The notes beneath the pieces are model-generated. The model did no database searches. It saw only the letters and a list, made by a program, of their open reading frames with translations, and was not told where the DNA came from. The translations under genes were made by a program, and so were the position numbers. From Faecalibacillus intestinalis (GTDB lineage Bacteria > Bacillota_I > Bacilli_A > Erysipelotrichales > Coprobacillaceae): a stretch of DNA of 35,273 nucleotides. The stretch covers positions 1 to 35,273 of the forward strand of contig NZ_PYLQ01000026.1 of assembly GCF_003024685.1 (NCBI RefSeq), written 5' to 3'. Positions 1 through 35,273 of the stretch are shown piece after piece (position 1 is the first letter of the stretch; each line of letters begins with the position of its first letter).

Positions 1-243
1 ACATCCAAAGAAATCAAACCTGACTGTTCCATATCCTGGTATCGAATTTTCATTATTCAATCTTTGAAAACGATGCTCATCTTGTACAATTTTGATAATC
101 TCTTCAATACTTAAATGTTTTGCTTCTTCTACAAATTCTTTGATGATTCTTGATAACATTTCTTCATGACTGATCATCAATTTACAATTTTGATCCAACA
201 TGATTTTATGCTGACTAAGTGTATCTTTTATTATAGTATCCAT
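1..243 (-). CDS. Partial protein of unknown function (N-terminal 81 residues)
   Basis: Open frame from ATG at 241-243 running off the left edge without a stop. A strong ribosome site (TGGAGG) precedes the ATG by a usual distance, so the start is well supported. The visible part begins MDTIIKDTLSQHKIMLD, is helical and charged, and ends with IPGYGTVRFDFFGC at the window edge. I do not recognise it with certainty. The turn to a beta-like segment after about residue 68 resembles the way some Rpn/PD-(D/E)XK putative transposase-nuclease proteins of gut Bacillota enter their nuclease core, but the catalytic part is outside the window, so this is only a guess. Confidence 0.6.
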   Translation of the reverse strand, partial: MDTIIKDTLSQHKIMLDQNCKLMISHEEMLSRIIKEFVEEAKHLSIEEIIKIVQDEHRFQRLNNENSIPGYGTVRFDFFGC

Positions 244-314
244 GGTTTTACCTCCACTATGTATATCGTCATTTTTTTATCTTTTTTCTTCTTTTTTATG
301 TAAAAAAATAAAAA

Positions 315-339
315 GATTACGAAATAATTTTTCGTAATC
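315..339 (-). terminator. Rho-independent terminator of the DUF2383-like gene
   Basis: A 10-bp stem (GATTACGAAA / TTTCGTAATC) with a 5-nt loop, followed on the minus strand by a T-rich tract. The TGA stop of the gene at 338-340 touches the foot of the stem. Confidence 0.8.
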
Positions 340-772
340 ATAAATAATTCTGAATCTTATCTGATAATTCTTTTTCTATTTCAATTAAATCATAAGTTAG
401 CTTTTTTATCTTAGTATCAGCATGGTCATATTGATGTAAATATTTAAATAATGATTCTATTCCCATAGAACATCCTTCAAAAAGAAGAGAAGCAATTGTT
501 TGGTCATCTTCATTCATTTGTATTTTAAAATTCATTTTTAACCATGACATACTTTTAGCCATTAATGATGGCTCTTTTTCTTTTATATTATTTTCTTTTA
601 ATAATTGATCAATTTCTTTTTTTAAAGTCTGATGTTTATTTTTAGATTCTATACATTGATTTTTAAAGTGTTTATTTTTTATTACATCTAAAACTTCATC
701 TAAAGAAGAAATAGCCATCTTTAATCCAGAATCACATTCTCTTAATAATAAAATAGTATCATTTTCATTCAT
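338..772 (-). CDS. DUF2383/PA2169-like four-helix-bundle protein
   Basis: A 144-residue soluble, all-helical, acidic protein. The pattern ECDSGLKMAISSLDEVLD near the N-terminus and SLMAKSMSWLKMNFKI in the middle resembles the ferritin-like DUF2383 (PA2169-type) bundle proteins of Bacillota, which are of unknown function; some are associated with stress or spores. I see no clear paired carboxylate/histidine metal site. The start at 770-772 follows an AGAAAGGA ribosome site. It stands alone, with a terminator behind it and the fruA terminator in front, so it is probably monocistronic. The family call is from memory of the pattern and is moderate. Confidence 0.55.
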   Translation of the reverse strand: MNENDTILLLRECDSGLKMAISSLDEVLDVIKNKHFKNQCIESKNKHQTLKKEIDQLLKENNIKEKEPSLMAKSMSWLKMNFKIQMNEDDQTIASLLFEGCSMGIESLFKYLHQYDHADTKIKKLTYDLIEIEKELSDKIQNYL

Positions 773-810
773 AACATTTTCCTTTCTAAAAAAGGTTACC
801 CATTTTTAGA

Positions 811-839
811 AAAAAAATTCTAGGCTTTCACCTAGAATT
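811..839 (-). terminator. Terminator after fruA
   Basis: Stem AATTCTAGG / CCTAGAATT (9 bp) with a 6-nt loop and a run of eight T on the minus strand, five bases after the fruA stop. It ends the fruR-fruK-fruA transcript. Confidence 0.85.
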
Positions 840-844
840 CAATA

Positions 845-2605
845 TTATTTTAAAGGTTTCTTTAATAAGGCTAAACCAAACATTCCTACAATAGAACCAA
901 CAACACATGCTGGTAAAATATGTAATGGATCTGATGCTGCAAAAGGAATAGATCCTTCTGTAATAAATGATAATTCCATAATAATATTGGTAAGTGTTGT
1001 TTGTTGTTCTTTTTCAGTAAAACGATTTTTAAAGAAGAATGTTGCTAGTGCAATAGCAAGTGGTGGAACCATCCCACCAATCATAACGGCTGCCATAATA
1101 TCATAATTACCTGAAGCAATTGATGCTGTACCAAAAACATAAGCTGCTTTATTGATTGGACCACCCATATCAACAGTTATCATACCACCAAGTAACATTC
1201 CTAAAATAACTTTACTTGAACCACCCATTGAATTTAAAGCATTTGTAAGAGCTGTATTGATAGCAGCAACTGGTGGATTGATAATAAATGTCATAAGTAA
1301 TGCCATTAATAATAATCCAAAGAATGGGTATAAAAGAACAGGTTTTAATCCTTCAAATGTATCTGGTAAATAATCAAATAATTTACGTAAACCTTTCATT
1401 AAATATCCAGCTGCAAAACCAGCAACTAAAGCTCCTAAAAATCCTGAATTTCCTTGACTAGCTAAGGCTCCACCAACAAATCCAACAGCTAGACCTGGAT
1501 GATCTGAAATTGACATTGAAATATATCCTGCAAGGATTGGTAACATAAATCCAAAGGCTGTATCTCCTGTTGTTTTAAAGAAAGCAGCTAATGGTGTATT
1601 TTTACCAAAGTTACTTGGATCAATTGTATAATCATCAAATAAGAAAGCTAAGGCAATTAAAATACCTCCACCAATAACAAATGGTAACATATGACTGACA
1701 CCATTCATTAAATGTTTATAGATTTGACGACCAACACTTTCATCACTTTCACTTTCTACAGTTGTAGAAACATGATCTGCATGATAAATTGGTGCATTTC
1801 CACTTAAAGCTTCATTAATTAATTCTTCTGCTTTATTGATACCATCTGCAACTTTTACTTGAATCACTGGCTTTCCATCAAAACGTACCATTTCAACATT
1901 TTTATCAGCAGCAACAATAATTGCTTCACATTCTTCAATTTCCTTAGCAGTTGGAGCATTTTTAGTTCCACTACTACCATCAGTTTCGACTTTGATTGTA
2001 ATTCCCATTTGTTTCGCTTTTTCTTCCAAAGCTTCAGCCGCCATATAAGTATGCGCAATACCTGTTGGACAAGCAGTTACTGCAAGCAAACGATAAGTTC
2101 CTGTAAATTCTTTTTGCGCTTCTTCTTTTTCTTCTTCTTTAGCTTTTTGTTTAGCTTCTTTTTGATTGATCAAATCCATAAATTCTTCTACACTTTGAGC
2201 ATTAATTAATGAATCTTTAAAATCCGTATCCATTAACATTTGAGATAACATTGCTAGAATTTGCAAGTGTTCGTTTCCACCTGTTTTAGGGACCGCAATC
2301 ATAAAGAACAGTTTTGCTGGTTAATTATCTAAAGATTGATAATCAACACCATCTTTAACAACCATTGCCGCAAGTCCTGGAGCGTTTACAGCTTCACTTC
2401 GAGCATGAGGAATCGCAATTCCTTCTCCAATTCCTGTTGTACTTAATTCTTCACGTGCATAAATTCCTTGTTTATAAACATCTTGATCATTTAAATTACC
2501 TTGTTTTGTCATTAATGAAACTAATGTATTAATAGCTTCATCTTTATCTAAACATGTAGCGTTAACATCAATCGAAACATCTTTTTATAAATCTAAGATT
2601 TTCAT
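845..2605 (-). pseudogene. fruA: PTS fructose transporter EIIABC, broken by two in-frame stops
   Basis: One continuous frame of 587 codons encodes EIIA-EIIB-EIIC of a fructose PTS but has TAA at codon 7 (2585-2587) and codon 95 (2321-2323). The EIIA phosphohistidine motif (GIAIPHARS), the EIIB cysteine loop (TACPTGIAHTYMAAE) and the multi-span EIIC are all readable, so decay is recent. Each stop sits where the family would allow glutamine (MKILDL*KDV, LDN*PAKLFF); single C-to-T changes of CAA would explain both. The C-terminus also looks short: DPLHILPACVVGS passes straight into the terminal IVGMFGLALLKKPLK, without the GCTLRAPHGG-type segment I expect in fructose EIIC, suggesting an in-frame loss of about 40 residues. 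The ATG directly follows the fruK stop. The fragment 845-2302 could be translated only from an internal ATG without a ribosome site. Sequencing error is the alternative. Confidence 0.85.
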
Positions 2606-3523
2606 TTATAGTTCTTTCACTTTTAATTGTTTATAGACTTCTTGAATCATTGAAGCTTCAGCAAGATCTTCACTAAAAGCAGTTGCTCCTCCACAAGCAC
2701 TTCCTAATTTTAAAGCTACATCATATTTTTTATCTTTTAAATATCCAGCAATGAATCCAGCAACCATGCTATCTCCACTACCAACACTATTTAATAATTT
2801 TCCTTTAGCACCTGCACAATAATAAACATGATCGTCCTCACTTACTAAAATAGCACCATCTTTTCCAAGAGATACAAGAACATTAATTGCTCCTTGTTCT
2901 TGTAATTTTCTTGCATAGAAAATTAAATCTTCTTGATTTTCTATTTTTACATTAAATAATTCTTCTAATTCACGATGATTAGGTTTTATTAAGAAAGGAT
3001 GATAAGGTAATACTTTCTTTAATAAATCATTCGTTGCATCAACAATAATTTTAATTCCTTGTTGATCTAATTTTTTCATGATTTGTTCATAAATATCACT
3101 AGGTAAAGAAGATGGAATACTTCCCGCAAGAACTAAAATATCATTTTCTTGTAAATGATCTAATTTTTCAAATAACTCATTTAATTTTTCTTGAGGAATA
3201 TCTGGACCACTTCCATTAATTTCAGTTTCTTTAGCCCCTTTCATTTTAACGTTAATTCTTGAAAGACCATTTTCTAACTGACATAAATCGCAGTCAAATC
3301 CTCTTTCTTTTAATTCTTTAACAATTTCTTCACCTGTAAATCCTGCAACAAACCCTAAAGCTGTTGTTTCAAGATTCAAACGACTTAAAATTGTTGAAAC
3401 ATTAAATCCTTTACCTCCAGGATAAATTTCTTCTTGCTTTGAACGGTTTGTTTCCCCTTCTTCAAAACAATCAACATGCATAATATAATCCAAAGATGGA
3501 TTAAAAGTAATTGTATAAATCAT
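2606..3523 (-). CDS. fruK: 1-phosphofructokinase
   Basis: A 305-residue PfkB/ribokinase-fold kinase that phosphorylates fructose-1-phosphate to fructose-1,6-bisphosphate in the cytoplasm. Family marks: MIYTITFNPSLDYIMHV at the N-terminus, the substrate/nucleotide glycine motif GGKGFNVS near residue 37, LVSLGKDGAIL, and the catalytic-base/anion-hole motif NSVGSGDSMVAGF near residue 245 (GxGD). Length is normal for FruK. It overlaps fruR by one base (TAATG) and touches the fruA start, so the three genes form one operon. It remains intact although its transport partner fruA is broken; fructose-1-phosphate would then need another route, such as another PTS. Confidence 0.93.
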   Translation of the reverse strand: MIYTITFNPSLDYIMHVDCFEEGETNRSKQEEIYPGGKGFNVSTILSRLNLETTALGFVAGFTGEEIVKELKERGFDCDLCQLENGLSRINVKMKGAKETEINGSGPDIPQEKLNELFEKLDHLQENDILVLAGSIPSSLPSDIYEQIMKKLDQQGIKIIVDATNDLLKKVLPYHPFLIKPNHRELEELFNVKIENQEDLIFYARKLQEQGAINVLVSLGKDGAILVSEDDHVYYCAGAKGKLLNSVGSGDSMVAGFIAGYLKDKKYDVALKLGSACGGATAFSEDLAEASMIQEVYKQLKVKEL

Positions 3524-4266
3524 TAATCTCTAACCTCCACAACTGTCGCTTGTTCTTTAATTTCTTTTTCACAATGATCTGTAATAATCACCGCATCATT
3601 TATTTGACCAAAGGTCACATGATATATCTTATTAAATTTACTATGATCCGATAAAACATAACTCATTTGACAACGTTCCATAGCCAATTCCTTAATAGCA
3701 GCTTCTTCACTATCTGGTGTCGTAAAACCATTCATTATATCAATTCCATTTGTTCCAAAGAAACCTTTAGAAAAATGATAACGACTTAATGACTTCATCG
3801 TATTAGCACCCACACATGCCCCTGTAATATTTCTCACTTCTCCACCAAGACATACTACATGAAATCCTTTAATGGTCAATTGTTGAGCTTGCATTAAACC
3901 ATTAGTAATATAGTGTGCTTCTTTTTGATCTAAATATTCAATCAACTCTAAAGTTGATGAACCTGCATCTAAATAAACCACATCATTGGCTTCAATCATT
4001 CCTGCTGCATACTTTGCAATTTTTTTCTTTTCATCAGCATTTAATAACTGTCTTTTCCCTAATGGATCTTCAATCGTTTGTGTTACCTTAGGAATAAGGG
4101 TTGCACCTCCATGAACTCTTTTTAAGAATCCTTGATGATCAAGTTCTACTAAATCTCTTCGTATACTTGATTCACTCGCTCCTGTAAGTTCAACAAGAGA
4201 AGCTACAGTCACATTTCCTTTTTTATCTAATTCATTTAAAATAATTCGATGGCGTTGATTATCCAT
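3523..4266 (-). CDS. fruR: DeoR-family repressor of the fructose operon
   Basis: A 247-residue DeoR-type regulator: N-terminal winged HTH (QRHRIILNELDKKGNVTVASLVELTGASESSIRRDL) and C-terminal sugar-phosphate-sensing DeoRC domain (DAGSSTLELIEYL, GGEVRNITGACVG, SDHSKF). Such FruR proteins usually respond to fructose-1-phosphate. I place the start at ATG 4264-4266, behind AAGAGGTGA, rather than the in-frame GTG at 4273-4275, which lies inside the ribosome site. It is the first gene of the fru operon and probably represses its own promoter through the direct repeats at 4295-4339. Confidence 0.88.
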   Translation of the reverse strand: MDNQRHRIILNELDKKGNVTVASLVELTGASESSIRRDLVELDHQGFLKRVHGGATLIPKVTQTIEDPLGKRQLLNADEKKKIAKYAAGMIEANDVVYLDAGSSTLELIEYLDQKEAHYITNGLMQAQQLTIKGFHVVCLGGEVRNITGACVGANTMKSLSRYHFSKGFFGTNGIDIMNGFTTPDSEEAAIKELAMERCQMSYVLSDHSKFNKIYHVTFGQINDAVIITDHCEKEIKEQATVVEVRD

Positions 4267-4288
4267 ACTGATCACCTCTTACGCGTTC

Positions 4289-4339
4289 ATTATATGACCG
4301 TTCAATCATAAAGTCAATTATATTTTGACTGTTTAACCA
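4289..4339 (-). promoter_or_regulatory. fru promoter with two FruR half-site direct repeats
   Basis: On the minus strand a near-consensus sigma-A promoter reads TTGACT (4312-4317), 17-bp spacer, TATAAT (4289-4294). Two direct repeats, TGATTGAACGGTCA (4295-4308, filling the spacer) and TGGTTAAACAGTCA (4326-4339, just upstream of -35), match at 11 of 14 positions and are 31 bp apart, about three helical turns. This fits DeoR-type repression by FruR. Confidence 0.8.
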
Positions 4340-4358
4340 TAGAAATGAATATAAAATG

Positions 4359-4392
4359 AAAAAAAGAGCACTATTTTGAATGAATGCTCTTT
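4359..4392 (-). terminator. Terminator of the MFS-SDR-Dabb operon
   Basis: Stem AAAGAGCA / TGCTCTTT (8 bp) around a 14-nt loop with a following T run on the minus strand, between the Dabb gene and the fru promoter. Confidence 0.7.
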
Positions 4393-4409
4393 GATATCTG
4401 AATGAATGC

Positions 4410-4700
4410 TTAAATTATATAATCTATTGCGGTAACAGTTTCCATTTCTGTACCATCCATTAATAATTTTTGATGTTCCTTTGATTGGGGATATTTTTGT
4501 AAGTCTATCAGATTAGAAAACTCAACAATTTGAATCACATCACCGAAATGAGGTCCCACAGGTGGTTGTTCACCTATATTTACCCCTACTTCACTTTTAA
4601 TAATCAAAGGACAATTTTTACCAACTTCTTCTAACATTTCAACAAAATGTTTAATTTCACTTTTATCTTTTAAAGTAAATACCGATACATGTTTAATCAT
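4410..4700 (-). CDS. Dabb (stress-responsive alpha/beta barrel) domain protein
   Basis: A 96-residue single-domain protein. The pattern MIKHVSVFTLKD at the N-terminus, the central VGPHFGDVIQIVEFSNLIDLQKYPQSKEHQKL and the ending TAIDYII are typical of Dabb proteins, small dimeric ferredoxin-like barrels; some relatives are cyclases or decarboxylases of small phenolic or polyketide molecules, most have no known reaction. It is the last gene after an SDR oxidoreductase (12-bp gap) and an MFS pump, so a role in handling the same small hydrophobic compound is a reasonable inference. Confidence 0.75.
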   Translation of the reverse strand: MIKHVSVFTLKDKSEIKHFVEMLEEVGKNCPLIIKSEVGVNIGEQPPVGPHFGDVIQIVEFSNLIDLQKYPQSKEHQKLLMDGTEMETVTAIDYII

Positions 4701-4712
4701 CTTTTCTCCCTT

Positions 4713-5483
4713 TTAAGCAATATGCATTCCACCATCTATAAATATTTTTTGTCCTGTTGTATGACTTGCTTGGTCACTACTTAGCCATAATACAGCATTA
4801 ACCACTTCATTTGTTGTCGCAAGTTTTTTCATAGGAATCACATGTTCTTTCAACATTGCTTCTTCATGAGGATTAGTTGAAAGTGAATTTTTGGTAAGTT
4901 CTGTTCCCATGGTTGGACCTGGACAAATGGCATTGACACGAATACCAAATGCCGCATTTTCTAAAGCTGCCATTTCTGTTAAAGCAATAACTGCTGCTTT
5001 AGCTGGACCATAAGCAGCAAATCCAGGTGCCATTTTATATCCACCAATAGAAGCTGTATTAACAATTGTACCAAAACCTTGTTTTTGCATTTGTAACAAT
5101 TCATATTTTAAACAAAGAAAAACACCTTTCATATCCACATCAACTACTAAATCCCATGTTTTTTCAGAAATTTCTGTTAAGGATTCATAAGGCATACGTA
5201 CACCATCTGGTCCAATACCCGCATTATTAAAAGCACAATCAAGACGCCCATATTTTAAAACAACTTCTTCAATAGCTTTTTTTACATCTTCTTCTTTAGA
5301 AACATCACAGTGAATATAAAAAGCTTCATTTCCTATTTCTTTTATTGCTTGCTTACACACTTCCTCTTTATCTACAGTAAAAGCAACAACATGGGCTCCT
5401 TTTCTTGAAAACTCAATAGCTGTTTGCTTTCCAATACCACTTGTTCCTCCGGTAATTACAACCACTTTATCTTTAAAATTCAT
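4713..5483 (-). CDS. Short-chain dehydrogenase/reductase
   Basis: A 256-residue classical SDR. The cofactor motif TGGTSGIGKQTA lies near residues 12-23, NNAGIG near residue 90, and the catalytic triad as S (NTASIGGYKMAPG) followed by YGPAK (Tyr-x3-Lys); the C-terminus carries the usual TTGQKIFIDGGMHIA. The acidic residue after strand 2 of NAD-preferring enzymes is not obvious, so cofactor is open. I choose the ATG at 5481-5483 because AAAGGAGGAAG precedes it by a good distance; an upstream in-frame start would lie within that site. The MFS gene runs 11 bp into it, so the two are translationally coupled. Substrate unknown. Confidence 0.9.
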   Translation of the reverse strand: MNFKDKVVVITGGTSGIGKQTAIEFSRKGAHVVAFTVDKEEVCKQAIKEIGNEAFYIHCDVSKEEDVKKAIEEVVLKYGRLDCAFNNAGIGPDGVRMPYESLTEISEKTWDLVVDVDMKGVFLCLKYELLQMQKQGFGTIVNTASIGGYKMAPGFAAYGPAKAAVIALTEMAALENAAFGIRVNAICPGPTMGTELTKNSLSTNPHEEAMLKEHVIPMKKLATTNEVVNAVLWLSSDQASHTTGQKIFIDGGMHIA

Positions 5484-6861
5484 TTTTTCTTCCTCCTTTA
5501 AAAGCAAAATATTGACTTAAAATAACAATATTAATATTAAACATTAAAAAAATCAAAACAAACAATGCACCTCTATTTGTCCCATCATATAAATTTATTC
5601 CTTGTTGTACAAACGCTAAAATAGTAGCTGTAATGGATGTTCCTATTCCCCCTGAAAGTTGCATTAATGTTTGTAATACTGCATTTCCATCTGCTTGTAA
5701 ATTTATAGGTAAATAAGACATCGCACATATCATCGTATTACCTACAATCAACCCAATTCCTAAACTATAGATAAAATAAAGCATCATACATAATTGATAA
5801 GTAAGATTTTCAAAAAAGAATAAGAAACAAAATGTGGCAATAAAACTACAACATACACCTAAAATAATAGGTTTTTTAGCTCCAAAACGATCTAAAATCA
5901 AACCACCTACAGGTGCAAATACAGCACCAACAATGGCTCCTGGAAGTAAAACGACCCCTGCATCTGTTGCTGATTGTTTTAAAACAATTTGTACAAATGT
6001 TGGTAATAATAAACCATATCCTAATGTTGTCATTTGTAGAAACATAATAGCTAAAGTATGAAACGTAAACCCTTTATGATTAAATATTTCTATACGAATT
6101 AAGGAATTTTTAATATGCAGTTGTCTTTTAGTAAAATAATATAAACTGCTTATTCCAATGATAAAGCAACATAAAACAAACACTAAATGATCAACAACTT
6201 GATTCAAATTAGAAAATCCCATAATCAAAGCAACAAAAGCGAACGCTACAGCTATAAAACTTAAAAGATCAAATTTTTCATGTTTATTAATTATTTGTTC
6301 ACTCATACAAAAATAACCTATAAAACTTGCTAGAACAATAACTGGTAAAACGCAAATAAAAATATAACGCCAAGTAAAATATTGTGTCATTATTCCTCCA
6401 AAGGTAGGACCTATCGCTGGTGCAGCCGCTGTTACAAAAGAACCACATCCCATCATTAATCCTAGAAATCTTTGAGGTGATTCCTCTAAAATAATGTTAT
6501 ACATCATTGGTAAAGCAACCCCTACACCTGCTCCTTGTATAAGTCTTCCTATAAGCAATAAAGTAAACTGTTGTGCAAAGATATCAACAATCAATCCTAT
6601 TAAAAATAAAAATCCCGCTACTAGAAATAATTTTTTTGTTTGAAATCTTCTTTTTAAATAAGATGAAATAGGAATTAGAATTCCCATCATTAATAAATTT
6701 CCTGTAGTCATCCATTGAACTAAAGATGTAGAAACCTGAAATTCATTCATCAATGTTGGAAATGTAATATTCGTTGCTGTTTCAATCAAAACACCACAAA
6801 AAGAAAACAAACCTGCGGCTAAAATAGCTAATAATTGTTTCATTGTTAATTTTTCTTCCAT
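5473..6861 (-). CDS. DHA2-type MFS multidrug exporter
   Basis: A 462-residue integral membrane protein with about 14 hydrophobic segments, as in the EmrB/QacA (DHA2) drug:proton antiporters. Family marks: FPTLMNEFQVSTSLVQWMTTGNLL in the first segments, GRLIQGAGVGVALPMMYNII (motif C-like in segment 5), and GPTFGGIMTQYFTWRYIF (proline/glycine antiporter motif and WRYIF). It starts at ATG 6859-6861 behind AGGAGGGG. First gene of an operon with an SDR and a Dabb protein; this set suggests modification and export of a small, perhaps phenolic, compound. No dedicated regulator is coded in the operon. Confidence 0.88.
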   Translation of the reverse strand: MEEKLTMKQLLAILAAGLFSFCGVLIETATNITFPTLMNEFQVSTSLVQWMTTGNLLMMGILIPISSYLKRRFQTKKLFLVAGFLFLIGLIVDIFAQQFTLLLIGRLIQGAGVGVALPMMYNIILEESPQRFLGLMMGCGSFVTAAAPAIGPTFGGIMTQYFTWRYIFICVLPVIVLASFIGYFCMSEQIINKHEKFDLLSFIAVAFAFVALIMGFSNLNQVVDHLVFVLCCFIIGISSLYYFTKRQLHIKNSLIRIEIFNHKGFTFHTLAIMFLQMTTLGYGLLLPTFVQIVLKQSATDAGVVLLPGAIVGAVFAPVGGLILDRFGAKKPIILGVCCSFIATFCFLFFFENLTYQLCMMLYFIYSLGIGLIVGNTMICAMSYLPINLQADGNAVLQTLMQLSGGIGTSITATILAFVQQGINLYDGTNRGALFVLIFLMFNINIVILSQYFAFKGGRKNEF

Positions 6862-6948
6862 AGTCCCCTCCTATTCATTAATTTACTCATAAATAAATAA
6901 ATTTCTTTTCTTTTTATATTTCATAAACTTTCTTGACAGGACAAAAAA

Positions 6949-6966
6949 AATGTGCCTAAGCACATT
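6949..6966 (-). terminator. Terminator of the RpiR-type gene, holding its stop codon
   Basis: Stem AATGTGC / GCACATT (7 bp) with a 4-nt loop; eight T follow on the minus strand. The TAG stop of the gene (6956-6958) lies inside the loop. Confidence 0.85.
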
Positions 6967-7702
6967 CATGGTAACGAGACATCATCATATCTATCAAACA
7001 ATGAAACATGATTCTTCTCTCTTTCATTTCTAAATGATCAATAGGTAAAAGTAATGTTTCATGAAAATAGTTTAACATCTTTTGATCAATCATCTGTGTT
7101 GAAATCAAAAGTTTACGCCCTTGACTTCTTAAAAGCTTTCTTAAATAACGTGAAGATTGTTTACTTAAAGCATCCTCTTCAATTCCTATAACAAGTAATA
7201 AGTCATCTTCTTTTAGTTCAATTGTTGATTCATTTTCATCTAAAACCAACATATCTTTTTGAAAAAGATCACCTTCATATTGAAGATACTTACAAAGCAA
7301 ATGAGAATAAGCAACTCCATAAAGATAAACATGTTTAGCTTTTTCTATTGCTTTAATAAAATCATCTATTTGATTTTGGTTAATTTCTAATAGATTATTT
7401 TCTATCCATTCAAATGAATTATGTAATTGTTTTTTTGTAAGCTGATGTTGGCTATTATTTACTTGATTTCTAATTTCTAATTCTAATAAGCAATCATCTT
7501 TAAAGGCAATATAGTTATCATAACCAATTTTTTTTATAAATTTAGAGATTTTTGCTTTAGAAACATAGGTTTGTTTTGCAAGTTCTTCAATGGACATAAA
7601 AACAACTTCTTTTAAATTCATTTTAATATAGTTACAGATCGCATAATCGATATCACCTTGTTGACTATTATTTAATAATGTATTTATTTTATTTGTTATC
7701 AT
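6956..7702 (-). CDS. RpiR-family transcriptional regulator (HTH plus SIS domain)
   Basis: A 248-residue RpiR/MurR-type protein. Residues about 1-75 form the HTH_6 domain (SIEELAKQTYVSKAKISKFIKKIGYDNYIAFK), and about 95-248 a SIS sugar-phosphate domain (AIEKAKHVYLYGVAYSHLLC, then ELKEDDLLLVIGIEED). I set the start at ATG 7700-7702: upstream in-frame extension to 7798 would read through a strong terminator at 7728-7749. It follows the mannose-type PTS operon on the same strand but has its own possible promoter (TGTTATACT, extended -10, at 7718-7726). It may sense a sugar phosphate made by that PTS; target genes are not shown. Confidence 0.82.
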   Translation of the reverse strand: MITNKINTLLNNSQQGDIDYAICNYIKMNLKEVVFMSIEELAKQTYVSKAKISKFIKKIGYDNYIAFKDDCLLELEIRNQVNNSQHQLTKKQLHNSFEWIENNLLEINQNQIDDFIKAIEKAKHVYLYGVAYSHLLCKYLQYEGDLFQKDMLVLDENESTIELKEDDLLLVIGIEEDALSKQSSRYLRKLLRSQGRKLLISTQMIDQKMLNYFHETLLLPIDHLEMKERRIMFHCLIDMMMSRYHECA

Positions 7703-7727
7703 AATATCACCAGATAAAGTATAACAT

Positions 7728-7750
7728 AAAAACCGCCTAAGCGGTTTTTT
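7728..7750 (-). terminator. Terminator of the mannose-family PTS operon
   Basis: Stem AAAAACCGC / GCGGTTTTT (9 bp) with loop CTAA; it can work on both strands. It separates the PTS operon from the RpiR-type gene. Confidence 0.88.
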
Positions 7751-7757
7751 GTATGAG

Positions 7758-8042
7758 TTATAGAGAGTTTTTATATTTAAAGGAAAACTGATCAACAATT
7801 TTATTTATGTTTTTCTTACCACTGTAAATAGCCTTTCCAACAAGGATAATCGCTAATATAGATATTATTATTAATATGATTGCAAAGATTTTTACAAATA
7901 GGATATTTGAAAAATAATACATCAATAAGACTCCCAGAGAGGAAAGGAAGAACAAATTGCGTAACCATTTTATAAGATTATGAATCATTTTCTTTTGATA
8001 GTTAATTTCATCTATATATCCTTGTTTTTCTTGACTATTCAT
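7758..8042 (-). CDS. Small two-helix membrane protein of the PTS operon
   Basis: A 94-residue protein of unknown function. Residues 1-27 are polar and charged (MNSQEKQGYIDEINYQKKMI), then two hydrophobic helices (about 30-48, LFFLSSLGVLLMYYFSNIL, and 50-70, IFAIILIIISILAIILVGKA), then a lysine-rich tail. Start at ATG 8040-8042 behind AAAGGAGA. It lies 13 bp after the IID gene and before the operon terminator, so it is co-transcribed with the PTS. It is not the DUF956/ManO protein often found at this place. A role as an accessory or assembly factor of the permease is only inferred from position. Confidence 0.75.
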   Translation of the reverse strand: MNSQEKQGYIDEINYQKKMIHNLIKWLRNLFFLSSLGVLLMYYFSNILFVKIFAIILIIISILAIILVGKAIYSGKKNINKIVDQFSFKYKNSL

Positions 8043-8055
8043 TTTTTTTCTCCTT

Positions 8056-8892
8056 TTAATAAGATAATCCTGGATTGAAGAATCCAACAAACACACCAAT
8101 AAAGGCAACAACAACTAATAATAACATTACTTTAATTGGTGACATTTTCTTTTTAGATAATAAATACCAACATCCAACAACAAAGACAGCTGTTAATAAT
8201 CCTGGATAAACACCATCTAATGTTTTTTGTAAATCTAAGAATGGTTTTTTAGCTCCAGCTGCTGTCATCGTAAATGAAGTTGTTACTGAAATCCATGTTG
8301 CTGATACAGCACCGATAACAATACCACCTAACATTGTGACTGATTCTCTTAAAGCTTCCCCTTGAGGACCAACTAAGAAATCAACCGCTTTTCCACCTAA
8401 TTCATATCCTTTGAAATATAAGAATTTCATTCCAAAGTAAGCAAATAAGTTCCATACAATGATGTACATGATAGCTCCAAGAGGTGAACCTCCTGTAGAC
8501 ATACCTAAAGCAATACCAAGTAAAATAGGAATAACTGTTCCTACAACTAGGGAATCCCCAATACCGGCGATTGGTCCCATTAAACCAGCTCTTAAACCGT
8601 TGATTGTTTCATCATCAACATCTTCTGTTCCGTTGGCACGTGCTTCTTCTAACCCAGCTGTCATCCCAACAATAACAGTACCAAGTTGAGGTTCTGTATT
8701 AAAGAAAGCAGTGTATGTTTTCATTGATCTTGCTTGATCTTCTTTTTTATCATAAAGTTCTTCTACTACTGGTAACATAGAGCATAGATAACCAAAAGTT
8801 TGCATATGTTCTTGAGAGAAGCATGTTAAGTTTCCATAATACCAATTGTGGAAGGATTTAGTTAATGTTTTTTTAGATAGTTTCTTTTCCAT
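8056..8892 (-). CDS. PTS mannose/fructose/sorbose-family IID component
   Basis: A 278-residue EIID subunit of the mannose-family permease. Typical sequence: SFHNWYYGNLTCFSQEHMQTFGYLCSMLP near the N-terminus, FFNTEPQLGTVIVGMTAGLEE, and GLRAGLMGPIAGIGDSLVVGTVIPIL; the C-terminal end carries hydrophobic segments ending GVFVGFFNPGLSY. It forms the membrane channel with IIC. I choose the ATG at 8890-8892: GAGGAGG precedes it, while an upstream in-frame start would overlap the IIC stop region. The IIC stop lies one base upstream of the ATG. Exact sugar cannot be told from sequence. Confidence 0.93.
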   Translation of the reverse strand: MEKKLSKKTLTKSFHNWYYGNLTCFSQEHMQTFGYLCSMLPVVEELYDKKEDQARSMKTYTAFFNTEPQLGTVIVGMTAGLEEARANGTEDVDDETINGLRAGLMGPIAGIGDSLVVGTVIPILLGIALGMSTGGSPLGAIMYIIVWNLFAYFGMKFLYFKGYELGGKAVDFLVGPQGEALRESVTMLGGIVIGAVSATWISVTTSFTMTAAGAKKPFLDLQKTLDGVYPGLLTAVFVVGCWYLLSKKKMSPIKVMLLLVVVAFIGVFVGFFNPGLSY

Positions 8893-8893
8893 C

Positions 8894-9739
8894 TTAAATA
8901 TCCTCCTCATCTTCATCATCAAAGTCTCCTGCAGGTGCAGCTACTCTTTGATTTTGTAACATTTTTAATTTGTAGTTAATTAAAGCAAACATACCAGCAA
9001 TCACTGTTGCTGCAACTAAATTGATTCCCATTGAAGCAGCAAGAGTAAATCCAAAGAAAAATGGAATGAAATCTACTGCTTTTGTAACAATTTGTTTTAA
9101 TAAGATTGCAATTCCGACACATGGTAATAATGATCCAACTGTAAATAAAGTTTTCATAGCTAATCCATCCATAGGTAATGTTGTTTTAATAAGTTCAACA
9201 ACATCTGCTCCTAATTTACACATAATTAAGGCTGGAATAAATGAACATAAAATATGTGAAATCCAAGGTAATACCATATCTACAAGATATAATTTATGAT
9301 AATCCCCTTTTTCAACAGCTTTCCATCCAACATGTTGCCATGCTAAGTTGATTGTTGCTGTTCCATAGAATAATACTGTACCTAAAGTACCAACCATTGT
9401 TCCAAATGAAGTTGCAAGAGCTGCTCCTTCTTTTGTGGCAGCTGATAAACCATAACTATTTAACGCTACCATTGCAAGTGGAATCCCAATGTAACTTACA
9501 GCACGAACGTCTGCTGAAACGGTTCCACCTGGAGTAACTAATGCAATGTAGACAACTTGCATTGCTGCTCCTACTAAAATACCTGTTTTGATATCTCCTA
9601 AGATAATCCCACAAACAAGTCCCCCAATTAAAGGACGACCTAATGTGTAGTTACCAAAGGAAGTACCACCTAATCCTGGCATACTTGATAAACAAGCAAA
9701 TAAACCAAGTAATGCCGCTTGTAACCAACTAATTGTCAT
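8894..9739 (-). CDS. PTS mannose/fructose/sorbose-family IIC component
   Basis: A 281-residue EIIC subunit with about seven to eight hydrophobic segments. Marks: MTISWLQAALLGLFACLSSM, GGTSFGNYTLGRPLIGGLVCGIILGD, GAAMQVVYIALVTPGGTVSADV. It transports the sugar together with IID. Ribosome site AAAGGGGAAG before ATG 9737-9739. The acidic tail (GDFDDEDEEDI) resembles the tail of the IIA protein in the same operon (VVEDDEDDI). Confidence 0.93.
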   Translation of the reverse strand: MTISWLQAALLGLFACLSSMPGLGGTSFGNYTLGRPLIGGLVCGIILGDIKTGILVGAAMQVVYIALVTPGGTVSADVRAVSYIGIPLAMVALNSYGLSAATKEGAALATSFGTMVGTLGTVLFYGTATINLAWQHVGWKAVEKGDYHKLYLVDMVLPWISHILCSFIPALIMCKLGADVVELIKTTLPMDGLAMKTLFTVGSLLPCVGIAILLKQIVTKAVDFIPFFFGFTLAASMGINLVAATVIAGMFALINYKLKMLQNQRVAAPAGDFDDEDEEDI

Positions 9740-9769
9740 AATTTTTCTTCCCCTTTATTTATATATTTG

Positions 9770-10261
9770 TTAAAAACCAAATTTATCTTTAAAATCATCC
9801 CATGTTCCAATTGAAACATCTGGTAATAAAGCAAATTTGATTGTATAACCTGCTTTAGCCAAAGCTTCAAAAGCTTCTGCTTCTTCTTGTGTAATCGATT
9901 GATTGTTTCCTAGTTTTGTTGCCCCTTCACGATCATTACAAGGTCCAACAATAACTGTTTTAATACCACAATCAAATCCTTGATCAACAAGAATTTTTTT
10001 CATATCAATAGGATTTTTAGTAATTAAGAAATATTGATCTTGACTATCTAAAACCTTTTGACTTTTCTTTTGCCAAGCTTCCATTGTCCATACAAATGTT
10101 TTCTTTCCACTGGCTGATTTGTAAGCTGCTTTTAATACTGAATTATTTGCTGCTTTATCGTTTACAGCCACTAAACCATCGCATGGGTATTCTCTTGCCC
10201 AACGTGTACATGTTTGACCGTGAATCATACGATCATCAATTCTAATAAATGAAACTGACAT
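9770..10261 (-). CDS. PTS mannose/fructose/sorbose-family IIB component
   Basis: A 163-residue soluble EIIB of the mannose family. The phosphoryl-accepting histidine is His14 in RIDDRMIHGQTCTRW, the classic motif. Length is normal for a separate IIB domain. It receives phosphate from IIA (next gene upstream, 12-bp gap) and passes it to the sugar during uptake by IIC/IID. Ribosome site AAGGAGG before the ATG. Confidence 0.94.
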   Translation of the reverse strand: MSVSFIRIDDRMIHGQTCTRWAREYPCDGLVAVNDKAANNSVLKAAYKSASGKKTFVWTMEAWQKKSQKVLDSQDQYFLITKNPIDMKKILVDQGFDCGIKTVIVGPCNDREGATKLGNNQSITQEEAEAFEALAKAGYTIKFALLPDVSIGTWDDFKDKFGF

Positions 10262-10273
10262 TTTTCTTCCTCC

Positions 10274-10696
10274 TTAAATATCATCTTCGTCGTCTTCTAC
10301 GACTTTAAATTCTTGTAAAGCAGTTGTTGCTTCACTTAAGACAGCTTGTACAAAGGAATCTCCTTGTAAAGTATCTTTCATTAATACTGAAGTAAGGGCT
10401 AATGGTAAATTCATCCCACCAATTGTTGTTGTCTTTTCCATTAAACCTTTTTCAGCTAAAACATTTAAAGCAGTTGTAAGTGGTGATCCTCCTACAATAT
10501 CCGCTAATAAAACAATTTCATCATCTTCATGAATGTCCTTAACACTTTCTTTAAAAATTTCCGCAAATTCATCTGCTGTCTTTCCATCAGGTAAACCTGA
10601 AGCAATCACATCATCCCTTTGTCCTGCCAACATCATTAATGATGTTTTTAAACCAGCTGCAAATTCACCATGACTTACTAATACTAAATATTTCAT
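10274..10696 (-). CDS. PTS mannose/fructose/sorbose-family IIA component
   Basis: A 140-residue EIIA of the mannose family. The active histidine is His9 in YLVLVSHGEFA; DIVGGSPLTTALNV and GGMNLPLALTSVLM are typical. Start at ATG 10694-10696 behind CAAGGAGGGAAGG; upstream extension would overlap this site. First gene of IIA-IIB-IIC-IID-membrane protein. Its control region holds a promoter with a cre site and three phased copies of an operator shared with the neighbouring sensory operon, so expression likely depends on that two-component system and CcpA. Confidence 0.93.
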   Translation of the reverse strand: MKYLVLVSHGEFAAGLKTSLMMLAGQRDDVIASGLPDGKTADEFAEIFKESVKDIHEDDEIVLLADIVGGSPLTTALNVLAEKGLMEKTTTIGGMNLPLALTSVLMKDTLQGDSFVQAVLSEATTALQEFKVVEDDEDDI

Positions 10697-10718
10697 GTCC
10701 TTCCCTCCTTGCACCTAT

Positions 10719-10746
10719 AGAATACCAAATATGAAAGCACTTGCAA
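10719..10746 (-). promoter_or_regulatory. PTS operon promoter with overlapping cre site
   Basis: On the minus strand TTGCAA (10741-10746), 16-bp spacer, TATTCT (10719-10724). On the plus strand TGAAAGCACTTGCA at 10732-10745 matches the CcpA cre consensus TGNAANCGNNNNCA except one position (A for G), and covers the -35 box, so catabolite repression is likely. Promoter hexamers are moderate, as expected for an activated promoter. Confidence 0.65.
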
Positions 10747-10770
10747 TGTGTCTTCAATCACGACTTTTAA

Positions 10771-10826
10771 GTGACAAAAATCATAAAAAAATTGACAAAT
10801 ATCATTCCAACTATGACATTTGTCAT
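10771..10826 (-). promoter_or_regulatory. Triple operator array upstream of the PTS promoter
   Basis: Three related 14-bp dyads: GTGACAAAAATCAT (10771-10784), TTGACAAATATCAT (10792-10805), ATGACATTTGTCAT (10813-10826), starting exactly 21 bp apart, two helical turns. The third is near-perfectly palindromic and extends to 16 bp (10812-10827). They lie upstream of -35, where an activator would bind. The same motif occurs twice before the sensory operon (15095-15132), pointing to its LuxR-type response regulator. Confidence 0.75.
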
Positions 10827-10830
10827 AAAT

Positions 10831-10854
10831 AAAAAAGATAGCCACAAGCTATCT
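10831..10854 (-). terminator. Terminator of the sensory operon
   Basis: Stem AGATAGC / GCTATCT (7 bp) with a 5-nt loop and six T on the minus strand; the TAG stop of the last gene (10853-10855) overlaps the stem. Confidence 0.8.
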
Positions 10855-12139
10855 ATTTCAATTCATTTTCTAATTTCTTTTGTATCTTATTAAGATCATT
10901 ATCAATTGTTCCTTGATCAATACTTTGATTAATCAAATAATCTGCTTTTTCTAGAATATTTTCATATTCTTTAAACTTTGGTTCTACTAACGTATTTTCT
11001 AAAATCTTATTTAAAACATCTGAATCTAAAGAAGCATAAGAAACTGCATCCTGTGCTAAGATTTCCTTTGTTCTCTTTGATAACATGACCTTCTTTAAAG
11101 GAGAGGCTCCCTTCGAATTATCAAGTAGAGATTGTTGAATATCTTCGTCCATCGTCAACATTTTTAAAAATTCCCACGCTATTTCTTGATGCTTTGTTTG
11201 TGAAGACATTCCTATTAATGAAGTGTCTAAATGTGTTGTAATCGTATTTGATTTTGTTCCCGGCATTGAAATACAACTCCATTTAAAAGATGTATATTTA
11301 CTAATACGATAAGGATAAGGTTGGTAGGTACGGTATTGAGCAAAGGTCAGAGGACAAAAAGCGACTTTCCCTTGATCAAAATCTTCTGATGAAACTTGAT
11401 AGCCATTTGATAAAGCTTTAAGCTTTGTCAAATATAAAAACGCTTCTTTGACTTCTTTTTTATCAAGATGACAATTATCTTCTTTAAAAACTTGTAACCC
11501 ATAACAATCAAGAACATCTTGCCAATCAAAGCCATAATAGCCATATTGATCGATGACACCATCATTATTTGTATCCTTTGTAACTTGATTACTAATATTA
11601 TAAAAATCATCAATAGTCCAATTACTTGAAGGAATAGCAATACCTTCTTTGGTAAGTAAATCATGATTGATACACATAATTGTTGGATTGATTTCATAAG
11701 GAAGTGCATATTGACTTCCATTATTTCCAGCAAATAAAGCACTTTGATAAAAAAGAGAAGTATCTATTCGTTCTTCTTTAATAAGTCGATCTAAATTCTT
11801 TAAAATACCAATAGAAGATAACGTATTAAAATCATCAGGAAGTACCATAAACACATCAGGTGTTGTTCCTTTGGTAATTTCATTAGCAAGCCATGAAGAA
11901 TAATCATCTTTTATAATTCCACTTTTATACTCAACATGAACATTGGGGTATTTCTTTTCAAATTTCTTGATTGCTTGATCAATAACTTGATAACTTTCCC
12001 CATTAGGCACATCCCAACTACTTCCAGCATAAAGTCCTAAAGTAAGAGTAATATCACGACTTGGATCATTGATCAAACAATAAATAAGAACTAAAGAAAG
12101 ACTTACTAACGTAAGAATACCCTTTTTTATTCTAGTCAC
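10853..12139 (-). CDS. Membrane-anchored family 1 solute-binding protein, probable sugar co-sensor
   Basis: A 428-residue extracellular solute-binding protein of the maltose-binding type (SBP_bac_1): one N-terminal hydrophobic helix (GILTLVSLSLVLIYCLI), then a two-lobed domain with AIKKFEKKYPNVHVEYKSGI, GTTPDVFMVLPDDFNTLSSIG, YALPYEINPTIMCINHDLL and the SNWTIDDFYNISNQVTKDTNNDGVIDQYG stretch common in such proteins. There is no clear lipobox, so it is probably anchored by an uncleaved helix. The likely start is GTG 12137-12139, overlapping the regulator stop (GTGACTAG) and preceded by GGTGA; a GTG nine bases upstream is possible. No ABC permease or ATPase gene is near. Last gene of binding protein-kinase-regulator-binding protein, so a sensing role is likely. 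Confidence 0.8.
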   Translation of the reverse strand: MTRIKKGILTLVSLSLVLIYCLINDPSRDITLTLGLYAGSSWDVPNGESYQVIDQAIKKFEKKYPNVHVEYKSGIIKDDYSSWLANEITKGTTPDVFMVLPDDFNTLSSIGILKNLDRLIKEERIDTSLFYQSALFAGNNGSQYALPYEINPTIMCINHDLLTKEGIAIPSSNWTIDDFYNISNQVTKDTNNDGVIDQYGYYGFDWQDVLDCYGLQVFKEDNCHLDKKEVKEAFLYLTKLKALSNGYQVSSEDFDQGKVAFCPLTFAQYRTYQPYPYRISKYTSFKWSCISMPGTKSNTITTHLDTSLIGMSSQTKHQEIAWEFLKMLTMDEDIQQSLLDNSKGASPLKKVMLSKRTKEILAQDAVSYASLDSDVLNKILENTLVEPKFKEYENILEKADYLINQSIDQGTIDNDLNKIQKKLENELK

Positions 12140-12812
12140 TATCGTCACCAAATTCTTGCATTGTGACCCCTGTTTGAACAGCCCAGATGGCAAGTTGCGT
12201 ACGATCACGTAATTCTAATTTTGACAAAACAATGCTAACATAATTACGCACAGTTCCTTCTGATAAATAAAGTTTTTGAGCAATTTCTTTATTAGATAAA
12301 CCAAAACCAACTTGTTGAATGACTTTCAATTCAGCCTGTGTTAAATCTTTTGATAAAGAATCATCGACTTGGATAGCATAATTACTCATAGACATCTTGG
12401 AAAAAAGTTTAAATACTTTTGTCGCAATATCAGGATTAATCATCGCTCCACCATTATAAACTGTACAAATGGCATGATAAAGTTCATCCATGCTGACGCC
12501 TTTTAACAAATAACCGCTTGCTCCATATTTTAAAGCACTAAAAACAAATTCATCATCATCAAAAGTGGTAAGGATAATGATTTTAATATCTGGATATTTT
12601 TCTTTGACAGCCTTTGTACAATAAACACCGTCCATTTCTGGCATACGAATATCCATTAAAATAACATCCGGCCTTTCTTTTTTTATACTCTCAAGAACTG
12701 CAAAACCATTTTCAACAGCATCTACGACTTTCAAATCTTCATGTGTTGATAATACGATTTGTAAGGATTGTCTAATAAGTTCTTGATCATCTGCAATCAT
12801 CACTTTAATCAT
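12132..12812 (-). CDS. LuxR/NarL-type response regulator
   Basis: A 226-residue two-domain regulator. Receiver domain residues about 1-120 with D8/D9 (IADDQ), phosphoacceptor D54 (DVILMDIRMPEMDG), T82/T83 and K104 (YLLKGVS). C-terminal LuxR HTH at about 155-215 (LTQAELKVIQQVGFGLSNKEIAQKLYLSEGTVRNYVSIVLSKLELRDRTQL, shown by its first part LTQAELKVIQ and SEGTVRNYV). It overlaps the kinase gene by 8 bp and the following binding-protein gene by about 8 bp. LuxR-type regulators bind dyads; the shared dyads before the PTS operon and before this operon are the candidate targets. Confidence 0.93.
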   Translation of the reverse strand: MIKVMIADDQELIRQSLQIVLSTHEDLKVVDAVENGFAVLESIKKERPDVILMDIRMPEMDGVYCTKAVKEKYPDIKIIILTTFDDDEFVFSALKYGASGYLLKGVSMDELYHAICTVYNGGAMINPDIATKVFKLFSKMSMSNYAIQVDDSLSKDLTQAELKVIQQVGFGLSNKEIAQKLYLSEGTVRNYVSIVLSKLELRDRTQLAIWAVQTGVTMQEFGDDSD

Positions 12813-14106
12813 CTTTTTTTCCTCCTATTTTTGGTATTTCTACAACTGTTCTAAATCCTTCTTCACTATAAAAATGTATCGTTCCATTTAATATGGCAAC
12901 ACGTTCATGCATTTGTTTCAAGCCATATCCATAATGAATTTCCTTACAGCCACTTCCATTATCTTGCATAATAATCATATATTTTTCCTCTTCGTCAAAA
13001 AGATGAATTTCAATATGAGAAGCATGTCCATGTCTTAATGCGTTTGTCATCGTTTCTTGAATAATTCTAAAAATAATATCTTCTTTCGTATTTTCAAAAT
13101 CAACATTTTCCCATTCATAATACAAATCAACATTTAAATGAGAAACACTTTGAAATTCCTCAATCATTTTAATCAAACCATCTTTTAAAGTTCTTTGATC
13201 AAGTGCTCCCGGTCTTAACTTATATAAAGAACGTCGAACATCTTTAATACTTTCACGAACAACATTACTAATTACCAAAAGTTGTTCTTTTGACTTTTGT
13301 GGATCAATATCAATCAAAGCAATACAAGCATCAATTCCCGCCGAAATACCTGTTAAGGCATGCCCTAAAGTATCATGTATCTCTCTTGAAATTCTTTTTC
13401 TTTCTTTATCTTCTGCCATTTTTTCAGATAAAGCAGAATATGTTTTTAATTCATCATTGACTTTAGAAGCAAGTTGAAGTTCTTTACTGATTTTCTTTGT
13501 TTCTTCTTGTTGAACTAAAACTTGGCAAACAAGATAAAGAATAAATAGAACAACATTTAATGAAGCTAAAATATTTTTAGTAAATAACATAAATGTACGA
13601 CTTGAATTTGGATAAAATGATAAATAAGATTCAATACTTGGCATATGTATAATATTTGATAAAATATTATAATCTGAAATCAATAATAAACCAAAGGCCA
13701 TTAATAAAAGTAAGGCCATATGTTTAATATTTCTCATATTATAAAGTAAATCAGCAAAAACAAAGAGTAAAATTCCATTATAGGAGCCATTTAAACGAAT
13801 AATTAATAAAAATGAAAGAATAATTTCAATATAAACAAGACCATTCGCCATTTTTAAATTGTCTTTTTCTCTTAATTTCATTAATAAAACAAGAATGATA
13901 AAAAGAAAAATTGATTCAAAAAAGATATTTTGTGGTGTTCTAGTAATATAAGATACTTTATTTAAGAAATCTCGTGCATAATAATGCACTGAAATATATT
14001 TGGTAGAAAGTAAAAATAAAGAAGCATTATAGATAATAACAACCGCATTAATAAACAATAATGAATCTTTTAACTTTGTAACATATTCTTTTGTAAGATG
14101 ATTCAT
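12805..14106 (-). CDS. NarL/DegS-class (HisKA_3) sensor histidine kinase
   Basis: A 433-residue kinase with about six hydrophobic N-terminal segments (residues about 15-200) and short outside loops, so it has no large extracellular sensor of its own. A coiled linker follows, then the HisKA_3 box KRISREIHDTLGHALTGIS with phosphoacceptor H244, and the ATPase domain (ETMTNALRHGHASHIEIHLF, N-box; DNGSGC, G1; YGYGLKQMHERV, G2). The ATG at 14104-14106 overlaps the binding-protein stop (TAATG); a GTG nine bases upstream is less likely. Lack of a sensor domain suits ligand input through the co-encoded membrane-anchored binding proteins. This resembles in logic the XylFII-LytS and AraP-AraS systems, which use other kinase classes and ABC transporters. 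Confidence 0.9.
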   Translation of the reverse strand: MNHLTKEYVTKLKDSLLFINAVVIIYNASLFLLSTKYISVHYYARDFLNKVSYITRTPQNIFFESIFLFIILVLLMKLREKDNLKMANGLVYIEIILSFLLIIRLNGSYNGILLFVFADLLYNMRNIKHMALLLLMAFGLLLISDYNILSNIIHMPSIESYLSFYPNSSRTFMLFTKNILASLNVVLFILYLVCQVLVQQEETKKISKELQLASKVNDELKTYSALSEKMAEDKERKRISREIHDTLGHALTGISAGIDACIALIDIDPQKSKEQLLVISNVVRESIKDVRRSLYKLRPGALDQRTLKDGLIKMIEEFQSVSHLNVDLYYEWENVDFENTKEDIIFRIIQETMTNALRHGHASHIEIHLFDEEEKYMIIMQDNGSGCKEIHYGYGLKQMHERVAILNGTIHFYSEEGFRTVVEIPKIGGKKDD

Positions 14107-15059
14107 TATTGCCACCCCGTTATATCATATTCTTCTATATTTTCTTTGGTAATCAATTTTGTTGGAACAATAATTGAGCGTTTATACTTTTTATGATGTA
14201 ACATCTTATAAGCCACCTTGATTGTTTCTTTTCCTAAAGAAGTAGGTGATTGTGAAGATGTCCCCACAATCTCTTTCGTTTCTGCCAACAATTTCTTTAT
14301 ATTTGGTGAACCATCAACTCCGTAAATAAAAACATCATGCCCTAAATCATTTTCTTTTATAGAAGCCAGTGCTCCTAAAGCCGTTGGATCATTCAAACAA
14401 AAGACAACATCAAAATCAATTCCTTGTTGAATAATTTTATTTAAAGCAGGTAAAGCAAGTTCCGTTTGTCCTAAACAATCTTCACTTCCTACAATTTGAT
14501 AATTCTCATTTAAAGCAACTGTATCTTTAAAGCCGTTGATACGATCAACCGCTGACAAGGCTTTAGAATGTTCAAGTAAAGCAATACGTGCATGATCAAA
14601 GTGTTGCATCATATCTTTAGCACACTGTACTCCTGCATCATAATTATCTGAAACAACTGTACAATCTGCAATTTGATCATCACTAATAGGAGCATCGACT
14701 ACAATAATTTTAATTCCTGCTTTTTTGACTTCTTTTAATGTTTTATTAATACTCGAAGATTCAACAGGATTAATAATTAAAACATCGATTCCTAAAGAAA
14801 CAAGGTCTTTGATTTGTTCATTTTGTTTTTTAGGATCCAAAGCTGGATCTCTAGTATACAAAACATCCCCATGATTATTAACAACATTTTCTATTTCATT
14901 ATTTACAGCTTTATAGAAGGTATTATTCATTGTCATATAAGTTGCTCCAAATTTAATTTGTTTAGTATCAGTGTTTAAATAATGGTGATAGACAAAACAA
15001 ATCATAATAAGGCTTACAATACATGTTATTTTTAAAGCTTTATTTTTATAAAAAGACAT
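14106..15059 (-). CDS. Membrane-anchored ribose/galactose-type binding protein, probable sensor
   Basis: A 317-residue periplasmic-binding-protein fold of the Peripla_BP_4 (RbsB/MglB-like) class. One N-terminal helix (ITCIVSLIMICFVYHHYL, residues 11-28) lacks a lipobox, so it is probably an uncleaved anchor. The binding domain shows KFGATYMTMNNTFYKAVNNE, DVLIINPVESSSINKTL, TVVSDNYDAGVQCAKDMM, and FDVVFCLNDPTALGALASI, hinge and pocket motifs of the family. First gene of the sensory operon, with strong AGGAGG at the start and the operator motif in its promoter. With no transporter encoded, it most likely presents a bound monosaccharide to the kinase. Ligand not known; ribose-, xylose- or galactose-like sugars are the family's usual ligands. 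Confidence 0.85.
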   Translation of the reverse strand: MSFYKNKALKITCIVSLIMICFVYHHYLNTDTKQIKFGATYMTMNNTFYKAVNNEIENVVNNHGDVLYTRDPALDPKKQNEQIKDLVSLGIDVLIINPVESSSINKTLKEVKKAGIKIIVVDAPISDDQIADCTVVSDNYDAGVQCAKDMMQHFDHARIALLEHSKALSAVDRINGFKDTVALNENYQIVGSEDCLGQTELALPALNKIIQQGIDFDVVFCLNDPTALGALASIKENDLGHDVFIYGVDGSPNIKKLLAETKEIVGTSSQSPTSLGKETIKVAYKMLHHKKYKRSIIVPTKLITKENIEEYDITGWQ

Positions 15060-15088
15060 GCGTTTTCCTCCTATTCTCCCTTTATTTA

Positions 15089-15132
15089 ATTTTAATGATT
15101 TTTGTCATCTATGTAAATATGACAAATGTCAT
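15089..15132 (-). promoter_or_regulatory. Sensory-operon promoter with two operator copies
   Basis: Possible promoter TTTACA (15112-15117), 17-bp spacer, TAAAAT (15089-15094) on the minus strand. Operator ATGATTTTTGTCAT (15095-15108) fills the spacer; ATGACAAATGTCAT (15119-15132, extendable to 16 bp) lies just upstream of -35. Same motif as at 10771-10826. A site inside the core promoter suggests negative or tuned autoregulation. Confidence 0.65.
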
Positions 15133-15162
15133 AAAAAAAGTTGATTCTATTTTTGAATCAAC
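15133..15162 (-). terminator. Terminator of the EIIB-like gene
   Basis: Stem GTTGATTC / GAATCAAC (8 bp) with a 7-nt loop and seven T on the minus strand. The TAG stop (15147-15149) lies at the loop edge. Confidence 0.85.
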
Positions 15163-15425
15163 TGTTTTGCATATTTTATAATACTACTTCCATCTAATAA
15201 ACCATAATCTCTTAAAGAAATTACGCCTACCGGCACTTTAACTACCTTTTTAATTTCCTTTAAATCTTCACTTCTTTGTGGCGTAAGTAAAACTACATCG
15301 GCCTCTTGTAAATGCTCATTTAAAAACACTTCAATATCCATTAATTGACTTTTAGCTACTTCTTCTATTTTACGAACAAGCATATTTCCTGAAAAACCTG
15401 GTTTTGACAATAATGTTATCTTCAT
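15147..15425 (-). CDS. EIIB(lactose/cellobiose)-like protein lacking the catalytic cysteine
   Basis: A 92-residue protein with the layout of the lactose/chitobiose-type PTS EIIB: MKITLLSKPGFSGNMLVRKIEE aligns with the usual MKI-LLVCSAGMSTSLLVKKM start; then EADVVLLTPQ and VPVGVISLRDYGLLDGSSIIKYA match LLGPQ and the MRDYGMMNGEKVL ending. The position of the phosphoryl-accepting cysteine is Ser7, and the phosphate-binding loop is changed (SKPGFSGN). It therefore probably cannot carry phosphate through the usual chain. Start at ATG 15423-15425 behind TTGGAGG; the upstream frame codes only a hydrophobic stretch without a ribosome site. It sits alone, just upstream of the sensory operon. It may be a decoy or regulatory relative; the family call rests on pattern. 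Confidence 0.65.
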   Translation of the reverse strand: MKITLLSKPGFSGNMLVRKIEEVAKSQLMDIEVFLNEHLQEADVVLLTPQRSEDLKEIKKVVKVPVGVISLRDYGLLDGSSIIKYAKQLIQK

Positions 15426-15510
15426 ATAAGACCTCCAAACACATAGTACTAATATAATAAATGAAATAGCTAAAATACACAATATCTATTTTAGTTGTTT
15501 ATTTATATTT

Positions 15511-16002
15511 TCATTGATCACACAATGCTTGTAATTTTAAATAATCACAACAAAAACTCGTCAAAAATTCATCTTTCTTTACAAAAACAGCATTGACAAC
15601 GTTATTAATTTTTCTTTCTATTTCTTCACGAGTAGATTGTTTCTTTAAATATATATACTCATTATTTAAATAATCTTTATACTTATCATTATTAATATCT
15701 ATTCTTTTATATACACCTTGAGGAACAGGTATCATGTTATTAATAAGCAATGCAGCAATGATTTCGTGACTTTCGTTGTAAATTTCTACTGTTGTTCTCG
15801 GATTTCTTCTTTTTCCATTTTTTCTTAAAGGCTTTGAAGTTAATGGTATAAAATATGTATAATCTTCTATTCCAACAATAATTCCTACAAATCTTCTACC
15901 CAATTTTAAATTCACTCTAAAATCATACTGAAATAAATACTGCCTATAATCGCTTTCTATATCATATAAAGCAATTTTATTATCTTTTAAATGTATTTTC
16001 AT
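15511..16002 (-). CDS. toxN: Type III toxin-antitoxin toxin, ToxN/AbiQ-type endoribonuclease
   Basis: A 163-residue protein. Its N-terminal barrel shows the family's signature: DYRQYLFQYDFRV, then RRFVGIIVGIEDYTYFIPLTSKP, a basic stretch KNGKRRNPRTT, and ALLINNMIPVPQGVYKRIDI; the C-terminus is helical. ToxN/AbiQ proteins are sequence-specific RNases that cut cellular or phage RNA and their own antitoxin RNA, and many act as abortive-infection phage defence. Immediately upstream lie a terminator hairpin and three 34-nt direct repeats, the hallmark of the RNA antitoxin, in the order repeats-terminator-toxin known for ToxIN. Start ATG 16000-16002 behind AGAGAG. The context alone is nearly decisive; subtype versus TenpIN/CptIN needs comparison. 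Confidence 0.9.
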   Translation of the reverse strand: MKIHLKDNKIALYDIESDYRQYLFQYDFRVNLKLGRRFVGIIVGIEDYTYFIPLTSKPLRKNGKRRNPRTTVEIYNESHEIIAALLINNMIPVPQGVYKRIDINNDKYKDYLNNEYIYLKKQSTREEIERKINNVVNAVFVKKDEFLTSFCCDYLKLQALCDQ

Positions 16003-16020
16003 ATTTTCTCTCTATGAAGA

Positions 16021-16056
16021 AAAACGAAGAACTCATAAACTAGAATTCTTCGTTTT
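16021..16056 (-). terminator. Terminator between RNA antitoxin and toxin gene
   Basis: An 11-bp stem AAAACGAAGAA / TTCTTCGTTTT with a 14-nt loop; the minus strand continues TTTTTCTTC. The position, between repeats and toxin ORF, is the one known in type III loci, where partial termination sets an excess of antitoxin over toxin mRNA. The upstream arm overlaps the end of the last repeat. Confidence 0.85.
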
Positions 16057-16156
16057 AAATCGTCCACTATAGCAGGATCTCTCTCGTTTTAAATCGCCTA
16101 CTAAAGCAAGGCCACTCTCGTTTTAAATCGTCCACTATAGCAGGACCTCTCTCGTT
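16051..16156 (-). repeat. Three tandem 34-nt antitoxin repeats
   Basis: Units at 16051-16084, 16085-16118 and 16119-16152, head to tail with no spacers, plus a 4-nt remnant at 16153-16156. On the RNA strand each ends in GATTTAAAACG and starts AGAG. Units 1 and 2 (RNA order) can form GTCC/GGAC and GCCT/AGGC stems with a 9-nt loop: two base pairs differ by double, compensating changes, which supports an RNA stem. The unit nearest the toxin has an A-C mismatch in its outer pair. Confidence 0.92.
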
Positions 16157-16180
16157 ATCGATATTTCTATCTACAAATAA

Positions 16181-16208
16181 ATTATACATTTTTTAATGTA
16201 TAAGTCAA
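16181..16208 (-). promoter_or_regulatory. Promoter of the type III toxin-antitoxin locus
   Basis: Minus strand TTGACT (16203-16208), 16-bp spacer, TATAAT (16181-16186): strong sigma-A promoter for the antitoxin RNA. A 9-bp inverted repeat TTATACATT / AATGTATAA with a 4-nt centre covers spacer and -10 (16182-16203), a possible regulator site. Confidence 0.82.
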
Positions 16209-16278
16209 TTACTATTAAATATAGAAATCAACCATTATTAGTATATGAAGTATACTTTTATTTATACTCTTTTTGTCT

Positions 16279-17160
16279 CTATTTATTAAAACATTCTATG
16301 AATTCTTTAAGCAGTTTATTTCTATCTTTTTTAAGATAAATAATTCCATAATCTATTTCTAAGCTTTCTTGAAGAGAAACAACCTTCACACTCTCATCTA
16401 AATCTTGAATTGAAAAAGCATAATCCGGTAAAATACCAATTCCATAACCACTTAATGTTAAGGCAAGTACAGCTTCGATGTCATCTTGTCTAATCACATT
16501 TTTTTCTCTTACTTTTGTTGAAAGAAAATGTTCAAGATCATCTTCCTTTAATTTAGGAATACTTTTTTGTCTTAGTGTAATAAAAGAACAATCTTGGATT
16601 TCATTAAATGAAATCATTTCTTTAGACGTTTGAAAGATACTCTTAGGAATAATGGCTTTTGTTGTACTTGTTGAAAGCTTTCTAAAAGTACACTCTGGTC
16701 GATCTTGCATCATTATTTTAGTTCCTAAAATAAAATCAAGTTGATTTTCAACAAGTCGATTCACTAATTGAAAATAGTCATCTAAATAAATACGTGGACT
16801 AACCCTTGAATTTTCTCTATGAAATAAACGTAATGCTTGGGTAAGGTATTTTGTTTCTTGTGACATTGTACAACCTATTTTTAAAAGAGTTTGTTCATTG
16901 CTTTTTACGGCATTTAAACGATTAGGAATAGCTTCCATACGTAATAAGATATCATGAGCATCATGATAAAAGATTTCGCCTGCTGTTGTTAGCTGTACTG
17001 ATTTACTATTTCTAATAAAGAGTTTAACACCAAGTTCCTCTTCTAAATGTTGAATATGATGTGTTACTGTTGGTGGTGTGACATAAAGTTCTTTGGCAGC
17101 TCTTGTAAAGTTTAAACGATCAGCCGCCACAACAAAACATTTAAGTTCTTGACTATTCAT
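16279..17160 (-). CDS. LysR-family transcriptional regulator
   Basis: A 293-residue LTTR. N-terminal winged HTH residues 1-60 (MNSQELKCFVVAADRLNFTRAAKELYVTPPTVTHHIQHLEEELGVKLF, seen as LNFTRAAKELYVTPPTVTHHI), then a two-lobed effector domain ending GYGIGILPDYAF. Normal length. Start at ATG 17158-17160 behind AGAGGCG. It is divergent from the LVIVD protein/dehydrogenase operon with 117 bp between, and an LTTR-type dyad lies in the gap, so it most likely controls that operon. Effector unknown. Confidence 0.92.
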   Translation of the reverse strand: MNSQELKCFVVAADRLNFTRAAKELYVTPPTVTHHIQHLEEELGVKLFIRNSKSVQLTTAGEIFYHDAHDILLRMEAIPNRLNAVKSNEQTLLKIGCTMSQETKYLTQALRLFHRENSRVSPRIYLDDYFQLVNRLVENQLDFILGTKIMMQDRPECTFRKLSTSTTKAIIPKSIFQTSKEMISFNEIQDCSFITLRQKSIPKLKEDDLEHFLSTKVREKNVIRQDDIEAVLALTLSGYGIGILPDYAFSIQDLDESVKVVSLQESLEIDYGIIYLKKDRNKLLKEFIECFNK

Positions 17161-17205
17161 TTTTTCGCCTCTTTTTTATTCTAGCATTAGAATTTCTTTA
17201 ACGCC

Positions 17206-17249
17206 ATTAATTTAATGTTAATTTACTTTTTTAAATCTTGTTTTAAAAT
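17206..17249 (+). promoter_or_regulatory. LysR box and promoter of the LVIVD operon
   Basis: ATTAATTTAATGTTAAT (17206-17222) contains TTAA-N7-TTAA, fitting the T-N11-A LTTR box. It abuts a weak promoter TTTACT (17222-17227), 16-bp spacer, TAAAAT (17244-17249), a layout expected for LTTR activation. Confidence 0.55.
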
Positions 17250-17277
17250 AAAAGTAGATAAATAAGGAGGACAAACA

Positions 17278-18663
17278 ATGTCACAAAGAAAAGAAATGTT
17301 GATGAAAAATATGGAATTTGTAGCTTATGAAGGATTAAATGGAAAACCTGGTTTTCAAATGACTCTTCATAAAAGCAAAGAAGATCGTTATTATCTTTAT
17401 GTTGCTTGTTTTAGACATAATGGTTTTAATATTATTGATGTAACCGATCCTTATCATCCTACTCCTTCTAAATGGGTAGAAGGCCCTTGGGTCAAAGAAG
17501 GCATCAAAGATGGTCAAAGTCTACCAAAGATACAATCAGGGGATGGTTATTTAATTACAGCTCATGGTGGAACGATGGATGTTTTACATGGAACTCCTAA
17601 AGGAAATACCCTTCCTTTTTGGGGTGGTATGATGATTTGGGATATTGAAACAGATCCTATGAATCCAAAACTTTTAGGTAAGTTTGAATGTAAAGGAATG
17701 GCAGGCGTTCATCGTTTCTTCTATAATGGTGGCCGTTATGTTTATTGTGTAGGAAATAAGCCAGGTTTTTTAACTTTTATTTTAAGAATCATAGATATTC
17801 AAGATCCAACCCATCCAGTAGAAGTAGGTTCATGGTGGGCAGATAATCAATACCGTGCTAATAAACCTGGTGGTGGTCATGTTGCCTTTGGTTCAAAAGA
17901 GTTCTTAGAAATGGCAACAGTTCATGCTGTTACTGTTAAAGATCATATTTGTTATGCTGCGGTTGCAAACTTTGGCGCTTGTCAAATCGATGTCAGCGAT
18001 CCCACAAATCCACAATTAATCGGTTATTTACCAATGAATCCACCTTTTGGAGGAGGCGCTGCTGGGATGTCTATTCATACTTACATGCCTTTAGGTGATT
18101 TACCTTATGCGGTTGTTTCTACTGAAGGAGAAAGACCCCGTTATTTTTCTAACGAAAATAAAGACGGTCTCTTTAAAAAGCTTGTAACACAGCCAATGAA
18201 TACGATTGGAATTGTCGAAACTACAGATCCGACAAATCCATCACTTATTTCTATTTTCCCATATCCAGAAGTACCTGTTGGATATACTCATGGAAAGAAC
18301 TTTAATATTGTTGATGGTGTTCGTGTTCCTTTTGGACCTCATAATTTATTTGATGCTTTTGGAAAAGATTGTTATGAACCTTATAAAGGTTTAATTTATA
18401 ATTGTTATTTTGGAGCTGGACTTAGAGTCTTTGATACGACGGATCCTTTTATTCCAAAAGAAATTGCCTACTTTATGCCTCCTGATCCAGAAGTTGATCT
18501 TTTTAATAATGAAGATGGCACTTTATTACCAGGTTCTAAAGTCGCAATTACCGAAGATTGTTTAGTTGATGATCGTGGTTTTATTTATGTTGATACATTC
18601 CAAGACGGTCTTTATATTGTGAAATTGAAAATGGAGGATTCATATGAAAATTTATGCTTATGA
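17278..18663 (+). CDS. LVIVD-repeat beta-propeller protein, histidine-rich
   Basis: A 461-residue soluble protein with no signal peptide. It has repeated blades ending in the LVIVD-like pattern followed by D-P-x-x-P: FNIIDVTDPYHPTP, RIIDIQDPTHPVEVG, CQIDVSDPTNPQLIG, GIVETTDPTNPSLIS, RVFDTTDPFIPKEIA. It also carries evenly placed histidines: AHGG, GVHRF, GGHVAFG, TVHAV, SIHTY, YTHGK, GPHNL. Such a set recalls metal sites in the centre of propeller enzymes such as the SBP56/methanethiol oxidase group; that is inference. Ribosome site AAGGAGG before ATG 17278. It overlaps the dehydrogenase gene by 20 bp. Function of LVIVD proteins is generally unknown. Confidence 0.78.
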   Translation: MSQRKEMLMKNMEFVAYEGLNGKPGFQMTLHKSKEDRYYLYVACFRHNGFNIIDVTDPYHPTPSKWVEGPWVKEGIKDGQSLPKIQSGDGYLITAHGGTMDVLHGTPKGNTLPFWGGMMIWDIETDPMNPKLLGKFECKGMAGVHRFFYNGGRYVYCVGNKPGFLTFILRIIDIQDPTHPVEVGSWWADNQYRANKPGGGHVAFGSKEFLEMATVHAVTVKDHICYAAVANFGACQIDVSDPTNPQLIGYLPMNPPFGGGAAGMSIHTYMPLGDLPYAVVSTEGERPRYFSNENKDGLFKKLVTQPMNTIGIVETTDPTNPSLISIFPYPEVPVGYTHGKNFNIVDGVRVPFGPHNLFDAFGKDCYEPYKGLIYNCYFGAGLRVFDTTDPFIPKEIAYFMPPDPEVDLFNNEDGTLLPGSKVAITEDCLVDDRGFIYVDTFQDGLYIVKLKMEDSYENLCL

Positions 18664-19603
18664 AGTAAGACAAGATGAAATGGGTTATTTTAAAGAATAT
18701 GAAAAGAAATATGGTGTTTCTGTTGTTTTAAATCACCAAGTACCCACTTTAGAAAATGCAGATAATGTAGATGGATGTATTGGTGTAACTATTTTAGGTC
18801 AAGGAGACATTAATGCAAAACTATTAGATAAATGGTATGATCTTGGTATTCGCTATGTTTCTTCTCGTACAATTGGTTTGAATCATATTGATTTAGAACA
18901 CGCTAGAGAAATTGGAATTCAAGTATGTAATGCGAAATATCCACCTAATGGAGTTGCCGAATTTGCTTTAATGCTTTTATTAATGTGTATGAGAAACTAT
19001 AAACAAGCTTTATGGCGAGGACAAGTCAATGATTATTCTTTAAGTGGTTTACAAGGAAAAGAACTTCATGATTTAACCGTTGGTGTTATGGGAACTGGAA
19101 ATATTGGACGTACGTTTGTTCAACTTCTTTCTGGATTTGGTTGTCGTATTTTAGCTTATGATCTTCAGGAAAATGAAGATGTTAAAAAATATGCAACTTA
19201 TGTAGATAAAGATACTTTATTAAAAGAAAGTGATGCCATAAGTTTGCATCTTCCTTTATTTAAAAGTACGTATCATCTAATTAATAAAGAAACTATTCAA
19301 AAAATGAAAGATAATGTAATTTTGATCAATTGTTCCCGTGGTGAACTTATTGATACGGAAGATATTATTGAGGCTATTGAAAGTAAAAAAATTGGAGCTT
19401 TAGGACTCGATGTTATTGAAGGAGAAGAAAGCATTACGCATATCGATCATAGAAGTGATATTCTTTCTAATAAAAATATGGCTTATCTCCATCAATTTCC
19501 TAATGTCATCATGACTCAACACATGGCCTTCTATACAAATACAGCCGTTAAAAATATGGTTAAAAGCGGTATTAAAGGTATCATAGAAATGGCTAATCAA
19601 TAA
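18644..19603 (+). CDS. D-isomer-specific 2-hydroxyacid dehydrogenase
   Basis: A 319-residue NAD-dependent enzyme of the D-lactate/VanH-like group, converting 2-oxo acids to D-2-hydroxy acids or back. N-terminal substrate lobe with RYVSSRTIGLNHIDLEHA; Rossmann motif VGVMGTGNIGRTF (residues 146-158); catalytic Arg232 (INCSRGELID), Glu261 (LDVIEGEE) and His293 (MTQHMAFYT). The SRTIGLNHID motif is typical of D-lactate dehydrogenase/VanH. ATG 18644 follows GGAGG within the end of the LVIVD gene, so the pair is coupled. Which acid it uses is not known; the link to the LysR regulator and the propeller protein argues for a special substrate. Confidence 0.9.
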   Translation: MKIYAYEVRQDEMGYFKEYEKKYGVSVVLNHQVPTLENADNVDGCIGVTILGQGDINAKLLDKWYDLGIRYVSSRTIGLNHIDLEHAREIGIQVCNAKYPPNGVAEFALMLLLMCMRNYKQALWRGQVNDYSLSGLQGKELHDLTVGVMGTGNIGRTFVQLLSGFGCRILAYDLQENEDVKKYATYVDKDTLLKESDAISLHLPLFKSTYHLINKETIQKMKDNVILINCSRGELIDTEDIIEAIESKKIGALGLDVIEGEESITHIDHRSDILSNKNMAYLHQFPNVIMTQHMAFYTNTAVKNMVKSGIKGIIEMANQ

Positions 19604-19607
19604 ATAA

Positions 19608-19634
19608 AAAATTGAGGATTCATTCCTCAATTTT
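19608..19634. terminator. Bidirectional terminator between convergent genes
   Basis: An 11-bp perfect stem AAAATTGAGGA / TCCTCAATTTT with a 5-nt loop, between the dehydrogenase (plus) and the TauE/SafE gene (minus). It can serve both. Confidence 0.9.
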
Positions 19635-19637
19635 AGT

Positions 19638-20411
19638 TTATGAAAATAAAAAGATAACAATTCCTAGAACAACAAGAACAATTCCTGTTGCTCTATTTAA
19701 GGTTTTAGGAGTTGCTTTATTCGCAAATAAAGCAGCAATTCTTGCCCAAATAAGAGTAAAGAGAATACATAAAATCCATACTGTTAAATTAGGAAACCCG
19801 CCAATCATAAAATGTGAAATAGCTCCAGTAAGGGCTGTAAAGGTCATAATAAAAACACTCGTACCTACTGCCGTTTTAAGTTCATATCCCATGACTGTTG
19901 TTAAGATAAGAAGCATCATCATACCTCCACCTGCTCCAACAAAACCACAAATAAAACCTATACAAGTTCCACAAATTATAGATTGGATTGCTCTTTTTTT
20001 AGAAGAAACATTATTCATTGCTTCTTTCGTTGTCATTACTGGTCTAACAATAAATTTAACTCCTAAAATAAAAGTCATAAAAACTGAAAAACTTCCCATT
20101 GTTGAAGATGGTAAAAGACTTGCCGCATAACTACCTATTACCGTAAAAATAAGTACACTTACCATCATCAATAAACCGTTTCTAATATCTAAATTTTTAT
20201 TTTTTCCATAAGTATAAGCTGAAACCGCACTGGCAAGGACATCTGATGACAAAGCAATACCTACTGCCATATAAGGATCCATTTTCAAAAAAGCAATGAG
20301 CATTGGGCTAATAACAGCAGCCGCTGACATTCCTGCAAAACCTGTTCCTAGACCTGCTCCCATTCCAGCAAAAAAGGTTACAAGAATAATAAATAAAATA
20401 TTTGTTTCCAA
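19638..20411 (-). CDS. TauE/SafE-family membrane transporter (sulfite/organosulfur/anion exporter type)
   Basis: A 257-residue protein with about eight hydrophobic segments and two repeated glycine-rich halves: GAGLGTGFAGMSAAAVISPMLI near the N-terminus and GFICGFVGAGGGMMMLLIL in the second half, the family's marks. It moves an anionic organic or sulfur compound out of the cell in studied members; the substrate here is unknown. The start is TTG 20409-20411, with GGAGG nine bases upstream; it directly follows the MarR stop (TAA-A-TTG), so it is co-transcribed with and probably controlled by that MarR. Confidence 0.87.
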   Translation of the reverse strand: METNILFIILVTFFAGMGAGLGTGFAGMSAAAVISPMLIAFLKMDPYMAVGIALSSDVLASAVSAYTYGKNKNLDIRNGLLMMVSVLIFTVIGSYAASLLPSSTMGSFSVFMTFILGVKFIVRPVMTTKEAMNNVSSKKRAIQSIICGTCIGFICGFVGAGGGMMMLLILTTVMGYELKTAVGTSVFIMTFTALTGAISHFMIGGFPNLTVWILCILFTLIWARIAALFANKATPKTLNRATGIVLVVLGIVIFLFS

Positions 20412-20412
20412 T

Positions 20413-20838
20413 TTATTTTTCCTCCAATAAACAATCTATATTTTTTTTCATAAGTTCTAATGTTTCTTTAAATATCTTTTGATGCTTTTCATCAATATCT
20501 GAAAAAAGTGAAGAAAAGAAATGGTTTTGAAACGCTTTTCCTTTTTTTATAACATCATTCGCTTTTTTATTCAAAACTAATTCAACTTTTCTTCGATCTC
20601 CTGGAACATCTATCCTAGATAAATATCCTTGATCAACTAACTGATCCACATGAATTGAAACAAGGTTTGCTTTGATTTTTCTTATTTCCACAATATCTTT
20701 AGCATATTTATATTGGGGGTTATTTCCCAAAAACATCAAAATATCAAACCCTGTTTGCTTTAAATGAAATTCATTACAAAGATCTTTACATTGTTGATGA
20801 TAAGCAAGTTCTAATTTTCTAGCAAAATCAATATTCAT
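20413..20838 (-). CDS. MarR-family transcriptional regulator
   Basis: A 141-residue winged-helix regulator: helical dimer region at both ends, HTH around residues 45-80 (YAKDIVEIRKIKANLVSIHVDQLVDQGYLSR, seen as IKANLVSIHVDQLVDQGYL) and the wing LSRIDVPGDRRKVELVL with the MarR D-R-R signature. First gene of a two-gene operon with TauE/SafE. A perfect dyad at 20862-20881, 24 bp upstream of its start, is the likely autorepression site. Confidence 0.92.
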   Translation of the reverse strand: MNIDFARKLELAYHQQCKDLCNEFHLKQTGFDILMFLGNNPQYKYAKDIVEIRKIKANLVSIHVDQLVDQGYLSRIDVPGDRRKVELVLNKKANDVIKKGKAFQNHFFSSLFSDIDEKHQKIFKETLELMKKNIDCLLEEK

Positions 20839-20861
20839 ATTATCACTCCCTTCATTTTTAG

Positions 20862-20881
20862 ATAGTTCATTTTTGAACTAT
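20862..20881. promoter_or_regulatory. MarR operator candidate
   Basis: ATAGTTCA-TTTT-TGAACTAT: perfect 8-bp arms with a 4-bp centre, the size of MarR dyads, directly upstream of the MarR-TauE operon. Confidence 0.7.
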
Positions 20882-20890
20882 TTTAAACAA

Positions 20891-20916
20891 TAAAAAAAGA
20901 AATGTCAAATGACATT
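20891..20916 (-). terminator. Terminator of the hsp20 gene
   Basis: Stem AATGTC / GACATT (6 bp) with a 4-nt loop and a run of seven T on the minus strand, right after the hsp20 stop. Confidence 0.7.
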
Positions 20917-20918
20917 CC

Positions 20919-21359
20919 TTATTCAATGCTTATTGTAGAAGTATTTTCAATTTGTTTCATATCAGATTTAGGAACTGATAAACGAAGTACTCCACCTTCA
21001 TATTTAGCTTTGATATCTTCTTTTGGGATATCTCCTAAATAGAAGCTTCGTGTCATATTGCCAACATATCTTTCTTGTCGGATATAATGTCCTTCTTTAT
21101 CTTTTTCATCTTTATCTAATCCCTTGCTTGTAGATATTGTCAAATATCCATTTTCATAGTTGACATTGATATCTTCTTTCTTGAAACCTGGTAAGTCAAC
21201 ATCTACTTCATATGTCGTATCTGTTTCTCTGACATCTGTCTTCATCATATTTCTTGCATGTTTTCCATACAATGGATTTTTCTTTCCAAAGAAATCTTCA
21301 TCAAAATCATTAAAGAAATCATCAAATAAGTTTTCTGTAAATAAGCTAGGCATCATCAT
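20919..21359 (-). CDS. Hsp20/alpha-crystallin small heat-shock protein
   Basis: A 146-residue small chaperone that holds unfolding proteins. N-terminal arm FTENLFDDFFNDFDEDFFG, alpha-crystallin domain about residues 40-140 (YEVDVDLPGFKKEDINVNYENGYLTIS, seen as VDLPGFKKEDINVNYENGYL), the A-x-x-x-n-GVL motif as YEGGVLRLSVPK, and a short C-terminal extension ending STISIE. Normal length. Start ATG 21357-21359 with AAAGGGG 10-12 bases upstream. Its promoter carries a CIRCE element, so HrcA control is very likely. Confidence 0.95.
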   Translation of the reverse strand: MMMPSLFTENLFDDFFNDFDEDFFGKKNPLYGKHARNMMKTDVRETDTTYEVDVDLPGFKKEDINVNYENGYLTISTSKGLDKDEKDKEGHYIRQERYVGNMTRSFYLGDIPKEDIKAKYEGGVLRLSVPKSDMKQIENTSTISIE

Positions 21360-21470
21360 AAGTCATTTCCCCTTTCAATATAAATGCTTAGTCATTAGCA
21401 TCGTTACTTCCAGCGGTGTTAACTCTTGAAACTAGGACCTTTTTTAATACCTTTCCTAATTTCTAAATAC

Positions 21471-21513
21471 ATTATAGTTCTTACTTTTAGCACTGTCAAG
21501 ATACGAGTGCTAA
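21471..21513 (-). promoter_or_regulatory. hsp20 promoter with CIRCE (HrcA) operator
   Basis: CIRCE at 21487-21513: TTAGCACTG-N9-GAGTGCTAA, one mismatch from the consensus TTAGCACTC-N9-GAGTGCTAA. It overlaps the -35 of a consensus promoter on the minus strand, TTGACA (21494-21499), 17-bp spacer, TATAAT (21471-21476). A leader of about 105 bases runs to the hsp20 start. Confidence 0.93.
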
Positions 21514-21516
21514 AAA

Positions 21517-21849
21517 TTATAAACTTATACTTATACTTAAAATCAACCCAAGGATTCCTACAACCATAAAACATAAAGAGATTCCTGCTGCTTTTTTTCT
21601 TTGAATCATTTTTGTTTTTTGATTAGAATCAATAGAATTTATAGGATAGTTTCTTCTTCCTATCAAATAAAGTAGTAAACCACTTGAATTATTTCCATTA
21701 CTTGCGAGTAATCCCCATAGTTTAGGATGTTTTAAACCACGAATTGTGGCATCAATCACCGTTAATCGATAAATTTGATAAACTGTTTCAATTCCCCCAA
21801 CAAGTGCAATAGCCGCACATATAATCGCTAAAATACTTTTTACTTCCAT
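21517..21849 (-). CDS. Small membrane protein of unknown function
   Basis: A 110-residue protein with a hydrophobic N-terminal helix (ILAIICAAIALVGGIETVYQI) and a C-terminal one (AAGISLCFMVVGILGLILSI), joined by a polar loop with LKHPKLWGLLASNGNNSSGLLLYLIGRRNYP. No family recognised. It lies 13 bp after the XRE regulator gene, which itself has a membrane tail, so the two are likely co-transcribed and may act together at the membrane. Confidence 0.7.
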   Translation of the reverse strand: MEVKSILAIICAAIALVGGIETVYQIYRLTVIDATIRGLKHPKLWGLLASNGNNSSGLLLYLIGRRNYPINSIDSNQKTKMIQRKKAAGISLCFMVVGILGLILSISISL

Positions 21850-21862
21850 GATCCGTTCCTCC

Positions 21863-22270
21863 TTAAATACGTTTAATCATTTGATAAAGCAACAATGATG
21901 AACTCACAATAGCAAGACAAAAGATCATCACTAAATAATAACTTTTACTTGGTAAAAACATTCCTAGTGTAACCAACAAGATTACCACAATAATATTTAA
22001 GATAATCGCTCTTAATAGTTTTTGATTACTTTTAACAACGTTTGTGCTTTCTTGTAAGTGTTCCATCATTGCATCGTCCCCTTTCAATAAATCATCAAGA
22101 CTTATGGAATAAAGGTTGCTTAACTCAATGACACTTATAATATCAGGATAAGATTTTTCATTTTCCCAATTGGATATTGTTTGACGAGAAACATTTAGTT
22201 TTTCAGCAATGACTTCTTGAGTCAAATCCCTATTTAAACGTGCCTCCTTTAGTTTTTTACCTATTTCCAT
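21863..22270 (-). CDS. XRE-family regulator with C-terminal membrane segments
   Basis: A 135-residue protein. Residues 1-65 are a Cro/C1-type HTH (MEIGKKLKEARLNRDLTQEVIAEKLNVSRQTISNWENEKSYPD, seen as LTQEVIAEKLNVSRQTISNWE). Residues about 85-130 give two hydrophobic helices (AIILNIIVVILLVTLGMFL, YYLVMIFCLAIVSSSLLLY). This layout is common in Bacillota. Start ATG behind AAAGGAGAAAG. A dyad at 22310-22326 upstream may be its own operator. Target and signal are unknown. Confidence 0.88.
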   Translation of the reverse strand: MEIGKKLKEARLNRDLTQEVIAEKLNVSRQTISNWENEKSYPDIISVIELSNLYSISLDDLLKGDDAMMEHLQESTNVVKSNQKLLRAIILNIIVVILLVTLGMFLPSKSYYLVMIFCLAIVSSSLLLYQMIKRI

Positions 22271-22309
22271 ATTTTCTTTCTCCTTTCATTTTCATTTTTT
22301 CATAATCTA

Positions 22310-22326
22310 TTGATAGAGTCTATCAA
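22310..22326. promoter_or_regulatory. Dyad upstream of the XRE regulator
   Basis: TTGATAGA-G-TCTATCAA: perfect 8-bp arms around one central base, 40 bp upstream of the XRE start. Likely regulator binding site, probably of the XRE protein itself. Confidence 0.55.
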
Positions 22327-22344
22327 ATATCTTTTACATAGGAC

Positions 22345-22380
22345 TTTTTTCTATGTCAAAATTATTTGACATAGAAAAAA
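22345..22380. repeat. Perfect 16-bp inverted repeat
   Basis: TTTTTTCTATGTCAAA and TTTGACATAGAAAAAA with a 4-nt centre. It lies between the azlCD terminator and the XRE gene. Each arm is A/T-flanked like a terminator without a GC stem, and the minus strand holds TTTGACATAG that could supply a -35 for the XRE gene. Confidence 0.75.
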
Positions 22381-22399
22381 AGACGCTTTAAAAGGCGTC
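22375..22399 (-). terminator. Terminator of azlCD
   Basis: Stem GACGC / GCGTC with an 8-nt loop that closes further by A-T pairs, followed by seven T on the minus strand; five bases after the azlD stop. Confidence 0.75.
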
Positions 22400-22404
22400 A
22401 AATA

Positions 22405-22710
22405 CTATAAAATAAGTTCAATCATTACTACAACAAAGCATCCAATACAAGCGACTTGAATGAGACTTAATTCTTTATAAGATGCATAAATAATAATGAT
22501 TGTCGCAACGATTCCAGAAATCAAATGACCTGTTGAATAAAAAATATCTGGGAAGGTCATCGCTGCAAGGACCGTATAAGGAATATAATCCAAAAAGGAT
22601 TGAATGGTTGGGTTCGTAATTTTTTTATTAATAAAGACAAGTGGTATCGCACGAATAGCATAAGTAATAAGCGACATGATCGCTAAATAAATATAAAACT
22701 GTTTATCCAT
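22405..22710 (-). CDS. azlD: AzlD-family branched-chain amino-acid exporter small subunit
   Basis: A 101-residue membrane protein with about four hydrophobic helices. The pattern MSLITYAIRAIPLVFINKKI, then FLDYIPYTVLAAMTFPDIFY, is typical of AzlD (DUF/AzlD family). With AzlC it forms a two-part exporter of branched-chain amino acids or analogues. It overlaps azlC by 8 bp. Confidence 0.9.
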   Translation of the reverse strand: MDKQFYIYLAIMSLITYAIRAIPLVFINKKITNPTIQSFLDYIPYTVLAAMTFPDIFYSTGHLISGIVATIIIIYASYKELSLIQVACIGCFVVVMIELIL

Positions 22711-23398
22711 GTGCTTCCCCCTTATTAAATAACACAGCGCCTATAAAAGCACTTGTAAGAGCTGAAATCGTCATCGCAAAACCACTTGATAATTGATTGA
22801 TGATGGGTAAGTAGTAAAAACCTGAACGGATAATAATTGCAAGAGCTACTACTTTAATTATATTTTTATCTTTTTTCATTCCTGGAATAATAATTGCGAT
22901 AAACATTGCGTATAAAGCAATTGATAAAGCATTACTAATGACCGTAGGTACAATAGAGCCAAGCATTGCCCCTAAGGTTGTTCCAAGCATCCATCCTGCC
23001 GTAGAAATTGAAGCAAGCCCAAAGAAGTAAGTCCGACTCACATTTTCTTCAAGCATCGATAAGGCAAAGATTTCATCGGTAATAAAAAAGCTTAAGAGCC
23101 ATTTATAAATTCCTTTAAACTTTTCATCTACTTTTTGAGAAAGTGAAAGTGACATAAACGCATAACGAATATTCACGGTCAATTCCACGATTGCCATTTC
23201 TAAATAGGTCCCTTGTCCTGCAATAATTCCTAGTGAAGCAAATTGCCCTGCTGAAGTAAGATTCAATAGCGAGATCAAAACTGCTTGTATCACACTAAAT
23301 CCCATTGATACAGCAATCGCTCCAAAAGAAAAAGACACAGATAAATAGCCTAAAGCAATTGGTATTCCATTTTTCATTCCTCTTTTTATTTCTTTCAT
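22703..23398 (-). CDS. azlC: AzlC-family branched-chain amino-acid exporter large subunit
   Basis: A 231-residue membrane protein with seven to eight helices. Family marks: GIPIALGYLSVSFSFGAIA at the N-terminus, SAGQFASLGIIAGQGTYLEMAIVELTVNIRYAFMSLSLS (seen as TVNIRYAFMSLSL) and FITDEIFALSM. The start is not certain: ATG 23396-23398 lacks a clear ribosome site, and TATAAT ends only nine bases before it, which would suit a nearly leaderless mRNA; TTG 23414-23416 would add six residues. Operon with azlD. Confidence 0.88.
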   Translation of the reverse strand: MKEIKRGMKNGIPIALGYLSVSFSFGAIAVSMGFSVIQAVLISLLNLTSAGQFASLGIIAGQGTYLEMAIVELTVNIRYAFMSLSLSQKVDEKFKGIYKWLLSFFITDEIFALSMLEENVSRTYFFGLASISTAGWMLGTTLGAMLGSIVPTVISNALSIALYAMFIAIIIPGMKKDKNIIKVVALAIIIRSGFYYLPIINQLSSGFAMTISALTSAFIGAVLFNKGEAHG

Positions 23399-23417
23399 AA
23401 CGTGTCCATTATACAAA

Positions 23418-23448
23418 AATATCCTCGATAACTCTACAATTACCGAGG
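23418..23448 (-). terminator. Terminator of the YczE-type gene
   Basis: Stem ATAT-CCTCG / CGAGG-ATAT (one bulge) with a 16-nt loop and a T run on the minus strand, just past the gene's stop and directly before azlC. Confidence 0.65.
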
Positions 23449-23454
23449 AATATT

Positions 23455-24102
23455 TTAGGCAAATTTTTCAACAATTGGTTTTGATACCAATTTATTCCAT
23501 GTACTAATTAAGGGACCTGTACCAAACATTAAAATAATTGTCGCAATTCCTAATGGTCCACCTGTAATAAACCCAATTAAAACACAAACAACATCTGTCA
23601 TAATACGGCATACTGGATAAGATGGTGACATCACATCTGCCATATAAATAGATAAAGCATCATAACATCCAGTTCCAAGATCTGATGTGATATATAAAGA
23701 GCATCCAAGTGTAACAAATAAAATACCAATCGCTAAAACCACGAATTTCATTGGTAATGAAAATGGTATAACATCCGGTGAAGAAACATTAAATAATTGA
23801 CAATAAACATTATTAAAGAATTGTACAAAGAAACCAAGTAAAAACATATTAATAATGGCACCAATATTTAAATATTTTAAATTACTTCTACTTAATAAAA
23901 TTAAAATTAAAAATAAGATTGCATTAACACTTCCTTGAAAAACACCTAAAGGTATATTTAATAAACTACTGATTCCTGTTGTCATTGATGTAAATGGATC
24001 AATTCCCATTTGTGATATACGACATGTTGAAACACCTATAGCGATAATAATATTTCCAATTAAAGAAATAGTTGCTAGTTTGATTGAAAACTTAAATTTC
24101 AT
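23455..24102 (-). CDS. YczE/YyaS/YitT-like integral membrane protein
   Basis: A 215-residue protein with five to six hydrophobic helices. The pattern GNIIIAIGVSTCRISQMGIDPFTSMTTGIS, GVFQGSVNAILFLILILLSR and SDLGTGCYDALSIY is characteristic of the YczE/YyaS family, which is widespread in Bacillota and of unclear function. Ribosome site GAGGTGAAAG before ATG 24100-24102. It stands between the two-component system and azlCD with a terminator on both sides. Confidence 0.82.
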   Translation of the reverse strand: MKFKFSIKLATISLIGNIIIAIGVSTCRISQMGIDPFTSMTTGISSLLNIPLGVFQGSVNAILFLILILLSRSNLKYLNIGAIINMFLLGFFVQFFNNVYCQLFNVSSPDVIPFSLPMKFVVLAIGILFVTLGCSLYITSDLGTGCYDALSIYMADVMSPSYPVCRIMTDVVCVLIGFITGGPLGIATIILMFGTGPLISTWNKLVSKPIVEKFA

Positions 24103-24168
24103 ACTTTCACCTCTTTCAAAAGTATTATACTTATTTTTTAATCTTTGAATTTTATTTTCAAAATACGA

Positions 24169-24196
24169 AAAACTATCTCAAAAATGAGATAGTTTT
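24169..24196 (-). terminator. Terminator after the VanRS-like two-component operon
   Basis: A 12-bp perfect stem AAAACTATCTCA / TGAGATAGTTTT with AAAA loop. The stop of the 34-residue micropeptide (24173-24175) lies in the far arm. Confidence 0.9.
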
Positions 24197-24277
24197 ATAA
24201 ATCATAAAAATCATTTCTGTATTGATTATAAGAAGAAGGAGAAAGAGTAAGATCCAGGGTATAATCTTTTTAATCAT
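24173..24277 (-). CDS. 34-residue single-helix membrane micropeptide
   Basis: Reads MIKKIIPWILLFLLLLIIN, then TEMIFMIYKTISFLR and TAG. Two lysines, then about 20 strongly hydrophobic residues, as in a one-pass membrane peptide. Its ATG overlaps the stop of the histidine kinase (ATGATTAA), so it would be translated by coupling; the ribosome site (AAGAAAATAG) is weak. It ends in the operon terminator. Too short for standard gene calling. It could be chance, but overlap, composition and the similar peptide at the other end of the operon favour a real gene. Confidence 0.5.
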   Translation of the reverse strand: MIKKIIPWILLFLLLLIINTEMIFMIYKTISFLR

Positions 24278-26465
24278 TTTCTATTTTCTTAGGAAAGATA
24301 ATTGTTGTCTTAAAGAGATCACCATCTACATTCACTTCAAAAGTTCCACCTTGAACCTCCACAAAGCTTTTACAAATGGCAAGTCCTAAACCAGAACCTT
24401 CACTTTTACGTGAAGTATCCCCTTGTACAAATCTTTCTGTTAAATCATCTGAATTTGATATTTCATGTGCTGAAATATTTTTGAAAACGACAATGACTTG
24501 TTGATTCGTTTCAACGATTTGTAAATAAACTCGTGTATATTCTAAAGCGTATTTACAAATATTTTGACATAAATTTTCTAAAACACGATAAGTTTTTTCA
24601 CTGTCTAAATGACAAATGATTTTTTTATTTTCATAATCATTTTTTAGATTTAAATGATGATGTTCAAATTGTTCTTGATATTCAAAGAGTACTTGTTGTA
24701 ATAAAGCATGAATATCTAAATCTATAGGATTTAATTGGATATTTCCACTATTGACTTTAGATACTTCAAATAGATCTTCAATAAGTGTTTTTAATCTTTT
24801 AGTATTTCGATCTAAAATATCAATATATTCATCTTGTTGTTCTTTTGATAAATCTTCATTTTTTAATAAATCAATATAAGAAATAATAGATGTTAAAGGT
24901 GTTTTTAAATCATGAGAAACATTACTAATCAATTCAGTTTTCATCTTTTGTGATGCAACTTCTTTACTTACCGCATCTTTAAAACCATCATTGATACAAT
25001 TAAGTTCATCTTTCAAAGAATTAAATAATCCAAGATCTTGATTGATTTTATCGTTAAATTCTCCTTGAGATAAATGATGCGCTGATTGTAATAGAATTTG
25101 ATAATCATTTGTAACCTGTGTAAGCATCTTTTTAGAAATTAACATGATTATAATTACTGCTACAAAAGATACAAGACACGTAAGTACAACATAAACTCTT
25201 ATACTATAGTAATAAACACCCATTCCTGTTACCGACATAAAGAAACTAATAAATAACAGTATTCCTTCTATAAAGATACCACTCATAATTCCTATTTTTA
25301 AAACAATATTTCCACTTTGATTTTTCAAATCAAATTGTACCAAACTTTTAATTTCTTCTTTAAAAGAACGATAAATACTACATATAAGTGTATGTTTTTT
25401 TAGAAAATCTTTTCCAAAAACAAGAATCGATTTAATATAAAATATAAAATACATAATTAAAGCATAGAAAACAAACCACCCAAAGATATTAACTAATGGT
25501 TCTAAAGCAACACCTGCACCCGCCATACCTTTTTCTCTTATCATCCAGGCAAAAGTCCCACTCCATGACTCTCTTAAAACTTCTGTCATAACAGTAAGCC
25601 ACAAAGCTGTAGCAATAGAATAAAGAATAAACATAAAGAAAAGTTTAATGTTGACAACAGTTTTAAAGGGTTCGATATCAATAACTTTTCTTACTGGAAT
25701 TAATAACATACAAACAACTAATACTGCAATACATACAAAAACATAGGTCATTAAAGTATCAGAAATAGAAACTTTATTCGTATAGTTTTGTTCCAAATAA
25801 CTATTTGTTGGTAGTTTTTTAGGAACTGCAATCAATACTTTGATATTTGTTGGATTTTTAACAGTAATATTGTTGATAATATCGTTTTCTTCTTCATCTA
25901 AATAATCGTTTTTAAAGAGTTGATCAAAGGATGTATTGTAGAAAGAGCCTTCCCAATCGTTAGACTTACTTCCTTGTAAAGAAACATTCCCATTTTCATC
26001 AAAATCAATAGTTGTATACCATTGGTAATTCTTTAAAATATTTTTATCATTAGATTCAAATGCTTTCCTTAAATTCTTTTTTGAATTTGTAAAACAAATC
26101 TTTTCATCACTTTTATCATAAACATAATATTGAATTCCTCGACTTTCTCGAGAATTATTATCTTCTAAATACATGATAAAATCTTTAAAAGCACTTTTTA
26201 AAGAATAACCATCATTTATTTCACCATCAATATCTCCGCTTACATAATGATTAAATAAATCATAATCTCCTTTTCTTCTTTGAATTTTCACATCTAACAT
26301 AATGCTTTTTTCCATCAAAATATTTGTAAAATCACTCTTATTATTTTCTAAATTAAGACTTGATGTTGTTGTCTTTTCTTTTACTCCATAACTTAAATAA
26401 GTAACAAGAGATGCAACAATTAAAATAGAAAACAAAAAGATTTTAAGTATTCTTTTATTTTTCAT
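24270..26465 (-). CDS. VanS/PhoR-class sensor histidine kinase with multi-span membrane region
   Basis: A 731-residue kinase. A first helix (IFLFSILIVASLVTYLSYG, residues 10-28), an extracellular region of about 200 residues, then about five helices (ADTLMTYVFVCIAVLVVCML onward to VAVIIIMLISKKML), a linker and the HisKA box LISNVSHDLKTPLTSIISY with H518. The ATPase domain shows RVLENLCQNICKYA (N-box), then SEGSGLGLAICKSFVEVQGG (G2). The usual D-x-G-x-G (G1) motif is replaced by VVFKNISAHEI, as in some VanS-like kinases of gut Bacillota. Start ATG after AGGAGG, eight bases past the regulator stop. Signal unknown; cell-envelope stress or peptides are usual for this class. Confidence 0.9.
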   Translation of the reverse strand: MKNKRILKIFLFSILIVASLVTYLSYGVKEKTTTSSLNLENNKSDFTNILMEKSIMLDVKIQRRKGDYDLFNHYVSGDIDGEINDGYSLKSAFKDFIMYLEDNNSRESRGIQYYVYDKSDEKICFTNSKKNLRKAFESNDKNILKNYQWYTTIDFDENGNVSLQGSKSNDWEGSFYNTSFDQLFKNDYLDEEENDIINNITVKNPTNIKVLIAVPKKLPTNSYLEQNYTNKVSISDTLMTYVFVCIAVLVVCMLLIPVRKVIDIEPFKTVVNIKLFFMFILYSIATALWLTVMTEVLRESWSGTFAWMIREKGMAGAGVALEPLVNIFGWFVFYALIMYFIFYIKSILVFGKDFLKKHTLICSIYRSFKEEIKSLVQFDLKNQSGNIVLKIGIMSGIFIEGILLFISFFMSVTGMGVYYYSIRVYVVLTCLVSFVAVIIIMLISKKMLTQVTNDYQILLQSAHHLSQGEFNDKINQDLGLFNSLKDELNCINDGFKDAVSKEVASQKMKTELISNVSHDLKTPLTSIISYIDLLKNEDLSKEQQDEYIDILDRNTKRLKTLIEDLFEVSKVNSGNIQLNPIDLDIHALLQQVLFEYQEQFEHHHLNLKNDYENKKIICHLDSEKTYRVLENLCQNICKYALEYTRVYLQIVETNQQVIVVFKNISAHEISNSDDLTERFVQGDTSRKSEGSGLGLAICKSFVEVQGGTFEVNVDGDLFKTTIIFPKKIEND

Positions 26466-26473
26466 GTTTCCTC

Positions 26474-27175
26474 CTATTGTTTATCAATTTTATATCCAAC
26501 ACCCCAAACAACTTTTAAATATTGTGGTTTTTTAGGATTAATTTCTATTTTTTCTCTTAAATTACGCACATGGACCATTACGGTTTCACTATTGATTGCT
26601 TCTTCGTTCCAAACGCGTTCATAAATATCATCTGCAGAAAATACTTTTCCTGCATTTTTCATTAATAATTCAAGTATTTTAAATTCAATGGGTGTCACTT
26701 TGACATTTTTACCATCAACCGAAACTGTCTTTGTATCAACATTGAGTTCAAGACCTCCACAAATATAAACATGATCACTTTCTTTTGGTGCTGTCACATC
26801 TAAATAACGTCCATATCTTCTTAAATGTGAGCGTACTCTAGCCATAAGTTCCATAGGTACAAATGGTTTTGTTACATAATCATCGCCACCTAAATTAAGT
26901 CCCATGATTTTATCAATATCTTCTGATTTTGCTGAAAGAAAAATTACTGGAAAATCATATCTTTCTCTTAGCTTAGAAACCATTGTTAAACCATCCATCC
27001 TTGGCATCATAATATCAACGATTGCTAAATGAATCGTTTCTTTTTCAATAATTTCTAAGCCTTCTAATCCATCATTTCCTACATAAACATCATATCCTTG
27101 ATTTTCTAAATAAATTTTAATTGCATTTGCAATTTCTGTGTCATCTTCAACAACTAATACATGATATTTTTCCAT
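26474..27175 (-). CDS. OmpR/PhoB-family response regulator
   Basis: A 233-residue regulator: receiver residues 1-120 with D11/D12 (VVEDD), phosphoacceptor D54 (LAIVDIMMPRMDG), and VTKPFVPMEL lysine; winged HTH about 135-230 (VTPIEFKILELLMKNAGKVFSADDIYERVW, seen as VTPIEFKILELLMKN; MVHVRNLREKI; VVWGVGYKI). Partner of the following kinase. Two tandem 11-bp repeats upstream of the operon fit an autoregulatory site. A 29-residue micropeptide ends within its ribosome site. Confidence 0.95.
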   Translation of the reverse strand: MEKYHVLVVEDDTEIANAIKIYLENQGYDVYVGNDGLEGLEIIEKETIHLAIVDIMMPRMDGLTMVSKLRERYDFPVIFLSAKSEDIDKIMGLNLGGDDYVTKPFVPMELMARVRSHLRRYGRYLDVTAPKESDHVYICGGLELNVDTKTVSVDGKNVKVTPIEFKILELLMKNAGKVFSADDIYERVWNEEAINSETVMVHVRNLREKIEINPKKPQYLKVVWGVGYKIDKQ

Positions 27176-27190
27176 TCCCTTTTTAACTCC

Positions 27191-27280
27191 TTATCTAAGC
27201 ATTGAAAACAATGCAAAACTAATACATATATACCCTGCATAAATACAGCTTATTAAAATCATTTTGTTTAATCTTTCCAT
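27191..27280 (-). CDS. 29-residue single-helix membrane micropeptide before the response regulator
   Basis: Reads MERLNKMILISCIYAGYI, then CISFALFSMLR and TAA. Charged start, about 20 hydrophobic residues, arginine end: a one-pass membrane peptide. A strong ribosome site (AAGAGGTGAGG) precedes ATG 27278-27280, and the stop (TAAGGAG) overlaps the ribosome site of the response-regulator gene, pointing to coupling. It is the main content of the 318-base gap 27176-27494. No family recognised; a leader peptide or a small modulator of the kinase are both possible. Confidence 0.65.
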   Translation of the reverse strand: MERLNKMILISCIYAGYICISFALFSMLR

Positions 27281-27301
27281 CTTCCTCACCTCTTGTCTTA
27301 A

Positions 27302-27359
27302 AGTATAGAGATGATTTATAAATATTTTCTTTTTATCTTTCTAAAGATTTTCTTAAGAT
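27302..27359 (-). promoter_or_regulatory. Promoter and tandem response-regulator boxes of the two-component operon
   Basis: Two contiguous 11-bp direct repeats on the minus strand, ATCTTAAGAAA (27349-27359) and ATCTTTAGAAA (27338-27348), differ at one base. A TATACT -10 (27302-27307) lies 30 bp downstream with no good -35, so the repeats end about 7 bp before the -35 position, as in PhoB/OmpR-activated promoters. Confidence 0.65.
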
Positions 27360-27453
27360 TAAAACTAACTCTATTGTACATAATCTTTCGTAAAAAAGGA
27401 AATCTCTCATTAATATAAGATTATTTGTCTATTTTTAAATGAATAATTAAAAT

Positions 27454-27485
27454 AACTCTCACCTAACAAGAGAGTTTGCTATAAT
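27454..27485 (+). promoter_or_regulatory. merR promoter with dyad
   Basis: AACTCTC-N9-GAGAGTT (27454-27476), perfect 7-bp arms, directly upstream of TATAAT (27480-27485). There is no good -35; with a MerR-type 19-bp spacer it would be ACTCTC at 27455-27460. Likely autoregulatory MerR site. Confidence 0.65.
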
Positions 27486-27503
27486 CTTATTGAGGTGATA
27501 CGA

Positions 27504-28343
27504 ATGAATAATAACTATTTAAGCATTGGTGAAATGGCCAAAATGAATCATATTACTGTAACAACTTTAAGATTATATGATGAACTTGATTTATTAAAGC
27601 CTGTTTATGTTAATCCTGAGACAAATTATCGCTATTATGATATTAAACAAAATGCACGTTTAGATTTGATTCAATATATGAAAGAACTTCAAATGAATCT
27701 TAAAGAAATTAAGGAACTTCTTGATAAAGAAGATATTAATTTAATTGAAGCCATTTTAATTAAAAAGAAACAACAGCTTTCTATACAAATCAATGATTTA
27801 CAAAGAACTAAAGATGCTATTTCAAGAACGATTTATAGTTTAGAAAGGTATCGTAAATCACCCCCAAGTGGGACAATTACTTTAGAATATATTGACCGTC
27901 GAAGAATTTATGTCATGAATACTGACATTAATTTTTATGAACATGATTTAGATGTTTATGAACATCTTTTAAATCAATTAAAAAATAATATGCTTTCTCG
28001 TCATTATTCACAAATTTATTATTGTAATGCGGGTACTTTTCTTTCCAAAGAAAGATTTTTAAAACAAGAGTTTATTTCAGATCGTATTTTTGTATTTGTG
28101 GATGATCATTTTCCTGAAAAAGATATTCAAATTATTGAAAATGGAATGTATGCTTGTATTTATCTTGATGATTTTCATCAAGAAATAGATTATGCAAAAC
28201 GTCTTCTTGATTATTGTCGAATGAACAATTTAATAATATATGGAGATTATATTTGTGAAGTTTTAAGTGAACTCAGTATGTTTGATCATCATGAACGTTC
28301 AATGTTTTTAAGATTACAAGTTCCTGTTTTTTTTAAAAAATAG
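27504..28343 (+). CDS. MerR-family regulator with effector-binding domain
   Basis: A 279-residue regulator. N-terminal MerR HTH (LSIGEMAKMNHITVTTLRLYDELDLLKP, then PETNYRYYDIKQ), a long dimer helix (about 75-115) and a C-terminal GyrI/BmrR-like effector domain (GTITLEYIDRRRIYVMNTD, ending in FLRLQVPV). No cysteine metal site at the helix end, so the ligand is more likely a small organic molecule. Start at ATG 27504-27506 behind TTGAGGTGA; a GTG nine bases upstream lies in that site. It is followed after 59 bp by the Ord-like dehydrogenase, whose promoter has a 19-bp MerR-type spacer. Confidence 0.88.
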   Translation: MNNNYLSIGEMAKMNHITVTTLRLYDELDLLKPVYVNPETNYRYYDIKQNARLDLIQYMKELQMNLKEIKELLDKEDINLIEAILIKKKQQLSIQINDLQRTKDAISRTIYSLERYRKSPPSGTITLEYIDRRRIYVMNTDINFYEHDLDVYEHLLNQLKNNMLSRHYSQIYYCNAGTFLSKERFLKQEFISDRIFVFVDDHFPEKDIQIIENGMYACIYLDDFHQEIDYAKRLLDYCRMNNLIIYGDYICEVLSELSMFDHHERSMFLRLQVPVFFKK

Positions 28344-28374
28344 TTGACTCTCATGTTGGATAAGACTCTATGAT
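28344..28374 (+). promoter_or_regulatory. MerR-type promoter of the Ord-like dehydrogenase
   Basis: TTGACT (28344-28349), 19-bp spacer, TATGAT (28369-28374). The long spacer is the hallmark of MerR-activated promoters; ACTCTCA next to -35 matches the half site of the merR dyad. It starts at the base after the merR stop. Confidence 0.7.
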
Positions 28375-28402
28375 ATAAGTAAAGAAATAGGAGGCATACA
28401 AT

Positions 28403-29428
28403 ATGGAAAAGATTAAAGTTGTACAATATGGCTGTGGAAAGATGGCAAAATATATTATTCGTTATCTTTATGAAAATGGTGCAATGATTGTTGGTGCCAT
28501 TGATACTAATCCAGCTATTATTGGAATGGATATTGGTGATTTTGCAGGTCTTGGTATTAAGACTGGTGTTTGTATTAGTGATCAAGCTGATCAAGTTTTA
28601 GATGAAACAGATCCTGATATCGCTGTTGTCACTTTATTTAGTTTAGTCAGTGATTGCTTCGATCATTATGTAAAATGTTTATCAAGAGGAATTAGTGTTA
28701 TTTCTACATGTGAAGAAGCAACATATAGTTGGACAACTGATCCAGTTCGTACAAATCAATTAGATGTTATCGCAAAAGAAAATGGATGTACTTTTGTTGG
28801 TAGTGGTATGGAAGATATCTTCTGGGTAAATATGGTTGGTTTAGTAGCCGGTGGATGTCACTCTATTAAAAAGATTGAAGGTGCTGTAAGTTATAATGTC
28901 GAAGATTATGGATTAGCTCTTGCCAAAGCTCATGGAGTTGGTTTAACACCTGAAGAATTTGAAGCAAGTATTGCTCATCCAGAAGTATTAGAACCTTCTT
29001 ATGTATGGAATTCAAATGAAGCTTTAGCTGCACGTATGGGATGGACAATTAAGTCACAAACTCAAAAATGTGTTCCTTATTTCCATGAAACAGATCTTTA
29101 TTCTTCTACTTTAGGAAAAACCATTCCAAAAGGAAATTGTATTGGTATGGCTGCTGTTGTTACAACAGAAACCTTCCAAGGACCAATTATTGAAACACAA
29201 TGTATTGGTAAAGTTTATGGAGAAGATGATGGAGATATGTGTGATTGGAAAATTACAGGTGAACCAGATACAGAGTTTCATGTTGTAAAACCTGCAACGG
29301 TTGAACATACATGTGCAACGATTGTCAATCGTATTCCAACTGTTTTAGTTGCACCTGCTGGTGTAGTTACAGTTGATGAATTAGATCGTTTAGATTATTT
29401 AACTTATCCTATGGAATATCATATTTAA
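28403..29428 (+). CDS. Dihydrodipicolinate-reductase-like / 2,4-diaminopentanoate-dehydrogenase-like oxidoreductase
   Basis: A 341-residue NAD(P)-dependent enzyme. The N-terminal Rossmann motif is [17 protein letters not shown], then [16 protein letters not shown]. It resembles the Ord (2,4-diaminopentanoate dehydrogenase) group, related to dihydrodipicolinate reductase, by [38 protein letters not shown] and the C-terminal [20 protein letters not shown]. Ord removes the amine of 2,4-diaminopentanoate in ornithine fermentation; none of the other ornithine-pathway genes are near, so the substrate here may be another amino acid or amine. Ribosome site AGGAGG before ATG 28403. Expression probably depends on the upstream MerR. 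Confidence 0.78.
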
Positions 29429-29431
29429 TGT

Positions 29432-29459
29432 AAAAGCAGAGCTTAGGCTCTGCTTTTTT
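29432..29459. terminator. Bidirectional terminator
   Basis: An 11-bp perfect stem AAAAGCAGAGC / GCTCTGCTTTT with TTAG loop between the convergent Ord-like and glucosidase genes. The glucosidase TAA stop (29443-29445) sits in the loop. Confidence 0.92.
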
Positions 29460-31098
29460 GATAGAAAACAATACTTTCATAGGGTTTAAGAATTCCTTTT
29501 TGATGTTGATTATAGTTTTGAATCAATACTTTTTCATTATTTAAAATAGATGCATCATAGCTTACTTCCTTATCCGTAAAATTACAATAAACATAAAGTT
29601 CTTCATCTTGATAAAGACGTTTATAGGCATAAATATTTTCATCATTTTTCATTATTAACTCATATTTACCTAAAGTAATGATTTCATATTCTTTTCTTAA
29701 TTGAATTAATTTTTGATAAGTATGAAAAATAGAATTTGTATCTTTCATTTCTGCTTCAGCATTGATTGTTTGATAATTTGGATTCATCATAATCCAAGGA
29801 ATATGTTCACTAAACCCTGCATTTTTTTCTTTGTTCCATTGCATTGGTGTTCTAGCGTTATCTCTACTTGATTTTCTCATATAGCGTAACATATCTTCAT
29901 GACTTACCGATTTTTCTATTTCTACAAGTTGTTTATAACTATTGAATGTTTCAATATCTCGATAATCATCAAGTGAATTAAAAGGTACATTTGTCATCCC
30001 CAATTCTTCCCCTTGATAAATATAAGGTGTCCCTTGCATCATATGTAAACATATCGCCAACATTTTTGCTGATTTTTCATGACACAAAGGAGAAGAAGTA
30101 TCACCAAATCTTGAAACACATCGTGGTTGATCATGATTATTCCAGAACAAAGAATTCCAAGCCTGTTGATACATTCCTACTTGCCATCTCGACATAATTT
30201 GTTTTAAATCTTTTAAAGAAAATCTTTGATCTGTCCATTTATTAACTTCTGCACCATCAACATTCATTAGTTCAAACTGAAAGACCATGCTTAATTCTTT
30301 ATTATCTAAAGGAGCATATTTTTTAGCATCCTCGATTGTTACAGCAGGGGTTTCTCCTACTGTTAAAAGTTCTTTTCTAGAAAATACTTTTTGATTCATT
30401 TCTTGAATATATTCATGAATATGTGGTCCATTTGCACATACTTGATGACCTTTAATAGTACTGTCTACATAGTATTGACTTTCATCCTTACTAATAAGAT
30501 TAATGACATCTAAACGAAAACCATCAACACCTTTATCTACCCAGTAATTCATAATATCAATACATTCTTGTCTTACCTTAGGATTTTGCCAATTTAAATC
30601 AGGTTGTTTTTTAGAAAATAAATGCAAATAATACTCATTTGTCTTTTCATCAAGTTCCCAAGCTGAGCCTTGAAAGCAGCTTGTCCAATTATTTGGAACA
30701 TCTCCCTCATTTCCTTCTTTCCAAATATAATAATCTCGATAAGGATTATTTTTAGATTTTTTACTTTCTTGAAACCAAAAATGTTCATCACTTGTATGAT
30801 TAAAAACTAAATCAAGAATAATTTTGATATCTTTTTGATGCGCTTTATCTAATAATTCCTCAAAATCACTCATTGTTCCAAATTCACTTTGAATACTTCT
30901 ATAATCAGAAATATCATAGCCATTATCATCATTTGGAGATTTAAAAATAGGGGTTAACCATAATACATCAACACCTAATGTTTTTAAATAATCAAGTCTT
31001 GAAATAATACCTTGTAGATCTCCCACACCATCATTATTACTATCTTGAAAGCTTTTTACATAAATTTGATAAACAACACTCTTTTTCCACCATTCCAT
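29443..31098 (-). CDS. malL: Oligo-1,6-glucosidase (GH13)
   Basis: A 551-residue intracellular alpha-glucosidase. It starts MEWWKKSVVYQIYVKSFQDS, with the four GH13 regions: LDLVFNHTSDEH, GFRLDVINLI (nucleophile D197), LLTVGETPAV (acid/base E249) and WNNHDQPRC (D323). Val198 after the nucleophile is the residue linked with alpha-1,6 (isomaltose-type) rather than alpha-1,4 specificity in this subfamily. No signal peptide. ATG 31096-31098 has AGGAGG before it; the frame extends upstream but lacks a better start. An AraC regulator lies just upstream on the same strand and probably controls it. Confidence 0.92.
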   Translation of the reverse strand: MEWWKKSVVYQIYVKSFQDSNNDGVGDLQGIISRLDYLKTLGVDVLWLTPIFKSPNDDNGYDISDYRSIQSEFGTMSDFEELLDKAHQKDIKIILDLVFNHTSDEHFWFQESKKSKNNPYRDYYIWKEGNEGDVPNNWTSCFQGSAWELDEKTNEYYLHLFSKKQPDLNWQNPKVRQECIDIMNYWVDKGVDGFRLDVINLISKDESQYYVDSTIKGHQVCANGPHIHEYIQEMNQKVFSRKELLTVGETPAVTIEDAKKYAPLDNKELSMVFQFELMNVDGAEVNKWTDQRFSLKDLKQIMSRWQVGMYQQAWNSLFWNNHDQPRCVSRFGDTSSPLCHEKSAKMLAICLHMMQGTPYIYQGEELGMTNVPFNSLDDYRDIETFNSYKQLVEIEKSVSHEDMLRYMRKSSRDNARTPMQWNKEKNAGFSEHIPWIMMNPNYQTINAEAEMKDTNSIFHTYQKLIQLRKEYEIITLGKYELIMKNDENIYAYKRLYQDEELYVYCNFTDKEVSYDASILNNEKVLIQNYNQHQKGILKPYESIVFYQKSRA

Positions 31099-31168
31099 AT
31101 TGATTCCTCCTGCTTTTATTATTCTCTTTTTATAAAGGAAATTCATTGCCTTTTTTAACAATTTATAG

Positions 31169-31948
31169 TCAATTATTAACTTTTCGATATTTTGTTGGTG
31201 TTGTATGATATTCTTTTTTAAAAACATTTTCAAATGATTTTACATTTTTAAATCCATGATTTAAAGCAATATCAATGATTTTCATGTTAGTATGTATTAA
31301 ATCATAATAAGCATGTTTTAATCTTATTTTTTGTAAATATTGATAAAAGGAAATCGTTGTTTGTCTTTTAAATAATCGTGATAAAGAATTAGGATGAAAG
31401 TGAAATTGTTCAGCTATAATTTCAAGTGTTAAATCTTGGTTATATCTTTTTTCTATTTCTTCTATTATTTTATAAATTTCTTTTGTGTTTTCTTCTTGTT
31501 TTTTATCTAATAAACAATCCTGTATGAGTTTTTGATAAAGTTGATACATTAAAATATGTTGTTCTATTGGTAAAAGATGGTGAATATATTTCATTTCTAA
31601 CCAAGGTTTAAACCATTCTTTGTTTGATGGAGCTTTTAATTTAAAGAAATAAGATTGAATTTGAAATTCTTTAAAGACATCAACTGACAATAAATATGTA
31701 TATAAATGTGTAAATTCAGGAAAATTGAATTGATGTACACTATGTGAGTTAATAATAAACATTTCCCCTTGATAAAATATTTCTTTCTTTCCATCAATAC
31801 ATGCTTCTACTTTTCCTGAAACGACATATACAACTTCAATATCTTGATGATAGTGGGAACTTACTGGTCGACTTTTATTAAATTGATGATTATAAAAAAC
31901 AATAGGATATTTAATATTTGTTTTAACAATTTCTAGATGATGATCCAT
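31169..31948 (-). CDS. AraC-family regulator with cupin sensor domain
   Basis: A 259-residue regulator. The N-terminal cupin (SRPVSSHYHQDIEVVYVVSG, GEMFIINSHSVHQF) probably binds a sugar; the C-terminal double HTH is at about 165-259 (IIAEQFHFHPNSLSRLFKRQTTISFYQYL, seen as FHFHPNSLSRLFKRQ; IIDIALNHGFKNVKSFENVFKKEYHTTPTKYRK, seen as GFKNVKSFENVFKKEYHTTP). I choose ATG 31946-31948 behind AGAGGTGA; an upstream GTG lies inside it. It precedes the oligo-1,6-glucosidase gene by 70 bp and is the likely activator for isomalto-oligosaccharide use. Confidence 0.9.
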   Translation of the reverse strand: MDHHLEIVKTNIKYPIVFYNHQFNKSRPVSSHYHQDIEVVYVVSGKVEACIDGKKEIFYQGEMFIINSHSVHQFNFPEFTHLYTYLLSVDVFKEFQIQSYFFKLKAPSNKEWFKPWLEMKYIHHLLPIEQHILMYQLYQKLIQDCLLDKKQEENTKEIYKIIEEIEKRYNQDLTLEIIAEQFHFHPNSLSRLFKRQTTISFYQYLQKIRLKHAYYDLIHTNMKIIDIALNHGFKNVKSFENVFKKEYHTTPTKYRKVNN

Positions 31949-31976
31949 TTTATTCACCTCTTTTTTATTATATAAG

Positions 31977-32002
31977 AAAAAAGCCTACATTGTAGACTTT
32001 TT
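31977..32002 (-). terminator. Terminator of pdxST
   Basis: Minus strand stem AAAAGTCTAC / GTAGGCTTTT with one G-T pair and T run; the pdxT TAG stop (31985-31987) lies in the stem. Confidence 0.8.
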
Positions 32003-32560
32003 GATCATATTTATAAAATACTGATGAATTGAATCATCTTCATCAAGTTCAGGATGAAAAGCAAGTGCTAATTGTTTTTTATATTGAACAGCAATAATAT
32101 TGTCATTCACTTTAGAAAGAATATCAACACCATCTTGTACACTTTCGATATAAGGTGCGCGAATAAAAGTCATAGGTACTTTTCCTATTCCTTTCATTTC
32201 TTCAATGGTGTGAAAACTTCCTAGTTGTCTACCATAAGCATTTCTTTTAACCGTCATAGGTATTGTTGAAAAATAAGTTTGATTTTGATTTTCTATTTCC
32301 TTAGCTAATAAAATTAGTCCTGCGCATGTAGCAAGTGTTGGTAAGCCATCTTGAATACGTTTTTGTAAAATATCAAACATATCCAATTCTTTTAAGAGCT
32401 TTCCTTGAACAGTACTTTCTCCACCAGGAAGAATTAAACCATCAAAATCTTGTTCCAAATCTTTTTTTTGCCTTAATTCAATACACTCTACTCCCAACTT
32501 TTCTAATTTTTTTTCATGTTCAATAAAAGCACCTTGTAAAGCCAATACTCCTACTTTCAT
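31985..32560 (-). CDS. pdxT: Pyridoxal 5'-phosphate synthase glutaminase subunit
   Basis: A 191-residue class I glutaminase that feeds ammonia to PdxS. Start [22 protein letters not shown] (residues 47-51), nucleophile C79 (ATCAGLILLA), and H169/E171 (ALAFHPELDED), a complete triad. It overlaps pdxS by one base (TAATG). Normal length. Confidence 0.97.
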   Translation of the reverse strand: MKVGVLALQGAFIEHEKKLEKLGVECIELRQKKDLEQDFDGLILPGGESTVQGKLLKELDMFDILQKRIQDGLPTLATCAGLILLAKEIENQNQTYFSTIPMTVKRNAYGRQLGSFHTIEEMKGIGKVPMTFIRAPYIESVQDGVDILSKVNDNIIAVQYKKQLALAFHPELDEDDSIHQYFINMIKKSTM

Positions 32561-33435
32561 TATTTTCCTCTTTCTGCCATTAAAATTTCAATTTCTTGTT
32601 CATTAATCCCAACCATTGCTTCTCCTAAATCTTTTGATAACTCTGCTATCAATTTTGCATCTTTATAATTTGTAACTGCTTTAACAATTGCTTCTGCACG
32701 TTTTTTAGGATTTCCTGATTTAAAAATACCTGAACCTACGAAAACTCCTTCTGCCCCAAGTTGCATCATTAATGCAGCATCTGCAGGTGTAGCAACTCCA
32801 CCAGCAGCAAAGTTAACAACTGGTAATTTTTTATGATCGTGAACATATTCTACAAGTTCATATGATACTTGTAATTGTTTTGCAACTTCGAAAAGTTCAT
32901 CTTTTCGAAGAGCCGAAATTTGGGCAATTTGTTTATTCATCATTCTCATATGACGAACGGCTTGAACGATATCTCCTGTTCCTGGTTCCCCTTTTGTACG
33001 AATCATACTTGCTCCTTCATTGATACGACGAAGTGCTTCTCCTAAATCTTTAGCTCCACAAACAAATGGTACTTTAAATTCTCTTTTGTTGACATGATAA
33101 ACATCATCAGCTGGTGATAAAACTTCACTTTCATCAATATAATCAATTTCAATTGCTTGTAAAAGCTGTGCTTCTACAAAGTGTCCAATACGACATTTTG
33201 CCATAACTGGAATACTTACTGCTGCTTGAATTTCTTGAATCATTTTTGGATCAGACATTCTTGCAACTCCCCCTGCTGCACGAATATCTGCAGGAATTCT
33301 TTCAAGTGCCATAACAGCACATGCTCCAGCTTCTTCTGCGATTTTTGCTTGCTCAGGTGTTGTTACATCCATAATAACACCACCTTTTAACATTTGTGCT
33401 AATTGTTTATTTAATGCATATCTTTCATTTGACAT
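32560..33435 (-). CDS. pdxS: Pyridoxal 5'-phosphate synthase subunit PdxS
   Basis: A 291-residue (beta/alpha)8 synthase that makes pyridoxal phosphate from ribose 5-phosphate, glyceraldehyde 3-phosphate and ammonia. Conserved D23 ([13 protein letters not shown]), K80 ([14 protein letters not shown]) that forms the first Schiff base, and K148 ([12 protein letters not shown]). Start behind AGGGGGAT. Operon with pdxT and divergent from the PdxR-type regulator. Confidence 0.98.
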
Positions 33436-33471
33436 TTTTTAATCCCCCTGTTTACTTTTGTTATGGCTTTT

Positions 33472-33520
33472 ATTATACTTAAATGTGAACATATTAAAAT
33501 ATTCAAATTAAATATATTCA
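33472..33520. promoter_or_regulatory. Shared pdxST/pdxR control region
   Basis: On the minus strand TATAAT (33472-33477) serves pdxST without a good -35. ATATTCA occurs twice in direct order, 15 bp apart (33499-33505, 33514-33520), within longer similar A/T-rich stretches; MocR/PdxR regulators bind direct repeats. Weak evidence in an AT-rich gap. Confidence 0.4.
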
Positions 33521-33548
33521 TTAAGGTCAGTTTAAGGAGGAATCAATT

Positions 33549-34937
33549 ATGTTAACATATAATCTTACAAATATAGGGTCAGATTCCCTTTATGAATATC
33601 TTTATAAATGTATAAAAAAAGACATTATTTTAGGAAACATAAAACCAGGAGAAAGATTACCATCAAAGAGACCTTTTTCAAAAAATCTTGGAGTAAGTAT
33701 CATTACTGTTGAAAATGCTTATAGTTTACTTATGTCAGAAGGATTTATTTATTCATTACCAAAAAAAGGTTTTTATGTCACTGATCTAAAAAATATTCCT
33801 TCTAAAAAACAAATGAATAAAGAGAAAGTGATTTTAACAAGTGGACATAATCACTACTTAGCTGATTTTTCTAGTAATCAAACTGAAAGTGATATCTTTC
33901 CCTTTACTACCTGGATCAAAACCATGAAAGAAGTACTAAGAAATAATCAAGAAGAGTTAATGATCAACTCACCTTGTGGAGGAATTCTTGAACTAAGAAA
34001 AAACATTGCGAATTTCTTAAAAGATTTTAGAGATATGAATATTAAACCTGAACAAATCATTATTGGTGCAGGTACAGAATATCTATATAGCTTGATTATT
34101 CAACTTTTAGGAAACGATGTTAAATATGGCTTAGAAAACCCTGGTTATCCAAAAACTGCACAAATTTATAAAAGTATGAATGTTGATTTTGAATATGTGG
34201 ATATGGATGAATATGGAATTGATCCAAATGAATTAGAAGAAAAGAAAATTGACGTAATACACATCTCCCCATCTCATCATTTTCCTACAGGTATTGTTAT
34301 GCCAATTTCAAGAAGATATGAACTTTTAGGTTGGGCAAATAAAGTTGAAAAACATTATATTATTGAAGATGATTATGATAGTGAATTAAGATTAGGAGGA
34401 AAACCAATTCCTACCCTACAAAGTATCGATGTTTCCGATAAAATCATCTACATGAATACCTTTACTAAAACTCTATCATCAACCATCCGTATATCCTATA
34501 TGGTATTACCAGAATCATTAGCTGATGAATATTATAAACGTCTCTCATTTTATTCATGTACCGTTTCAAATTTTGAACAATATACACTTTCTAGATTTAT
34601 TGAAAACGGACATTTTGAAAGACATATTAATCGTTTAAGAAATTATTATTTAAAAAAACAAAATACAATCTTAAATGCTTTCCAAACAAGCAATATAAAT
34701 AATAAGATTGAAATTTATAATGAAACTACCGGTGTTCATTTTTTAATGAAAATAAAAAGTGAAAAAACAGAAAAAGACATTATTAACAACGCCTACAGTA
34801 AAGGAATAAAGTTAAGTCCACTTTCTCAATATTACAAAAATAATGAAGAAAACAAAAATATTTATGTTATGAACTATTCCTCATTAGATAGTGAAAAAAT
34901 AGAACTAATTGTAGAGAAATTAAAACAATGTATTTAA
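33549..34937 (+). CDS. pdxR: MocR/PdxR-type regulator (GntR HTH fused to aminotransferase domain)
   Basis: A 462-residue fusion. Residues about 12-80 are a GntR winged HTH (LYEYLYKCIKKDIILGNIKPGERLPSKRPFSKNLGVS, seen as GNIKPGERLPSKR, then YSLPKKGFYV). Residues about 105-460 are a fold-type I aminotransferase with PLP contacts ENPGYP, IIEDDYDSEL and the PLP lysine K307 (NTFTKTLSSTIR). Divergent from pdxST with 113 bp between, so it is almost certainly the PLP-sensing activator of those genes. Ribosome site AAGGAGG. Confidence 0.93.
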   Translation: MLTYNLTNIGSDSLYEYLYKCIKKDIILGNIKPGERLPSKRPFSKNLGVSIITVENAYSLLMSEGFIYSLPKKGFYVTDLKNIPSKKQMNKEKVILTSGHNHYLADFSSNQTESDIFPFTTWIKTMKEVLRNNQEELMINSPCGGILELRKNIANFLKDFRDMNIKPEQIIIGAGTEYLYSLIIQLLGNDVKYGLENPGYPKTAQIYKSMNVDFEYVDMDEYGIDPNELEEKKIDVIHISPSHHFPTGIVMPISRRYELLGWANKVEKHYIIEDDYDSELRLGGKPIPTLQSIDVSDKIIYMNTFTKTLSSTIRISYMVLPESLADEYYKRLSFYSCTVSNFEQYTLSRFIENGHFERHINRLRNYYLKKQNTILNAFQTSNINNKIEIYNETTGVHFLMKIKSEKTEKDIINNAYSKGIKLSPLSQYYKNNEENKNIYVMNYSSLDSEKIELIVEKLKQCI

Positions 34938-34966
34938 AAATCCTAACACAATCTGCTAGGATTTTT
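34937..34966. terminator. Bidirectional terminator between pdxR and the rRNA operon
   Basis: Stem AAAATCCTA / TAGGATTTT (9 bp) with an 11-nt loop and T/A runs on both sides. It serves pdxR (plus) and may also end the rRNA operon (minus), where no other hairpin follows the 5S gene. Confidence 0.85.
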
Positions 34967-34993
34967 TAGTTAACAAACATAAAAAAAAGAAGG

Positions 34994-35102
34994 AACTGGC
35001 AACGAGCTATTTTCGCACAATGTACTATCTTCGCCGCGATGATGCTTAACTTCTGTGTTCGGAATGGGTACAGGTGTGTCCATCATGCTATCATTACCAG
35101 AT
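34994..35102 (-). rRNA. rrf: 5S ribosomal RNA
   Basis: Minus strand reads the conserved CTGGTAATGATAGCATG, CACACCTGTACCCATTCCGA, ACACAGAAGTTAAGC core and ends in CGTTGCCAG, which pairs with the 5' end (CTGG...CCAG). Ends are set by that helix, so a few bases either way are possible. Confidence 0.95.
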
Positions 35103-35176
35103 TCTTCTTTTCAAGTGTCTTCAGGACACTCAAAACCAGACAGTAGTTTTTCTTCTTTCAAGCTCGCTTGCCTTTT

Positions 35177-35273
35177 CGGTCAAGCCCTCGACCTATTAGT
35201 ATCAGTCCGCTTAACATGTCACCATGCTTACACTCCTGACCTATCTACCTTATCGTCTTTAAGGGGTCTTACT
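35177..35273 (-). rRNA. rrl: 23S ribosomal RNA, 3' end (partial)
   Basis: Minus strand shows the conserved 3' end of 23S: GTGTAAGCATGGTGACATGT region, then GCGGACTGATACTAATAGG and TCGAGGGCTTGACC. It continues beyond the window. The 75-base spacer to 5S holds a small hairpin (AGTGTC / GACACT) and no tRNA. Confidence 0.95.

Follow-up and report, generated by a model that had tools for sequence, protein, structure and literature searches.

Probable recent pseudogenisation of fruA in the otherwise intact fruRKA operon of Faecalibacillus intestinalis

Organization of the fru locus

Is the fruA gene of Faecalibacillus intestinalis, whose reading frame is interrupted twice, a genuinely decayed gene and, if so, has fructose uptake been lost with it? 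The window analysed is a stretch of 35,273 nucleotides that corresponds to an entire contig of a draft genome (2.79 Mb, 100% complete, 53 contigs). With a probability of about 0.92, we consider that fruA is a genuine and recent loss-of-function pseudogene and that the fruRKA operon is otherwise intact.

The fruA gene (positions 845-2605, reverse strand) comes last in a fruR-fruK-fruA cluster. Its frame has 587 codons and, as claimed from a previous sequence-only reading, it is open except for internal stops, which number exactly two and are both TAA. When the frame is read through these stops, the EIIA-2, EIIB-Fru and EIIC-Fru domains are all detected in a single chain, and the three models of fructose-family PTS transporters of FruA EIIABC type (TIGR00848, TIGR00829 and TIGR01427) score above their cut-offs. 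The gene also resembles these systems by its domain order and by its location in an operon with a 1-phosphofructokinase and a DeoR-type regulator. However, it differs from them by its frame, which should be uninterrupted but has TAA at codons 7 and 95, and by its incomplete EIIC that covers only model positions 6-294 of 346 and lacks the APHGG segment found in 80 of 80 relatives.

The two other genes, fruK (1-phosphofructokinase, 2606-3523, reverse strand, above the TIGR03828 cut-off) and a fruR-like gene encoding a DeoR-family regulator (3523-4275, reverse strand), both look intact and constrained, in agreement with the initial reading. A strong terminator-like hairpin (807-842, reverse strand, -13.2 kcal/mol, z -4.8, followed by a U run) is located directly after fruA. 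Therefore, there is no obvious gene downstream on which the stops could exert a polar effect and, since fruA is the last gene of the operon, fruR and fruK can stay in use.

Lesions of fruA

The nearest orthologues of this fruA belong to Faecalibacillus. Two genomes of this genus that carry the fruR-fruK-fruA locus (one genome per species) were used as sisters: Faecalibacillus faecis SNUG30370 and the MAG S9M_St_35. Their fruA proteins share 95-96% identity with that of the window, the neighbourhood is shared, and the sequence upstream of fruA is conserved. Unlike the gene of the window, those of the sisters are uninterrupted and encode full-length proteins of 627 and 625 aa. On the other side of the gene (window 338-900), nucleotide identity with the sisters decreases to 72-74% immediately past the end of fruA, compared with about 92% before it.

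Codon 95 (TAA, 2321-2323, reverse strand) is CAA (Gln) in both sisters, so that the lesion is a C-to-T transition. Codon 7 (TAA, 2585-2587, reverse strand) is TTA in both sisters and encodes Leu in 79 of the 80 relatives; here, the lesion is a T-to-A transversion. The proposal that both stops replace a glutamine thus stands for codon 95 and fails for codon 7, and the two CAA-to-TAA transitions that had been put forward are refuted. A search in viral contigs for the DNA pattern around codon 95 gave no match.

The third lesion is a 123-nt in-frame deletion (junction at 880-905, reverse strand). Alignment with the relatives shows that the C-terminus, already suspected to be shortened, is incomplete and lacks 41 codons. 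The missing segment includes APHGG and, among its 41 columns, 12 reach a conservation of 97% or more. In the closest sister, the direct repeat GTTGGTTC (8-9 bp) is found at both ends of this segment, an arrangement that fits replication slippage. It had been proposed that an RAPHGG-type segment was lost between two VVGS-coding stretches: the loss of APHGG and, in the DNA, the direct repeat are borne out, whereas the protein of the closest sister reads VVGS and AVGS at these places.

Furthermore, four near-invariant residues of fruA are replaced (R369H, M476I, G544E and A552S) and no such replacement was found on the sister branches; the positions of R369H and G544E are invariant in 80 of 80 relatives. 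Hence, the active-site motifs, described as intact, are so for the EIIA histidine region and for the CPTGIAHT loop of EIIB, but not for EIIC, in which conserved residues are changed and APHGG is gone. The disabling lesions have no counterpart in the orthologues found at the same locus, as for a pseudogene. In the decay that we propose, the two nonsense substitutions would have cut the EIIA domain, slippage between the short direct repeats would have removed a conserved segment of EIIC, and invariant residues would be beginning to be replaced.

Age of the decay

Columns at least 97% conserved among the 78 other relatives were considered as conserved; they represent 32% of the fruA columns. Among the 17 changes unique to the fruA of the window, five (29%) affect conserved columns (L7 to stop, R369H, M476I, G544E and A552S), which is close to the random expectation. 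On the sister branches, none of the 14 changes of fruA does, a result that would have a probability of 0.005 if hits were random. For fruK and fruR, conserved columns are changed in none of the three genomes. As evidence against decay, the nonsynonymous/synonymous ratio of the fruA branch is only 0.08 versus 0.035-0.05 in the sisters, and the protein-changing excess on the fruA branch of the window, taken alone, is not significant (Fisher p = 0.10). Since the divergence is mostly synonymous and most of the branch was under constraint, fruA must have been lost recently. Assuming an excess of about nine protein changes, the neutral phase might cover very roughly 5% of the branch.

Origin of the lesions

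That the lesions result from real decay rather than from an assembly slip, as first suggested, is well supported by independent lesions of three kinds and by a repeat too short for collapse by an assembler: two nonsense substitutions, one deletion and four replacements of near-invariant residues are all confined to the genome of the window. An error of sequencing or assembly might be suspected since a single genome is concerned and since it is a draft of 53 contigs. However, such an error would have to produce two separate substitutions and four replacements at conserved sites within one gene while leaving the adjoining fruK and fruR clean, and the repeat flanking the deletion (8-9 bp) is shorter than any usual assembly k-mer; this explanation is therefore very unlikely.

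The gene could also have been split into a working one, with translation restarting at the ATG at position 2302 to give an EIIBC protein and EIIA being supplied elsewhere. A 485-aa open frame does include EIIB and EIIC, and the dN/dS of the branch is still low. However, visual inspection of the sequence preceding this ATG reveals no evident ribosome-binding motif, the EIIC lacks a segment found in 80 of 80 relatives, and R369H and G544E affect positions invariant in all of them. Judging from this conservation, a functional transporter would not be expected even with a restart at position 2302, because EIIC would lack the APHGG segment, and we regard a split working gene as highly improbable. 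Finally, a functional fruA whose TAA codons are read through by a suppressor or a reassigned code (only these two TAA interrupt the frame, and Gln fits codon 95) has a practically negligible probability: the relatives have different residues at the two sites (Leu and Gln) and the 41-codon deletion in EIIC would persist, which largely refutes reassignment, and TAA, the usual terminator in the window (25 of the 38 listed ORFs), indicates no code change.

The genuine decay of fruA is explained by an ordinary recent pseudogenisation. In gut Firmicutes that have several paralogous sugar transporters, it is commonplace for one of them to decay. Although this genome has a fru operon, it should not be assumed that the operon encodes a working fructose transporter; this is a warning for annotation and little beyond.

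Consequences for fructose uptake

Another contig of the same genome (C3) encodes a second, intact FruA-like EIIABC (623-aa frame), 49% identical to fruA, and this type of second FruA is also present in the sisters. The genes of HPr and enzyme I (EI) are present as well. Therefore, the recent loss of fructose PTS uptake that had been suggested does not follow, and the takeover by another permease, put forward as the alternative, may have occurred. The genome does not contain another, uninterrupted copy of this fruA but only the 49% paralogue, which may cover the substrate of fruA. Since no second clear fruK was found in the genome either, the intact fruK may serve the C3 paralogue. The loss of fruA might even have been advantageous and not simply neutral, with fruK and fruR kept in use for fructose-1-phosphate delivered by the C3 FruA-like transporter or by another permease in a species-specific, rewired fructose regulon; we consider this unlikely. 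The sole lead in the literature, PMC12136445, deals with fructoselysine uptake in Faecalibacterium and has no bearing on fruA.

Contig C78 of one sister genome, G002, carries a further EIIABC of the fructose family (3241-4878) that was matched in three pieces (L012, L014 and L016), two of which have an internal stop; this could be a second paralogue that is decaying or divergent.

Neighbouring genes

The window also encodes an RpiR-family regulator (6956-7798, reverse strand) that has diverged from its counterparts in the two sisters far more than the neighbouring genes. Its frame is open and its branch-specific changes include 53 protein changes versus 33 synonymous ones; possible causes are selection, either relaxed or positive, and a replacement of the gene through recombination. 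Moreover, a mannose/sorbose-family PTS (IID, IIC, IIB and IIA, all below the NCBIfam cut-offs) is encoded at 8056-10714 (reverse strand).
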